Origin: Blattabacterium cuenoti | Lineage (GTDB): Bacteria > Bacteroidota > Bacteroidia > Flavobacteriales > Blattabacteriaceae | Assembly: GCF_014252435.1 (NCBI RefSeq) | Contig: NZ_CP059220.1 | Span: 496,001 to 560,000 of the forward strand | Reading direction: 5' to 3' | Length of the DNA: 64,000 bases | Shown here: positions 1 to 64,000 of the stretch, piece after piece | How positions within the stretch are numbered: the stretch's first letter is position 1 | Layout of the letters: every line of letters starts with the position of its first letter | Translations under genes and position numbers: made by a program | Notes under the pieces: model-generated | The model's input: only the letters and a program-made list of their open reading frames with translations | Told to the model about the DNA's origin: nothing | Databases searched by the model: none

Positions 1-835
1 TTAATTGATTTGAATTCTCTATTAAATCGATATGTAATGCTTTAATACAACGATTTTCTATAATAGAAAAAATATTATCAGAAATTCCTTCAAAATAAGT
101 AGTTAATAAAATATTAACACTAGAACATTTCAAAGAAAATTCTTTATAAGCATATTGAAGTATATCTATTTCTTTTTTCGATAAATCTAAAGATAAAATA
201 GGTTCATCTAATTGAATCCATTCAATTCCTATATATGATAATTTATTAAGTATATCTATATAAATGGGTATAATATTATCGATTAAATCCATTTTTTGGA
301 ATAATTCATTTTTTTCTTTTCCTAAAAAAAGATAAGTAACTGGACCAATCAATACAGGTTTTATTTTTTTTGTAGAATGTAAAAAATTCTTTAATTCCTG
401 TACTTCTTCAAATATTTTGTTTGAGAAAATTGAGAATTTTTGTTGTTGTTCAAATTCTGGGACTATATAATGATAATTTGTATTAAACCATTTAGTCATT
501 TCCATTGCTTGAATATCCCATGTTTTTTTCTGAAAACCTCTTGCCATAGAAAAATATAAATCGACTTCGTTTTTCATAGGAATAGATAAAAAATATTCAG
601 GTATTACACCTAATAAAAAAGACATGTCTAAAACATGATCATAGAAACTAAAATCGTTACATGGTATTAAATCTAAACCAGATGATTCTTGAATTTTCCA
701 ATTATATTTTTTGATTTTTTTTCCTACTCTTAATAAAGAATCTAAATTAATTTTTTTTGACCAATAATCCTCACAAGCTTTTTTTAACTCTCTTTTATTT
801 CCTATACGAGGAAATCCTAAATTATGTTTCAACAT
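1..835 (-). CDS. metE: Cobalamin-independent methionine synthase MetE, N-terminal part (cut by window edge)
   Basis: MetE transfers a methyl group from 5-methyltetrahydropteroyl-triglutamate to homocysteine, the last step of methionine synthesis, in the cytoplasm. The ATG lies at 833-835 on the minus strand and the frame stays open for 278 codons to the window edge. It opens with the family hallmark LGFPRIGNKRELKKA and later reads PVLIGPVTYLFLG, QLDEPILSLDL and ALHIDLIE, all typical of the N-terminal barrel. The zinc-binding and catalytic residues of the C-terminal barrel lie outside the window, so integrity of the enzyme cannot be judged here. It is transcribed away from the GlmU-like gene, with which it shares the minus strand. 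Confidence 0.93.
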   Translation of the reverse strand, partial: MLKHNLGFPRIGNKRELKKACEDYWSKKINLDSLLRVGKKIKKYNWKIQESSGLDLIPCNDFSFYDHVLDMSFLLGVIPEYFLSIPMKNEVDLYFSMARGFQKKTWDIQAMEMTKWFNTNYHYIVPEFEQQQKFSIFSNKIFEEVQELKNFLHSTKKIKPVLIGPVTYLFLGKEKNELFQKMDLIDNIIPIYIDILNKLSYIGIEWIQLDEPILSLDLSKKEIDILQYAYKEFSLKCSSVNILLTTYFEGISDNIFSIIENRCIKALHIDLIENSNQL

Positions 836-865
836 AAAAGAATTTTTTAATTTCAAAATAAAATT

Positions 866-2089
866 TTATATATCTGATATATGATATAAATATTCCAATA
901 CTTTTTTTTCCATACAAGAAAATATTTTATTCCTTCTTTTCATCACTATTTTAGAAGTTTCAAAAACTTTTTTCATAGATATTTTTTCCATATTTTGTCT
1001 TCCTCCCAAAGAAAAAGAAGGAATAAATCTAGGAGGAAATCCATATCCAAAAATATTTGAACTTACACCGACTATTGTAGCTGTATTAAACTGAGTATTA
1101 ATAGATGATTTAGAATGATCCCCCATGATCATTCCAAAAAATCGAACATTTATAGGATAAAATAATTTTTTTTGATAATTCCATATCGTAACATATTGAT
1201 AATCATTCCTTAAATTGGATACATTAGTACTTGCACCTAAATTACACCATTCTCCCAAAACAGAATTTCCCAAAAAACCATCATGAGCTTTATTAGAATA
1301 AGAAAATATGATCGATTTTCTAATTTCTCCTCCAATTTTACAAAAAGAACCAATAGTTGTTCCACCATATATCCTAGATCCAACATTTAATATCGTATTA
1401 TTTCCAATAAAAATTGGTCCTTTCATAACACTTCCTTCCATAATTTTTACTCCTTTTTCTATATATATTGGACCACTTTTTGCATCAAATACAACATTAT
1501 TAGTTTCGATATTTTCTTCTAAAAAAAGATTATTTTTTTGAATGATATAATTTGTTCCTATACATGAATAAGAAGTTTTATTTTTTGTTTTTAACAAAAA
1601 ATCACTTTTTAAAATAAATTCATTTTGCATAAAAAGATTCCACAAATGTTGTATTTGTATAACTTGTTTGACACTATATGTTTTCTTAAATTCTTTTTTA
1701 ATATTATCATTGAATGAATAAAAAGAAATATTTTTGTTATATTCTTCATAAGAATAATATTTTTTTTTTTCAACTACAATTTGATTTTTGAATAAAATAG
1801 CTTGATTATTTTCTAATAAAGAAATCATATAAATTAATTCTTCGTTAGGTATGAAAGAAGAATTGATTAAATATATATCTCTAAATTCATTTTTTTTTTT
1901 ATCCAAAAAAAAATCATTCTTTTTCATAAGAAAAGATCGTGTAAAAATAGATTTAATTTTTTCCTTAAGAAATATTTCCCATCTTTCTTTCATGGTAAAC
2001 ATCCCCATCCGTATTTCGGAAATAGACCTAGTAAGAGTTATAGGAAATAAATGATTCCATTCTTTTCCATCATATAATATAAAATTCAT
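866..2089 (-). CDS. GlmU-like putative sugar nucleotidyltransferase / acyltransferase of Bacteroidota type
   Basis: The 407-residue protein begins MNFILYDGKEWNHLFPITLT, the pattern of the alternative GlmU-like family of Bacteroidota (nucleotidyltransferase-like N-terminus, left-handed beta-helix C-terminus). The C-terminal half (about residues 195-350) carries hexapeptide-type repeats such as IYIEKGVKIMEGSVMKGPIF and GSFCKIGGEIRKS. By family it is presumed to supply UDP-GlcNAc for peptidoglycan and LPS in place of classical GlmU, but substrate proof is lacking for most members. The N-terminal domain is short and diverged, with R-S-I-S-E-I-R-M-G as the best conserved stretch. Family membership is fairly sure; the reaction is inferred. 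Confidence 0.8.
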   Translation of the reverse strand: MNFILYDGKEWNHLFPITLTRSISEIRMGMFTMKERWEIFLKEKIKSIFTRSFLMKKNDFFLDKKKNEFRDIYLINSSFIPNEELIYMISLLENNQAILFKNQIVVEKKKYYSYEEYNKNISFYSFNDNIKKEFKKTYSVKQVIQIQHLWNLFMQNEFILKSDFLLKTKNKTSYSCIGTNYIIQKNNLFLEENIETNNVVFDAKSGPIYIEKGVKIMEGSVMKGPIFIGNNTILNVGSRIYGGTTIGSFCKIGGEIRKSIIFSYSNKAHDGFLGNSVLGEWCNLGASTNVSNLRNDYQYVTIWNYQKKLFYPINVRFFGMIMGDHSKSSINTQFNTATIVGVSSNIFGYGFPPRFIPSFSLGGRQNMEKISMKKVFETSKIVMKRRNKIFSCMEKKVLEYLYHISDI

Positions 2090-2118
2090 AGATAAATATC
2101 AATCAATTTGAAATAAAA

Positions 2119-2373
2119 CTAAAGTTTTTTATATTTTGCATATTTTTTCTTAAATTTTTCTGCTGGACCTGTTTTAACAAATATTTTTTTTTCTCCTGTA
2201 AAAAATGGATGTGAATAACTAGATATTTCCATTTTATATAATGGATAAATAATTCCTTTTATTTGAATAGAATCCTTAGTATTCACAGTCGATTTACAAA
2301 TGAAAATCTGATCATTATTTATATCTTTAAAAACAACTAATCTATAATTGGTTGGATGTATTTTTTTTTTCAT
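2119..2373 (-). CDS. rpmE2: 50S ribosomal protein L31, type B
   Basis: Ribosomal large-subunit protein L31, zinc-independent type B. I start it at the ATG at 2371-2373 (MKKKIHPTNYRLVVFKD), giving 84 residues. A longer in-frame start at 2412 would run back into the end of fabH and adds residues not found in the family. Diagnostic stretches are HPTNYRLVVFKD, SSYSHPFFTGEKK and the basic tail KKKYAKYKKL. The CxxC zinc motifs of type A L31 are absent, as expected for type B. It follows fabH by four bases and is probably co-transcribed with it. Confidence 0.92.
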   Translation of the reverse strand: MKKKIHPTNYRLVVFKDINNDQIFICKSTVNTKDSIQIKGIIYPLYKMEISSYSHPFFTGEKKIFVKTGPAEKFKKKYAKYKKL

Positions 2374-2377
2374 AAAA

Positions 2378-3484
2378 TTATTTTTTTTTTGGGAAACGAT
2401 ATACCATTCCATTAATATTCATACCAGCTCCTAATGAAACCATTAAAATAACATCACCTGGGTTGATCTTATGGTACGGCATTTTTTCATGAAGAATTAA
2501 ATCTAATAAAGTAGGAATTGTTGCTACTGAAGAATTCCCGAATTTTTGAATAGTCATTGGCATAATATTTTTGTAAATAAATTTATTTTTAGATGAATAA
2601 TTATATAATTTCAATAATCTTTTTAATATTGCATAATCCATTTTTGCATTAGCTTGATGAATAAGTATTTTTTTGACATCTTTTAAATGTAAATTTGTAT
2701 TATCAAGAATATTTTTTAACATATTAGGAACCTCTGTTAAAGCATATTCATAAATGCGTCTTCCATTCATTTTAATATTGATTAAAGATTTTCTATAATT
2801 TGGATTTAAAGATGGACCGTTATTTAAATAATATAATTCATCATTATTATGACATTGACTATCATAATGAATAATTCCATATTTTTCATTCTTGAAATAT
2901 TTTTCCTCAATAGCTGATAAAACAACTGCTCCTGCTCCATCTGAAAAAATCATAGAATTTTTATCATACGGATCAACAACCTTCGATAAGGTTTCAGAAC
3001 TAGTGATTAATATATTTTTTGCATATTTAGATTGTAAAAGTTGATTAGCTAAAATCATCCCTTCAATCCATCCAGAACATCCAAAAATCATATCATATGG
3101 CCTACATTTTTTATTTTTTATATGAAGTTTATTTTTTATTCTTGCAGATATAGAAGGCATAAAATCAGATTGAAAAGTAATAGGATTGATATCTCCATAA
3201 TTGTGAGCCGATATAATGTAATCTATTTTTTCTTTATAAATGTTCGAATCAATTAAAGCTTTTTCTGCCGCAATCGTCGCTATATCTGAATTCAATAAAT
3301 TTTTATCAAGATATCTTCTTTCTAATATTTCTGTAATATTTTCAAATTTCTTAATGATATCTATATTTGATTTGTTTATTTTAACACCTTGATTATCATA
3401 AAATATATGATTCAAAAAATCACTATTTTTTATAATTTTTCTAGGTAAATAATGACCTGTACCTGTGATAATAGATCGAATCAT
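2378..3484 (-). CDS. fabH: 3-oxoacyl-ACP synthase III (KAS III)
   Basis: KAS III condenses acetyl-CoA with malonyl-ACP to start fatty-acid synthesis. The 368-residue protein has the thiolase fold and the Cys-His-Asn triad: Cys in DMIFGCSGWIEG, His in ILIHQANAKMDY and Asn in FGNSSVATIP. GDVILMVSLGAGM is the usual C-terminal glycine-rich strand. It is longer than the about 320 residues of E. coli FabH, as is common in Bacteroidota. FabF, FabG and AcpP are encoded elsewhere in the window, so initiation and elongation are both represented. It is divergent from ubiE across an intergenic stretch that holds a 50-bp palindrome. Confidence 0.9.
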   Translation of the reverse strand: MIRSIITGTGHYLPRKIIKNSDFLNHIFYDNQGVKINKSNIDIIKKFENITEILERRYLDKNLLNSDIATIAAEKALIDSNIYKEKIDYIISAHNYGDINPITFQSDFMPSISARIKNKLHIKNKKCRPYDMIFGCSGWIEGMILANQLLQSKYAKNILITSSETLSKVVDPYDKNSMIFSDGAGAVVLSAIEEKYFKNEKYGIIHYDSQCHNNDELYYLNNGPSLNPNYRKSLINIKMNGRRIYEYALTEVPNMLKNILDNTNLHLKDVKKILIHQANAKMDYAILKRLLKLYNYSSKNKFIYKNIMPMTIQKFGNSSVATIPTLLDLILHEKMPYHKINPGDVILMVSLGAGMNINGMVYRFPKKK

Positions 3485-3513
3485 TATGAAATAAATAAAA
3501 TGGTTTAATAAAA

Positions 3514-3563
3514 AATAAAATATAAAAAGAAAAAATTATAATTTTTTCTTTTTATATTTTATT
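3514..3563. repeat. 50-bp perfect palindrome between divergent fabH and ubiE
   Basis: Positions 3514-3538 and 3539-3563 are exact reverse complements, with no spacer. It consists almost only of A and T, with one G and one C placed symmetrically at 3529 and 3548. It can form a 25-bp cruciform in DNA, or a hairpin in a transcript from either side. It lies 30 bp upstream of fabH and 18 bp upstream of ubiE, which transcribe away from each other. It is therefore not placed like an ordinary terminator, and could be a leader hairpin or regulatory structure. Function is unknown. Confidence 0.8.
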
Positions 3564-3581
3564 ATGTAATTTTATAATAAC

Positions 3582-4319
3582 ATGAAAAAAGTATATTTTT
3601 CATTAAAATCAAAAGAAAAAAAAATTAACAAGACTTTCAATCATATTTCTAAAAAATATGATATTATCAATAAAATTTTATCATTGGGATTAGATTTTTT
3701 TTGGAGAAAAAAATCTATTTTTTTACTAAGTCAAATAAAAAATAGAAAAATACAAAAAATATTAGATATAGCAACTGGAACAGGTACATTTGCTATCTTA
3801 CTAGCTAATCAATTTAATAAAGCAAAAATTATAGGATTAGATCCATCTATACAAATGATAAAAATTGCAAAAAATAAAATAGAAAATAATTATTTAAAAA
3901 AAAAAATAAAATTTATTAAAGGATATTCACAAAATCTTCCATTTGAAGATAATACATTTGATTTAGCAACTGTTTCCTTTGGATTAAGAAATTTTCAGTA
4001 CATTCATATTTCTATAAAAGAAATATTTAGAATATTAAAACCTTTTGGATATTTAGAAATATTAGAATTTTCATATCCATCAAATTCATTGATAAAAAAG
4101 GTTTATAATTTTTATTCGAATGTTGTTATTTCTAATTTAGGAGGTTTTTTATCAAACAATTATTTTGCATATAATTATTTAAAAGAATCTATTAAAAATT
4201 TTTCTTTTAATGGAAATAAAATGAAAAAGTTATTAAATTATCATAATTTTGATGTTTTTTGTATAAAAAAACTAACTTTTGAAGTTGTATCTATTTATTT
4301 ATCAAGAAAAAATACATAA
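3582..4319 (+). CDS. ubiE: Demethylmenaquinone methyltransferase (UbiE/MenG family)
   Basis: C-methylates demethylmenaquinone to menaquinone with S-adenosylmethionine; cytoplasmic, membrane-associated substrate. 245 residues, normal length. FNHISKKYDIINKILSLGLD is the family N-terminal signature. DIATGTGTFAILLA is the SAM-binding glycine motif, and SFGLRNFQ, ILKPFGYLEILEFS and NYLKESIKNF are the other family blocks. Because menD is also in this window and no ubiquinone genes are seen, the quinone product is taken to be menaquinone. The 3' end is followed closely by the GH3-family gene. Confidence 0.93.
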   Translation: MKKVYFSLKSKEKKINKTFNHISKKYDIINKILSLGLDFFWRKKSIFLLSQIKNRKIQKILDIATGTGTFAILLANQFNKAKIIGLDPSIQMIKIAKNKIENNYLKKKIKFIKGYSQNLPFEDNTFDLATVSFGLRNFQYIHISIKEIFRILKPFGYLEILEFSYPSNSLIKKVYNFYSNVVISNLGGFLSNNYFAYNYLKESIKNFSFNGNKMKKLLNYHNFDVFCIKKLTFEVVSIYLSRKNT

Positions 4320-4353
4320 TACAATTTTTCAAAAAAAGAAACTCATTATTGAA

Positions 4354-5895
4354 ATGATAAAATATCTATCCGAATATCTAACATACTCTTTTCTCAAAAA
4401 AAGAATAAAAGATATAGAGTTATTTATGAGATATCCAGTTAATACACAAAATCGATTAATGAATCAACTAGTTTTTTATGCTAAAAATACTGAATTTGGG
4501 AAAAAATATGGATTTTGCGATATCAAAAAATATCATCAATTTTCCGAAAGAATTCCTATAAGCAAATATTCTGATTTAAAATTTTTAATCAAAAAAGTAC
4601 GAAAAGGAGAAAAAGATATATTGTGGCCAGGAAAAGTAAAATGGTTTGCCAAATCTTCTGGAACTACAAATGAAAAAAGTAAATATATTCCAATTACAAG
4701 TCATTCAATCAAAAATTGCCATTATAAAGCCGGAAAAGATGTTTTATCGATTTATATACATAATAATCCTCAAACAAAAATATTTTTAGGAAAAGCAGTT
4801 CGTTTGGGAGGAAGTTTTCAATCATATAAAAATTACAATACATTTTATGGAGATTTATCTTCTATTTTAATCAAAAATATGCCTTTTTGGGCAGAAAATA
4901 TTTGTGTTCCTTCCAAAAAAATATCATTAATAAATGAATGGGAAATCAAATTGAAAAGTCTTGTAACGAATACAAGATTTCAAGACGTAAGAATTTTATT
5001 TGGAGTTTGTTCATGGTTACTCATTTTTTTACAAAAATTAATCAAAAAATTTGAAAAAATAAAAATAGATGAAATATGGCCAAATATAGAAGTAATATTT
5101 CATGGAGGAATGAATATAAAACCTTATATACAACAATACAAAAATTTATTTAATAAATCGATTCATTATTACGATATATACAGTGCATCGGAAGGTTTTT
5201 TTGCTATTCAAGACCAAAAAAAAGTACAAGATCTTTTACTTTTATTAGATCATGGAATTTTTTATGAATTTATTCCAGTAGAAGAATTAAACAAGGATGA
5301 TCCAAAAATATTATCCATTGGAAATGTAGAATTAAATAAAAATTATGCAATGGTTATATCTACTAATTCGGGATTGTGGAGATATATTGTTGGAGATACT
5401 ATAAAATTTACCAATAAACATCCATATCGGATTTCTATATCCGGAAGAACATCCCTATATATTAATTCTTTTGGAGAGGAAATTATCATTGAAAATACAG
5501 ATCAAGCACTTTGTAAAGCTTGTAAAAAGACCAATTCAATTGTGAATGAATACACAGCAGGTCCAGTTTATATGAACCATGGAAAATCTGGAGCTCATGA
5601 ATGGATCATTGAATTTAAAAAACGTCCTAAAAATTTGTCTGATTTCAGATATATTTTGGACAAAGAATTAAAATATATTAATTCCGATTATGAAGATAAA
5701 CGGTATAAAAATATTATTTTACGTCCACCTATCATATGGGTAGCTAGAAATGGAGTGTTTTACGATTGGTTAAAAAAAAATAAAAAACTTGGAGGTCAAA
5801 ATAAAATACCTCGTCTATACAATAGTAGAAAATATATTGATTCTATATTAGAAATGGATAAAGAAAAAATACAACATTACGAAAAATATTTATAA
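4354..5895 (+). CDS. GH3 family protein (acyl-adenylate-forming, auxin-responsive-promoter type)
   Basis: Member of the GH3 family, related to acyl-adenylating firefly-luciferase-type enzymes. Plant members join amino acids to acids; the role in Bacteroidota is not established. I start it at the ATG at 4354 (MIKYLSEYLTYSF), 513 residues. An in-frame ATG at 4279 would overlap ubiE by 41 bp and adds non-family sequence. Visible motifs are KWFAKSSGTTNEKSKYIPIT (nucleotide-binding P-loop-like motif), YSASEGFFAIQD and GLWRYIVGDTIKF, all GH3 hallmarks. Retention in such a small genome suggests a real function. It lies in a plus-strand run with ubiE and rpsO. Confidence 0.82.
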   Translation: MIKYLSEYLTYSFLKKRIKDIELFMRYPVNTQNRLMNQLVFYAKNTEFGKKYGFCDIKKYHQFSERIPISKYSDLKFLIKKVRKGEKDILWPGKVKWFAKSSGTTNEKSKYIPITSHSIKNCHYKAGKDVLSIYIHNNPQTKIFLGKAVRLGGSFQSYKNYNTFYGDLSSILIKNMPFWAENICVPSKKISLINEWEIKLKSLVTNTRFQDVRILFGVCSWLLIFLQKLIKKFEKIKIDEIWPNIEVIFHGGMNIKPYIQQYKNLFNKSIHYYDIYSASEGFFAIQDQKKVQDLLLLLDHGIFYEFIPVEELNKDDPKILSIGNVELNKNYAMVISTNSGLWRYIVGDTIKFTNKHPYRISISGRTSLYINSFGEEIIIENTDQALCKACKKTNSIVNEYTAGPVYMNHGKSGAHEWIIEFKKRPKNLSDFRYILDKELKYINSDYEDKRYKNIILRPPIIWVARNGVFYDWLKKNKKLGGQNKIPRLYNSRKYIDSILEMDKEKIQHYEKYL

Positions 5896-5907
5896 ATTTA
5901 TGATAAA

Positions 5908-6171
5908 ATGAATTCTGTTCAAAAAGAAAAAATATATAGTACTTATGGAAAGAATGTTAAAGATACGGGATCTTCAAAGGTGCAAATTGCCTTATTTACT
6001 TTTCGCATAAAAAATTTAAGTACCCATTTGAAAAAGAATAAAAAAGATTTTAATACAGAAAGAGCATTAGTCAAATTAGTAGGAAAAAGAAAAAAATTAC
6101 TGAAATATATAGAGAGAAAAGATATCGACAGTTATCGATATATTATAAAAGAAATGGGGTTAAGAAAATAA
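5908..6171 (+). CDS. rpsO: 30S ribosomal protein S15
   Basis: Primary 16S rRNA-binding protein of the small subunit. 87 residues, about the family length of 89. Diagnostic stretches: GSSKVQIALFTFRIKNLSTH, the basic RALVKLVGKRKKLLKYI and DIDSYRYIIKEMGLRK. It sits directly upstream of pnp, the classic rpsO-pnp order. The 70-bp gap between them contains a short weak inverted repeat (about 6208-6240). Confidence 0.95.
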   Translation: MNSVQKEKIYSTYGKNVKDTGSSKVQIALFTFRIKNLSTHLKKNKKDFNTERALVKLVGKRKKLLKYIERKDIDSYRYIIKEMGLRK

Positions 6172-6241
6172 AATTGAAAATATATTTTAAAAAGGATTTT
6201 TATCATTAATAATATCTTTCTTTACCAAAGAAGAAGAAAAT

Positions 6242-8416
6242 ATGTCGGATATAATAAAAGAAACTATTCACCTGAAAGACGGTAGAAATATAATTTTAGA
6301 AACAGGATTATTGGCTAAACAAGCAGATGGATCAGCCTTAGTTCGTGTCAATGATACAATACTATTAGCAACGGTAGTATTTTCAACTAATCAGGAAATG
6401 AAAAATGAAATGAATTTTCTTCCCTTAACAGTAGATTATAGAGAAAAATATTATGCTGGAGGAAAAATTCCTGGTGGTTTTATAAAAAGAGAAGGAAGAC
6501 CATCCAATGAAGAAATTTTGACCATGAGATTAGTGGATCGTGTTTTAAGACCAATGTTTCCTTATTCTTTTCGAAAGGAAATACAAGTTATGATTTCCTT
6601 GTTATCATATGATGGAACAATTTTACCTGATGGATTAGCCGGTTTAGCTGCATCCACAGCACTATATTTATCAGGAATTCCATTTAATGGACCAATATCG
6701 GAAATTCGTATTATTCGTTCAAAAGGAGAATTTGTTATTAATCCAAGTTTAGATCAATTGAAAGATTCTGATATTGATTTAATAGTTGGAGGATCGAAAA
6801 AATCTATTATCATGATAGAAGGAGAAATGAAGGAGATCAAAGAAAAAGATTTTGTAAACATTATTATCCAGGCTCATCAAGAAATTATACCACAAATTGA
6901 AGCTCAAAAAAATTTAAAAGAACGGTTATTAAATAAAAAAGAGTTTCATTCATTTTATACTTATTCCGTAGAACGGAATAAAAAAAATTTTGAATGTTTA
7001 AAAGAAAATAATACTATCAAAAAAAATGTTTATTCTTTTGTATACAAAAAAATGAAAGAATTATATAGTCAATTTTTAGATAAAAAAAATAGACTGATTC
7101 AAGAAAGAATTATCATTAACAATTTTAAAAAAGCATTTCTTACGGAAGAAGAAAACGAGAAATATCATGATATTATTGAAAAATTATATGAAGAAATCAA
7201 GAAAAAAATAATAAGATATTTTATTTTAGAAAAAGAAATTCGGTTAGATGGAAGAAATAATAAAGAAATACGACCAATATTTGCTTCAGTTGACTACTTA
7301 CCTGGTGTACATGGATCTGCTCTATTTTCTAGAGGAGAGACACAATCATTAACTACAGTAACACTTGGTTCTTCTTTAGATGCAAATAAAATTAATAATG
7401 TCATTATGGAAGATCAAGAAAAGTTTTATCTTCATTATAATTTTCCACCATTTTCAACAGGAGAAATTCGTTTAATTAGGGGAGTTTCTAGACGTGAAAT
7501 TGGTCATGGAAATTTAGCACAACGTGCTTTGAAAAACGTTATACCTGATAATCCATATACCATACGCGTTGTATCGGATATATTAGAATCTAATGGATCC
7601 TCTTCTATGGCAACAGTTTGTGCTGCTAGTCTTGCACTAATGGATGCTGGAATTCATATAAAAAATCCAGTATCAGGAATTTCTATGGGGTTGTTTATAG
7701 ATGAAAAAAAACAAATTATTATTTCTGATTTATTAGGAGAAGAAGATCATTTTGGAGATTTAGATTTTAAAATAACGGGTACTAAAAATGGGATAACAGC
7801 ATGTCAGATGGATATAAAAAATTCAAAAGGATTAACATATGATATGTTAACAAATATATTAGCACAGGCTTTAGAAGGAAGAATGTTTATTTTGAACAAA
7901 ATGTTAAAAATATATCCAAATTATAGAAAACAAATAAAGCCTAATGCTCCAAAAATATATCGGTTTAATATTTCAAAAAATTTGATAGGATCTGTTATTG
8001 GTCCAGGAGGAAAAATAATACAAGAAATGCAATTAAAGACAAATACAAATATTATAATTGAAGATTTAGGTAATATTGGTAAAATTGAAATTATAGGGAA
8101 AAATTTTCAAGATATAGAAAAAGCTGTTGATCGAATTAAACAAATTACGTTTGTTCCTGAATTAGGAAAAGTGTATAAGGCTAAAGTAAAATCTTTAAGA
8201 AATTTTGGAGCTTTTGTTGAAATATCTAAAGGAGTCGAAGGTTTATTACATATTTCAGAAGTAGGATGGAAAAGATTAAATAAAATAGAAGAAGAACTTC
8301 ATATAGGAGATATTATTGATGTAAAATTTATGGGAATGGATGAAAAAAAGAAAAAAATGAAACTTTCTAGAAAAGTATTGATACCTCGTCCATCGAGAAG
8401 AAAGAATAATAAATAA
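6242..8416 (+). CDS. pnp: Polyribonucleotide nucleotidyltransferase (PNPase)
   Basis: Phosphorolytic 3'-to-5' exoribonuclease of mRNA turnover. The 724-residue protein has the full layout: a first RNase PH domain (about residues 10-215), a helical linker, a second RNase PH domain (about 315-545), a KH domain with GSVIGPGGKIIQEMQ, and an S1 domain (VYKAKVKSLRNFGAFVEISK). MEDQEKFYLHYNFPPFSTGE and RREIGHGNLAQRAL are conserved in the catalytic half, and DHFGDLDFKITGT supplies the catalytic acidic residues. Length and domains look intact. It forms a unit with upstream rpsO and is followed six bases later by rpoD. Confidence 0.96.
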   Translation: MSDIIKETIHLKDGRNIILETGLLAKQADGSALVRVNDTILLATVVFSTNQEMKNEMNFLPLTVDYREKYYAGGKIPGGFIKREGRPSNEEILTMRLVDRVLRPMFPYSFRKEIQVMISLLSYDGTILPDGLAGLAASTALYLSGIPFNGPISEIRIIRSKGEFVINPSLDQLKDSDIDLIVGGSKKSIIMIEGEMKEIKEKDFVNIIIQAHQEIIPQIEAQKNLKERLLNKKEFHSFYTYSVERNKKNFECLKENNTIKKNVYSFVYKKMKELYSQFLDKKNRLIQERIIINNFKKAFLTEEENEKYHDIIEKLYEEIKKKIIRYFILEKEIRLDGRNNKEIRPIFASVDYLPGVHGSALFSRGETQSLTTVTLGSSLDANKINNVIMEDQEKFYLHYNFPPFSTGEIRLIRGVSRREIGHGNLAQRALKNVIPDNPYTIRVVSDILESNGSSSMATVCAASLALMDAGIHIKNPVSGISMGLFIDEKKQIIISDLLGEEDHFGDLDFKITGTKNGITACQMDIKNSKGLTYDMLTNILAQALEGRMFILNKMLKIYPNYRKQIKPNAPKIYRFNISKNLIGSVIGPGGKIIQEMQLKTNTNIIIEDLGNIGKIEIIGKNFQDIEKAVDRIKQITFVPELGKVYKAKVKSLRNFGAFVEISKGVEGLLHISEVGWKRLNKIEEELHIGDIIDVKFMGMDEKKKKMKLSRKVLIPRPSRRKNNK

Positions 8417-8422
8417 AAAAAT

Positions 8423-9286
8423 ATGAGACAACTTAAGATAACAAAACAAGTAACAAATCGAGAATCTGAATCGTTAGATAAATATCTTCATGAAATAGGG
8501 AAAATTCCGTTATTAACTCCAGAAGAAGAAGTGGAATATGCTCGAAAAGCTAGAAAAGGAGATACATCAGCTATTAATAAATTAGTAAATGCAAACTTAC
8601 GTTTTGTGGTATCTGTAGCTAAACAATATCAAAATCAAGGCCTTAGTTTGTGTGATTTAATTAATGAAGGAAATTTAGGTTTAATAAAAGGAATATTAAG
8701 ATTTGATGAAACAAGAGGGTTCAAATGTATATCTTATGTTGTTTGGTGGATACGACAAGCAATATTACAAGCAATAGCCGAACAATCTCGTTCTATTCGA
8801 CAACCTACTAATAAATTAGCTTTATTGAATAAAATTTTAAAAACTTTAGCTCAATTAGAACAAGAATTTCAAAGAACTCCTTCTATTAAAGAAATAGCAG
8901 AATATTTAAATATGAATGAAAAAGATGTAGAAGATTCGATTAAAAATTCAGGAAGACATATTTCTATGGATGCCCCTCTTGTTGAAGGAGAAGATTCAAA
9001 CTTATATGATTTAGTCAAGTCAGATGAATCTCCACGTCCAGATGAAAAATTAGAAAAAGAATCTTTACGAAAAGATATAGAAAGAATTCTAGAAACTTTA
9101 AGTGAAAGAGAAAGACGTGTAATCGTACTTCATTTCGGATTAAATGGGTCTCCTCCAATGACTTTGGAGGAAGTAGGAAATTCTTGTGATTTAACAAGAG
9201 AACGTGTTAGACAAATAGAAAGTATAGCATTAAAAAGATTAAAACATTCTTCTAGAAGTAAAATATTAAAACCTTATTTAGGATAA
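8423..9286 (+). CDS. rpoD: Primary RNA polymerase sigma factor (sigma-70, RpoD/SigA type)
   Basis: Housekeeping sigma factor. 287 residues, the short form usual in Bacteroidota without the long N-terminal region 1.1. Region 1.2 is seen in SLDKYLHEIGKIPLLT, region 2 in NLRFVVSVAKQYQNQGL and IKGILRFDETRGFKCISY (with WWIRQAI), region 3 in TPSIKEIAEYL and the region 4 helix-turn-helix in LEEVG to TRERVRQIE. Bacteroidota primary sigmas generally recognise TTG / TAnnTTTG promoters rather than the E. coli consensus. It ends just before a convergent tRNA-Arg. Confidence 0.95.
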   Translation: MRQLKITKQVTNRESESLDKYLHEIGKIPLLTPEEEVEYARKARKGDTSAINKLVNANLRFVVSVAKQYQNQGLSLCDLINEGNLGLIKGILRFDETRGFKCISYVVWWIRQAILQAIAEQSRSIRQPTNKLALLNKILKTLAQLEQEFQRTPSIKEIAEYLNMNEKDVEDSIKNSGRHISMDAPLVEGEDSNLYDLVKSDESPRPDEKLEKESLRKDIERILETLSERERRVIVLHFGLNGSPPMTLEEVGNSCDLTRERVRQIESIALKRLKHSSRSKILKPYLG

Positions 9287-9293
9287 AATGATA

Positions 9294-9367
9294 AGACCTC
9301 GAAGGGATTCGAACCCATAACCTTCTGATCCGTAGTCAGATGCTCTATCCATTTAAGCTACGAGGCC
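9294..9367 (-). tRNA. tRNA-Arg (ACG)
   Basis: The reverse strand folds as a cloverleaf. The acceptor is GGCCTCG paired with CGAGGTC (one G-U pair at 2-71). The D arm is GCTTAAATGGATAGAGC, the anticodon stem TCTGA/TCAGA, and the loop CTACGGA has anticodon ACG at 34-36. The T arm contains GGGTTCGAATCCC. Length is 74 nt. CCA is not encoded. The discriminator base at position 9294 reads U, which is unusual for arginine tRNAs (usually A or G). It lies convergent to rpoD. Confidence 0.95.
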
Positions 9368-9403
9368 TTTCAAATAAGGCAAATATAATTATTTTCAGTA
9401 TAA

Positions 9404-10168
9404 TTAAGAACGAATAATTTTTAAAAAATTTTCTAATTCAAGAGAATAAGAACCAATAAGACCACCATCAACATCTAATTGAGAAAATATTTTACCAGCA
9501 TTTTCTGTATTGATACTACCACCATATAATATAAAAATATTATTTGAAACACATTTTCCATATTTTTTCATTAACAAATTTCTAATAAATTGGTGTATTT
9601 CCTGACATTCTTCAGTTGTTGCTGTTTTATTCGTACCAATAGCCCATATAGGTTCGTATGCAATATGGATTAAATCTATTTCATTTGAAGAACAGTGAAA
9701 AATAGTATTGTATAGTTCTTTTTTAATGATAGAAAAATGTTGATTTTTATTTCTTTCTTCTCCAGTTTCTCCTAGGCAAAAAATAACATTTATTTTATGT
9801 TTTGTTGCTATTTTTATTTTTTTTAGTAGAATTTCTTTTGATTCCAAAAAATATTTTCTTCGTTCACTATGTCCTATTAGGACGTAGTTTATTCCTATAG
9901 ATTTTAACATATAAGCAGATACTTCTCCAGTATAAGCACCTTTTTCTTCGAACGAAATGTTTTGTGCAGCTATTTGTAAATTCGTACCTCGTACTATTTG
10001 ACTGGCAATATGTAAAAAAGGAAAAGATGGAGCTATAATTATCTTTTTTTTATGATTAATTTTTTCTTCAAAAATTTTTTTCATAAAATTTCTAATAAAA
10101 GAAGTAGTTTCATAAAATCCATGATTCATCTTCCAATTTGCAATCACAATTTTTTTTTTTATTCGCAT
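9404..10168 (-). CDS. tpiA: Triosephosphate isomerase
   Basis: Interconverts dihydroxyacetone phosphate and glyceraldehyde 3-phosphate in glycolysis and gluconeogenesis; cytoplasmic dimer. 254 residues, normal length. IANWKMN carries the substrate-binding Asn and Lys, IGHSERRKYF the catalytic His, and IAYEPIWAIGT the catalytic Glu; ILYGGSINTENA is the phosphate-binding loop. All active-site residues are present. Its start overlaps the 3' end of the upstream DUF1599 gene by 59 bp, so the two are probably co-transcribed and translationally coupled. Confidence 0.96.
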   Translation of the reverse strand: MRIKKKIVIANWKMNHGFYETTSFIRNFMKKIFEEKINHKKKIIIAPSFPFLHIASQIVRGTNLQIAAQNISFEEKGAYTGEVSAYMLKSIGINYVLIGHSERRKYFLESKEILLKKIKIATKHKINVIFCLGETGEERNKNQHFSIIKKELYNTIFHCSSNEIDLIHIAYEPIWAIGTNKTATTEECQEIHQFIRNLLMKKYGKCVSNNIFILYGGSINTENAGKIFSQLDVDGGLIGSYSLELENFLKIIRS

Positions 10169-10652
10169 TTTTTTTAAAGATTGAATTTTTTAATAAATAA
10201 ACAATGTTGATTAACATATCAAAAAGAATGGTTTTAAGTTGTTTATTTTTTTCATGTTTTAAATAAGATATGTTATATAAAACATTATTAATAGAATAAA
10301 ATTTCTTTTTTTTCTCAATGAGAATTAAAGAATTTTTTATACTCTTTATATTTCGATCATACATAGTAATAATTTTACTATGTGATATGTTATCACATGA
10401 TTTTATATTCGATTTTATTAAAATAATTATAATATAATTTATAATATCTATACATGTATCCGTTATTCCTTCTTCTTTAATTAACTGATATTGATTTACT
10501 TGAATATTTCTTACACGAATAGATTTAATTAATATTTGATCTATGATAGAGGTTGTCTTTAAAAAAATCCAAGATACATTATAATCTTCTAATTTCTTCA
10601 AGAATAATTTTCTACACTTGTTAAAAATTAAATTCACAATAATAAAATTCAT
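10110..10652 (-). CDS. DUF1599-like protein (nucleotide modification associated domain), second repeat degenerate
   Basis: 180-residue protein. The first half (about residues 12-85) matches the DUF1599 pattern known from Bacteroidota, with KLEDYNVSWIFLKTTSIIDQ followed by ILIKSIRVRNIQ and DIINYIIIILIKS. In free-living relatives this motif set (DYG-AW-R, DQI-IKA-RIR, INY) is repeated. Here the second copy (about 100-165) is only a ghost: MYDRNIKSIKNSLILIEKKK is visible, but the DYGxAWR core is lost. The usual neighbour, tpiA, is retained and overlapped by 59 bp. Function in the family is unknown. It could be in early decay. The call rests on motif recall, not a search. Confidence 0.6.
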   Translation of the reverse strand: MNFIIVNLIFNKCRKLFLKKLEDYNVSWIFLKTTSIIDQILIKSIRVRNIQVNQYQLIKEEGITDTCIDIINYIIIILIKSNIKSCDNISHSKIITMYDRNIKSIKNSLILIEKKKKFYSINNVLYNISYLKHEKNKQLKTILFDMLINIVYLLKNSIFKKNANKKKNCDCKLEDESWIL

Positions 10653-10697
10653 ATATATTACATATATTAAATATTAAGAGATAATAAAAAAAATAAT

Positions 10698-11531
10698 TTG
10701 CTAACAATCAATTGTAGAGGATCTTTATTAAATTTCAAAACTCCTAAAATTATGGGAATCGTTAATTTAACTCCTGATTCATTTTATAATGGAGGAAGAT
10801 TAAAGTATGAATATCATTTACTAAAACATATAGAAATTCTATTAAAGGAAGGAGCTGATTTTATAGATATTGGTGGTGTATCTACAAGACCTGGTTCTCA
10901 TTTTATTGAAAAAAAAGAAGAAATTCAAAGAATTCAAAAACCTATTCAAATTATTATCAAAAATTTTCCAAATATTAAAATTTCTATAGATACTTTTCGA
11001 AGTGAAGTCGCTAAAATTGCAATTCAAGAAGGAGCTGTCATGGTAAATGATATATCTGGAGGAAATTTCGACAAAAAAATGTATTCTTTTTTAGGGAGAT
11101 ACCATATTCCATATGTATTAAATCATATAAAAGGGACGCCTAAAAATATGCAAAAAAAACCATATTATCATGATGATATTATTATAGAAATAAATAGATA
11201 TTTTTTTTACAAAATATCTATTTTAAAAAAATATGGAGTTTGTGATATAATATTAGATCCTGGATTTGGATTTGGAAAAACATTAAAACATAATATTCAA
11301 TTATTAAAATATTTATCCTTATTAGGATTTCAAGAACACTTAATATTAGTAGGAATATCTAGAAAATCGATGATTCAAAATATATTGAATATTTCTCAAA
11401 AAGAATCCTTAAATGGATCTTCTATTATGCATACTATAGCTCTTTTAAACAGAGCAAAAATTTTAAGAGTCCATGACGTAAAAGAAGCTAGAGAATGCGT
11501 AAAAATCATAGATTATTATCATCATATTTAA
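10698..11531 (+). CDS. folP: Dihydropteroate synthase
   Basis: Condenses 4-aminobenzoate with hydroxymethyl-dihydropterin pyrophosphate in folate synthesis. 277 residues, normal TIM-barrel length, with a TTG start at 10698. Motifs: IMGIVNLTPDSFYNGG (pterin site), DIGGVSTRPGS, ISIDTFRSEVA, VNDISGG, DIILDPGFGFGKT and LVGISRKSMI, all in order. RVHDVKEA near the end is the conserved C-terminal Arg-His site. It stands 36 bp before the diadenylate cyclase gene, with which it is probably co-transcribed, as in many Bacteroidota. Confidence 0.95.
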   Translation: MLTINCRGSLLNFKTPKIMGIVNLTPDSFYNGGRLKYEYHLLKHIEILLKEGADFIDIGGVSTRPGSHFIEKKEEIQRIQKPIQIIIKNFPNIKISIDTFRSEVAKIAIQEGAVMVNDISGGNFDKKMYSFLGRYHIPYVLNHIKGTPKNMQKKPYYHDDIIIEINRYFFYKISILKKYGVCDIILDPGFGFGKTLKHNIQLLKYLSLLGFQEHLILVGISRKSMIQNILNISQKESLNGSSIMHTIALLNRAKILRVHDVKEARECVKIIDYYHHI

Positions 11532-11567
11532 CTGAAAAAAAGTGCAAAAATTTTTTTTTGTTATAAA

Positions 11568-12344
11568 ATGATTGTTATTTTTCTTTTGTTAAAAATATCT
11601 TTCATTGAAATTTTGGATATTACTTTAGTAGTTTTTGTTTTTTATCAAATATATCGCATTGTACATAATACTGCTGCTTTAAATATATTTTATGGAATTA
11701 TCGCAACATTTATATTTTGGAAAATAATAGAAACATATAAAATGCGATACCTTAGTATAGTAATCAGTACTTTTTTTAAAGGAGGATTTTTAGCATTGAT
11801 CATATTATTTCAACCAGAAATAAGAAAATTTCTCCTTATAGTAGGAAGTAAAATTTTTTTCAAAAAATTTGTTTTTCCCATATTTAGAATATCTTCTATA
11901 TCTATAGAAACAGAAACAATCGATTCTATATCGAAAGCATGTGCTATTTTTTCAGGAGATAAAACAGGAGTATTAATTGTTATTCAAATTAATCAAGATT
12001 TGAAATATTTTATTCAAAATGGAGATGAAATGGATATAAAAGTAAATGTCCCTATAATGGAAAGTATATTTTACAAAAATAGTCCATTACATGATGGTGC
12101 TATAGTTATAGTAGAAAACAAAATAGTAAAAACAAGAGCAATTCTTCCCGTATCTTATAATAAAGATATTCCATCCAGATTAGGACTTCGTCATAGAGCT
12201 GCTATTGGTTTAACAGAAAAAACAGATGCAATTTGTATTGTTATTTCTGAAGAAACAGGTTATATATCATATATTAAAAATAAAAAAAGAACTATAATTG
12301 CTAATATTAATCATTTAAAAAAGATATTAGAAGAAAATTTATGA
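11568..12344 (+). CDS. dacA: Diadenylate cyclase (DacA/CdaA type, c-di-AMP synthesis)
   Basis: Makes cyclic di-AMP from two ATP. 258 residues: hydrophobic N-terminus with about three membrane helices (to about residue 85), then the DisA_N catalytic domain (about 95-240). The catalytic motifs are present as LHDGAIVIVENK (DGA) and SRLGLRHRAAIGLTE (RHR). This is the membrane-bound CdaA architecture seen beside folP in many Bacteroidota. c-di-AMP usually governs potassium and turgor balance and cell-wall homeostasis, so its survival in a reduced symbiont genome is notable. No c-di-AMP phosphodiesterase is seen in this window. Confidence 0.9.
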   Translation: MIVIFLLLKISFIEILDITLVVFVFYQIYRIVHNTAALNIFYGIIATFIFWKIIETYKMRYLSIVISTFFKGGFLALIILFQPEIRKFLLIVGSKIFFKKFVFPIFRISSISIETETIDSISKACAIFSGDKTGVLIVIQINQDLKYFIQNGDEMDIKVNVPIMESIFYKNSPLHDGAIVIVENKIVKTRAILPVSYNKDIPSRLGLRHRAAIGLTEKTDAICIVISEETGYISYIKNKKRTIIANINHLKKILEENL

Positions 12345-12400
12345 TATAAATAAATTAATTGTGTATTCAAAAAAATCATATTTTATTATTTATATAACGT

Positions 12401-13725
12401 ATGCATATGAAAGATATAATTAAAAATATATATAAAATATATAGTACTATTTCTACTGGAATAGAAATAAATAGCAAAAAAATTATAAAAAATTCTATTT
12501 TCATAGCTTTAAAAGGAACAAATTTTGATGGAAATGATTTTGCATTAGAAGCAATTGAAAATGGAGCAATGTTATCCATTGTAGATAATAAAAAATATTT
12601 GTACTCCAAAAATAAAAAAATATTATTCGTAAGTAGTACATTAGATTTTTTACAAAAATTAGCTATTTATCATAGAAAAAAAAATCATCATATACCTATT
12701 ATAGCCATTACGGGAAGTAATGGAAAAACTACGACGAGAGAATTGATTAAAATAATTCTTTATAAAAAATATAAAAATATTCATTCAACTAAACAAAATT
12801 ATAATAATCACATAGGCGTCCCATTAACTATTTTATCCATGCCTAAAAATACAAAAATGTCAATTGTAGAGATTGGATCTAATCATGAAGGTGAAATAGA
12901 TAAAATGTGTTCTATCATTGATCCAGATTACGGTTATATTACAAATTTTGGTAAATCCCATTTAAAAGGATTTAAAAGTTTTAAAGGAATTATTCGTGGA
13001 AAATTAGAATTATATAAATTTTTAGAAAAAAAAAAAAAATTAGTATTCATAAACGGAGATGATCCTATTCAATTATTTCATAGTGAAAAAATGAAAAGAT
13101 TTATTTTTTCGATAAAAAAAAAAATATTAAATCAAATATCCAATTTATATATATTTCTAAAAAAAATGATATTCGAACTATGTTATCTATCCAAAATATT
13201 AAAATCACATCTTCTCTTATAGGAAATTACAATATATATAACCTAGCTTCATCTATTACTATCGGAATTTATTTTCAAGTTTCGATTTACCATATTCAAA
13301 AAGCAATACAAAAATATATTCCAAATAATTATCGTTCTCAATTAATAGAAATAAATAATAAAAAAATCATTTTAGATTGTTATAACGCTAATCCAACAAG
13401 TATGATGAAAGCTCTTACCTTTTTTAACAATCATATTTTTGGAAATAAAATTGTTATATTAGGAGATATGTTAGAATTAGGAGTCTTTTCAAACAAAGAA
13501 CATGAAAAAATTTTACTTTTCATCAAAAATAGTAATATAAATTTTGGATTTTTCATCGGAGAAATTTTTTTTTATACAAATATTTATTATACAAAAATGA
13601 AAAAATTTTTGAATAAAGAATCATTTTTGAATTGGATAAAAAAATATCCTATTAAAAATTCTGATTTTATTCTTATTAAAGGATCTAGGAAAATTGCATT
13701 AGAAAATATTATTCATTTAATATAA
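12401..13725 (+). CDS. murF: UDP-N-acetylmuramoyl-tripeptide--D-alanyl-D-alanine ligase MurF, split by a frameshift at an 11-A run
   Basis: MurF adds D-Ala-D-Ala to the peptidoglycan precursor. The N-terminal and ATPase part is read from 12401 with GSNGKTTTREL (P-loop), NYNNHIGVPLTIL, EIGSNHEGEID and NGDD. That frame then runs into unrelated sequence ending at 13222. In the -1 frame, IQFIYISKKNDIRT leads into NIKITSSLIGNYNIYNLASS, NNYRSQ, DCYNANPTSMMKA and ILGDMLELG, ending at 13725. The switch falls at A11, 13114-13124. Adding one A (or a -1 slip) gives one protein of about 440 residues, the normal MurF length. Both halves keep all key motifs, so the gene may be expressed through slippage, or may carry a recent mutation or a sequencing error. 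It lies between dacA and pdhA on the same strand. Confidence 0.85.
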
Positions 13726-13793
13726 ACATAATTCTTTGTAGATTTATTATTGAAAGATTAAATTTGTATCCATGGTTTTATAATGTTTTTCTT

Positions 13794-14801
13794 ATGAAAA
13801 AAATCACCATAAAAACATATATAAAATGGTTTGAAAACATGTTATTTTGGAGAAAATTTGAAGATAAATGTCGTTCTTTGTATTTAAAACAAAAAATCAG
13901 AGGATTTCTTCATTTATACAATGGACAAGAAGCCATTCCTGCAGGATTAACACATGCTATGGATTTATCTAAAGATCATATGATCACTGCTTATCGATGT
14001 CATATTTTACCCATTTCTATGGGTGTAGATCCTAAAAAAATTATGGCAGAATTATTAGGTAAAAAAAGTGGAACTTCTCTTGGTCTAGGTGGATCTATGC
14101 ATATTTTTAGTAAAAAGCATCGTTTTTATGGTGGTCATGGTATTGTAGGCGGACAAATACCTTTAGGAGCTGGAATCGCTTTTGCTGATAAATATTTTAA
14201 TAGAAAATCCGTTACTATAACTATAATGGGAGATGGAGCAGTAAGACAAGGTTCATTACATGAAACTCTCAATATGGCGATGTTATGGAAACTACCTGTC
14301 ATATTTATTTGTGAAAATAATAAATATGCCATGGGTACATCTGTAACAAGAAGTTCATCTATGGATGATCTTCATCATATAGGAACATCATATGGAATGC
14401 CTTCTATTTCAGTAGATGGAATGGATCCTAAAAAAATAGCTATTGCAGCCTACAATGCAATAGAAAGAGCTCGATATGGAAAAGGTGCTACATTTTTAGA
14501 TATCAAAACTTATCGATATAGAGGTCATTCAATGTCTGATGCAGAATCATATCGTAGTAAAGATGAAGTAGCTTTATTTAAAAAACAAGATCCAATTTTC
14601 AAATTAAAACATCTTATTCTAGATAATAAATGGGAAAGCGAAAATAAACTAAATATTATAGAAACTATAGTAAAAAAAAAGGTAGATTCTTGTGTTCAAT
14701 TTGCAGAACAATCTGATCCTCCTACACTACAAGAAATGTATGACTCCGTCTATCATGAAACGGATTACCCATTTGTAGATAATATTTTACATACATTATA
14801 A
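13794..14801 (+). CDS. pdhA: Pyruvate dehydrogenase E1 component, alpha subunit
   Basis: Thiamine-diphosphate-dependent decarboxylation of pyruvate within the PDH complex. I start it at ATG 13794 (MKKITIKTYIKWFENML), 335 residues; a TTG at 13764 in frame would add ten unlikely residues. Motifs: HLYNGQEAIPAGL, YRCHILPISMGVD, GGSMHIF, GGHGIVGGQIPLGAG, and the TPP motif GDGAVRQGSLHETLNMA ending at ENNKYAMGT. YRYRGHSMSDAE is the regulatory-loop region. Length is normal. It is followed 23 bp later by the E2 gene; the E1-beta and E3 subunits are not in the window. Confidence 0.95.
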   Translation: MKKITIKTYIKWFENMLFWRKFEDKCRSLYLKQKIRGFLHLYNGQEAIPAGLTHAMDLSKDHMITAYRCHILPISMGVDPKKIMAELLGKKSGTSLGLGGSMHIFSKKHRFYGGHGIVGGQIPLGAGIAFADKYFNRKSVTITIMGDGAVRQGSLHETLNMAMLWKLPVIFICENNKYAMGTSVTRSSSMDDLHHIGTSYGMPSISVDGMDPKKIAIAAYNAIERARYGKGATFLDIKTYRYRGHSMSDAESYRSKDEVALFKKQDPIFKLKHLILDNKWESENKLNIIETIVKKKVDSCVQFAEQSDPPTLQEMYDSVYHETDYPFVDNILHTL

Positions 14802-14824
14802 TTAAATTTTAACATATTAACAAA

Positions 14825-15988
14825 ATGGCAGAAATCATATCTATGCCCCAATTAAGCGATACAATGAGAGAGGGTATTATAATTAAATGGAATAAAAAAG
14901 TAGGAGATATCGTATCAGAAGGTGATATTTTAGCTGAAATAGAAACAGATAAAGCTATTCAAGATTTTGAAATAGATGTGAATGGTGTACTTCTTTTTAT
15001 CGGAGTGAAAGAAGGAGAAAAAACGAAAGTAAATGATATATTAGCAATTATAGGAGAAAAAAATGAAAACATCGATCATATGATATCCGAATTGATAAAA
15101 AAAAAGGATAAAAAAAAGAATATAAAACATTTTGAAAAAAATCAAGAATCCGATCATTTTTCTTATAAAAAAAGAAAATTTATATCACCTTTAGCTAAAA
15201 AAATAGCAAAAAAAAGTGGAATTCCTATAGAAAACATAAAAAAAGGTAGTGGACCTATGGGTAGGATCATAAAAAAGGATATTGAAGTTTACAAAAAAGA
15301 AAAACTGGAAAAGAGAATCGTTCCTTCTTCTATAAGAAGAAAAATAGCAAAACATTTAACTAGTTCAAAATTTTCTGCTCCACATTATTATTTGTTTAGT
15401 GAAATAAATGTTGATAAATTAATTAGTTTAAGAAAAAATTTAAATGATCAACTTTCTAAAAAAGAAAAAATATCATTTAATGATATTATTATAAAAGCAG
15501 TAGCTCTTTCTTTAAAAAAAGATAAAGAAATCAATGTATCTTGGAAAGAAGATGAAGTAATAATGCATAATTCAATTAATATTGGATTTGCAGTTTCCGT
15601 TCAAGATGGATTAATTGTTCCAGTTATTAAAAATGTGGATCAAAAATCAATATCACAAATATCAAAAGAAACAAAAGACAAAATTGATCGATCAAAATAT
15701 GGAAAAATAAAGTTAGAAGAAATAGAAAATAGTACATTTACTATTTCTAATTTAGGAATGTATGGAATAGACTTTTTTACTTCTATTATTAATATACCTA
15801 ATTCATCGATATTATCAATCGGATCTATAACGGAACGTCCAATTATCACCAATGCTCAAATTTGTATAGGAAATATAATGAAAATTACTTTATCTTGTGA
15901 TCATAGAATCATAGATGGTGCCTTAGCTAGTTCTTTTATTCATTCTATTAAAAATTTTTTAGAAAATCCATTTACTATTTTACTTTAA
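14825..15988 (+). CDS. pdhC: Pyruvate dehydrogenase E2 (dihydrolipoyllysine acetyltransferase)
   Basis: Core acetyltransferase of the PDH complex, making acetyl-CoA. 387 residues, one lipoyl domain (residues 1-78; the lipoylated lysine is in EIETDKAIQDFE). A lysine-rich linker follows, then an E3-binding domain (about 115-152: ISPLAKKIAKKSGIPIENIK, GPMGRIIKKDI) and the acetyltransferase domain (about 165-387). DHRIIDGALAS holds the catalytic His and Asp. Many free-living relatives have two lipoyl domains; this copy has one, a common reduction. The upstream pdhA gene makes an operon. Confidence 0.94.
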   Translation: MAEIISMPQLSDTMREGIIIKWNKKVGDIVSEGDILAEIETDKAIQDFEIDVNGVLLFIGVKEGEKTKVNDILAIIGEKNENIDHMISELIKKKDKKKNIKHFEKNQESDHFSYKKRKFISPLAKKIAKKSGIPIENIKKGSGPMGRIIKKDIEVYKKEKLEKRIVPSSIRRKIAKHLTSSKFSAPHYYLFSEINVDKLISLRKNLNDQLSKKEKISFNDIIIKAVALSLKKDKEINVSWKEDEVIMHNSINIGFAVSVQDGLIVPVIKNVDQKSISQISKETKDKIDRSKYGKIKLEEIENSTFTISNLGMYGIDFFTSIINIPNSSILSIGSITERPIITNAQICIGNIMKITLSCDHRIIDGALASSFIHSIKNFLENPFTILL

Positions 15989-15995
15989 TATTATT

Positions 15996-16712
15996 TTATT
16001 TTTTCACTTTTTTAATCCATGAAATCAATATAGAAAAAATAAAAAAGAAAAATATTAATAAAGAAAATAAAATTTCTTGAATAATCTTACTTTTTGTAAT
16101 TTTTTCAAAAATGAATAAATGAGTTTCAAAAGAGGTAAAAACAAGTTTTATTCCAAGAACCATGATTATGAATAAAACAGAATGATTTAATTCTGGATAT
16201 TGATCAATCAATTTAGTAATAAATTTAGCCATTAATCTCATCGAGAATATTCCAATAAATGAACCTAATAATATTAGAATAATATTATTGGATAAGGCCA
16301 CAGATGCAAATATATTGTCAATAGAAAAAGCTAAATCGACTAGTTCTAATAAAATAATAATTTGTAAAAAAGAATATTTTTTTTGAAATTTGTTTGTTTT
16401 AATTCCATTAAAAAATAAGTTTTTTATTCCAATAAATATTAAATACAAACCACCCAAAGTTTTTAACCACCATATCTTAATTAATGAAGAAGTAAATAAT
16501 AGACATACACATCTAAAAAAATAAGCTCCAATCATTCCATATCTCATAGCTTTGTTTCTGTCTTGTTCTTTTAAATTTTTTACCATAGTAGCTAACATAG
16601 CTGCATTATCTATAGATAAAAGACTTTCTATGAGGATTAAATTTCCAATAATAGACAGAGACAATAATGGATGTTCAATAATTTCTTTTAAATTTTTTAC
16701 CAAAAACATCAT
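15996..16712 (-). CDS. TerC family integral membrane protein
   Basis: 238-residue polytopic membrane protein of the TerC family (about seven membrane helices). The two family hallmarks are present: ESLLSIDNAAMLATMV near residue 30 and ELVDLAFSIDNIFASVALS near residue 123, each with the acidic-SIDN pattern thought to bind metal. Proposed roles in the family are manganese or calcium export and metallation of secreted enzymes; tellurite resistance is a historical name. No tellurite genes are nearby. It converges on pdhC and follows the ABC exporter by two bases. Confidence 0.86.
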   Translation of the reverse strand: MMFLVKNLKEIIEHPLLSLSIIGNLILIESLLSIDNAAMLATMVKNLKEQDRNKAMRYGMIGAYFFRCVCLLFTSSLIKIWWLKTLGGLYLIFIGIKNLFFNGIKTNKFQKKYSFLQIIILLELVDLAFSIDNIFASVALSNNIILILLGSFIGIFSMRLMAKFITKLIDQYPELNHSVLFIIMVLGIKLVFTSFETHLFIFEKITKSKIIQEILFSLLIFFFFIFSILISWIKKVKK

Positions 16713-16714
16713 TT

Positions 16715-18541
16715 TTAAAAACTTTGTAAAGTCATTAAATTTTTATAAAATCCATTTTTTGATATTAAAAAATGATGTTTACCTTGTTCCACTATTTTTC
16801 CTTTTTCTAATACAATGATATGATCGGCTTTTTTCATAAGTGATCTGTATAATTTATGTACTATTATTAAAGATGTCCTATTTTCTATAATTCGATGTAA
16901 AGCATTTTGAATTTCTATTTCAGATTCTATATCTAAAGAAGAAATTACTTCGTCTAAAATAATAATTGAAGGATTTTTTAATATTGCTCTTGCAATGCTA
17001 ATTTTTTTCTTTTGTCCTGATGATAAATTATGACCATTATAATCGATAATAGTATGATAGCCTTTTGGTAATCTTTTTATAAAAGAATGAGCATTTGCAA
17101 TTTTAGCTGATTGAATTATATCATGAATGGATATATTCTTTTCTATTCCTAAAGTAATATTATTTAAAATTGTATCATTAAATAATATAGGTTCTTGAGT
17201 CACTATCCCTAATAATTTTCTATAATCTCTAATTTGTAAATATTTAATATTATTTCCATCTATTGTTATTTTACCTGATGTTGCATCATAAAAATTAGCT
17301 AATAAATTAGCAACCGTGGATTTCCCACTTCCAGATTTACCAACTAAAACTACAGTTTTTCCTTTTTTTAAAGAAAAATTTATGTTATTGATTAATAAAG
17401 TCTTATTATAAAAAAATGAAACATTACAAAATGATATTTCATGATTTAATTGATTAATGGATATAGATCGATTTTCATTATTCAATATACATTGAGAATC
17501 CAATATTTCTACTACACGTTCTGCAGCAGCTTTTCCTTTTTGCATATTTGATATCGAATTTACTAAACTTTTAGCAGGATTAATAATTTGAAAAAATAAA
17601 CCTACAAAAGGAAAAAGTATTTCGGGCGTCATATTTTTTTTTTCTATATAAAGTTTTCCTCCATACCAAATAATTAATATCATGATAATAGAGCCTAAAA
17701 ATTCACTCACAGGAGCGGCTAATTCTTTTTTCCTATTTACACGACAAGAAAGAATTTTTTGATATTCAGATATTTTTTCAAATCTTTTTTGTATGTGATT
17801 TTTTGCATCAAAAATATTTATAATTCTTATAGAATTTAGAGTTTCTTCTACAAGAGAAAGAATTTTACCTAATTGATTTTGTGCACCTTTTGCATCATCT
17901 TTTAAACTATTTATTATAATAGATACAAATATTCCTATCATAGGAAGTAATATGATAACAAATAGTGTTAGTTGGCTATTCATAAATAGCAAAGTAAATA
18001 AATGAAAAAATACCATAATAGGAGAACTAATTAAGTTTGCTAAAGAATGAACAATGGATCTCTCGATTTCACTCACATCATTAGATAATCGAGACATTAA
18101 ATCTCCATTTTTTTTATCAGAAAAATATAAAAGAGATAAAGACAATATTTTTTTGTGAAAATCATTTCGAATATTTTGAACTATTGATGTTTTTATACCT
18201 ATCAAAAAATATTCCGCTAAATATCGAAAAAAATTGCGTATAAAAAAAAGAAAAATAATAAAAAAACAAAATATAGTCAAAGTATGAGTTCTTCCATATT
18301 TATATAAATACAAATCAATATAATATTGAAAATATATTTTGATAAAATCAAAAGAACCATTCATGAAAAACGAAATTTTATTTTTTTCTTTAGGTGCTTC
18401 AAGCAAAATGTTTAATACTGGGGATATAGATATTATAGATATAACTGAAAATAAAGAATGTATTAAATTACATATAATGTTAATTATATAATAATATTTG
18501 TAAGATTTAGAATAATCTAAAATTTTTCCAAGTGCACTCAA
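16715..18541 (-). CDS. ABC transporter, fused permease/ATPase (MsbA-like lipid exporter)
   Basis: 608 residues with a six-helix exporter membrane domain (about 1-330) and an ATPase domain (about 360-600). Walker A is GKSGSGKSTVANLL, the signature LSSGQKKKISIARA (LSSGQ in place of LSGGQ), Walker B SIIILDEVISSLD, and the H-loop His lies in IIVHKLYRS. Half-transporter of the MsbA/lipid A or multidrug class; with lptC and bamA retained, flipping of lipid A is the likely job. It is followed by the TerC gene. Substrate is inferred only. Confidence 0.85.
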   Translation of the reverse strand: MSALGKILDYSKSYKYYYIINIICNLIHSLFSVISIISISPVLNILLEAPKEKNKISFFMNGSFDFIKIYFQYYIDLYLYKYGRTHTLTIFCFFIIFLFFIRNFFRYLAEYFLIGIKTSIVQNIRNDFHKKILSLSLLYFSDKKNGDLMSRLSNDVSEIERSIVHSLANLISSPIMVFFHLFTLLFMNSQLTLFVIILLPMIGIFVSIIINSLKDDAKGAQNQLGKILSLVEETLNSIRIINIFDAKNHIQKRFEKISEYQKILSCRVNRKKELAAPVSEFLGSIIMILIIWYGGKLYIEKKNMTPEILFPFVGLFFQIINPAKSLVNSISNMQKGKAAAERVVEILDSQCILNNENRSISINQLNHEISFCNVSFFYNKTLLINNINFSLKKGKTVVLVGKSGSGKSTVANLLANFYDATSGKITIDGNNIKYLQIRDYRKLLGIVTQEPILFNDTILNNITLGIEKNISIHDIIQSAKIANAHSFIKRLPKGYHTIIDYNGHNLSSGQKKKISIARAILKNPSIIILDEVISSLDIESEIEIQNALHRIIENRTSLIIVHKLYRSLMKKADHIIVLEKGKIVEQGKHHFLISKNGFYKNLMTLQSF

Positions 18542-18899
18542 TTCATTTAATTTCCTTAACGATTATTAACAAAGGTAGTTAGAAAATAATAAATTTTATT
18601 ATTATAGAAATAAAAACGAAAAATTGATGAAAATTATTATAAAAATGGATACTATATATATTAACAAATAAAAATCATAATTTTTTACATATTATAAACA
18701 TGATAAATTGTTTGATATAAAAATTATGAATCAATAGATATTTATTTTTGTGAACCAAAATATTTATATTTTATTAATAATTCGATATGTTTTTTTTAAA
18801 AAATGTTACATGATTTATTGTTTAACACTTATTTCAAAATTGTTATCTGTGATGATTTATTGTAGATTATTTCAAATTTTTTTATAAAAAATATAAAAC
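18542..18899. other. 358-bp AT-rich gap without a recognisable gene
   Basis: Stretch between the start of the MsbA-like exporter (minus) and tatA (plus), so it should hold two divergent promoters. I translated it on both strands and found frames full of stops and no motif I can assign. It may be the remains of a lost gene, given its length against the usual gaps of under 100 bp here, but nothing in it supports a name. Confidence 0.5.
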
Positions 18900-19118
18900 A
18901 TGATAAAAATAAATTTTTTATTCATTAGTATTGAAGAAAGTTTTTTTATTCTTTTTATAGCTATACTCATTTTTGGACCAAAAAATATACCACATATAGC
19001 TCGAGGGTTAGGAGAAGGAATTCGATATATAAAAGAAGCTCGAAATAAAATTAAAAATGATATTTTTGATCATACAAAAAATGTGATACAAGAAAAAAAT
19101 AAAAAAATGAAAAAATAA
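18900..19118 (+). CDS. tatA: Sec-independent (twin-arginine) translocase subunit TatA/TatB-like
   Basis: 72-residue protein with one N-terminal membrane helix (about residues 5-25), the FGP hinge in ILIFGPKNIPHIARGLGEG and an amphipathic helix, then a short lysine-rich tail. This is the TatA/E pattern; the pore-forming component for folded proteins. It is close to the family size of 60-90. TatC is not in this window. It stands alone between a long gap and the convergent PPIase gene. Confidence 0.85.
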   Translation: MIKINFLFISIEESFFILFIAILIFGPKNIPHIARGLGEGIRYIKEARNKIKNDIFDHTKNVIQEKNKKMKK

Positions 19119-19160
19119 AAAAAAATACCTTTTTGCTCTATAAAGAGAAATAAGTGATTA

Positions 19161-21290
19161 TCATTTATTGTCATATATTTTTATTTTTGATTTTTTGATC
19201 AAAACTTCACCTAATTTTTCTAAAAAATTATTTTTCATATCATTGTTCAATTTATTGATTTCGGAATCAATACAGTTTTTTATTTTTTGGGAATTATTTT
19301 CTTTCATAAAAAAACGTTTTCTAGGAATCACAAAATATACTCCATTTTCACCTAAAATAGGATTGGATAATTGGTTTAATGTTGTAGAAAAAGAAGATCC
19401 AATTACTTTAGGTTCTTCAAATTTTCCAATTATGAAATCATGAAAATTAATTTTGTAAGATTTCTTTTTTTTTGTAGAAAAAAAAGAACATATTTGTTCT
19501 ATGTTTTTGGTCCGAAATTTTTTTTGAAAAAATTCATTTATTTTTTTATTTTTATAAAAAGAATAAGCATCATTGATGATTGTTGTATATGGAGGTTTAT
19601 TATTTTGAATATCAGATAAATAAACTATAATATAATCATTTTTTGATAAATTAAATATTTGTATATCTCCTTTTTTTCTTTCTTTTTCAAAAGACCAATG
19701 AATAATATTTTTATCTATACCAGATTGAATTCCATCAATATTCCATTGATTATTTTTGATTTCTTTTAAAAAAATAGTTTCATATTTTTCTTTTCTTGCA
19801 TTATTGATCAATGTATTTAAATTAGAATTTTGATTGTTTTTAATAAACATGTTGACTTTTCCATGAATCAAATTATTTGTTTTTTGAGAAGGACGAAAAG
19901 TTTGTATTATGATTGCAAATTGATAAGCATCTTCAATTCCTTTTTGATCGTCTATTCTAACAATATGATATCCAAATTTTGTTTCAATTATCCCTATTTC
20001 ACCTTTTTTATTTTTTGTAGAAAAAATATTAAAATATCTGATAGGATATTGACTTTCATAATTCACCCATCCTAAGCTTCCTTTATGTTTTTTCACGTTC
20101 ATCTTATCATCTGATTGATTTATCACAAATGAATCAAATTTTGTAGGATTTTTTTTAATTATATGAAACATATTTTTTACGATTTTTTCAGCATTTTTTT
20201 TAGATCTTTTATTATGAGAATAGAAAGCATCTTTATGCGAAATTAATATATGACTAAATAAAACAGAATGAAATATTTTTTTTTTCCCAGTTATTTTTGT
20301 TATCATATAAACATGATCATCTTTTATGGGTCCAAACATACTTCCAATTTTTTTATTACTTTTTTTCAAAAAATTTTGTAATATAGGATGAAGATCGTTT
20401 TGACAATAAAAATTGGAATCAAAGGATAGACCCAATTGATGGAATAACAAAGAAAAATTAGAATTGGTATGTTTCAATTTATAAAATAATTTTTTTATTT
20501 TTTGATCCATTCTTTTTTTATCCTCTAAAGAAGGTTCAGAACGCAATATAATAAAACTTAATTTTCTCGAATTTTCTTTTTTATAAAGAAATTGATTTTT
20601 TGTAACATAATTTTTAATATCATCATTGTTAAAATGGAAATCACATTTTTCTTCTATTTTTGTATATGGAAGACAAACATAATCTATCAAAGAAAAATAA
20701 TTTTTATTTTTACAATTTAATTTTGCATATATTGGAGATGTATTGATTCCATACATTAACATTTGCAAATATTTCTTAGCGATAATTCTTTTTTTTATAT
20801 TATCTTTTTCATCACACCAAATTTTTTTTTCTTGTTCTATTTGCGCATTTTTATTGTTATATACATTATCCATACTTTTCAAGTATAAACGTAATTTTTT
20901 CATATTTACTTTTCCATTTTCATTCCGAAAATCGGATATTTTACTATATATCGATTGTTTTTCTACAATTTCCCAAAAATCTTTATCTGTATTTTCTATA
21001 CCTACTTTTTTTGCTTGTTGATTCAATGCTTTTTCATGAATCAAAATTCTCCAAGCATCATTCATTAATAAATAATCCGGATCTTCTTTTCTAAATTGTT
21101 TCAAAAATCGATATCGATCAATATATTCATTTTTCATAATCTTATCTCCATTAATTGATCCAATTACATTAGGATCTTTATTAAAAAATTTTAATAAAAA
21201 ATGAGGATTAAATATGAAAAAAAATAAATAAAAAATAATAAGTAAAAAAATAAACCAGGTGTTTTTTCTTATTTTTTCTAAAAAATTCAT
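19161..21290 (-). CDS. Periplasmic peptidyl-prolyl isomerase, PpiD/SurA type
   Basis: 709 residues: short cytoplasmic N-terminus, one membrane anchor (about 12-32), a SurA-type N-terminal chaperone region (INGDKIMKNEYIDRYRF), and parvulin-type isomerase segments (for example FSHILISHKDAF and GSLGWVNYESQYPIRYFN to FGYHIVRIDDQ). PpiD-like proteins help fold outer-membrane proteins as they leave the Sec channel. In flavobacteria it is preceded by a CNNM/CorC gene, here decayed: its old stop codon still overlaps this start (ATGA at 21290-21287). Length is in the family range. Confidence 0.85.
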   Translation of the reverse strand: MNFLEKIRKNTWFIFLLIIFYLFFFIFNPHFLLKFFNKDPNVIGSINGDKIMKNEYIDRYRFLKQFRKEDPDYLLMNDAWRILIHEKALNQQAKKVGIENTDKDFWEIVEKQSIYSKISDFRNENGKVNMKKLRLYLKSMDNVYNNKNAQIEQEKKIWCDEKDNIKKRIIAKKYLQMLMYGINTSPIYAKLNCKNKNYFSLIDYVCLPYTKIEEKCDFHFNNDDIKNYVTKNQFLYKKENSRKLSFIILRSEPSLEDKKRMDQKIKKLFYKLKHTNSNFSLLFHQLGLSFDSNFYCQNDLHPILQNFLKKSNKKIGSMFGPIKDDHVYMITKITGKKKIFHSVLFSHILISHKDAFYSHNKRSKKNAEKIVKNMFHIIKKNPTKFDSFVINQSDDKMNVKKHKGSLGWVNYESQYPIRYFNIFSTKNKKGEIGIIETKFGYHIVRIDDQKGIEDAYQFAIIIQTFRPSQKTNNLIHGKVNMFIKNNQNSNLNTLINNARKEKYETIFLKEIKNNQWNIDGIQSGIDKNIIHWSFEKERKKGDIQIFNLSKNDYIIVYLSDIQNNKPPYTTIINDAYSFYKNKKINEFFQKKFRTKNIEQICSFFSTKKKKSYKINFHDFIIGKFEEPKVIGSSFSTTLNQLSNPILGENGVYFVIPRKRFFMKENNSQKIKNCIDSEINKLNNDMKNNFLEKLGEVLIKKSKIKIYDNK

Positions 21291-22526
21291 TTTTTAAATT
21301 TTTCTTCTAAAAAAACTTCTTTTATTTTATTCTTCGATATTTTTCTTATTTCGATAAAAAATGTTCCATCAGTTCAAATTGGATATACACATTTTGGTAT
21401 ATTAGCAATATGATCAACTATAAGTAATCCTAAAGTTTCACATTTTTCAGATTTTGGAAAATTAAAGTTGTATTTATTATTGAGTTAACCTATTTTTATA
21501 CGTGAAAAAAAAATGCATTATTACTTATTGTTATATTTAATAGATACATATCATCATGTTCATATTTTTTATATCTCCAAGAAATTCTTCTAATATATTT
21601 TATACAGTGATTTAACCTGAAGTGAATCCTTATTCATTTCATACTATTACTATACTTTTTTTTTGAATTAAAATATGCATAATTTTTATGATATAAGTAG
21701 TAAAATGAACTAATTCTACTGGTATAACGATAGATTTAATTTTTTTAATTTATAAATAATGAATATAATATGATCTATATTTTTATTGTAAATCATAATT
21801 TTTGATTATCCACTTTCTGTAAACATATTTTGTATGTAATATATAGATGATGAAACGATATCACATGATATCATATCTTTCATAGAAACCATATACTCAT
21901 ATACTTTTTTTTGAGAAAATTCGAAAGCTTTATGAAACATATCCATGTTATATTCTACCAATCCTTTTTTTGGAATATGATTTTTCATTTTTTCTGATAA
22001 AAAACATACTAAATCTTCCTTATCAAAAAACTGTTTTTGATTTCTTTTTTTATATCCTAAAACTTTTAAAAAATATTTGAAATAAATAAAATAAAGTTTG
22101 TAATTGGAGATAAAATTACATATAAAATATGTACAGGAATAATAAAAAATATTAATAATCATTCATTTGAATATATTCGACCTATTACTTTAGAAATAAA
22201 GTATTCAACTATTAAAATAATAATATCTAAATAAATTGTTTCTAAAAAAAAATCGATATAGAATGATTAAATGGACCATTTGGATAAAATGAAAAAAACA
22301 ATTTATCCATAAAAAATACTATATATCATCAAATATATACTATTACCAATTAATATTGTTTTTATAAATTTGTTTGGATTTTTCATATATCTATATATAA
22401 TTTTAGAGTAAAAAGAATCTTTGTTTTTCTCTATTTTTATTTGAAATAAATTAGAGGAAACGAAATCCACTTCCATTCCAAAAAAAAAAGTAAAAATAAA
22501 TCAAGTAATAATGGATATACTATCAT
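21287..22526 (-). pseudogene. Decayed CNNM/CorC (hemolysin-type, DUF21 + CBS + CorC_HlyC) transporter gene
   Basis: Fragments of one protein follow in order down the minus strand. ATG 22526 opens a DUF21 membrane start reaching FFFGMEVDFVSSNLFQI and FIKTILIGNSIYLMIY, which then meets a stop. At about 22075-21806 come FFDKEDLVCFLSEK and KAFEFSQKKVYEYMVS (the CBS entry). At about 21670-21560 come SIVIV and NILEEFLGDIKN with stops between them, and at about 21443 ETLGLLIVDHIANIPK of the CorC_HlyC domain. The last codons end in a TGA that overlaps the ATG of the PPIase gene. Total span is 1240 bp, equal to about 413 codons, near the full length of the family (about 430), so decay is by stops and frameshifts rather than large deletion. 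Confidence 0.88.
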
Positions 22527-22554
22527 AAATTATTATATATGATATATGTATTTC

Positions 22555-23106
22555 TTAATTATTATATAACATAGAAATGACTCCATTTATACTATTCAAT
22601 TTTATCCTATTTAAATTATCAGAAAATTCAATTCCTTTTGTTGCATTGAAAAATAATCCATTTTTATTATAAACTGTTGTTTTTTTTTTATTAAAAAAAT
22701 ATTTTTTTTTTCTATCCCAAAAAATTTCTTCAGTTTTCAAAAATATTCCTTTAGAATTGAAAAATATAACATTACCTTTCATATGATAAAATATTTTTTG
22801 ATGAGATTTCATCCAATCGGCTTTAATATAAGTAAACTGATCTTTTTTCCCTTCATAAATAAATAAAATCAATCCTCTCGGTAAGATCATTTGATCAGAT
22901 AAATATTCCTTCATTATTGGTGAATAAATGACATATTTTAAAATTCCATTTTCTTTGTATAAAATTTTAGTTTGAAATGAAATTCTTATAGGTTGATTGT
23001 AATCATCCTTTTTTGAATTTTTTTTTTCTTCACAAGAAAGAAAAAAAAATAATAATAAAATAGATAAAATATCTAATTTATTTAGTTTAATACTTATATA
23101 TTTTAT
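22555..23106 (-). CDS. lptC: LPS-export periplasmic protein LptC-like lipoprotein (start codon uncertain)
   Basis: The frame open from 23118 down to the stop at 22555 encodes a lipoprotein signal (SILLLFFFLSC, lipobox LSC, Cys codon at 23034-23032) followed by a flavobacterial LptC-type domain: NGILKYVIYSPIMKEYLSDQ, IKADWMKSHQKIFYHMKGNV, LKTEEIFWD. LptC joins LptBFG to LptA in LPS transport. The only ATGs in frame, from 22914 on, lie inside the domain and would remove the signal and its lipobox. Upstream only ATA or ATT codons exist; I place the start at ATA 23106 (183 residues, family about 190). It could be expressed from an AUA/AUU start or be losing its start. It keeps its ancestral place beside the CNNM gene. 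Confidence 0.72.
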   Translation of the reverse strand: MKYISIKLNKLDILSILLLFFFLSCEEKKNSKKDDYNQPIRISFQTKILYKENGILKYVIYSPIMKEYLSDQMILPRGLILFIYEGKKDQFTYIKADWMKSHQKIFYHMKGNVIFFNSKGIFLKTEEIFWDRKKKYFFNKKKTTVYNKNGLFFNATKGIEFSDNLNRIKLNSINGVISMLYNN

Positions 23107-23140
23107 TGTATTTTTGTCTTAAAAATTTTATATTTTTTCG

Positions 23141-23213
23141 GGTATCTTAGCTCAGTAGGTAGAGCAAAGGACTGAAAATCCTTGTGTCCCCGGTTCGATT
23201 CCGGGAGATACCA
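23141..23213 (+). tRNA. tRNA-Phe (GAA)
   Basis: Cloverleaf of 73 nt: acceptor GGTATCT paired perfectly with AGATACC, D arm GCTCAGTAGGTAGAGC, anticodon stem AAGGA/TCCTT with loop CTGAAAA (anticodon GAA), T arm CCCCGGTTCGATTCCGGGG-type stem, discriminator A. No encoded CCA. It lies on the plus strand between the starts or ends of minus-strand lptC and bamA. Confidence 0.97.
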
Positions 23214-23230
23214 TTTTAACTCCAATTTCT

Positions 23231-25840
23231 TTATACATCATCCCCCATGATAATATGACTTTTCCATTTTGGATTGAAATAATTATCTTCTTTTTTCATA
23301 AATGAATTTATTGGACAACCAAAATCTACACCAATAAATCCTATTGGAGGCCAATAAGATCGAAATCCAATACCAAAGGATTTATTCATTTTTTTACTGA
23401 ATATTCGATAAGAATCATCGACATTCCCTCCTTCTATAAAGAAAAGAGTCCACATTTTTAGTGTAGGTGCATTATGAAGTAAATACCTTAATTCTAAACC
23501 TATTTTCTTATAAAAACTTCCTCCATCACTTGCCATTTCATATATTGAATCTTTTTTTGGAAAATCATATCCTCTAAAAGAAATATAATTGTTTCCTATT
23601 CCTTTTGGTTGAACTCCTCCCATATAAAATTTATGAAATGGTAATTCAGGTTTTTTTCCTTGATAATTTCCTATATAACCAGTTTCTCCTATTAATTTTA
23701 ATATTAATCTATCCATAATTTTTTTATACCAATAAGTAAGGAATTTTACTTTAAAATAATTTTTCCATTTTTTTTGATCATGCACAATACTGATTTTTTT
23801 ATTCTTTTCATAAAAATCATTATACATAGGTGAAAATACTCCTTCTAATTTTATATAAGAACCAGAAAATGGAAAAATGGGGTTTAGTATCGTAGAATCT
23901 CTTTCCAATGAAATTCTAGTATTGATATCATTGAATTGAAATCGTTTATTATAATAAGATGAATCTATTTTTTTCTTATAATAACTATTTTTTTCTCCAT
24001 TTATAGAAAAAGATACATTAGAATAAGGATCGATGAAAGGAAGAGTTTTACTTACTATCAAAGAACCTAATGTTTGATCTAAAAATAATCGTTCACTTGA
24101 AAATTCATTCAATGGTTCAATTGCAGATTCATTTAATGAATCTGCATCTTCATTATTTGTTATTTCTTTTCTTAAATGATTAGCTTCTATTGTTACGGAA
24201 ATTGGCATTTTTTTTTTAATCCATGGATCTGTAAAAGAAAATCCATAAGAATGAAAATACCGACCAAATTCACTACTAATCTGTAGTTTTTGTCCATCAC
24301 CTTGTGGAACAGGATCCCATGATCTTGGATGAAAAATGTTTTTAATAGAAAAATTTTTAAAATTGAAATTTAATCTTCCAATAAATTTTGAAATGCAATT
24401 ACCTCCTAATGACCCTTGTAATTGAATTTCATTAGCATTTTTTTCCACAACATTCCATTCTATATCCACAGAGTTATTTTTATATGGAACAAATCTAAAA
24501 GATATTTGATTAAATAAATTTAATTTTTCTAAAGAAACAAAACTTTCTTTGATTTTTTCAGGAGAAATCTTATCTCCAGGCATCATTTGAAATTCTCTTC
24601 TAATTATTTCTTCATTTGTAATGACATTTCCTTTGATTTTTATTTCATGAATATGAACAGGCTCTTGTTCATATATTCGAATAAATAAATCTACTTGATT
24701 CGTACGTGTTAATTTTTCTTCCAAAAATATTTTAACAAATAAATATCCCAAATTTAAATATTGAGTAAAAACGCTACGACAATCTTTACCGAAGAGACGT
24801 TTTTCTAGTCTTATTCTATTATAAACATTTTTATAATATTTACCTCTTTTCATCATTTTAGGAAAAAGAATTCTTTTTAATGTATCTGTATCTACATGTT
24901 CATTACCATGAATAGAAATATTTCTTATGTAATATCTTTTTCCTTCGATTATTTTTATTTTTAATCCATAATTTCCAGTTTTTTTTTCCCATACAGAATC
25001 TAAAAAAATATTTGCGTATCTATTTCCAATAGATTGATATTGTTTTTGAATCCCTATCAAATCTTGTTTTATGTTTTCTTGAACAAAATAATAAACAGGT
25101 TTTTGTATGAAAGGGAAAGGATAATGACTCTTCGTATTTATCATACAAGTTAATAAATCCTGATCAGAAACAATTTTATTTCCATCAAAATCAATTTCTT
25201 CTATTTCCACTATTTTTCCTTTTATAACGAGAAAATATAATATATTTTTAGAAGTATTTTTATCTTCTAATATTTTATATTTAACAGAAACATTAGGATA
25301 TCCTTTTTTTTCATAAAATGATTGAATATCTTCTTTGATTACCCGAATCAAATATTGGGGAATTCGATATCCAAATTGAATATTTGTAATACTTAAAAAC
25401 TGATTTGGATTCACTTCATTACCTCCTTTTTCCTTAATTTTGATATCATGTATTTCATCTAAGTCCTCTAGTTTATATAAAAGATCAATTTTATTTTTTC
25501 CTACTTCTTTTTTAAAAACAGTTACATTTTTAAATAAATTACTTTTCCACAATTCTCGAATAGAATTATCTACTTTGGTATTCAATGTTATATCTCCTGG
25601 ATGAATACCAGTTATATCATATATATAATTACCATCCAAAATTGTTTTTCCTTTTATAAAAATATTCCTTACAGTTATCTGATGAATATTGTATTTATTA
25701 TGAATAATGAATTTTCCCTTTTTAGAATCAAAGTATGGATTTGTTTCAGAAAATAAATGGTGTGAGAACAATAATTGTATTAATATAAAAAAAGATAAAT
25801 AATAACATATATTTTTAAAAACAATACAATTATTCATCAT
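23231..25840 (-). CDS. bamA: Outer-membrane protein assembly factor BamA
   Basis: Central subunit of the BAM complex that inserts beta-barrel proteins. 869 residues: N-terminal signal sequence (about 1-31, hydrophobic, ending FSETNP), POTRA domains (about 50-470; IRNISIHGNEHVDTDTLKRI, IHEIKIKGNVITNEEIIRRE), and a beta-barrel of the Bac_surface_Ag type (about 480-869). The barrel contains RGYDFPKK in place of the VRGF-type lid motif, plus late GIGFRSYWPPIGFIGVDFG. Length is typical for flavobacteria. It follows uppS by nine bases in a minus-strand operon. One 12-bp inverted repeat lies in the coding region (about 24123-24147). Confidence 0.94.
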   Translation of the reverse strand: MMNNCIVFKNICYYLSFFILIQLLFSHHLFSETNPYFDSKKGKFIIHNKYNIHQITVRNIFIKGKTILDGNYIYDITGIHPGDITLNTKVDNSIRELWKSNLFKNVTVFKKEVGKNKIDLLYKLEDLDEIHDIKIKEKGGNEVNPNQFLSITNIQFGYRIPQYLIRVIKEDIQSFYEKKGYPNVSVKYKILEDKNTSKNILYFLVIKGKIVEIEEIDFDGNKIVSDQDLLTCMINTKSHYPFPFIQKPVYYFVQENIKQDLIGIQKQYQSIGNRYANIFLDSVWEKKTGNYGLKIKIIEGKRYYIRNISIHGNEHVDTDTLKRILFPKMMKRGKYYKNVYNRIRLEKRLFGKDCRSVFTQYLNLGYLFVKIFLEEKLTRTNQVDLFIRIYEQEPVHIHEIKIKGNVITNEEIIRREFQMMPGDKISPEKIKESFVSLEKLNLFNQISFRFVPYKNNSVDIEWNVVEKNANEIQLQGSLGGNCISKFIGRLNFNFKNFSIKNIFHPRSWDPVPQGDGQKLQISSEFGRYFHSYGFSFTDPWIKKKMPISVTIEANHLRKEITNNEDADSLNESAIEPLNEFSSERLFLDQTLGSLIVSKTLPFIDPYSNVSFSINGEKNSYYKKKIDSSYYNKRFQFNDINTRISLERDSTILNPIFPFSGSYIKLEGVFSPMYNDFYEKNKKISIVHDQKKWKNYFKVKFLTYWYKKIMDRLILKLIGETGYIGNYQGKKPELPFHKFYMGGVQPKGIGNNYISFRGYDFPKKDSIYEMASDGGSFYKKIGLELRYLLHNAPTLKMWTLFFIEGGNVDDSYRIFSKKMNKSFGIGFRSYWPPIGFIGVDFGCPINSFMKKEDNYFNPKWKSHIIMGDDV

Positions 25841-25849
25841 GAATAAAAA

Positions 25850-26581
25850 TTAATGAATATTACCAAAACGACGTTTTCTTTTTTGATAATTGATAATAGC
25901 TTTAAAAAAATCTTTTTTTCTAAAATCAGGCCATAAAATATTTGTAAAATATAATTCAGCATAAGCAGACTGCCAAAGCAAAAAATTACTTATTCTTTTT
26001 TCTCCACTAGTTCTGATAACTAAATCTACATCTGGTAAATTTTTTGTGTATAAATGATCTTGAAAAAAAGAATCATTTATATCTTCTAATGGGATAACTC
26101 CTTGACATACTTTTTTTGCAATATTTTTTGTAGCTCTTATAATTTCTTCTCTAGATCCATAATTCAATGCTAAAACGAGAGTTCCAGAACTGTTATGTTT
26201 TGTTTTTTTTATAAAAAAACAAAGTACTTTTTGAAGAAAATCTGAAAATTTTTCCATACATCCAATAGAAATAATTCTCAAATTTTTTCGATGAATCACT
26301 TCTAGATACTTTTTTAAATTTTTATGAAATAAATTTAATAGATTTTCTACTTCTTGTTTAGGACGACTCCAATTTTCTGAAGAAAAAACATATAAAGTAA
26401 TATATGGAATACCTAATTCTTTACAAGCATTCAAAGAATCTATAATAGATATCATAGCTTGTTCATGACCAAAAGTTCTCAATTTTCCCCTTTTTTCAGC
26501 CCAACGGCCATTTCCATCCATAATAATAGCTACATGATGAGGTATTTTACTATAATCTATTTTTTCTAATAAGTTTTTCAT
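25850..26581 (-). CDS. uppS: Isoprenyl transferase (undecaprenyl diphosphate synthase)
   Basis: Builds undecaprenyl diphosphate, the lipid carrier for peptidoglycan and LPS sugars, from farnesyl and isopentenyl diphosphates. 243 residues, normal. The catalytic Asp is in AIIMDGNGRWAEKRG. FGHEQA and YVFSSENWSRP follow, and ALNYGSREEI and DLVIRTSGEKRISNF close the active site, with WPDF near the end. It sits between nadK and bamA, all minus strand. Confidence 0.95.
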   Translation of the reverse strand: MKNLLEKIDYSKIPHHVAIIMDGNGRWAEKRGKLRTFGHEQAMISIIDSLNACKELGIPYITLYVFSSENWSRPKQEVENLLNLFHKNLKKYLEVIHRKNLRIISIGCMEKFSDFLQKVLCFFIKKTKHNSSGTLVLALNYGSREEIIRATKNIAKKVCQGVIPLEDINDSFFQDHLYTKNLPDVDLVIRTSGEKRISNFLLWQSAYAELYFTNILWPDFRKKDFFKAIINYQKRKRRFGNIH

Positions 26582-26622
26582 AAAACATCATAAAAAACAT
26601 TTTTCACAAATATAATATAAAC

Positions 26623-27507
26623 TTAGTTTCTTTGATCTATACCCCATAATAGTTTTTCTCTTAAGGTTTTAAAATAAGTATTTTTTCCTTCCTGGAATAT
26701 ATATACATAAAAAGGAGCCTTTTTAATATATAATTCATTTTCCTTTTTTAAAGAAGTTAATCTTGTATCCATTGATAATGAATAATACATAGTTCTACTA
26801 TGTATCTTTAAGTGTACTGTTTGATGATCTGATATTACCAATGGACGTGAAAACAAGTTATGTGGAGAAATAGGAGTAAGAACAAAATTTTTATTATCAG
26901 GACTAATAATAGGTCCTCCACAACTCAAAGAATAACCAGTAGAACCTGTAGGAGTAGAAATGATTAAACCATCAGCCCAATACGATGTTAAAAAATCATT
27001 ATCAATATAAACATCTATAGTGATCATAGAAACAGTTTCTTTTCGTAAAATGACTATTTCATTTAATGCAAAATTGAATGTTTTATGAAATTTGATGATT
27101 GATGATTCCAAACATAATAAACTCCTTGGCATTAAATATAGTTTTTTATTAAATATTTGATCAATCTTATGAATAAAAACATCCTTATTAAAAGTTGCGA
27201 GAAATCCTAAATTTCCAGTATTTACTCCTACAATAGGAATTCCAGAATCTCTTATGAAATTAATAGCAGATAAAATAGTTCCATCTCCACCAAAAGTAAA
27301 CATCAGGCTAAAATTTTTTTTTAATTCTTCATAATGAGAAAATATAGGATATTTCATTTCTTTAAATTCACGAAAAGATGATAATGTTTGAAGAAAACAT
27401 TTTTCTATATACACTTCTATCGATTGATTTAACGCGTATTTAATGAACTTATTTAAATATGGTATATTCTGTTCCGTAATTTTTTGTCCATATACTGCTA
27501 TTTTCAT
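26623..27507 (-). CDS. nadK: NAD kinase
   Basis: Phosphorylates NAD to NADP with ATP or polyphosphate. 294 residues. TFGGDGTILSAI carries the catalytic GGDGT motif; VNTGNLGFLATF, NEIVILR and ADGLIISTPTGSTGYSLSCG are the other conserved blocks. DHQTVHLKIHSRTMYYSLSMD is the C-terminal beta-strand section. Operon with uppS and bamA; divergent from the GHMP kinase. Confidence 0.95.
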   Translation of the reverse strand: MKIAVYGQKITEQNIPYLNKFIKYALNQSIEVYIEKCFLQTLSSFREFKEMKYPIFSHYEELKKNFSLMFTFGGDGTILSAINFIRDSGIPIVGVNTGNLGFLATFNKDVFIHKIDQIFNKKLYLMPRSLLCLESSIIKFHKTFNFALNEIVILRKETVSMITIDVYIDNDFLTSYWADGLIISTPTGSTGYSLSCGGPIISPDNKNFVLTPISPHNLFSRPLVISDHQTVHLKIHSRTMYYSLSMDTRLTSLKKENELYIKKAPFYVYIFQEGKNTYFKTLREKLLWGIDQRN

Positions 27508-27596
27508 TTCAATGAAATTCTTTTTTTATATTTATTTTTATATTTATATGATAACCATAGAAATAAAATTTAAATTTAATAATTACAAAGTAAAAA

Positions 27597-28523
27597 ATGA
27601 AACATTCTATATTTCCTTCAAAGATTTTATTATTTGGAGAATATGGAGTTTTAGAAAATTACTGTGGACTTTCTATTCCTTATGATTTTTATCAAGGAAT
27701 TTTAAAGTTTGGAAATAATATTCATCATTTTCATTCTAATCAAGAAATGAAAAAATTCTACAATTTTCTTTCTCTATCAAAAAAACATTCTTCATTTAAA
27801 ATGCTACATCTCAAAAACTTTTCGCAAGATTTAGAAAAAGGAATATATTTTCATTCTAATATTCCTCAAAAATGTGGGTTAGGAAGTTCTGGAGCTTTAG
27901 TTGCCTCTATTTATGATAGATATTCAAGAAGTAAAAAAAATGTTAATGAAATAAAAGATGAAAATCTTCTATTTTTTACAAAAATTTTTAGTGATATGGA
28001 ATCTTTTTTTCATGAAAAAAGTTCGGGTTTAGATCCTTTAATATGTTATTTCAATAAACCTTTTTTAATTTATTCTAAAAATAAAATATCAACAATTCAA
28101 ATACCTAAAAAAAACAAAAAAGGAAAAGGGGCTATTTTTTTATTAAATTCAGAAAGGAAAGGAGAAACAAGATATATGATCAAATTTTTCTTGAAAAAAT
28201 TAAAAAACAACACATTTAAAAAAAATTTAAAAAAGGAATTCGTACAATATAATCAAAAATGCATTAAATTTTTTTTAGAAAAAGACTTTCAATCTTTATT
28301 ACATTGTGTTAAAAAAATATCTATTTGGATTTTTGATAATCTTTATTATATGATTCCAAAAAATTTTATTAAAATTTGGAAAGAAGGAATATATAATGAT
28401 TTTCATTATATGAAATTATGTGGATCTGGTGGTGGTGGTTTTACATTAGTATTTTCTCCAAACTATGAATTATCAATTCAAAAATTAAAAAAATATCAGA
28501 CAAAAATCATTTTTCAATTTTAA
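27597..28523 (+). CDS. GHMP-family kinase, mevalonate-kinase-like
   Basis: 308-residue GHMP kinase of the kind found in flavobacteria as part of the mevalonate route to isopentenyl diphosphate. The N-terminal substrate motif is KILLFGEYGVLENYCGLSIP, the ATP-binding motif CGLGSSGALVAS (about residue 94), and the C-terminal motif KLCGSGGGGFTLVF. The enzyme would feed the precursor used by UppS. It is divergent from nadK and 11 bp from a pseudouridine synthase gene. That it is mevalonate kinase rather than another GHMP kinase is inferred from family resemblance. Confidence 0.78.
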   Translation: MKHSIFPSKILLFGEYGVLENYCGLSIPYDFYQGILKFGNNIHHFHSNQEMKKFYNFLSLSKKHSSFKMLHLKNFSQDLEKGIYFHSNIPQKCGLGSSGALVASIYDRYSRSKKNVNEIKDENLLFFTKIFSDMESFFHEKSSGLDPLICYFNKPFLIYSKNKISTIQIPKKNKKGKGAIFLLNSERKGETRYMIKFFLKKLKNNTFKKNLKKEFVQYNQKCIKFFLEKDFQSLLHCVKKISIWIFDNLYYMIPKNFIKIWKEGIYNDFHYMKLCGSGGGGFTLVFSPNYELSIQKLKKYQTKIIFQF

Positions 28524-28534
28524 TTAATTTTTAT

Positions 28535-29287
28535 ATGTTTACAAAACAAAAAAAAATAAGATTAAATCATTTCTTATCTTGTGCAGGAATTTCATCTAGA
28601 AGAAAATCGGATTTATTAATTCAATCAGGATCCGTAGAGGTTAATGGAAAGATTATTACTAAATTAGGTACCATAATTAATACAAAAGATATCGTAAAAT
28701 TTAATGGAGAAACTATTAAAATTGAAAAAAAAATTTATTTGTTAATAGATAAACCTAAAGGTTTTATTACAACAACTAAAGATCAATTTCATAGAAAAAC
28801 GGTGATGAACTTAATTCCTCATGATTTGATAAAGTATAGGTTATTTCCCGTAGGAAGATTGGATCGATTAACAACTGGTCTTTTACTTCTTACAAATGAT
28901 GGTCAAATATCCGAAAAATTAACTCATCCAAAACACCGTATACAGAAAATTTATCGTGTTTTATTAAATCAAGAAATAGAATCAAAAGATATATATAAAA
29001 TCAAAAAAGAAAAAATTTTTTTGAAAGAAGGAAGAATAAAAATTAATTTTATATATAAAGGTTATTTGAAAAACGAAATAAAAATTGGATTATATTTAGG
29101 ATGGAATAAAATTATTAAACGAATTTTCAAAAAATTGAATTACGATGTCATTCAATTAGATCGTATAAATTTTGGAGGATTAACTAGAAAACATCTGAAA
29201 AAAAAAATTTTTATTCGATTAAGTAATCATGAAGTTATAAATATTTTGAATCAAAATTTTGTACATGAAAAGAATAATTATCATTAA
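28535..29287 (+). CDS. Pseudouridine synthase of the RsuA/RluB/E/F family
   Basis: 250 residues: N-terminal S4 RNA-binding domain (IRLNHFLSCAGISSRRKSD, SVEVNGKII) and pseudouridine synthase domain with VGRLDRLTTGLLLLTNDG (catalytic Asp in RLD). The substrate, 23S or 16S rRNA, cannot be told from sequence; RluB-like is most likely by length and neighbourhood. The 3' end overlaps aroQ by 23 bp. Confidence 0.9.
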   Translation: MFTKQKKIRLNHFLSCAGISSRRKSDLLIQSGSVEVNGKIITKLGTIINTKDIVKFNGETIKIEKKIYLLIDKPKGFITTTKDQFHRKTVMNLIPHDLIKYRLFPVGRLDRLTTGLLLLTNDGQISEKLTHPKHRIQKIYRVLLNQEIESKDIYKIKKEKIFLKEGRIKINFIYKGYLKNEIKIGLYLGWNKIIKRIFKKLNYDVIQLDRINFGGLTRKHLKKKIFIRLSNHEVINILNQNFVHEKNNYH

Positions 29288-29690
29288 TGGTCCTAATTTA
29301 AATCTCTTAGGAATAAGAGAAACAAAATTTTATGGAACGGAAAATTTTCATGAATATATTCATCAAGTAAAAAAAAAAAAAATATTTTCTAATATAAATA
29401 TTGATTGTTATCAATATAATTGCGAAGGAAAAATTATAGATATGTTACATCAAATAGGATTTAATTCTGATGGCATTTTATTGAATGCAGGAGCGTATAC
29501 TCATACTTCTATTGCTATTGCAGATGCTATTAAATCCATTACAACTCCAGTAGTGGAAATTCATATATCCAATATATATTCTAGAGAAATTTTTCGAAAA
29601 AAATCATTTTTATCTTCTGTTTGTAACGGAACTATTTTTGGATTTGGATTAAAATCTTATGAATTAGGAATAATGAGCTTTTTTTTGTAA
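29265..29690 (+). CDS. aroQ: 3-dehydroquinate dehydratase, type II
   Basis: Third step of the shikimate pathway to chorismate and aromatic amino acids. 141 residues from the ATG at 29265 (MKRIIIINGPNLNLLGIRE); a TTG two codons earlier is less likely. The catalytic Tyr lies in TKFYGTENF, the loop Arg in LGIRE; LNAGAYTHTSIAIADAI and EIHISNIYSREIFRKKS hold the conserved His and Arg. Active residues look complete. The last 27 bp overlap the convergent engB gene. Confidence 0.95.
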   Translation: MKRIIIINGPNLNLLGIRETKFYGTENFHEYIHQVKKKKIFSNINIDCYQYNCEGKIIDMLHQIGFNSDGILLNAGAYTHTSIAIADAIKSITTPVVEIHISNIYSREIFRKKSFLSSVCNGTIFGFGLKSYELGIMSFFL

Positions 29691-30278
29691 TTGATTTAAT
29701 TCTTCTATATATTGTTTCATATTTTTGATCCCCAGTTTTTTTTTTGAAGATATTTTAAAATATTTAGGATAAATCATTTTTTTTTTCATTTTAGAAAAAT
29801 ATGATACAATATGATGATCAAGAATATTCATATTTTTTAATTTATCAACTTTTGTAAAAACAATACAAAATTTGATTTTTTTTTTGTTTAAAAAATTTAT
29901 AAAATTTATATCAATTTTTTGCATCAAAATTCTACAATCTATTAATAAAAATAAACAGGTTATAGTTTTTCTATAAAAAATATAATCTATAATTAGTTTA
30001 TTATTTGTTTTCTTAAGGTATTTATTAGAAGAAAAACCATAACCTGGCAAGTCTATTAAATACCACTCTTGATTTATTATAAAATGATTAATCAATTTTG
30101 TACTTCCCGGATGGGAGGAAACTCGTGCTATCGATCTTCGATTGGTGATACAATTTATTAAACTAGATTTTCCTACATTAGATCTTCCTGCAAAAGCATA
30201 CTCAGGATAATTCTTATTAACAATAAATTGATTAATATCAGATATACTCTTTTTAAATTTTACAGAAAATATTTTCAT
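29664..30278 (-). CDS. engB: Ribosome biogenesis GTP-binding protein EngB (YsxC/YihA)
   Basis: GTPase needed in assembly of the 50S subunit. 204 residues. P-loop FAGRSNVGKSSLIN, G2 SSHPGSTKLINHF, G3 DLPGYGF, G4 FTKVDKL are all in place. The 3' end is convergent with aroQ (27-bp overlap) and the 5' end overlaps the hydrolase gene by 26 bp. Confidence 0.94.
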   Translation of the reverse strand: MKIFSVKFKKSISDINQFIVNKNYPEYAFAGRSNVGKSSLINCITNRRSIARVSSHPGSTKLINHFIINQEWYLIDLPGYGFSSNKYLKKTNNKLIIDYIFYRKTITCLFLLIDCRILMQKIDINFINFLNKKKIKFCIVFTKVDKLKNMNILDHHIVSYFSKMKKKMIYPKYFKISSKKKLGIKNMKQYIEELNQLQKKAHYS

Positions 30279-31035
30279 GATTCAAATTAAATTGAGAAAG
30301 CCATTTTTCCATAATTATTGTGAATGTTTTAGGATGTTCCATCATAGGAACATGTCCACATTTATCAATCCAATATAAATCCGAATTGGGTAATAATTTA
30401 TGAAATAAGTTTGCAACATCTGGAGGAGTAATATAATCTTGTTTTCCCCAAATTAAGCAAATCGGAATATGAATCAAAGATAAATCTTTAGACATATTAT
30501 ATTTCATGGAACTTCTTGCCATATATAAAATTTTTATTCCTTTTTTTTTATCATTTACAATATGAAAAATTTCATCCACTAGTTCTTTAGTTGCTATACT
30601 AGGATTATAAAATACTTCTTGTGATTTTTTCTTAATATATTCATAATTTTCTCTTTTAGGAAAATGAGATCCAAAAGATTTTTCAAATAAACCAGAACTA
30701 CCAGTTAATACTAGAGAATGAACCAAATCCATGTTATTTTTTGCTATAATTAAGGCTATATGACCTCCTAACGAATTTCCAATCAAAGTCACTTTTCTTA
30801 CTCCTATTTCAATTAAAAATTCAATTATATAATTAGATATGCTATATATATTTGTTAAAAATAGAGGTCTATTATAAAGAGGAAGAAAGGGAAAAATGAC
30901 TTCATAACCTATTTTGGGAAAAAAATCTAATACATATTTAAAATTACTTAATCCACCCATTAAACCATGAAGCAATACTAATGGATGACCTCTTCCTTTT
31001 TTTATATGAGGATATTTTTTATTAACAGAATCCAT
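30253..31035 (-). CDS. Alpha/beta-fold hydrolase
   Basis: 260-residue hydrolase with oxyanion HG turn (VLLHGLMGGLSNF), nucleophile elbow LIGNSLGGHIALI (Ser), catalytic Asp in LIWGKQDYITPP and catalytic His in DKCGHVPMMEHP. Substrate unknown; a related hydrolase lies next to engB in many flavobacteria. It is probably translated as a unit with rnc upstream and engB downstream. Confidence 0.88.
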   Translation of the reverse strand: MDSVNKKYPHIKKGRGHPLVLLHGLMGGLSNFKYVLDFFPKIGYEVIFPFLPLYNRPLFLTNIYSISNYIIEFLIEIGVRKVTLIGNSLGGHIALIIAKNNMDLVHSLVLTGSSGLFEKSFGSHFPKRENYEYIKKKSQEVFYNPSIATKELVDEIFHIVNDKKKGIKILYMARSSMKYNMSKDLSLIHIPICLIWGKQDYITPPDVANLFHKLLPNSDLYWIDKCGHVPMMEHPKTFTIIMEKWLSQFNLNHENIFCKI

Positions 31036-31040
31036 ATGAT

Positions 31041-31760
31041 TTAATTTTTTTTTTTTCTTTTTAAAAGAAGAAAATAAGCTTTTTTTGCAGCTATTTCTTC
31101 TGATGTTTTTTTTGAAAAACCAACACCTTGAGTGTGAATATTGGATTCCGATATTGTAAATATGGATATATAAGTCATATTATTTTTATTTTTTTCATCC
31201 AAAAAAGTATTAAAATTAATTGAAAATTTATTTTTTTGACACCATTCTATCATCCATACCTTATAACGAAATATTTCACCCTGAATTTTCGAAAAATTAA
31301 TATGGTTATGTAATATTTTTTCATATACAAAATTCTTACATTTTTGATATCCTATTTCTAAATAAACGAATCCAATTAAAGCTTCTAATGTATTTCCTAA
31401 TACATTATTATTAGATATCATGGTTTTATCTAAAAAAATATCGTATATAGTCAATTTTTTAGACAGTTCATTTAAATTTTTTCTACAAACTATTTTTGAT
31501 CGTATTTGAGTTAATTCTCCTTCTTTTTTTTCAGGATATTTTTCACATAAAATATGGGATATAATAGTATTTAAAACGGAATCTCCTAAAAATTCTAATC
31601 TTTGAAAATTAAAAAAATATTTTTCATGTATATGACTTTTTTTTTCATAAAAATTATATACAAAAACATCTATTAAGGAATTGATATTTTTTGGAGAAAA
31701 TCCTAATATTTTTTTAATTTTTCTAAATAAAACAGATATTTCTTGTTTTTTGAACATCAT
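31041..31760 (-). CDS. rnc: Ribonuclease III
   Basis: Cuts double-stranded RNA in rRNA maturation. 239 residues. The signature RLEFLGDSVLNTII carries catalytic acidic residues, with the second acidic site in NTLEALIGFVYLEIG. A double-stranded-RNA-binding domain follows at about 160-238, ending EEIAAKKAYFLLL. Fits the flavobacterial order acpP-fabF-rnc on the minus strand. Confidence 0.94.
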   Translation of the reverse strand: MMFKKQEISVLFRKIKKILGFSPKNINSLIDVFVYNFYEKKSHIHEKYFFNFQRLEFLGDSVLNTIISHILCEKYPEKKEGELTQIRSKIVCRKNLNELSKKLTIYDIFLDKTMISNNNVLGNTLEALIGFVYLEIGYQKCKNFVYEKILHNHINFSKIQGEIFRYKVWMIEWCQKNKFSINFNTFLDEKNKNNMTYISIFTISESNIHTQGVGFSKKTSEEIAAKKAYFLLLKRKKKN

Positions 31761-31780
31761 GTTATGAAAATCACATTGAT

Positions 31781-33043
31781 TTATTTTTTAAATAAAATAC
31801 AAACATTATGACCTCCAAAACCAAAAGTATTACATATACTAATTTTTACTTTTTTTCGAATAGATTGATTTGGTGTTAATCTAATTTTTGAGTCTATATT
31901 TTCATCTTGATGAAATAGATTGATAGTAGGAGGAATGATTCCTTTAGTTAAAGGAAGTATTGAAGCAATAGATTCTATCGCTCCAGCAGCACCTAATAAA
32001 TGACCTGTCATTGATTTTGTGGAATTAATATCTATATCAAATATTTTATCAGAAAAAACATTTTGAATAGCGTTTATTTCTGCTATATCTCCTAATTTAG
32101 TGGAAGTACCATGAGAATTAATATGATCTACTTCCTCATATTTAATGCATGCATCATTTATAGCCGTTTTCATAGCTAACATAATCCCTTTTCCTTTTGG
32201 ATGTGGTTTTGTTACATGAAACGCATCTCCAGACAATCCAACTCCCCCTATTTCAGCATAAATGAATGCATCTCTATTTTTAGCATGTTTATATTCTTCA
32301 AGAATAAGACAACCTGATCCTTCTCCTAAAACAAAACCATCTCTATCTCGATCAAAAGGTCTAGAAGCCGATTGAAAATCATCATTTCTAGTTGATAATG
32401 CATGTAAAGCATTAAATCCACCTACTCCACTTTGTGTTATAGCAGCTTCTGATCCTCCAGCTATCATTACGTCTGCTTTTCCTAAACATATTAAATGATA
32501 AGCATCTACTATTGCATGAGAAGAAGAAGCACAAGAAGATACTGTGGCATAATTAGGTCCATGTAATCCATATCTCATGGATATATAACCGGCAGTAATA
32601 TCTATTAACATTTTAGGAATAAAAAAAGGACTAAATCTGGGTATATAACCGTTTATAATATAATCCGATATAGATTCTTCTAAATTTAAAAGACCTCCAA
32701 TACCAGAAGACCAAACAACTCCAATTCTTTCTTTTTTTTCTTTAGAAAAATCAATCCCACTATTTTCTATTGCTTCATTAGAAGAAATGATTCCATATTG
32801 AGCACATGGATCCAATTTTTTAATTTCTTTTTTACTAAAATAAAGACGAGGGTCATAATTTTTTATTTCACATGCAAATTTTGTTTTATATTTTTTAGTA
32901 TTAAAATAGGTAATTGGAGCTGTACCACTTTTTCCATTAATGAGAGAAATCCAATATTCCTCTACATTATTTCCTATTGGAGTAATGGTTCCAATACCAG
33001 TAATAACTACTTTTTTGAAAAAATTTTCATATTTATTGTGCAT
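31781..33043 (-). CDS. fabF: 3-oxoacyl-ACP synthase II
   Basis: Elongating condensing enzyme of fatty-acid synthesis. 420 residues, typical. Catalytic Cys in TVSSCASSSHAIVDA, His in INSHGTSTKLGD and TKSMTGHLLGAAGAIE, and C-terminal NTFGFGGHN. All active residues are present. It stands directly downstream of acpP (10 bp) as usual. Confidence 0.96.
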   Translation of the reverse strand: MHNKYENFFKKVVITGIGTITPIGNNVEEYWISLINGKSGTAPITYFNTKKYKTKFACEIKNYDPRLYFSKKEIKKLDPCAQYGIISSNEAIENSGIDFSKEKKERIGVVWSSGIGGLLNLEESISDYIINGYIPRFSPFFIPKMLIDITAGYISMRYGLHGPNYATVSSCASSSHAIVDAYHLICLGKADVMIAGGSEAAITQSGVGGFNALHALSTRNDDFQSASRPFDRDRDGFVLGEGSGCLILEEYKHAKNRDAFIYAEIGGVGLSGDAFHVTKPHPKGKGIMLAMKTAINDACIKYEEVDHINSHGTSTKLGDIAEINAIQNVFSDKIFDIDINSTKSMTGHLLGAAGAIESIASILPLTKGIIPPTINLFHQDENIDSKIRLTPNQSIRKKVKISICNTFGFGGHNVCILFKK

Positions 33044-33053
33044 AAAAATCTTT

Positions 33054-33320
33054 CTATTCAGATTTTTTTTCTATATTTTTTTTTTCATATATAAGATCTT
33101 TGATAGCTATGATCGCTTCACCAACTGTTGTTATTTTTTCAGCTTTTTCATCAGAAATGCTAATATCAAATTCTTTTTCAAATTCCATAATGAGTTCTAC
33201 TATATCTAATGAATCTGCACCTAAATCATTCGTAAAACTAGAGTTAGAAAAAATTTCTTTTTTTTCTACACTGAGTTTATCCATAATAAGAGAATAAACT
33301 ATAGATTCAATATCAGACAT
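33054..33320 (-). CDS. acpP: Acyl carrier protein
   Basis: Carries acyl chains on 4'-phosphopantetheine. I start at the ATG at 33320 ([16 protein letters not shown]), 88 residues, matching flavobacterial ACPs; an ATG at 33329 would add MKY. The modified serine is in [12 protein letters not shown]. The tail KKNIEKKSE is slightly longer and more basic than usual. First gene of an acpP-fabF-rnc run. Confidence 0.95.
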
Positions 33321-33659
33321 ATATTTCATAATTTTATTTATAACAACAAAATTAGTAAACTTTTATAAATCACATATAAAAATTTTTTTTCAAAAAATGG
33401 AAAAATAATATATGTATTTTTTTATATCATTTAAATAAATGCACAATAAATATTCTTCATCAAAAATTTGAAAATAATTCTTTTCAAAGATCATAAATTT
33501 CCATAATCATGAGAAATAAACTCAAATGTGATATATATGTTTCAAATGTATGATGGATATGTTTAACATTTCCATTTCTCTATTTATATAATATATAATT
33601 TCAATGAACATATCAATGTTTACATTTTATATAAAGAAAATAAATCTTATAATTTTTTA

Positions 33660-34448
33660 TGAATATGGATAAAAAAACAATTAGATTTTGATTTATAACA
33701 AAATATAACACTAAAACAGTATGATAGTATGCTATAAAAACAAAATGTCGATTGATTTACTTCAATATAATTTATATTAAATATATTATAATTGGTTAAT
33801 AACAAAATTTGAAAAATTCATATTTTTCAACATTTGGAAAAAAAAACGTAGATTTTAATTTAATCAAAATGCAATAAACCGATAAATCAAGTCAATACCC
33901 ATTATTCTATAAAAAAAGAATTAGACAAAATATGAACATATAGAACAATCAATATTTTGATTACTACTTCCGTAAATAAAAAAAAGGATAAATTATCAAA
34001 AATTTCTATTTTTTAGGTCATACGGAATACTTATAAAGTATATTATCAAAAGAATCATGAATAATGATTATATTATTCATAATTAAAAATGAATGAATGA
34101 AAAAATTATATATCATAATATAAAATAAATCAAAATTGAATATACAAAAAAATCATAAAATTTATTTATTTTTTTTGAAAATATCTTATAATGAAATTTT
34201 TCATACAAAATGATAAAATATCTGTTTTTATGGATATAATTCTGATTTAGGATAAAATAGATTCATAGAATATAAATAATAAACGAAATGAAAACTAGTT
34301 TTTCCAATTTTATGTAAAAAAAAATATTTCCTATTCGGACCTGATTTGTGTAATTGATGAATCTGTTTTGAACAAATTTATTTTTAGTGCTATAAAAATA
34401 TTTACAAATGATATTATTCAAAAAGAATAACAAATCATTCATTTTTAA
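33660..34448 (+). pseudogene. pdxA: Remains of pdxA (4-hydroxythreonine-4-phosphate dehydrogenase)
   Basis: This gap of more than 1.1 kb between acpP and atpC has no intact reading frame, but plus-strand fragments match PdxA in order and spacing. FNIWKKK is at about 33826, NQVNTHYSIKKELDKI at about 33895-33940, and ITTSVNKKKDKLSKISIF at about 33960 corresponds to TAPINK. GHTEYL follows at 34018 in a shifted frame, a vital family motif, then SKES before a stop and IMIILFI. KKKYFLFGP is at about 34318-34342. The distance between GHTEYL and FGP (about 318 bp) agrees with about 106-108 residues in intact PdxA. Stops and frameshifts are many. The N-terminus is too decayed to place. PdxA makes the B6 ring precursor. 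Confidence 0.6.
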
Positions 34449-36232
<1,784 letters not shown>

Positions 36233-36288
36233 TCAAAAAATCATTCATATATTTGCATTTATAAATGTAAGAGAAAAGATATAAAATT

Positions 36289-37227
36289 TTGAAAATTTAT
36301 TCGTTAATTGAAGAATTTTCTTCTTCATATCCATGTGTCTTTACATTTGGATTTTTTGATGGAGTTCATATAGGACATCAAAGAATCATTCAAAATTTAG
36401 TTGTAAATAAAAAAAAAAAATACTGTTCAGTTTTATTGACTTTTAATCCTCATCCACAAGAAATATTATATCCAAACAAAAAATTTTATTATCTAAATAC
36501 TCTTTCAGAAAGAATATCTAATTTAAAAAATACTGGAATCGAACATTTAATCATTCATCCTTTTACAAGAATTTTTTCAAAATTGAGTACAAAAATTTTT
36601 TATCAAAAAATATTACATTATAAATTGAATATTGATAAAATGATTGTTGGATATGATTTTCATATTGGAAAAAATAGAAGAAATTCTTACAACGAACTCA
36701 AAATTCTTTCTCAAAAAAAGAAATTTCGATTATATAAAATACCTCCATTCCAACTTCAAAACAAAATAATTAGTTCTACTGAGATACGAAAATCTCTTTT
36801 ATTAGGAAATTTAGAATGGGCAAATGAATCTTTAGGTTATTTCTATACATTGTCTGGATATGTTGTAAGAGGAATAGGATTAGGAAAAGTAATGAAATAT
36901 CCAACGGCTAATTTCATAGTTGATTCAAAAAAATTAGTACCAAAACGGGGGGTTTATGCAGTTCAAATACATTATGTCAATCAAATATACAAAGGTATGT
37001 TAAATATAGGATTAAATCCTACTATACATCATAAGAATCGAAAAACAAAACTAGAAGTTCATATATTCAATTTTTTTCAAGAAATTTATGGAAAAAAAAT
37101 AAAAATATCAATGATTAAAATTATACGAGAGGAAATTCAATTCCAATCTATTAATGAATTAAAAAATCAAATTATTAAAGACGAATACAAAATTAAAACA
37201 TTTTTCAAAATGAAAAATGTTTCTTAA
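36289..37227 (+). CDS. ribF: Bifunctional riboflavin kinase / FAD synthetase
   Basis: Makes FMN then FAD from riboflavin. 312 residues, TTG start at 36289. The FAD-synthetase half has FGFFDGVHIGHQRII and STEIRKSLLLGN; the kinase half has VRGIGLGKVMKYPTANF and RGVYAV, then IGLNPTIH. Full length and intact. Precedes the AddB-like gene by 18 bp. Confidence 0.94.
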   Translation: MKIYSLIEEFSSSYPCVFTFGFFDGVHIGHQRIIQNLVVNKKKKYCSVLLTFNPHPQEILYPNKKFYYLNTLSERISNLKNTGIEHLIIHPFTRIFSKLSTKIFYQKILHYKLNIDKMIVGYDFHIGKNRRNSYNELKILSQKKKFRLYKIPPFQLQNKIISSTEIRKSLLLGNLEWANESLGYFYTLSGYVVRGIGLGKVMKYPTANFIVDSKKLVPKRGVYAVQIHYVNQIYKGMLNIGLNPTIHHKNRKTKLEVHIFNFFQEIYGKKIKISMIKIIREEIQFQSINELKNQIIKDEYKIKTFFKMKNVS

Positions 37228-37245
37228 AAAGGTTTTATATATATC

Positions 37246-39920
37246 GTGAAAAAAAAAATCTATCAAATAATCAAAAAACATATTGCATTATTCAAAAAAC
37301 AAAATTCTAATAATAGAAAATTAATATTTCTATCTAAGGATTTAGATATTATAGAATATATAAAGGATGAATATCATTGTTTATTTAAAAAAATCAATAC
37401 TAAATTTTTTACAATAGAAAAATTTTTAGAATTGATTTCTAAAAAGAAAAAATTGGATCAATTTCATCTTTTTTTTTATTTTATTTCGATTCTAAAAAAA
37501 GATCATTTTGATAAGAATGAATTAGTGAAGTTTATTAGACTTACTCCTAAAATATTAAATGATTTTCAATATATTGATTTTAATATGATGAATATTCATC
37601 ATGTTTTTCATTCCATTATATCTACAGAAAAAATAAAACAATGGAATTCAAATTTTTTTGATCAAAAAAAAATACTTTTTTGGAAAAAAATGAATCAATA
37701 TTATCATATTTTACAATCTAAATTATTAGAAAAAGGATTGACATATCAAGGGTTAATGTATAAAAAATCTATTGATTATTTAGATAACTTTCTATCACAT
37801 AACTTAAATGTAGAACTAATTTTTTTTTTCGAAAAAATTTAATTTTCGATAAATGGGAAAAAAAATTAGTAAAAAGAATAGATCAAAACAATCAATGTTT
37901 TATATATAAATTATGTGATAATACAAAATATTTCAAATATAATAGGAATCCTACTCATAATATTTTCAATAATAAAAAAATAGAAATTTTAAATAAATTG
38001 AGTGTTATTGGTGTTTCAAAAGAAATAGAACAAATAAAAATAGTAGAAAATATCATAAAAAAAACAATCAATAATAAAAATCCATTCAAAAAAATATTGA
38101 TAATTCCATCAGATCATTCTTTATTGATTCCTTTAATATATTCTATTAGAAATGTTTTCAATATTCAATCATCCATTCATATCCATTTTCCTTTAAAAGA
38201 TATACCTCTTCATTATACTTTTCAAGTAATATTTGAATTTTTAATACAACAAAATAAATTCAACAAAATTGAAACAAAATATGTAAAAAAAATATTTTTA
38301 GATAGATATATTCAAAATATTTTTATCAAAAACAATTTTATAATAAAAAAATTACTACATAATAATAATTCATATTTTATTTCCAAACAATTAATAGAAA
38401 AATATTTAATGAATAACTATCTTCATGTATTGTTCATAAAATCATTGAATATAAAAAAAATATTAAAAATACTAATTAGTTTTATCAGAAAAATCAAAAA
38501 CTTTTTGTATAAAGATATTACTAAACATTATATCGAATTACAGTTTTTATACAAATTAGAGTTGTTATTTTTTCGATTGAAAATATTGGATAGAAAAAAA
38601 ATAATTTCATCATTTATTGTAAATGATCTATTTCACATATACAATGATTTTGTAAAAATGGAAAGCATGGAGTATAGAAACAAAAAATCCCCAAAATTAT
38701 TTTTTACAAGTTTTACAAAAAACTTTATTGAAAAATTTGACATAACTATCATTACTTCTTTCAATGAAAATGTCATCCCTCCTAAAAAAAAAAATTATTC
38801 TTTAATTCCCTATGATATTCAAAAAAAACTAAGAATTCATGACGATTTGATGAGAGAAAAATATTACTTTTCTCATTTTATAAGAATTTATCAATCTTCG
38901 AAAAAAATATTTCTCATATTTAAAAACCAACCAGATGAAATCAATTCTGGAGAAATGAGTTCTTTTATTCACCAATTAAAAATTGGTTATAAAATATCAA
39001 TAAAAAACAAAAATTTTTCATGTTTTCCTAATAAAAAAAAAAAACCAATTTTTATTGAAAAAACAAAATATTTTATCAATCAATTGAATGATTTAAGAAT
39101 ACAAGGTATATCTCCATCTTCTATCATTTTATATAATAAAAATCCTATTCTTTTTTATTCTAAAAAAATCCTGAATCTAAAAAATAAGGAATCTAACTTA
39201 TGCCAATTAAAAATTGGAGAAATGACTCACAAAGTTTTACAACTGATTTATTCTCCTATAAAAGGAAATTACATTACTAATACTTATATTCATCATATGA
39301 AAAAAATAGTTAAGCCAACTATTAAAAAAATTTTATCCGAACAAAAACTTGAAAAAATAAAAAACAATAGACTATATTATTTTCTAATAAAAAATTATAT
39401 AGAACATTTTATCTTATGGGATGAACAAGTGATTCAAAAAGGAAATAAAATATTGATTAAAAATGTAGAACATAAAATATCTAATATTATTCATATTCAA
39501 TCAAAAAAAATTCATTTACATGGAATTATCGATCGAATTGACGAGATTAACGGAGTTAATCGTATTATTGATTATAAAATAGGACTATCTAAAAAAAAAG
39601 ATATAAATATATCTTTTCAACAAAGAAAAGATATATTTACAAATCCAATTTATTCAAATACAATGCAGTTACTCATATATGTTTATTTATGGTTTAATTC
39701 TCATATAAACAATCAAAAATCTATATCAAAAATAGAAATAATTTCTCCTATAAAATATAGAAATAATGTAATAATCAAACCTATTCCTATAAATTTTTTT
39801 TGTGAAAAAAAAACATTTATAACATATAAAGAATATAAAACAAATTTCTTTCCATTCCTTTCTAATAGAATTAACGAAATTTTAAATCCTAAAATTCCAA
39901 TTATAGAAAAAATTTACTAG
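37246..39920 (+). CDS. PD-(D/E)XK nuclease family protein (AddB-like), split by a frameshift at a 10-T run
   Basis: First frame from GTG 37246 runs 198 codons (LTPKILNDFQYIDFNM, ILFWKKMNQYYHILQSKL, LTYQGLMYKKSIDYL), matching the N-terminus of the about 900-residue flavobacterial AddB-like protein. It goes out of frame at the 10-T run 37820-37829. The -1 frame continues at once with RKNLIFDKWEKKLVKRID and is open to 39920. The C-terminal nuclease has SSIILYNKNPILFY, GEMTHKVLQLIY and the catalytic DRIDEINGVNRIIDYK (Asp plus Asp-Tyr-Lys). One extra T would give one protein of about 891 residues. Over 640 residues after the shift are undamaged, so slippage rescue or a recent event is likely. Role by family: DNA end processing in recombination repair. 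Confidence 0.72.
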
Positions 39921-40981
39921 CTTGACAATATCAATTTTTTGATATAATCACCAACTTCATCTGTATTTTTATATGAATTGGGATTGATATCTTTTGTAGA
40001 AAAACCATCTTTTATAGATATTCTAACAGCTTTTTCTAATAATTTTGTTTCTTGAACCATACCAAAATATTCTAACATCATCGATCCTGAAAGAATACAT
40101 CCTAACGGATTTGCTATATTTTTTCCTTTTGCTTGAGGATAAGACCCATGTACAGGTTCAAATAAAGATATTTTTTCTCCTATAGATGCTGAAGGTAACA
40201 ATCCCAAAGAACTACTAATAATACTAGATTCATCCGATAAAATATCTCCAAACATATTTTCCGTTAATATAACATCGAATCTTTTGGGATTCACAATAAT
40301 TTGCATAGCTGCATTGTCTACATATAAAAAATCTAAATTAACTTCAGAATAAGTACACCACATTTTTTTTATAATCTCACGCCATAATCTAGAAGTTTCT
40401 AATACATTAGATTTATCCACTAATGTTAATTTTTTTTTTCTAGAAAGAGCTGATTGAAATGCTAAATGGCCTATTCTTTCAATTTCTCTTTTTGAATAAG
40501 AACAGTAATCATAAGCGGATTCTCCATTATTATATCTTCCTTTTTTCCCATAATAAATTCCTCCTGTTAATTCGCGATATATTACAAAATCAACATTGCT
40601 GAATAATTTTTGATTATTTATATGATAAGCATCATTATCAATTTCTGGATAGGATTTAATTGGACGAATATTACAATATAAATCCATTTTTTTTCGAAGT
40701 TTTAATAATCCATCTTCTGGTCTATTTCCTAAATCATTATTATCGTATTTAGGATCTCCTACACATCCAAATAAAATAGCATCGGATTTATAACAACTAT
40801 TTATAGATTCTTTTGGCATTGGATCTCCAAATTTTTCTATAGCAGATCCTCCAGCTAAAACTTTTGTATAAAAAAATTGATGATTATATTTTAATCCAAT
40901 AGCATTTAGAATTTTAATTGTTTGTTTTATAATTTCAGGTCCTATTCCATCACCTTCTATTACAGAAATATATTTGATCAT
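39917..40981 (-). CDS. leuB: 3-isopropylmalate dehydrogenase
   Basis: Oxidative decarboxylation of 3-isopropylmalate in leucine synthesis. 354 residues. VIEGDGIGPEIIKQT, FRELTGGIYYG (as YRELTGGIYYGKKG), VDKSNVLETSRLWR, DNAAMQIIVNPKRFDVILTE cut by motif N-M-F-G-D-I-L-S-D, and EPVHGSYP are present. Last gene of leuACDB; its 3' end overlaps the convergent AddB-like gene by 4 bp, and it starts one base after leuD ends. Confidence 0.96.
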   Translation of the reverse strand: MIKYISVIEGDGIGPEIIKQTIKILNAIGLKYNHQFFYTKVLAGGSAIEKFGDPMPKESINSCYKSDAILFGCVGDPKYDNNDLGNRPEDGLLKLRKKMDLYCNIRPIKSYPEIDNDAYHINNQKLFSNVDFVIYRELTGGIYYGKKGRYNNGESAYDYCSYSKREIERIGHLAFQSALSRKKKLTLVDKSNVLETSRLWREIIKKMWCTYSEVNLDFLYVDNAAMQIIVNPKRFDVILTENMFGDILSDESSIISSSLGLLPSASIGEKISLFEPVHGSYPQAKGKNIANPLGCILSGSMMLEYFGMVQETKLLEKAVRISIKDGFSTKDINPNSYKNTDEVGDYIKKLILSS

Positions 40982-41580
40982 TACTTTTTTAGTAAAATAT
41001 TTTTCTTTTCAAAAATCTCTATTTCTTTTTTCATGGTAATTAAAAAATCAATATCATCATATCCATTTAAAAAACAACTTTTTCTATATGGATGTATATA
41101 AAATTTTTCAAAATTATTTTTTTTCATAATTAATACTTTTTGATGAATTAAATCTACTTGTATTTCCGTTCTAGGATTATTTGTTATGATTTTAAACAAT
41201 GTTTGAACAAAACCTTCAGATAATTCTACAACTAATAACCCATTGTTTAATGCATTATCTTTAAAAATATCAGAAAAAGAATTAGCTATGACAACTCGGA
41301 ATCCATAATCAAATATAGCCCAAACAGCGTGTTCTCTACTAGAACCACATCCAAAATTTTTTCCCGATAAAAGTATTTTACCAAAAAATTCATCACTATT
41401 TAATATAAAATCTTGATTTAAAGAACCATCTTTTTTATAACGCCAATCTGAAAATAAATTTTTTCCTAATTTTTTTTTATTTGATTCTTTTAGAAATCGA
41501 GATGGTATAATCTGATCTGTATCAATATTTTCTATTGGAATTGGTACAACTCTACTGATCATATTTTTAAATTTCTTCAT
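40981..41580 (-). CDS. leuD: 3-isopropylmalate dehydratase small subunit
   Basis: Small subunit of the isomerase that converts 2- to 3-isopropylmalate. 199 residues. PIENIDTDQIIPSRFL, KNFGCGSSREHAVWAI and NALNNGLLVVEL are diagnostic. Its start overlaps leuC by 14 bp and its stop leuB by one base, so translation is probably coupled. Confidence 0.96.
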   Translation of the reverse strand: MKKFKNMISRVVPIPIENIDTDQIIPSRFLKESNKKKLGKNLFSDWRYKKDGSLNQDFILNSDEFFGKILLSGKNFGCGSSREHAVWAIFDYGFRVVIANSFSDIFKDNALNNGLLVVELSEGFVQTLFKIITNNPRTEIQVDLIHQKVLIMKKNNFEKFYIHPYRKSCFLNGYDDIDFLITMKKEIEIFEKKNILLKK

Positions 41581-42958
41581 GAATATATTTATTTATATCT
41601 ACAATTTTACCTTCAATAGCTATAACAGCTGCTGTTAAAGGACTGGATAGTAAAGTTCTCGAACCAGGTCCTTGTCTTCCTTCAAAATTTCTATTCGATG
41701 TAGATACACAATATTTCCCTGAAGGAATTTTATCGGAGTTCATACCTAAACAAGCAGAACATCCTGGTTCACGAAAATCTAAACCAGAATTATTAAAAAT
41801 AACATCTAATCCTTCTTTTTTTGCTTGTCTCAGTACTTTATTCGACCCTGGGACTATCAAAACATGTATATGACGAGATTTTTTTTTTCCTTTAACAATA
41901 GATGCTACTAATCTCAAATCTTCTATTCGAGAATTCGTACAACTTCCTATAAATATATAATCTATTGTTTTTCCTATTAAAGATTCTCCTGGAGAAAACC
42001 CCATATATTTTAAAGAATTCATTTTTTTATCGTCAAGAAATGATTGATTCGGAATTGTACCATTTATTTTCATAGCCATTCCAGGATCCGTTCCATAAGT
42101 AATCATCGGATCAATATCATCAGCCATGAATGAATATTCTCGATCAAACACATATTCCATATCCGTTTTTAATGATTTCCAATATTTCATCATTTTATAG
42201 TCTATTTTTTCATTACTATGTTCAACAACATAGTCAAAAGTTTTTTGATCTGGAGCAATTAAACCTCCTTTAGCTCCCATTTCTATACTCATATTACAAA
42301 CAGTCATCCTCTCTTCCATACTCATTTTTTGAAATGTAGATCCACTATATTCTACAAAATAACCAATTCCAGAGTCCACTCCTAGTTTGGAAATAATATA
42401 TAAAATTACATCTTTTGATGTAACTCCCTTTTTCAAATTTCCATTCAAATGAATCCTCATTTGTTTTGGTTTGGATAATAAAAGGCATTGACTAGCCATA
42501 ACCATAGCAACTTGAGTTGTACCAATTCCAAAAGCGATACAACCAAATGCTCCATGAGTAGAAGTATGACTATCACCACAAACAATAGTCATACCTGGTT
42601 TAGTATGACCTAACTCTGGTCCAATAATATGGACTATTCCATTATTTTTATGTCCCAATCCATATAAAGAAGAAATTCCAAATTTTTTACAATTTTTTGT
42701 TAATAAATTGATTTGTATCCTTGATAAAGAATCGAGATCAGGACTCGATTGATGAATTGTAGGAACATTATGATCTGCAGTAGCTACTATTTGTTTTGGT
42801 CTAAAAACGGAAATATTTCTTTTTTCTATTTCTAAAAAAGCTTGTGGACTTGTCACTTCATGGATATAATGTCGATCAATATAAATAACATCTATTCCAT
42901 TATCTAATTTTCTTACTAAATGATAATTCCAAATTTTATCGAATAATGACTGTATCAT
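41567..42958 (-). CDS. leuC: 3-isopropylmalate dehydratase large subunit
   Basis: Aconitase-type large subunit with a 4Fe-4S cluster. 463 residues. The cluster cysteines lie in IGSCTNSRIED and EPGCSACLGMN, and CGDSHTSTHGAFG, DHNVPT and GKYCVSTSNRNFEGRQGPGS are family blocks. Between leuA and leuD, 12 bp after leuA. Confidence 0.96.
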   Translation of the reverse strand: MIQSLFDKIWNYHLVRKLDNGIDVIYIDRHYIHEVTSPQAFLEIEKRNISVFRPKQIVATADHNVPTIHQSSPDLDSLSRIQINLLTKNCKKFGISSLYGLGHKNNGIVHIIGPELGHTKPGMTIVCGDSHTSTHGAFGCIAFGIGTTQVAMVMASQCLLLSKPKQMRIHLNGNLKKGVTSKDVILYIISKLGVDSGIGYFVEYSGSTFQKMSMEERMTVCNMSIEMGAKGGLIAPDQKTFDYVVEHSNEKIDYKMMKYWKSLKTDMEYVFDREYSFMADDIDPMITYGTDPGMAMKINGTIPNQSFLDDKKMNSLKYMGFSPGESLIGKTIDYIFIGSCTNSRIEDLRLVASIVKGKKKSRHIHVLIVPGSNKVLRQAKKEGLDVIFNNSGLDFREPGCSACLGMNSDKIPSGKYCVSTSNRNFEGRQGPGSRTLLSSPLTAAVIAIEGKIVDINKYIHEEI

Positions 42959-42970
42959 TTTTTACAATAT

Positions 42971-44176
42971 TTAACATTTTATTTCAATTGAATTTCTATA
43001 TCTTTTTTGATCATTATCATTGTTGATATTCGAATTCTTCAAAATGATTTTTAATTCTTCATCCGTTATTTCTTTTTTTTTGTCTGCATATTCTAAAAAA
43101 ATCGGATAAATTCTATCTATAGAATTTCGATTTAAAAAAAAACCTAATTTTTCATAACGATAATTTAATGCGGCTCTTCCACTCCGAGCTGTAAGAATAA
43201 TGGAAGATTGATGAACTCCTACATCTTTTGGATTAATACTCTCATATGTTTCTTTTCTCTTAATTATACCATCTTGGTGTATTCCTGATGAATGAGAAAA
43301 AGCATTAAATCCAACTATAGCTTTATTTGCAGGAACTGTTATTTCTGTAAGTTTAGAAATAAAATTGCTGATAAATGTAATTTTTTTTGTATTTATATTA
43401 GTAAATAAATTCAAATGTTTATTTTGTTTGATAATCATAACAATTTCTTCTAAAGAAGTATTTCCAGCTCTTTCTCCAATACCGTTTACTGTACATTCAA
43501 CTTGCCTTGCTCCATTTATTATTCCATATAATGAATTAGCAGTGGCTAATCCTAAATCATTATGACAATGAGTTGATAATATTACTTTATGAATACCTTG
43601 AACATTTTCTTTTAAGAAACGAATTTTTTTTCCATATTCTTCTGGTAAACAAAATCCTGTCGTATCCGGTATATTGATTACTGTTGCTCCATATTGTATA
43701 ACTTTTTCACAAATTTTTAATAAAAAATTATTTTCTGTTCGTCCAGCATCTTCTGCATAAAATTCCACGTCTTCTACATACTTTTTGGCTAATTTTACTG
43801 CATTAATTGCTCTTTCCAAAATTTTATCTGGGGTACTATTAAACTTATATTTAATATGCCAATTAGATGTTCCAATTCCTGTATGAATTCTTGGTAGTTT
43901 CGCTTTTTTTAACGATTCTCCTGCTATTTCTATATCTGTTTTTACAGCTCTAGATAACGCACATACTATTGTATTGTTAATAGATTCAGATATTTTTTCA
44001 ACAGATTTGTAATCACCTGGACTTGATACAGGAAAACCTGCTTCAATGACATCGACTCCTAAGTATTCTAATTCTTTTGCTATTTCTACTTTTTTATTAG
44101 TATTTAAACTACATCCTGGAGATTGTTCACCGTCCCGTAATGATGTATCAAAAATTTGAATTTTTTCTTTTTTCAT
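42971..44176 (-). CDS. leuA: 2-isopropylmalate synthase (short form, no regulatory domain)
   Basis: Committing step of leucine synthesis: acetyl-CoA plus 2-oxoisovalerate. 401 residues. [50 protein letters not shown] and [14 protein letters not shown] are the catalytic blocks; [19 protein letters not shown] closes the core. The protein ends about 120 residues before the classical form (about 515), so the C-terminal leucine-binding feedback domain is missing. That is usual in flavobacteria and suits a symbiont that overproduces leucine for its host (inference). A good promoter-like pair lies upstream. Confidence 0.94.
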
Positions 44177-44237
44177 ACTACATTAATATTTATGCTATCA
44201 AATTTCAAAACTATTTTTTCCAAAAAGAAAAGAGAAA

Positions 44238-44266
44238 TATATAGTTATAATATTTACAATTGTCAA
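44238..44266 (-). promoter_or_regulatory. Promoter-like sequence upstream of leuA
   Basis: On the minus strand TTGACA (44266-44261), then exactly 17 bp, then TATATA (44243-44238). Transcription would start near 44231, about 55 bp before the leuA ATG, so leuACDB could have a short leader. The pair is a near-perfect E. coli-type sigma-70 promoter, although Bacteroidota sigma factors usually prefer TTG / TAnnTTTG. In AT-rich DNA the -10 alone would mean little; the intact TTGACA with 17-bp spacing is what raises interest. Confidence 0.4.
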
Positions 44267-44337
44267 TGCCAAGTATTATTTTTGATTAAGTTCATTATCA
44301 ACATATAGTATAAAAATAAACTACAATATATAAATAC

Positions 44338-45891
44338 ATGAAAAATCAATCAGATTATTTATTTCTATTAATTCAAACTATGTCTAAATCTGAGAAAAGA
44401 AATTTCAAGCTTTATGCAAATAGTATTAAAAAACATAAAAATGTAAAATTTTTAGAATTATTCGAAATCATGATGAAAATAAACTTTTATGATGAAAAAA
44501 AAATATTAAAAAACACAACAATTACTAAAATACAATTATCTAATATTAAAAAATATTTATATCACAAAATTTTGAAAAGTCTGAAAATACAACATATTCA
44601 AAAAAATTATGATCTTCAAATACATGAATATTTAGATTTTTCTAAAATATTATATAACAAAGGTTTATATATTCATAGCTTAAAACTAATTAAAAAAGCA
44701 AAAAATATTGCTAAAAATTATGAATGCAACTCTATTCTATTCGAACTTTTAGAATTTGAAAAAATGATTGAATCTCAACATATAACTAGAAGTTTATGTA
44801 CAAAATCATCGGAATTATCGGTAGAATCCAAAGAATTACTAGAAATAATAAAATATAATAATGCTTTATCCAATTTATCATTAGAATTATATGGACTATA
44901 TTTAAAAGTAGGATATGTAAGAAATGAAAAAGATCGAATATTTATAGAAACATATTTTCGTACAAATTTCCCGAAATTTAATTTTAATAAACTTCGTTTT
45001 TATGAAAAATTATTCTTATATCAATCTCAAGTTTGGTATCATTATATACGACAAGATTTTATCATGTGTTATCGATATTCTTACAAATGGATCTGTTTAT
45101 TCCAAGATTATTCCAACGCAAAAAAAATAGCTCCTGTAAGCTATTTAAAAGGGTTTCATCATTTATTAGATTCTTTATTTTACCTGAATTATTACTCAAA
45201 ATTTTCTTATGTATTAGAAAAATTTGAAAAAGAAATCACAAATGGAGAAATAACGATCAATGAAAACACAAAAGTACTCATATTTATTTATACATATACT
45301 AATCGCATTAATAAACATTATATGAATGGAACTTTTTGTGATGGAGTAAAAAAAATCATTCCATCATTAATAGTGAATTTAAAAAAAATGTCAAAATATA
45401 TGGATACTCATTATATAATGATTTTATATTATAAAATGGCTTGTTTGTATTTTGGAAGTGGAAATTACCCCAAAACTATTCAATATCTATCAAATATTAT
45501 AGAAAATAAAAAAATACACATACAAAAAGATTTACAATGTTTTGCTAGACTTTTACATTTAATTGCTTCTTATGAAAGTGGTATGGATGAAAATATGGAT
45601 CAAAAAATTCGATCTACATATAAATTTTTTATTAAAGTAGATGATTTATACATGGTTCAAAAAGAAATGATTAACTTTTTTAAAAATCTAGGAAAAGTAT
45701 ATCCACATCAAACAAAAATTCAATTTAAAAAGTTGAAAGAAAAATTAGTAAAATACTACAACCATCCTTATGAAAAAAGGACTTTTTTATATTTAGATAT
45801 AATATCTTGGTTATCATCAAAAATAGAAAATAAATCGGTAGAATCAGTTATAAGAGAGAAATTTATAAAAAAAAATAAGAATCTACAATAG
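44338..45891 (+). CDS. Conserved protein of unknown function with alpha-helical repeat character
   Basis: I do not recognise a characterised family. 517 residues, rich in Leu, Lys, Tyr and Phe, soluble-looking, with no signal peptide or membrane helix. Pairs of helices of TPR style can be seen, for example HSLKLIKKAKNIAKNYECNS, YYKMACLYFGSGNYPKTIQY and FARLLHLIASYESG. The N-terminus LLIQTMSKSEKRNFKLYANS and the C-terminal segment TFLYLDIISWLSSK look specific and conserved. Proteins of about this size and style occur in flavobacteria. It is divergent from leuA and convergent with the small membrane-protein gene. Intact open frame in an eroding genome implies selection. Confidence 0.7.
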   Translation: MKNQSDYLFLLIQTMSKSEKRNFKLYANSIKKHKNVKFLELFEIMMKINFYDEKKILKNTTITKIQLSNIKKYLYHKILKSLKIQHIQKNYDLQIHEYLDFSKILYNKGLYIHSLKLIKKAKNIAKNYECNSILFELLEFEKMIESQHITRSLCTKSSELSVESKELLEIIKYNNALSNLSLELYGLYLKVGYVRNEKDRIFIETYFRTNFPKFNFNKLRFYEKLFLYQSQVWYHYIRQDFIMCYRYSYKWICLFQDYSNAKKIAPVSYLKGFHHLLDSLFYLNYYSKFSYVLEKFEKEITNGEITINENTKVLIFIYTYTNRINKHYMNGTFCDGVKKIIPSLIVNLKKMSKYMDTHYIMILYYKMACLYFGSGNYPKTIQYLSNIIENKKIHIQKDLQCFARLLHLIASYESGMDENMDQKIRSTYKFFIKVDDLYMVQKEMINFFKNLGKVYPHQTKIQFKKLKEKLVKYYNHPYEKRTFLYLDIISWLSSKIENKSVESVIREKFIKKNKNLQ

Positions 45892-45896
45892 ATTCA

Positions 45897-46253
45897 TCAA
45901 AATTTATTGTTCCTATAAAAAGGAAGAAAAATAAATAAAGTAATAAAATATAACAACATAAAATGAATACAAAATGAAAGTAAATGATGATAAATAGAAA
46001 TTGTATAATAATATATATAAATTCCAAATATTAATCTTAATGAACTACATATTATATAAATGATTATAGATAATTTATATAAATTTTTTAAAAAAAAATG
46101 AATGAATAAGACAATACTATTGAAAAAAAATAAAAAAATATATGTTTTACATACTATAAACACCATATTTTGATTGAATAAATAACACAAAAACATATGA
46201 ATCAAAATCAAAAAACATGAATAAAAAGTCTGTAAAATTTTACTTTTGATCAT
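45897..46253 (-). CDS. Small integral membrane protein of unknown function
   Basis: 118 residues, with four hydrophobic segments (about 5-25, 29-52, 60-78, 85-110) and a basic end YRNNKF. It resembles the small DUF6168-type membrane proteins found near ATP synthase genes of flavobacteria, but no clear motif decides this. Composition is so hydrophobic and AT-driven that it could be a decayed protein. It overlaps the annotatable upstream region of tyrS only slightly and is convergent with the unknown 517-residue gene. Kept as a weak call. Confidence 0.42.
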   Translation of the reverse strand: MIKSKILQTFYSCFLILIHMFLCYLFNQNMVFIVCKTYIFLFFFNSIVLFIHFFLKNLYKLSIIIYIICSSLRLIFGIYIYYYTISIYHHLLSFCIHFMLLYFITLFIFLPFYRNNKF

Positions 46254-46284
46254 TATTAATATAATTTCTTTTATATTGAAAAAT

Positions 46285-47559
46285 ATGGAAAATTTGATGG
46301 AAGAACTATTATGGAGAGGATTGATCCAAAATCAAGTTCCTGGATTAAAAAATAAATTAAACCAATCGACTACAATATATAGCGGATTGGATCCAACTTC
46401 GGATTCACTTCATTTAGGAAACTTACTTCCTATTATTGTATTAATTCATTTGCAAAAAAAAGGACATAAGTCCATAATATTAATTGGAGGAGCTACAGGT
46501 TATATAGGAGATCCATCTGGAAAAAAGAATAAAAGAATCCTATTAGATAAGGAAGTTTTAAACAAAAATGCAATATCTATAGAAAAACAAATACACCATC
46601 TTTTAAATTTTTTTTCTGAAAAAATAGAAATAGTAAATAATAAAAATTGGATGAAAAATACCAATTTTGTTGAATTTATTCATTACGTAGGAATACATTT
46701 TTCTATAAATTATATGTTATCCAAAGAATCTGTGAAAAATAGAATTGAAAATAAAAAAAATGGAATTTCATTTATGGAATTTTCATATTCTCTGATACAA
46801 GGATTCGACTTCTTTTATTTAAATAAAACAAGAAAATGTGAAATCCAAATTGGAGGTTCTGATCAATGGGGTAATATTATTACTGGTATAGATCTTATCA
46901 AAAAAAAAACAGGAAAAAAAACATATGGCTTTACATTTCCTTTAATTACAAAATCTAATGGGATCAAATTTGGTAAGAGTGAAAAAGGAGAAAATATATG
47001 GATAAACAGTAACAAAACATCGCCATATAAATTTTACCAATTTTGGATTAATATATCTGACAATGAAATTGAAAAATATATAAAAATATACTCTTTTTTA
47101 AATCCAAAAACAATAGAAAATCTCATTCAAAACCATAGAAAAGAACCTAGTAAAAGAATATTACAAAAAAACTTAGCATATGAAATGACTCGATGGATTC
47201 ACGGGGAAACAAAATCAAAAAAAATAATAGAAATCACATCTATTTTATTTGAAAAAAATCATCGTATTATTCATATTTTAAATGAAAAGATTTTTGATAC
47301 TATATATGAAAATATACCACATGCATGTTTATCCAAAAAAGAATTTAATAAAGGTTATTTTTTAACAGATTTTTTGAAAAAAATCGGCTTTTTTTCATCC
47401 AAAAAAAAAGCCGATTTTGCTATAAAAAATCAATCTATATCCATAAATAAAAAAAATGTAAAAAAAAATTTTTTAATAAAAAAAGAAAATATCATAGGAA
47501 ATAAATATATTTTATTTCAATTTGGGAAAAAAAATTTTTTTATTGTAAAAATTTTTTAG
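46285..47559 (+). CDS. tyrS: Tyrosyl-tRNA synthetase
   Basis: Class I synthetase charging tRNA-Tyr. I start at ATG 46285 (MENLMEELLWRGLIQN), 424 residues; an in-frame ATG at 46246 adds residues outside the family. HIGH appears as DSLHLGNLLPI and the KMSKS loop as KFGKSEKG. Substrate motif YSLIQGFDFFYL and IQIGGSDQWGNII are present. A C-terminal S4 RNA-binding domain (about 360-420) is retained. A strong hairpin lies in its coding sequence at 47380-47418. Confidence 0.95.
   Translation: MENLMEELLWRGLIQNQVPGLKNKLNQSTTIYSGLDPTSDSLHLGNLLPIIVLIHLQKKGHKSIILIGGATGYIGDPSGKKNKRILLDKEVLNKNAISIEKQIHHLLNFFSEKIEIVNNKNWMKNTNFVEFIHYVGIHFSINYMLSKESVKNRIENKKNGISFMEFSYSLIQGFDFFYLNKTRKCEIQIGGSDQWGNIITGIDLIKKKTGKKTYGFTFPLITKSNGIKFGKSEKGENIWINSNKTSPYKFYQFWINISDNEIEKYIKIYSFLNPKTIENLIQNHRKEPSKRILQKNLAYEMTRWIHGETKSKKIIEITSILFEKNHRIIHILNEKIFDTIYENIPHACLSKKEFNKGYFLTDFLKKIGFFSSKKKADFAIKNQSISINKKNVKKNFLIKKENIIGNKYILFQFGKKNFFIVKIF
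47380..47418. repeat. 16-bp inverted repeat inside tyrS (S4 domain)
   Basis: Arms 47380-47395 and 47403-47418 are perfect reverse complements (core TCGGC / GCCGA flanked by A and T runs), separated by seven bases. The GC core makes this a stable stem in mRNA. It encodes the conserved S4-domain part around KIGFFSSKKKADFAI, so it may be by-product of coding constraints and the homopolymers. It ends in a T run on the left arm, so in the reverse sense it resembles a terminator stem. Confidence 0.7.
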
Positions 47560-47607
47560 ATCAATATTAAAACTTTTGATGTTTTTCCCAAATATTTTAA
47601 TTCAAAT

Positions 47608-50223
47608 TCACTCATTTTTATCAATTGAAATTTGTCTAAATATAATTCCTTGTTCTTTAAAGAAATCTATTAAAATTTTATATTTTTTTTGTATATTTTC
47701 TTTCAGAATTTCTTTAGATAAACTATTTAAAATATCACTTTGAATGACTCTTTTTAATGGTCTTGCACCAAAATGATGGTCATATCCTTTTTCTGATAAA
47801 TAGTCAATAACTTCATAAGTAAAATCAATACGGATATTTTTTTTGAATAAAATATTTTTTAATTTTTCCATTTGTATTTTTACAATACTTTTAATTTCTT
47901 TTCTAGAAAGAGGGTTAAATAATATGATTTCATCAATACGATTGATAAATTCAGGTTTCACTATATTTTTTAATAAATCTATTAAAGCTTTTTTAGTCGT
48001 TTCAATTCTATTATATGATATATCCTGATATAAATTATCCTGTATTACATCAGATCCTATATTAGAAGTCATAATAATAATAGTATTTGTAAAATTGACG
48101 GTTCTTCCTTTATTATCAGTTAATCTTCCATCATCTAAAACTTGCAATAGTATGTTAAATATATCTGGATGAGCTTTTTCAATCTCATCTAATAAAATAA
48201 CACTATAAGGCCTTCTCCTGATGGATTCGGTTAGTTGCCCACTTTCTTCATATCCTACATATCCTGGAGGTGCTCCTATTAATCGACTGATTGAATGACG
48301 TTCTTGATATTCACTCATATCAATACGAATCATATTATTTTCATCATCAAATAAATATTCTGCTAAAGTTTTAGCCAATTCTGTTTTTCCTACGCCTGTA
48401 CTTCCCATAAAAAGAAAAGATCCTATAGGTTTTTTTTCATCTTGTAATCCAGCTCTAGAACGTCTTATTGCATTTGATATAGATGCTATAGCATCATCTT
48501 GTCCTATAACTCTTTTATGTAATTCTTTTTCCAAGAATAATAATTTATTTTTTTCACTTTGTAACATTTTAGTAATTGGAATACCAGTCCATTTGGACAC
48601 TATTTGAGCTATATCTTCTCTAGATACTTCTTCCTGAATCATTTTTTTTCCTTCAAATTCTTTTTTTTTTAATTCTGTTTCAAATAGCTTAATTTTATTT
48701 TCTTCTTCTTTAATTTTTCCATATCTCAATTCAGCTACTTTTCCATAATCACCAATTCTTTCTGCTTGTTCTGATTCAAATTTAAAGTTCTCTATCTTAT
48801 CTTTTGATTTTTGTATTCCCTCTACTAAATCTTTTTCATTTTGCCATTGATATTCTAACTGTATTTTTTCCTCATTTAATTTGTATAATTCATTTTTAAG
48901 AGGTTCTAATTGTTTTTCATCATTCTCTCTTTTTAAAGCTTCTATTTGAATTTCCATATGCATGATTTTTCTTTGCAAAACATCTAAACTTTCTGGTTTA
49001 GAATTAATTTCCATTCTCAATTTGGAAGCAGCTTCGTCTATAAGATCAATAGCTTTATCTGGTAGATATCGTTCATGAATATATCTTTTTGATAATTCCA
49101 CTGCAGCAATAATGGATTCATCTTTAATCATCACTTTATGATGACTTTCATATTTATCTTTAATCCCTCGTAATATAGATATTGCATTGGTGATATTGGG
49201 TTCATCAACATATACTTGTTGAAATCTTCTTTCTAAAGCTTTATCTATTTTAAAATATTTTTGATATTCATTTAATGTAGTAGCTCCTATAGCTCTCAAC
49301 TCTCCTCTAGCTAAAGCGGGCTTTAAAATATTTGCAGCATCCATAGATCCTTCTCCTCCTCCTACTCCAACTAAAGTATGAATTTCATCAATAAATAATA
49401 TAACTTCTCCATTTGATAATGAAACTTCTTTTACAACCGATTTCAAACGTTCTTCAAATTCTCCTTTATATTTAGCTCCTGCAATCAAAGAAGACATATC
49501 TAAAGAAAATACTTTCTTTTTTTTTAAATTATCTGGAATATCTCCACTAATAATACGATGAGCTAATCCTTCTGCTATAGCTGTTTTACCAACTCCTGGT
49601 TCTCCAATCAAAATTGGATTATTTTTTGTCCTTCTTGATAAAATTTGTAATACTCTGCGTATTTCATCGTCTCTTCCAATAACAGGATCTAATTTTCCTT
49701 TATACGCCCATTCATTTAGATTTTTTGCATATTTTTTTAAAGAATTATAGGTATTATCCATGGTAGAGGATAGGACCTTTCCATTTTTTTTTCTTATGTT
49801 TTCAATAATATCTTTTATTTTATTTTCCGTAATTCCTTCATTTTGTAAAAGTGTGGAAGTTTCATCTAAAGTCATGAAAATTCCATAGAAAATATGTTCT
49901 ACGGATATAAACTCATCTTTTAATAAATGAGCATAATTTTCTGCTATATTTAACATTTTTGTAAAATTCTTTCCAAAATGTTGATGAAATAAACCACTTG
50001 TTATTTTTGGATAAGCATATATAATTCGATCTAATCCGATTATTATGGATTGGTGATTTACTTGCAATCTTCTTAAAATAAAAGGAATGATATTCTTATC
50101 GTTATCTAATATAGATTTTAATATATGTGCATTTTCAATGGATTGTTGATTTTTACTTAATGCAATATTTTGTGCATTTTGTATGACTTCTTGAGATTTT
50201 ATAGTTAACTTATTGGAATTCAT
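47608..50223 (-). CDS. clpB: ATP-dependent chaperone ClpB
   Basis: Disaggregase working with DnaK. I start at ATG 50223 ([20 protein letters not shown]), 871 residues; an upstream in-frame ATG at 50244 adds seven residues. N-terminal Clp repeat domain, first AAA with Walker [16 protein letters not shown] and Walker [14 protein letters not shown], a coiled-coil middle domain (about 400-530, rich in Glu and Lys), second AAA with [15 protein letters not shown] and [14 protein letters not shown]. Arg finger region [10 protein letters not shown] at the end. Complete. Confidence 0.96.
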
Positions 50224-50318
50224 ATAAAACTTTAATTCTATCAAATAGGTCTAATTTAAAAAAAATTATAAATATAATTCCCTAAAATTAATTATCTTAA
50301 AATACTTATTTTCGTGAT

Positions 50319-51422
50319 ATGAAAATAAATATAGAGGAAATTCAAGCTCTTTCAAAAAGAGTACATACAATTTATAATGATTGTAATATCAATGAAATAC
50401 ATACATATATTCGTGAAGAACAAGAAAAAACGTTCGATCCCAATTTCTGGAATGATCATAATGTTTTAAAAAGTTGGTCTCAAAATATGCATAAATTACA
50501 ATCATCTATCAATGAATTTAAAAAATTAAAAGAAGAATTAGAAGAATTGAAAATAATATATTCTCTTTCTAAAAAAGAAAACTTAGAAAAAGAATTAAAT
50601 GATCAATACTGGAAAACAAAAAAACTTGTTTCGAATATTGAATTTAAAAAATTATTCCTTGAAAAAGAAGATTCTTTTAATGCAGTACTTCAAATATCTG
50701 CTGGAGCAGGAGGTACAGAAAGTTGTGATTGGACTTCTATGTTAATGAGAATGTATTTGATGTGGGCTGAAAAAAAAAAATATTTAGTAAAACAAATTCA
50801 TCTTATTTGTGGAGAAATTGCTGGAATTAAATCAGTCACAATAGAAATAATTGGATATTATGCTTTTGGATATTTAAAAGGCGAAAATGGCATACACCGA
50901 TTAGTAAGAATTTCTCCTTTTGATAGCAATTCAAAACGTCATACATCTTTTTCTTCTGTATACGTCTATCCTATGATAGACAATGACATTAATGTCAACA
51001 TTCACAATTCAGATATTCAATGGGAAACTTTTCGTTCAAGTGGTGCAGGTGGACAAAATGTAAATAAAGTAGAAACAGGAGTGAGATTAAAACATAAACC
51101 AACAGGTATTGTTATAGAAAATACTGAAACTCGTTCTCAAGTACAAAATAGACAAAAAACCTTACAACTTTTAAAATCTAGACTATATAACCTAGAATTA
51201 ATTAAAAAAAATGAACAAAAAGAAAAAATACAGTCAACAAAAAAAAAAATAGAATGGGGTAATCAAATACGAAACTATATTATGCATCCTTATAAATTAA
51301 TAAAAGATTTAAGAACAAATTATGAAACATCTAATATTCAATATATTATGAATGGAAATGTAGATGTATTTCTAAAAAAGTATTTAATATTTCAAAATTT
51401 TCATCAAAATACATTGAAATAA
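50319..51422 (+). CDS. prfB: Peptide chain release factor 2 (no programmed frameshift)
   Basis: Recognises UGA and UAA stop codons and triggers peptide release. 367 residues. The anticodon-mimic is SPF ([16 protein letters not shown]), which is RF2-specific, and the catalytic motif is [17 protein letters not shown] (GGQ). The gene reads as a single frame from ATG 50319: no in-frame UGA near codon 25 and no autoregulatory +1 slip site, unlike E. coli. This is found in some bacteria and removes that feedback loop. Alone on its strand between clpB (divergent) and speA. Confidence 0.95.
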
Positions 51423-51467
51423 ATACTATTTATTTTTTTTATAAAACATTTTCTATATTTCATTTCA

Positions 51468-52859
51468 ATGAAAATACGTTATTCTGATTTTATCGATCAA
51501 ACTTTTGATTTTCCTACTGAAGAATTTTCAATAAAAAATAATTTTTTAGAATTTCACGGGATTTCATTAATAAATCTTATAAAAAATTATGGAACTCCAT
51601 TAAAGTTTACATATTTACCTAAAATATCAGAAAATATAAAAAAAGCTAAAAAATGGTTTAGAAGAGCTATAACTGTCAATCAATATAATAATAAATACAC
51701 TTACTGTTATTGTACAAAAAGTTCTCATTTCTCTTTTATTTTAGAAGAAGCATTAAAAAATGATATTAGTATTGAAACTTCTTATGCATATGATATAGAA
51801 ATTATTAAAAATCTTTATAAAAAAGGAAAAATTGATCAAAATATTGAAATTATATGCAATGGTTTTAAAACTAAAAAGTATATTCAAAATATATCAGAAC
51901 TAATCAATAATGGATTTTTCAATACAATTCCTATTTTAGATAACTCTGATGAATTAGAACAATTGAACTCTTCTATTCATTCTCCATTTAAATTAGGGAT
52001 TCGTATTGCTTCTGAAGAAGAACCAAAATTTGAATTTTATACATCTAGATTAGGAATAGGATATAAAGACATTATTATTTTTTATATGAATAAAATAAAA
52101 AATAATCCTAAATTAAAATTAAAAATGCTTCATTTTTTTATTAATACTGGTATAAAAGATACTGCTTATTATTGGAATGAACTTTTTAAATGTCTTCATG
52201 TTTATGCTAAATTAAAAAAAATAGAACCAAAATTGGATATTTTAAACATAGGAGGAGGTTTTCCTATAAAAACATCACTTACTTTTCAATATAATTATGA
52301 ATACATTACTAATGAAATCATTTATCAAATAAAAAAATTTTGTAAAGAAGAAAATATATCAGAACCACATATATACACCGAATTTGGATCATTTACTGTA
52401 GGAGAAAGTAGTGGAATTTTATATCGAATACTTAGTCAAAAACGTCAAAACGATCGAGAAAAATGGAATATGATAGATAGTTCATTTATGACTACACTAC
52501 CTGATACTTGGGCAATTAGACATAGATTTATTATGATGGCGATAAATCGTTGGGACGATTTTTACGAAAGAGTTTTTTTAGGGGGATTAACATGTGATAG
52601 TGATGATTATTACAATTCTGAACAACATATGAACGCCATTTATTTACCTTGTTTTCGTAAAGAAAAACCACTTTACATCGGATTTTTTAATACTGGAGCA
52701 TATCAAGATACAATTAGTGGATACGGAGGTGTTCATCACTGTCTAATTCCTCAACCTATTCATGTTTTAATAAATCAAGATCCAAAAAATAATTTAATTC
52801 ACCGAGTGTTTAGAAAATCACAAAATCCTCATGAAATATTGAAAATATTAGGATATTAA
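51468..52859 (+). CDS. speA: Arginine decarboxylase (PLP-dependent, Bacteroidota-type)
   Basis: Decarboxylates arginine to agmatine. 463 residues, of the alanine-racemase-fold decarboxylases. The PLP-binding lysine is in YTYCYCTKSSHFSF; the pyridoxal site continues in LKLGIRIASEEEP-type (seen as FKLGIRIASEEEPKFEFY) and LDILNIGGGFP, with the C-terminal tyrosine and acid in TCDSDDYY. The following speB makes the product chain arginine, agmatine, putrescine plus urea. Shorter than E. coli SpeA (about 660), as in flavobacteria. Confidence 0.9.
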   Translation: MKIRYSDFIDQTFDFPTEEFSIKNNFLEFHGISLINLIKNYGTPLKFTYLPKISENIKKAKKWFRRAITVNQYNNKYTYCYCTKSSHFSFILEEALKNDISIETSYAYDIEIIKNLYKKGKIDQNIEIICNGFKTKKYIQNISELINNGFFNTIPILDNSDELEQLNSSIHSPFKLGIRIASEEEPKFEFYTSRLGIGYKDIIIFYMNKIKNNPKLKLKMLHFFINTGIKDTAYYWNELFKCLHVYAKLKKIEPKLDILNIGGGFPIKTSLTFQYNYEYITNEIIYQIKKFCKEENISEPHIYTEFGSFTVGESSGILYRILSQKRQNDREKWNMIDSSFMTTLPDTWAIRHRFIMMAINRWDDFYERVFLGGLTCDSDDYYNSEQHMNAIYLPCFRKEKPLYIGFFNTGAYQDTISGYGGVHHCLIPQPIHVLINQDPKNNLIHRVFRKSQNPHEILKILGY

Positions 52860-52866
52860 TTGTTTT

Positions 52867-53709
52867 ATGAAATGTACTCAATTTAAAACATCAAAAATAA
52901 TACTGATTCCTGTCCCATATGACCAAAATCAGACATGGAAAACAGGAGCAAAAAAAGGTCCTCAAGCTTTTTTATCTGCGGCTAATTACATAGAATTATA
53001 TGATATTGAAACAAATTCGGAGGTATATAAAAGAGGAATATTTATCTCTCCTTTTATCAAAATTAAATCCAAATCTTCCAAAAAAATGGTCAAAACAATA
53101 TATGATATTACAAAAAAATATATTTCAAAAAAAAAGTTTATCACCTTTGTAGGAGGAGACCATTCTATCTCTATAGGAAGTATAAGAGCTTTTGGAGAAC
53201 AATATTCTGACTTAAGTATCCTTCATATGGATGCTCATGCAGATTTACGTCCTACATATAAAGGAAGTCGATATAATCATGCATGTTCAATGTATGAAGC
53301 ATCTAAAAAACATCCTATTGTTCAAGTAGGAATTCGAAGTATGGATATATCAGAAAAAAAAAATATACAAAAAAATCACGTATTCTATATGCACGATATA
53401 AATTCAAATGATTTTTGGATGAAAAAAGCTATTCAAAAATTATCAAATAATGTATTTTTAAGTATAGATATCGATGTTTTTGATCCAAGTATAGCTCCAT
53501 CTACAGGTACACCAGAACCAGGGGGATTAAGTTGGTATACTAGTTTAAAATTTTTTAAAAAAGTTTTTCAACAAAGAAATATAATAGGATTTGATATAGT
53601 GGAATTATTACCCAATACAAAAAATGTTACGACAGACTTTTTAGCTGTAAAACTTTTTTATAAGTTATTATCATATAAATATGAATTATGTTCTTGTTAT
53701 GAATCATAA
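52867..53709 (+). CDS. speB: Agmatinase (ureohydrolase)
   Basis: Hydrolyses agmatine to putrescine and urea with two manganese ions. 280 residues. The metal ligands are in VGGDHSISIGSIRAF, HMDAHADLRP, and SLDIDVFDP-type segment (here LSIDIDVFDPSIAP). GTPEPGGLSWY is the conserved loop. Together with speA it is the only polyamine route seen here; urea release could feed nitrogen recycling if urease is present elsewhere (inference). Its 3' end overlaps cmk by 11 bp. Confidence 0.92.
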   Translation: MKCTQFKTSKIILIPVPYDQNQTWKTGAKKGPQAFLSAANYIELYDIETNSEVYKRGIFISPFIKIKSKSSKKMVKTIYDITKKYISKKKFITFVGGDHSISIGSIRAFGEQYSDLSILHMDAHADLRPTYKGSRYNHACSMYEASKKHPIVQVGIRSMDISEKKNIQKNHVFYMHDINSNDFWMKKAIQKLSNNVFLSIDIDVFDPSIAPSTGTPEPGGLSWYTSLKFFKKVFQQRNIIGFDIVELLPNTKNVTTDFLAVKLFYKLLSYKYELCSCYES

Positions 53710-54406
53710 AAAAATGATTATTGCTATAGATGGCTATTCTTCATCTGGAAAAAGTTTATTATCACAAGATATTTCTAATCTATTAGAATACAAATATATA
53801 GATACTGGATCGATGTATCGAATTATAACTTTATTAGCTATTCGAAAAAATTTTGTTCCAGAAAATAATTGGAATATGACAAATTTTATTTCATTTTTGA
53901 AAACAATCAATTGGACATTTCAATGTAAAAAAAAATCAACCAAAATAACTATTCTTATTAATGGAAAAAATGAAGAATCTAAACTTCGATCAAGTAAGAT
54001 AACCAAACAAGTACATTTTTTTGCAAAAATACCTGAAATACGCAATATATTAACAGAAAATATAAAAAAAAACGTAGGAAATAAAAAAGGATTTGTAATT
54101 AATGGAAGAGATATAGGAAATCATGTATATCCACAATCAGATTTAAAATTTTTTATTAAAGGATCTTTGAAAGTTCGTGTTTATAGAAGATACAAGTCTA
54201 TTCTTATCAAAGGAAAAAACGTTTCTTATGAAAAAATAAAAAAAAGTATCATCATCAGAGATGATACAGATACTTATCGTCAAACTTCTCCATTAAAAAA
54301 ATCAGCAGATCATATTGAAATAGATAATACATTTTTAAATAGAAAAGAACAACTTGAATTAGTTATGAAATTGATAAATCAAAAAATCATCAAAAAATTA
54401 TATTAA
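53699..54406 (+). CDS. cmk: Cytidylate kinase
   Basis: Phosphorylates CMP and dCMP. I place the start at ATG 53699 (MNHKKMIIAIDG), 235 residues; an ATG at 53714 is equally plausible. P-loop IDGYSSSGKSLLSQDIS, YIDTGSMYRIITLLA, NGRDIGNHVYPQSDLKFF and IIIRDDTDTYRQTSPLK are the family motifs. Its stop shares a base with the fabG start, so translation is probably coupled. Confidence 0.94.
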   Translation: MNHKKMIIAIDGYSSSGKSLLSQDISNLLEYKYIDTGSMYRIITLLAIRKNFVPENNWNMTNFISFLKTINWTFQCKKKSTKITILINGKNEESKLRSSKITKQVHFFAKIPEIRNILTENIKKNVGNKKGFVINGRDIGNHVYPQSDLKFFIKGSLKVRVYRRYKSILIKGKNVSYEKIKKSIIIRDDTDTYRQTSPLKKSADHIEIDNTFLNRKEQLELVMKLINQKIIKKLY

Positions 54407-55143
54407 TGAAATTATTAGATAATAAAATATCTATAGTTACTGGTGGATCTGGAGATATTGGAAAATCAATAGTGGAAACGTTTGTTAAACATGGATCTTA
54501 TGTAATTTTCACATTTTTTTCGTCAAAAAAAAAGGCTAAAGTATTAGAATATAACTTGAAACATCATGCGGAATCTTATAATATTGATTTATCAAAAAAT
54601 GAAACATCATCAAAACAATTAGTTGAGTATGTTATTCATAAATATGGAAAACTTGATATTTTAGTAAATAATGCTGGTACGACAAAAGATAATTATTTAA
54701 TCAAAATATCCGAAAAAGATTGGGATTATATAATGAAAATAAATCTTTATTCTATTTTTCACTTAACTAAATATGCTATTTATCCAATGATAAAACAAAA
54801 AAAAGGATCTATCATCAATATGAGTTCTATTGTTGGATTAATAGGAAATATTGGTCAATCTCATTATGCGGCATCTAAAGCTGGCATCATTGGATTCACA
54901 AAATCAATAGCTAAAGAATTTGGAACAAGAAATATTCGTTGTAATACTATAGCTCCTGGATATATTTCTACAAATATGAGCTTACATCTTAAAAAAAAAA
55001 TTCAAGAAAATTGGATAAATAAAATTCCATTAAAAAGAGCTGGATCTCCTCAAGATATAGCTAATTGTGCACTATTTTTAGCTTCTGATTTATCAGATTA
55101 TATTACAGGATCAACATTAAATGTAAATGGAGGAATAATTTAA
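54406..55143 (+). CDS. fabG: 3-oxoacyl-ACP reductase (SDR family)
   Basis: NADPH-dependent reductase of fatty-acid elongation. 245 residues. The cofactor motif TGGSGDIGKSI, NNAGTTKD, the catalytic Ser in INMSSIVGLIGNIGQ, YAASKAGIIGFTKS and the tail SDYITGSTLNVNGGII are all present. Belongs with fabH, fabF and acpP of this window. Confidence 0.93.
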   Translation: MKLLDNKISIVTGGSGDIGKSIVETFVKHGSYVIFTFFSSKKKAKVLEYNLKHHAESYNIDLSKNETSSKQLVEYVIHKYGKLDILVNNAGTTKDNYLIKISEKDWDYIMKINLYSIFHLTKYAIYPMIKQKKGSIINMSSIVGLIGNIGQSHYAASKAGIIGFTKSIAKEFGTRNIRCNTIAPGYISTNMSLHLKKKIQENWINKIPLKRAGSPQDIANCALFLASDLSDYITGSTLNVNGGII

Positions 55144-55152
55144 AATTAATTT

Positions 55153-56862
55153 ATGTATTCGACAAAAAAAGTAGTACAAAGTTTAGGAGAAATATTAAAA
55201 AAAAAATCTATATTTCATATAATTATATCTCCAGGATCAAGAAATGCACCAATTATTATACATTTTACGGAAGAAAAAGATTTCACGATTTATAGTATTG
55301 TAGATGAACGTTGTGCAGCTTTTTTTGCTTTAGGTATTGCCCAGCAAATTACCAAACCAGTTGTCGTAAACTGTACATCTGGATCTGCTGTTGTAAATTA
55401 TTATCCCGCTATAACTGAAGCTTTTTATCAAAGAATTCCTTTAATTATACTTACTGCGGATAGACCTAAAGAAATCATTGATATTTTTGATGGACAATCC
55501 ATTTATCAAAAAAATATATTCCAAAAACATGTAATATCATCTGTACAATTAACGGAAGATGAATCGAATCAAGGATTGTGGTATAATGAAAAATTAATGA
55601 ATGAATCCATAAATGAGTGTATAATCCATAATAAACCTATACATATCAATATTCCTTTTTCAGAACCACTTTATGAAACTACAAATGATATACAGGTTAA
55701 ACCAAAAATTATAAAGGTTATATCAGTAAAAAGTCATATTGAAAAAAATAATTCTTATAAAAAAGAAAAATATTTATGGAAAAACAATGAAAAGAAAATG
55801 ATCCTATTAGGATTAAATTATCCAAATTCTGTTATCAAAAATCAATTACAAAAATTAAATTTAGATCCTTCCGTTGTTATTACTTCAGAAATATCATCAT
55901 GTGATCATCTATTTTTTAATATAGATTATGTACTTATTGGTCAAACGAATAAAGAATGGAATATTCATTTAAAACCTCATATTTTAATAACTATTGGTAC
56001 AAATATTATTTCTAAAAAAATAAAATATTTGATTCGAAAATATCCACCGATACATCACTGGCATGTTGGAGAACATTATAGTAAATATCCCGATACTTAT
56101 TATCAATTAAGTACTTATTGGCCTATAGATCCTAATGCATTTTTGGATATATTTTGTAATATAAATACAAATTATTTACATTCAAATTATAAAAAAATAT
56201 GGAATCAATTACAAAATATAAATACAAAAAAACAAGTAAAATTTTTCAAAAAAAAATATATATTTTCAGATCTAAAAGCACTTTTTTTAATTTTTTCTAA
56301 AATTCCTAATCATTCTATATTACAATTAGGAAATAGTATGATCATTAGATATTATCAATTTTTAAACAAAAAAAACGATTCTATAAAAACATATTGCAAT
56401 CGGGGAACATCAGGTATAGATGGATGTATTTCTACAGCAATAGGAGCTTCCTTAGTAAGGAAAAATATTGTAACATTGATTATTGGTGATATTAGTTTTT
56501 TTTATGATAGTAATGCTTTATGGAATAATTATACTCCAACAAATTTTCGTATTATACTCATGAATAATGGAGGAGGAGATATTTTTAAATTCATTACAGA
56601 AAAAAAATTTTCTCAAAAAACAACAGATTGTTTTCAAACAAAACATTTTTTCACAGCAAAAAAAATATGTGAAATGTATAAATGGAAATATAAAATGATA
56701 TCTAATCAAAATAGATTGAATGAAGTTTTAAATAATTTTTGGAATGAATCGAGTTATCCATCTTTACTAGAAATTAATACAAAAAATTATAACAATATCA
56801 GTATTTTAAAAAAATACATTTCTTATTTATCTTTAAGGAAAAAAGATCCCAAAATACCTTAA
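55153..56862 (+). CDS. menD: 2-succinyl-5-enolpyruvyl-6-hydroxy-3-cyclohexene-1-carboxylate synthase MenD
   Basis: ThDP-dependent second step of menaquinone synthesis (isochorismate plus 2-oxoglutarate). 569 residues. HIIISPGSRNAPIIIHF is the N-terminal signature, followed by VDERCAAFFALGIA and NCTSGSAVVNYYPAITEA; CNRGTSGIDGCISTAIG and IGDISFFYDSNALW hold the ThDP-binding sites. Full length. Its last 65 bp overlap the convergent SanA-like gene. Confidence 0.93.
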   Translation: MYSTKKVVQSLGEILKKKSIFHIIISPGSRNAPIIIHFTEEKDFTIYSIVDERCAAFFALGIAQQITKPVVVNCTSGSAVVNYYPAITEAFYQRIPLIILTADRPKEIIDIFDGQSIYQKNIFQKHVISSVQLTEDESNQGLWYNEKLMNESINECIIHNKPIHINIPFSEPLYETTNDIQVKPKIIKVISVKSHIEKNNSYKKEKYLWKNNEKKMILLGLNYPNSVIKNQLQKLNLDPSVVITSEISSCDHLFFNIDYVLIGQTNKEWNIHLKPHILITIGTNIISKKIKYLIRKYPPIHHWHVGEHYSKYPDTYYQLSTYWPIDPNAFLDIFCNINTNYLHSNYKKIWNQLQNINTKKQVKFFKKKYIFSDLKALFLIFSKIPNHSILQLGNSMIIRYYQFLNKKNDSIKTYCNRGTSGIDGCISTAIGASLVRKNIVTLIIGDISFFYDSNALWNNYTPTNFRIILMNNGGGDIFKFITEKKFSQKTTDCFQTKHFFTAKKICEMYKWKYKMISNQNRLNEVLNNFWNESSYPSLLEINTKNYNNISILKKYISYLSLRKKDPKIP

Positions 56863-57397
56863 TCCTTGAACAAATTTCTCTTATTTGAATTTTACTATCA
56901 AAAGATGGACTTTTTGCATTAAATCCTACGATATTTAATCCTAAACAATTTCCAATAAAAATTGCTCGTTCATTATGAAATTTTTGGGATACAACTGTAA
57001 ATTTTGTTTGATGAAAAATAGTGTAAACTCTTAAAATAGAATATATAGTACTAATTCCATTCAAGTCTTCACATATCAAATGTGAAGCAATTCCTCTTTT
57101 GATTAATTCATTTTTCATCATTTTTGGTTCATTATAACTTTTTTCTCTATTATCTCCACTTACAATAATGTATTGTATCTTTTTTTTTTGAAAAAGAAAA
57201 CATATAGCATCAATCCTATTTGTAAAATAGGCATTTAAACCTCCTCCATGTAAATATTTTGATGTTCCTAATACAACACCAAATGTATTATGTGGTACAT
57301 CTTTTACGTGTTCATAGTTTTGATGAATAGAACAAAAACTTATGCTTATATAACACAAAAAAACAAAAAAAAATATAAAAAATATTGTACGTTTTAT
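56798..57397 (-). CDS. SanA/DUF218-like protein (start codon uncertain)
   Basis: Belongs to the SanA-like group (vancomycin-exclusion type, DUF218): VVLGTSKYLHGGGLNAYFTN, YIIVSGDNREKSYNEPKMM, TIFHQTKFTVVSQKFHNERA and LNIVGFNAKSP match. An N-terminal anchor is required; it is coded in frame as IKRTIFFIFFFVFLC upstream of a TTG at 57358, and the only candidate start before it is ATA (57395-57397), preceded by a stop. Starting at TTG 57358 would halve the membrane helix. The 3' end overlaps menD by 65 bp. About 199 residues with the ATA start. Role: envelope barrier, inferred from the family. Confidence 0.7.
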   Translation of the reverse strand: MKRTIFFIFFFVFLCYISISFCSIHQNYEHVKDVPHNTFGVVLGTSKYLHGGGLNAYFTNRIDAICFLFQKKKIQYIIVSGDNREKSYNEPKMMKNELIKRGIASHLICEDLNGISTIYSILRVYTIFHQTKFTVVSQKFHNERAIFIGNCLGLNIVGFNAKSPSFDSKIQIREICSRIKVFWDLFSLKINKKCIFLKY

Positions 57398-57436
57398 CTT
57401 TTATGAATCATAATTTTATTCCAAATCGGAAATTAA

Positions 57437-60400
57437 TTATTCTACGATAATCCAGTTCCCCTTTTTCAAAAAATATTCCAATTGTTTAAAGTGAACATTT
57501 TTAATTTCTCCTGTTACTAAATGACGAATATTCATTCGATTATATTTACCTAGTTTTTTTTTTTCATAAATACTTTTTTTTATAGGAAAATCCATTATAT
57601 TATTGATATCACTTTTTCCAATAAAAACAATATTTTTATTTATTAATATAGATTTCATCAAAAAAGAAACAATATTTTTGTTGATATCATAAATTCTATC
57701 TTGAAATAGATTAAAAGCATTTTGTTTATAAACTATGAGAGGATCTTTTTGTTCAAAAACTGCATTTTGAACTGAAAATCGTAACCAATCCATATCTCGA
57801 AGATGTTCTTTCCACTTTTCGTCCATAAAACATAATGTAGTTTTTTTTTCAAATGTTGAAAATAGAGATTTTCCTTTTGATTGATGAAAATCAGACATAT
57901 TTAACGTCGAAATTATATTTTTATGTCCATTTGTAAATATTACTTGAATTTGATAATTATCAATATTATAATTGTTAACAAAATGAGAAGGAATCATAGG
58001 AACAATTTCTTTTTTCAAAAATTTTTGTTTTCTTTTTTCATAATCATCCATGATTATTTCATGAAGTTTATGGATAGAAATGTCCTTTTTATAAGAAAAA
58101 AAATTTTTTTTTGAAAATGGATATTGAACCCCAAAAATTTGATCAAATTTACATTTCAAATTTGAATGATGATTTATAGATTTGCTATGCATAATAATAT
58201 CTAATAAAAAATAAATCATATTAGATATATCTATATTTAAATCATCTCCACATAATGCATTTTTACGTTTTTTATAAATAAATTCTCTTTGTTTATTAAT
58301 TACATCATCATAATCTAATAAACGTTTTCGTATACTAAAATTATTTTCCTCTATTTTTTTTTGCGCTTTTTCAATGGATTTTGTTAATAAAGAATGTTGT
58401 ATAATATCACCTTCTTTATGTCCAAGTCTATCCATTATTTTAAAAATTCGTTCGGAATCAATAAACAATCGAATTAAATTATCTTCTAATGAAACATAAA
58501 ATTGACTACTTCCTGGATCTCCTTGACGACCAGATCTTCCTCTTAGCTGATTATCCACTCTTCTAGAATCATGTCTTTCTGTACCTAAAACATATAATCC
58601 TCCATTGATCACTACATCTTTTGATAATTTAATATCCGTACCTCTTCCTGCCATATTTGTAGCTATTGTTACAGTACTAGGTAACCCAGCTTTTGCTATA
58701 ATTTCAGCTTCTTTATCATGTAATTTTGCATTTAAAACATTATGTGGAATCTTTTTAAATTTTAGAGTTCTACTTAAAAATTCAGAAACTTCAATTGATG
58801 TAGTTCCAACAAGAACTGGTCTTTTTTCATACACAGATAAATGAATAATTTTATTTATGATCGCATTATATTTTTCTCTTTTTGTTTTAAAAACAAGATC
58901 TTGCAAATCAATTCTTTTTGCATATTTATGACTCGGTATTACTACTACATCAAGTTTATATATATGCCAAAATTCTCCTGATTCAGTTTCAGCTGTACCA
59001 GTCATTCCACTTATTTTTTTATACATTCTGAAATAATTTTGAAGAGTAATAGTAGCAAAAGTTTGACTTGAAGATTCTATTTTTACATTTTCTTTAGCTT
59101 CTATAGCCTGATGTAATCCATCAGAATAACGTCTTCCTTCCATTATACGACCAGTTTGTTCATCCACAATCTTGATTTTATTATTTATATTAACATAATC
59201 AACATCTCTTTCAAAGAGAGTATAAGCTTTTAATAATTGATTAATGACATGTATCCTTTTTGATTGAATAGAAAAATTATTCAATAATCGTTCTTTTTCT
59301 TTAATTTTTTTTTCCTTTGAAAAATGTTTTTTTTCTAAATTGGATAATTCGAAATTAACATCAGGAAGTAAAAAAAAACTTTTGTCTTTTATATTCTTCG
59401 ATAAAAAATCGATACCTTTATCTGTTAATTCTACTGTATTGTTTTTTTCATCAATAACAAAATATAGGTCTTTATCCACCTTATACATTTCTCTTCCATA
59501 ATCTTGGATATATAATATTTCCGTTTTTTGTAATATTATACGTATATTTTTTTCACTTAAAAATTTAATTAAAGATTTTTTTTTAGGTAAACCTCTATAC
59601 GCTTGAAAAAGTTTAAATCCACCTATTTGAGTTTTTCCATTTTTTATTAAATATTTAGATTTGTTTAAAGAATTGTTTACTACTTGATTTTGCTTTTCTA
59701 CCAATACTTTCACTTGTTTTTTAAATAGTTCAAATTCTTTTCTATTATCTTTTACAGGATCAACAGATCCGGATATGACTAAAGGAGTTCTCGCTTCATC
59801 TATTAATACAGAATCTATTTCATCTATAATAGCATAATTTAAATTTCTTTGAACTAATTCTTCTTGAGTACGAGCCATATTATCACGTAAATAATCAAAT
59901 CCAAATTCATTATTCGTTCCATAGGTAATATCCGCTTGATATGCTTTTTTCCTATTTTCTATATCAACAGAGGAATAATTATCGATACAATCGACTGTTA
60001 GTTGATGAAATTCTATTAAGGGAGCCATCCATCCAGTATCTCTTCTAGATAAATAATTATTGACTGTTACAATATGAACTCCTTTTCCAGATAAAGCATT
60101 TAAATAAGCTGATAAAGTAGCTACAAATGTTTTTCCTTCACCCGTGGCCATTTCCGCTATTTTACCTTGATGTAAAACTATTCCTCCCATCAGTTGAACA
60201 TCATAATGAACCATATTCCATATAATAGGTTTTCCATAAGCATTCCATTTGTTATTCCATACAGCATATTCCCCATTTAATATTACATAAGATTTTTTTT
60301 TTGCCAATTTTTTATCAAAAACAGTAGATTTTACTACAAGTTTTTTTTTAAATTTAAAACGTTTAGCTGTTTCTTTAATAATGGAAAAAGCTTCAGGTAA

Positions 60401-60727
60401 AAGTTTTATTAATAATTTTTGTTCTGTTTGGTAAGAAATTTTTCGAATTTTTTCTATATTTGAATATAATTCTTCTAAATACTTAATAGAAGAAATATTA
60501 TTTCGTATATCTTTTAATATTCTATCTTCTTCGTCTGAAAATTTCTTTAATGATTTTTGAATGATATGTTTTAAATATGTAGTTTTATTTCTTAATTCAT
60601 CATCAGACAAAATAGATATATTTTGTTCTTTCCTTTTAATTTTTTCTAAAAAAAAATGGATTTCTTTTAGGTCTTTTTGATTTTTATTTAATAAAAATTT
60701 ATTTAATATTTTTCTAATAAAATTCAT
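57437..60727 (-). CDS. secA: Preprotein translocase ATPase SecA
   Basis: ATP-driven motor of protein export. I start at ATG 60727 (MNFIRKILNKFLLN), 1096 residues; a TTG at 60751 would add eight residues. Walker A is MATGEGKTFVATL, DEAD-like box is IDEIDSVLIDEARTPL, TNMAGRGTDIKLS and GRSGRQGDPGSSQFYVS are in the second ATPase domain. The middle domains carry the long insertions common in Bacteroidota (about 1110). The C-terminus (LVTGEIKNVHFKQLEYFLKK) lacks a zinc-binding CxCxSGK tail. Confidence 0.95.
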   Translation of the reverse strand: MNFIRKILNKFLLNKNQKDLKEIHFFLEKIKRKEQNISILSDDELRNKTTYLKHIIQKSLKKFSDEEDRILKDIRNNISSIKYLEELYSNIEKIRKISYQTEQKLLIKLLPEAFSIIKETAKRFKFKKKLVVKSTVFDKKLAKKKSYVILNGEYAVWNNKWNAYGKPIIWNMVHYDVQLMGGIVLHQGKIAEMATGEGKTFVATLSAYLNALSGKGVHIVTVNNYLSRRDTGWMAPLIEFHQLTVDCIDNYSSVDIENRKKAYQADITYGTNNEFGFDYLRDNMARTQEELVQRNLNYAIIDEIDSVLIDEARTPLVISGSVDPVKDNRKEFELFKKQVKVLVEKQNQVVNNSLNKSKYLIKNGKTQIGGFKLFQAYRGLPKKKSLIKFLSEKNIRIILQKTEILYIQDYGREMYKVDKDLYFVIDEKNNTVELTDKGIDFLSKNIKDKSFFLLPDVNFELSNLEKKHFSKEKKIKEKERLLNNFSIQSKRIHVINQLLKAYTLFERDVDYVNINNKIKIVDEQTGRIMEGRRYSDGLHQAIEAKENVKIESSSQTFATITLQNYFRMYKKISGMTGTAETESGEFWHIYKLDVVVIPSHKYAKRIDLQDLVFKTKREKYNAIINKIIHLSVYEKRPVLVGTTSIEVSEFLSRTLKFKKIPHNVLNAKLHDKEAEIIAKAGLPSTVTIATNMAGRGTDIKLSKDVVINGGLYVLGTERHDSRRVDNQLRGRSGRQGDPGSSQFYVSLEDNLIRLFIDSERIFKIMDRLGHKEGDIIQHSLLTKSIEKAQKKIEENNFSIRKRLLDYDDVINKQREFIYKKRKNALCGDDLNIDISNMIYFLLDIIMHSKSINHHSNLKCKFDQIFGVQYPFSKKNFFSYKKDISIHKLHEIIMDDYEKRKQKFLKKEIVPMIPSHFVNNYNIDNYQIQVIFTNGHKNIISTLNMSDFHQSKGKSLFSTFEKKTTLCFMDEKWKEHLRDMDWLRFSVQNAVFEQKDPLIVYKQNAFNLFQDRIYDINKNIVSFLMKSILINKNIVFIGKSDINNIMDFPIKKSIYEKKKLGKYNRMNIRHLVTGEIKNVHFKQLEYFLKKGNWIIVE

Positions 60728-60759
60728 TAATATTATTATGTTATCATACAAATAATTTG

Positions 60760-60993
60760 TTAAAGTTCATATTCATCTCTATTCCAATAAAAATCTTCAT
60801 CATCACGTGGATAATCCGCCCATATATCTTCTATAGATTCAAAAACATCTCCTTCACTATTTTCTAATTGCTGTAAATTTTCAACAACTTCTAAAGGAGC
60901 TCCAGTCCGAATAGCAAAATCGATCAATTCTTCTTTTGTTGCAGGCCAAGGTGCATCTTCTAAATGAGAAGCTAATTCTAAAGTCCAATACAT
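60760..60993 (-). CDS. DUF2795 domain protein
   Basis: Small acidic protein highly conserved in flavobacteria. I start at ATG 60993 (MYWTLELASHLEDAPWPATK), 77 residues, where the family begins; an ATG at 61038 adds 15 atypical residues. ELIDFAIRTGAPLEVVENLQ and the acidic end IWADYPRDDEDFYWNRDEY are typical. Function unknown. It is just upstream of secA (minus strand), and fmt begins divergent to it. Confidence 0.88.
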   Translation of the reverse strand: MYWTLELASHLEDAPWPATKEELIDFAIRTGAPLEVVENLQQLENSEGDVFESIEDIWADYPRDDEDFYWNRDEYEL

Positions 60994-61097
60994 ATTATTA
61001 CAGATATTTTTATTATATATTTGATTTTCAAAAATCAATGAACCTTTTCACAAAATTACAAAATAAAATTAGTGAATTTAAATTGCAAATAAATTAC

Positions 61098-62063
61098 ATG
61101 AAAAAGTTTCCAAGAATTGTTTTTATAGGATCAAATAACTTTTCTCTTTTTTCATTAAAAAAATTACATAATAAATATAATATTATAGGTATTATTACTA
61201 TACCGGATAATTATTTTTTCAAAGGAGAAAATGCATTTTCTCCTTTGAAAAAATATGCGATAAATTATCATATTCCTTTTATGCAACCTAAAAATTTATT
61301 AGATTTTTATTTTTTAAAAAATCTAAAAAGATGGAACGCAGATATTCAAGTAGTGGTATCTTTTCGAATACTACCTCAATCAGTATGGAATTTACCTAAA
61401 TTTGGTACTATAAATTTTCATGCATCTCTTCTTCCTCAATATAAAGGTCCTGCTCCTATTCATTGGGCTATTATTAATGGAGAAAAAAAAACTGGAGCTA
61501 CAATTTTTTTTATAGAAAAAAAAATTGATTCCGGAAAAATTATTTTACAAAAAGAAGTTACTATAGAAAAAGAAGAAACGGCAGGAGACTTAGAACAAAA
61601 AATAGGAAAAATTAGTGGACCTATGTTAATAACATCTATAGAAAAAATTATCACAAAAAATATAACAAAATTGCATCCAATCCAATCTAATAAAAATATA
61701 ACGTTCAAGTATGCTCCAAAAATATTTTCTCAAGATTGTAGAATACAATGGGAACAAGGTTCTATTACATCTATATGTAATAAAATAAGAGGATTAAGTC
61801 CTTATCCCACTGCATGGACTTTATTATGTCTTAATAACACAAAATATTATAGATTTAAGATTTTTTTAGCAAAAAAAATTCAAAAAAAACATAATTTATC
61901 AATAGGTATCATCTTATTTTCACGTGATAATATGATGATTAGTGTTAAAAATGGATTTATTTCTGTTATCATAGGTCAAATAGAAGGTAGAAAAAAAATG
62001 AATGTTAAAAATTTAATTAACGGAATAAATATCAATGCAAGAAAAAATTCTTTTGTTGAATAA
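61098..62063 (+). CDS. fmt: Methionyl-tRNA formyltransferase
   Basis: Formylates initiator Met-tRNA. I start at ATG 61098 (MKKFPRIVFIGSNNFSLF), 321 residues, close to the family length of about 315; an ATG at 60936 is in frame but overlaps DUF2795. Motifs: folate-binding NFHASLLPQYKGPAPIHWAI (SLLPxYRG-type), KTGATIFFIEKKIDSGKII, FKYAPKIF, and C-terminal RGLSPYPTAWT. A 44-bp perfect palindrome lies in the coding sequence at 61212-61255. Confidence 0.94.
   Translation: MKKFPRIVFIGSNNFSLFSLKKLHNKYNIIGIITIPDNYFFKGENAFSPLKKYAINYHIPFMQPKNLLDFYFLKNLKRWNADIQVVVSFRILPQSVWNLPKFGTINFHASLLPQYKGPAPIHWAIINGEKKTGATIFFIEKKIDSGKIILQKEVTIEKEETAGDLEQKIGKISGPMLITSIEKIITKNITKLHPIQSNKNITFKYAPKIFSQDCRIQWEQGSITSICNKIRGLSPYPTAWTLLCLNNTKYYRFKIFLAKKIQKKHNLSIGIILFSRDNMMISVKNGFISVIIGQIEGRKKMNVKNLINGININARKNSFVE
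61212..61255. repeat. 44-bp perfect palindrome inside fmt
   Basis: The 22 bases of 61212-61233 are the exact reverse complement of 61234-61255, with no spacer. It includes AAAGGAGAAA and its complement, so it is not only A/T. It encodes the residues FFKGENAFSPLKKY, a region otherwise conserved in the family (SP-[LV]-K), so coding and palindrome coexist. It can form a cruciform or, in mRNA, a hairpin of nearly 20 pairs. The bases TATTTTTTC at the left end and GAAAAAATA at the right would make a terminator-like tract on either strand. Function is unknown. Confidence 0.85.
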
Positions 62064-62157
62064 AAAAATATGACATTTATTGATCCTTTATATATATTTG
62101 CTATCGTTAATTATAGTATTTTTTGATAATTAATTAAAATTAATAAAATTAAATTTC

Positions 62158-62424
62158 ATGAATAAAACAGAATTGGTAAATACAATAGCTGAAAAAACTG
62201 GGATCACAAAAATCATAACAAAAAATATTACAGATGCATTTATAAAAACGGTAATTGAATCACTAAAACAAGGAGAAAAAGTAACTCTTGTTGGATTTGG
62301 AACTTTTTCTGTCGTAGAAAGAAATCCTAGAAATGGAGTGAATCCTAGAACAGGAGAAAAAATCTATATTCCAGGAAAAAAAGTGGCTAAGTTTAAAATA
62401 AGTGCAGAACTTTCCAATTTATAA
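62158..62424 (+). CDS. hup: HU family DNA-binding protein
   Basis: Histone-like nucleoid protein. 88 residues, exact family length. FIKTVIESLKQGEKVTLVGF, GTFSVVERNPRNGVNPRTGE and KVAKFKISAELSNL form the fold and DNA-binding arm. A clear hairpin terminator follows (62437-62470). Confidence 0.96.
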   Translation: MNKTELVNTIAEKTGITKIITKNITDAFIKTVIESLKQGEKVTLVGFGTFSVVERNPRNGVNPRTGEKIYIPGKKVAKFKISAELSNL

Positions 62425-62436
62425 GAATATAATTTG

Positions 62437-62470
62437 AATAAGGGGATTTGATATCATACCCCTTATTTTT
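62437..62470 (+). terminator. Rho-independent terminator of hup
   Basis: Arms AATAAGGGG (62437-62445) and CCCCTTATT (62459-62467) pair perfectly over nine bases with a 13-base loop, followed by TTT and a further A/T tract. It starts 12 bases after the hup stop. On the other strand the end of pdxH is 40 bp away, but no T run follows, so it seems to work on the plus strand. Confidence 0.85.
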
Positions 62471-62509
62471 ATATAAAAATATATTTTTTCCATAAAACGA
62501 TATTTTTTT

Positions 62510-63160
62510 TTATGGAGATAGCCTTTTTATTATCCATTTTTCTTCTAAAAAATATACAATTCTATCATGAAGTCTATATGGTTGTCCTTGCCAAAATTCA
62601 ATTTGATATGGTTTCACAATATAACCTCCCCAATAAAATGGTCTTTCTATCATTTTTTTATTTTTTTTGAAAAAAAAAGACCATTTATTATATTGTTTTA
62701 ATAAATATTCTCTTGATGAAATAATTGTGCTCTGTAAAGAAGCCCAACATCCTATTTGATTTTCTTTAGGTCTTTTATAAAAATATTTATCTGATTTTTC
62801 TTTATGAATTTTACGGGCTAATCCTTTAACAAGAACTTGTCTTTCTGTATTCTTCCAATAGAATAAAAGAAAAACTTTTGGAAATAAATAAATGGATCGT
62901 CCTTTAGAACTAAAATAATTTGTATAAAAAATAAATCCATTATCAGAATATTCTTTTAAAAGAACAATTCGACCTTCTGGTCCACCATCTTTCCCTACAG
63001 TAGAAATTGACATTACGTTGATTTCTTCATCTTTTCCACAAAGATTTTTTTCTAGTTGAAACCAATGATGAAATAATTTCATAGGATTTTTAGGAATTTT
63101 GTTTTCTAACAAACAATTATTAGAATAATTTTTTCTATAATGACTTAAATCGATACACAT
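62510..63160 (-). CDS. pdxH: Pyridoxamine/pyridoxine 5'-phosphate oxidase
   Basis: FMN enzyme oxidising PNP or PMP to pyridoxal 5'-phosphate. I start at ATG 63160 (MCIDLSHYRKNYSNN), 216 residues; a longer in-frame start at 63241 would add a Phe-rich tail not of the family. GRIVLLKEYSDNGFIFYTNY, SSKGRSIYLFPKVFLLFYW, ASLQSTIISSREYLLK, RPFYWGGYIVKPYQIEFWQG and RLHDRIVY are in place. With pdxA decayed, this cell may depend on B6 vitamers from outside. Confidence 0.92.
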   Translation of the reverse strand: MCIDLSHYRKNYSNNCLLENKIPKNPMKLFHHWFQLEKNLCGKDEEINVMSISTVGKDGGPEGRIVLLKEYSDNGFIFYTNYFSSKGRSIYLFPKVFLLFYWKNTERQVLVKGLARKIHKEKSDKYFYKRPKENQIGCWASLQSTIISSREYLLKQYNKWSFFFKKNKKMIERPFYWGGYIVKPYQIEFWQGQPYRLHDRIVYFLEEKWIIKRLSP

Positions 63161-63246
63161 ATTACGGTTAAAAAAAAATTGTAAAAATATATTAAATTTG
63201 AAGTAAAAATATCGATAAAAAACTTGAAAAAAATAATACAAAAAAA

Positions 63247-63320
63247 GGCGTGATAGCTTAGTTGGTTAGAGCATTGGATTCATAACTCAAAGGTCGGGGG
63301 TTCAAATCCCCCTCACGCTA
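63247..63320 (+). tRNA. tRNA-Met (CAT), probably elongator
   Basis: 74-nt cloverleaf: acceptor GGCGTGA with TCACGCT (G1-U72 wobble, then A73), D arm GCTTAGTTGGTTAGAGC, loop TTCATAA with anticodon CAT, T arm CGGGGGTTCAAATCCCCC. The anticodon stem lacks the three G-C pairs of initiators and pair 1-72 is not C-A, so it is not an initiator. The anticodon stem has an A-C mismatch at 31-39. A lysidine tRNA-Ile is possible but the body looks Met-like. Confidence 0.9.
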
Positions 63321-63362
63321 TTATAATAGGTTATACAATTATTAGTTATTTATAAAGAAAAA

Positions 63363-64000
63363 ATGAATTTTTCATTTAATTGGATTAAAAAATATATATT
63401 TTTTGATATCGATGTAAAAAAAGTATCCGAATACCTAATTGATATAGGAATTATGGTAAAACAGATAAAAAAAAAATATTTATTTGGGATTGAAGATTTT
63501 ATTATGGACATAGAAATTCCACCGAATCGTTCCGATTTAGTTTCTTATCATGGAATTGCTCGAGAATTATATACCATATTAAAATTCCATAATTATCAAA
63601 CTCATTTATTAAAAATTGAAATAGATAAGGATTTAACTTCTAAAAAGAAAAATATTCAATTTATTTTGAATAAAAATTTGAATTGTATTAGATTTTCTGG
63701 ATTTTCAATATTTAAAATGAAATTAACTCCTTCTCCAAATTGGTTGATATATCGATTAAATTCTATAGGAATAAAAACTGTAAATAATATAATAGACATT
63801 ATCCGTTTTATAATGTATGAATTAGGTATTATCATCCATATTTTTGATTTAGATCAAATTGAAGGAAAAAGGATTTTTATAAAGAATTACGATAAATTCT
63901 TCATTTATTCTTCGAATAAAAATATGATAAAAGAAATACAACCGTTATCAATAGCAGGTATTATTAATAATATGAAAGAATATCATAAAAATTTTTTTTT
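63363..64000 (+). CDS. pheT: Phenylalanyl-tRNA synthetase beta subunit, N-terminal part (cut by window edge), EMAP domain missing
   Basis: Start ATG 63363, 212 codons up to the edge. MNFSFNWIKKYIFFDID and SEYLIDIGIMVKQI match B1. The usual next 115 residues (OB-fold tRNA-binding EMAP-type domain, with NADKL and CGAPN) are absent: the frame goes from LFGIEDFIM directly to DIEIPPNRSDLVSYHGIARE (equivalent to ITPNRADCLG). PSPNWLIYRLNSIGIKTVNN and YELGIIIHIFDLDQIEG then follow B3. The motif before PLSIAGI is shortened too. Rest outside window. Reduction of the domain has been seen in minimal symbiont genomes; loss here is direct from sequence. Confidence 0.85.
   Translation, partial: MNFSFNWIKKYIFFDIDVKKVSEYLIDIGIMVKQIKKKYLFGIEDFIMDIEIPPNRSDLVSYHGIARELYTILKFHNYQTHLLKIEIDKDLTSKKKNIQFILNKNLNCIRFSGFSIFKMKLTPSPNWLIYRLNSIGIKTVNNIIDIIRFIMYELGIIIHIFDLDQIEGKRIFIKNYDKFFIYSSNKNMIKEIQPLSIAGIINNMKEYHKNFF

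Follow-up and report, generated by a model that had tools for sequence, protein, structure and literature searches.

The closest described counterparts of the locus analysed in this study are found in the insect endosymbionts Buchnera and Blochmannia, where, following Tamas et al. (2008) as related in two later papers (PMC3017870, PMC5009743), frameshifts in poly(A) tracts, including those in cell-wall genes, are corrected by transcriptional slippage. The preliminary description of this stretch of DNA had invoked these cases. Rescue with 12–50% corrected transcripts, again with cell-wall genes included, has been reported for other endosymbionts (PMC5009743), and ancient frameshifts in Blochmannia were described as being kept by selection (Wernegreen et al. 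2010, cited in PMC3017870). Slippage is also known from dnaX, which in Thermus relies on transcriptional slippage at A9 and in E. coli on a -1 ribosomal frameshift (PMC1088944, PMC5009743). In many bacteria, selection against slippage is evident from runs of nine (PMC1088944). A result that counts against rescue comes from Buchnera itself, where no frame-restoring transcription error was detected by Traverse and Ochman (PMC5574713).

The gene investigated here is murF of a Blattabacterium cuenoti strain, contained in a window of 64,000 nucleotides that comprises positions 496001–560000 of a 586,140-bp genome in a single contig. As far as the Buchnera and Blochmannia cases are related in the papers cited above, it shares with them the setting of an AT-rich insect endosymbiont and an otherwise intact gene with one indel in a long run of A's, the presence of cell-wall genes among those affected and the proposal of a rescue via heterogeneous transcripts. 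It differs in its occurrence in Bacteroidota, in the repeated involvement of Mur ligase genes and in the almost uniform -1 direction of the shifts, and in being described here at the level of genomes. The resemblance to the ancient frameshifts of Blochmannia, as these are cited, concerns murD of the genus, whose shift persists across many host species with purifying selection behind the run, whereas the murF shift of the window is a single-lineage event without such history and, in murD, one lineage has compensated the shift and one carries an in-frame run. With dnaX, both genes share an A9 or A AAA AAG slip site inside a coding gene, but dnaX gives two products in a set ratio, whereas of the Mur products only the complete ligase seems to be of use, and the murF and murD sites showed no stimulatory stem-loop.

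While slippage-rescued poly(A) frameshifts are already known, our analysis probably adds a case from Bacteroidota that is recurrent in Mur ligase genes and that includes a murD shift kept across a large clade. It carries an idea known from gammaproteobacterial symbionts to this phylum. We found no report of such a case within the part of the literature covered by our search, in which two Blattabacterium genome papers are silent on mur genes and frameshifts.

Organization of the split murF gene

murF occupies positions 12401–13725 of the forward strand. Read directly from the sequence, the gene follows one frame up to a run of 11 adenines (A11, 13114–13124) and the -1 frame beyond. The upstream open reading frame (12401–13222), whose true start is possibly the second ATG at 12407, encodes 273 residues comprising the N-terminal part of MurF. 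Its portion up to the end of the run (12401–13124) contains the Pfam domain Mur_ligase and the first part of Mur_ligase_M, with the P-loop GSNGKTT and the motif NGDDP, and is followed by a frame-0 tail of about 32 codons (13125–13222) that closes with a TAA at 13220–13222, the end of the unrescued product. The -1 frame is free of stops from 13087 through A11 to 13725 and encodes the remainder of the protein, with the 3' part of the gene (13114–13725) containing the motifs GNYNIYN, DCYNANPTSM and LGDMLELG, the Pfam domain Mur_ligase_C and the stop codon.

The switch must lie downstream of 13081 and 13084, where the -1 frame has its last stops before it, and upstream of the frame-0 stop at 13220, which leaves an interval of about 136 nucleotides with the homopolymers A6 (13086), T6 (13104), A11 and A8 (13159). 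Because residues upstream of A11 (FINGDDP...FSI) agree with those of relatives in frame 0 and residues downstream of it (KSNIQFIYISKKND..MLSIQNIKITSSLIGNYN) in frame -1, we place the switch at A11, the putative slippage site. The same frame-wise alignment, in conjunction with the bracketing stops, rules out a shift at A6, T6 or A8, and equally at a longer run, A14, that is located 5' of A11 at 13026–13039 and that is in frame in this genome. With a single switch at A11 and no further stop, murF shows the pattern of one indel in an A or T run of at least about nine nucleotides, with the rest of the gene intact; it carries one lesion rather than the several lesions or the loss of conserved residues by which a pseudogene would be recognized.

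Both parts of the gene encode well-preserved segments of the ligase. In a comparison with the murF profile TIGR01143, the N-terminal half scores 207 bits at profile positions 1–218 and the C-terminal half 111 bits at positions 226–416, each below the cut-off of 288.6 bits when taken alone, whereas the joined protein reaches 325.1 bits and covers positions 1–416 of 418. Residues 20–440 of the joined protein align with solved MurF structures (best E 3e-44). The C-terminal half retains 57 of 59 near-invariant residues, the two substitutions (L to F and I to M) both being conservative, and its conservation relative to that of the N-terminal half is unremarkable, the ratio being the 16th lowest of 49 genomes. 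These results confirm the preliminary description, which had reported a single -1 shift at an 11-A run between two intact halves. Judged by its sequence, murF is not decayed, although intactness alone would not distinguish an expressed gene from a recently broken one. No other intact MurF was found in the genome, where the only other match to the MurF query is murE.

Independent shifts of murF within the genus

The comparison with related symbionts that had been proposed was carried out on a set of 49 genomes of the genus, consisting of the window genome and 48 relatives. murF is present in all 49 and forms one open frame of 433–456 codons in 45 of them. The four split genes belong to the window genome (A11), G036 (A13), G003 (A16) and G026 (A11). 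In G036 the shift is found at the site homologous to A11 of the window, and in G003 and G026 at the upstream site homologous to its in-frame A14. All four shifts are -1 and located at A11–A16, with stops on either side confining each of them to a short stretch that contains the run, and in the murF tree they constitute four separate events. From its placement in this tree, the shift at A11 in the window genome is an event of its own lineage.

We consider it rather probable that murF is a living gene rescued by slippage at A11, as we propose for murD. Replication slippage in the long A run would have caused the net loss of one A in murF. RNA polymerase would then add an extra A at the run in a fraction of the transcripts, and the corrected mRNAs would be read through to a normal-sized MurF of 441 residues, in amounts that are lower than normal but still suffice. 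This scheme would likewise apply to murD in the window genome and in about half of the genus. By analogy, we infer that whole MurF would be made in the window strain; most of the correction would probably be due to transcription and not to the ribosome.

A long-lived frameshift in murD

The murD gene of the same genome is located outside the window (G000:C1:244761-246127; L063 11758-13130) and is split by a -1 shift at A13 (L063 12213-12225), which directly precedes the sequence VLEVSSFQLDD. The gene is split at one shared run in 23 of the 49 genomes, all 23 shifts being -1, and a single -1 read-through converts each of the 23 into a stop-free protein of 451–461 residues. In a tree of murD and murF, 20 of the 23 split genes fall within one clade of 24 genomes; in its inner clade of 15 genomes, murD is split in 13, each with an uninterrupted A9, and in G044 of this inner clade the run is an in-frame A10. 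A different route was taken in G046 (L079), the remaining genome of the inner clade, where A9 is kept and the frame is regained by a 2-nucleotide deletion about 12 nucleotides downstream (KKKMFIYEMSSFQ). Since this genome compensates the shift while retaining A9, murD appears to have been in use while shifted. The split runs are never shorter than A9, compared to six of 26 intact runs that are (Fisher p=0.024, with species not being independent).

The half of murD behind the shift shows dN/dS values of 0.14–0.33 between genomes sharing the shift, compared to 0.18–0.43 between intact genomes (pS 0.06–0.30). These low values, unlike those of a dead frame, identify a sequence that, as judged from its substitutions, is under purifying selection, and therefore argue that a split Mur ligase gene yields a functional protein in the genus. 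Together, these sequence comparisons suggest that frameshifted Mur ligase genes remain functional in the genus, a view whose extension from murD to murF of the window genome would hold by analogy.

In most split genomes of the 15-genome clade, the conserved V of LEVSSFQ in murD is replaced by M (ATG), 18 nucleotides past A9, a possible internal start that is confined to this clade. Together with an ATG at 13180 in the -1 frame of murF, this codon would be compatible with halves that are translated separately and assemble as a split ligase. We regard such an arrangement as extremely improbable, as the break is located inside the middle (ATPase) domain and as murD of G005, G007, G024 and G025 contains no ATG, GTG or TTG within about 120 nucleotides of the run, so that reinitiation cannot supply that half in these four genes.

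The murD clade is the more interesting part of our findings. With split and intact genes, one compensated lineage and one in-frame run inside the split clade, murD in 49 species constitutes a well-sampled natural experiment. Tentatively, and as a possibility that we would not rate highly, the murD run may be a long-lived, selected recoding site from which MurD is dosed by slippage and which murF has joined in this genome, with the supply of peptidoglycan precursors partly set by polymerase slippage. If true, frameshifted Mur genes would be functional even where studies of genome reduction in the genus count them as lost. More generally, our results warn against counting a gene of these genomes as lost simply because it is split at a homopolymer.

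Direction of the shifts and mechanism of correction

Shifts at homopolymers are strongly biased in their direction. With a decayed corC-like gene left out and each gene counted once per lineage, the tally comprises four events in murF, at least four in murD, three in murE (-1 in G003 at A10, L130; in G020 at A11, L131; and in G008 at A11, L133), one in ftsI (-1 in G046 at A10, L132), one in an addB-like gene of the window and three from stretches of G028 and G009. As controls, murC and pnp are split in none of the 49 genomes. The shift is -1 in 16 of 17 events (p=0.0003, or 0.003 without murD), the sole +1 shift being found in G009 at a sense A15. In Buchnera, 151 of 157 insertions among transcription errors were located in homopolymers, versus 16 of 57 deletions (PMC5574713). 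With this excess of insertions at homopolymers, -1 alleles are the ones within reach of repair by transcription, as one additional A would restore their frame. The excess of -1 shifts supports rescue without proving it, since ribosomal -1 slippage or deletion-biased mutation could give the same bias.

The first of these mechanisms, in which the whole MurF would result from -1 frameshifting of the ribosome on A-rich slippery codons rather than from slippage of RNA polymerase, finds some correspondence in the sequences. Frame 0 of murF reads AAA AAA AAA and contains the slippery heptamer A AAA AAA, and murD of the blaberid type has the classical -1 heptamer A AAA AAG, which is present in many split murD genes, all of whose shifts are -1 without exception. 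A stimulatory stem-loop was not found, as the 75 nucleotides downstream of the sites fold no stronger than mononucleotide shuffles, both for murF (z 0.8) and for the set of 23 split murD genes (z -1.8 to 2.0, with no trend). The runs of split murF and murD genes measure A9 to A16, which fits polymerase slippage, and one split gene of the window has a T10 run. While ribosomal frameshifting appears quite unlikely on these grounds, our preference for transcriptional slippage draws on the literature and on the circumstantial signs provided by the run lengths, the T run and the missing structure past the sites, which lead us to favour it. The mechanism is directly testable by counting the A's in RNA reads from the fat body of the cockroach host.

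Requirement for MurF in cell-wall synthesis

The retention of the remaining pathway bears on the question of whether murF and murD were inactivated only recently, with peptidoglycan synthesis being lost and the 3' half not yet decayed. In the dcw region of the window genome, the genes for an ftsI-type penicillin-binding protein (PBP), murE, mraY, ftsW, murG, murC, ftsQ and ftsA are open, as are murB, ddl and two EPSP-synthase-family genes, which were taken as aroA and murA, so that no further break was found among the peptidoglycan genes examined. Recent inactivation would account for two broken ligase genes in one genome on a long branch, and indels in homopolymers are known to initiate gene loss (PMC3017870). 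It would also be in line with changes in the wider clade of the window genome, where the search for an ftsI-type PBP was negative in G010, G011, G015, G023 and G039 and gave only a weak match in G030. Wall building may be changing in this wider clade, and selection on the pathway may be weaker there. Yet murF is open in all six of these genomes and murD is intact in four of the five without a detected PBP, and this retention of the ligases favours a continued need for them. Moreover, murD illustrates that such shifts may persist long under selection. Recent inactivation hence appears unlikely as an explanation of the split murF.

The expectation in the preliminary description that rescue would prevail over loss accordingly stands as the better reading of the locus, mainly by virtue of murD with its shift in 23 of 49 genomes, the signs of purifying selection and the compensation in G046. 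In murF itself, the shift is an event of its own lineage, and a recent mutation would look alike. The confinement of this shift to one lineage at its site counts against rescue. So does the negative search for the PBP in five genomes of the wider clade, by which the pathway may be under relaxed selection.

Homopolymer runs and other broken genes in the window

The coding regions of the window contain 44 A or T runs of at least ten nucleotides, where 48.8 would be expected from the same proteins and codons; runs of 11 or more number 17, compared to 26.5 +/- 1.9 expected, with runs of 8–10 not being depleted. The longest A/T runs are partly avoided in window genes. In a census of broken frames against one relative, which covered 69 reference ORFs with a match, the only broken genes were murF, a gene for an addB-like nuclease and a decayed corC-like gene; outside the window, the comparison extended to the dcw region and to 200 kb of relatives.

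This census also bears on an error of assembly or sequencing, in which the real A run of murF would be of in-frame length. Although homopolymers are error-prone, single-site frame breaks are found at only two of the 44 runs of at least ten, A11 in murF and T10 at 37820–37829. Furthermore, the A9 shift in murD recurs uniformly in 13 related genomes, and G046 is in frame only with A9. We thus view such an error as very unlikely.

The T10 run splits the gene of an addB-like PD-(D/E)XK nuclease (37228–39917, forward strand) by a -1 shift. The corC/hlyC-like gene (21302–22536, reverse strand) contains several frame changes and stops and is a decayed pseudogene. The apparent extension of rnc and uppS over several frames is an artefact of reference ORFs that were extended beyond their true starts. 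Further frame breaks at homopolymers were observed in G028 (L065:14939, L065:13378) and G009 (L072:7130, L069:16968), including aroQ at A13. Directly 5' of murF, the window contains a gene for a CdaA-type diadenylate cyclase with a DAC domain (11568–12344, forward strand), and with this gene present, the synthesis of c-di-AMP is apparently retained in the 586-kb genome of the symbiont.
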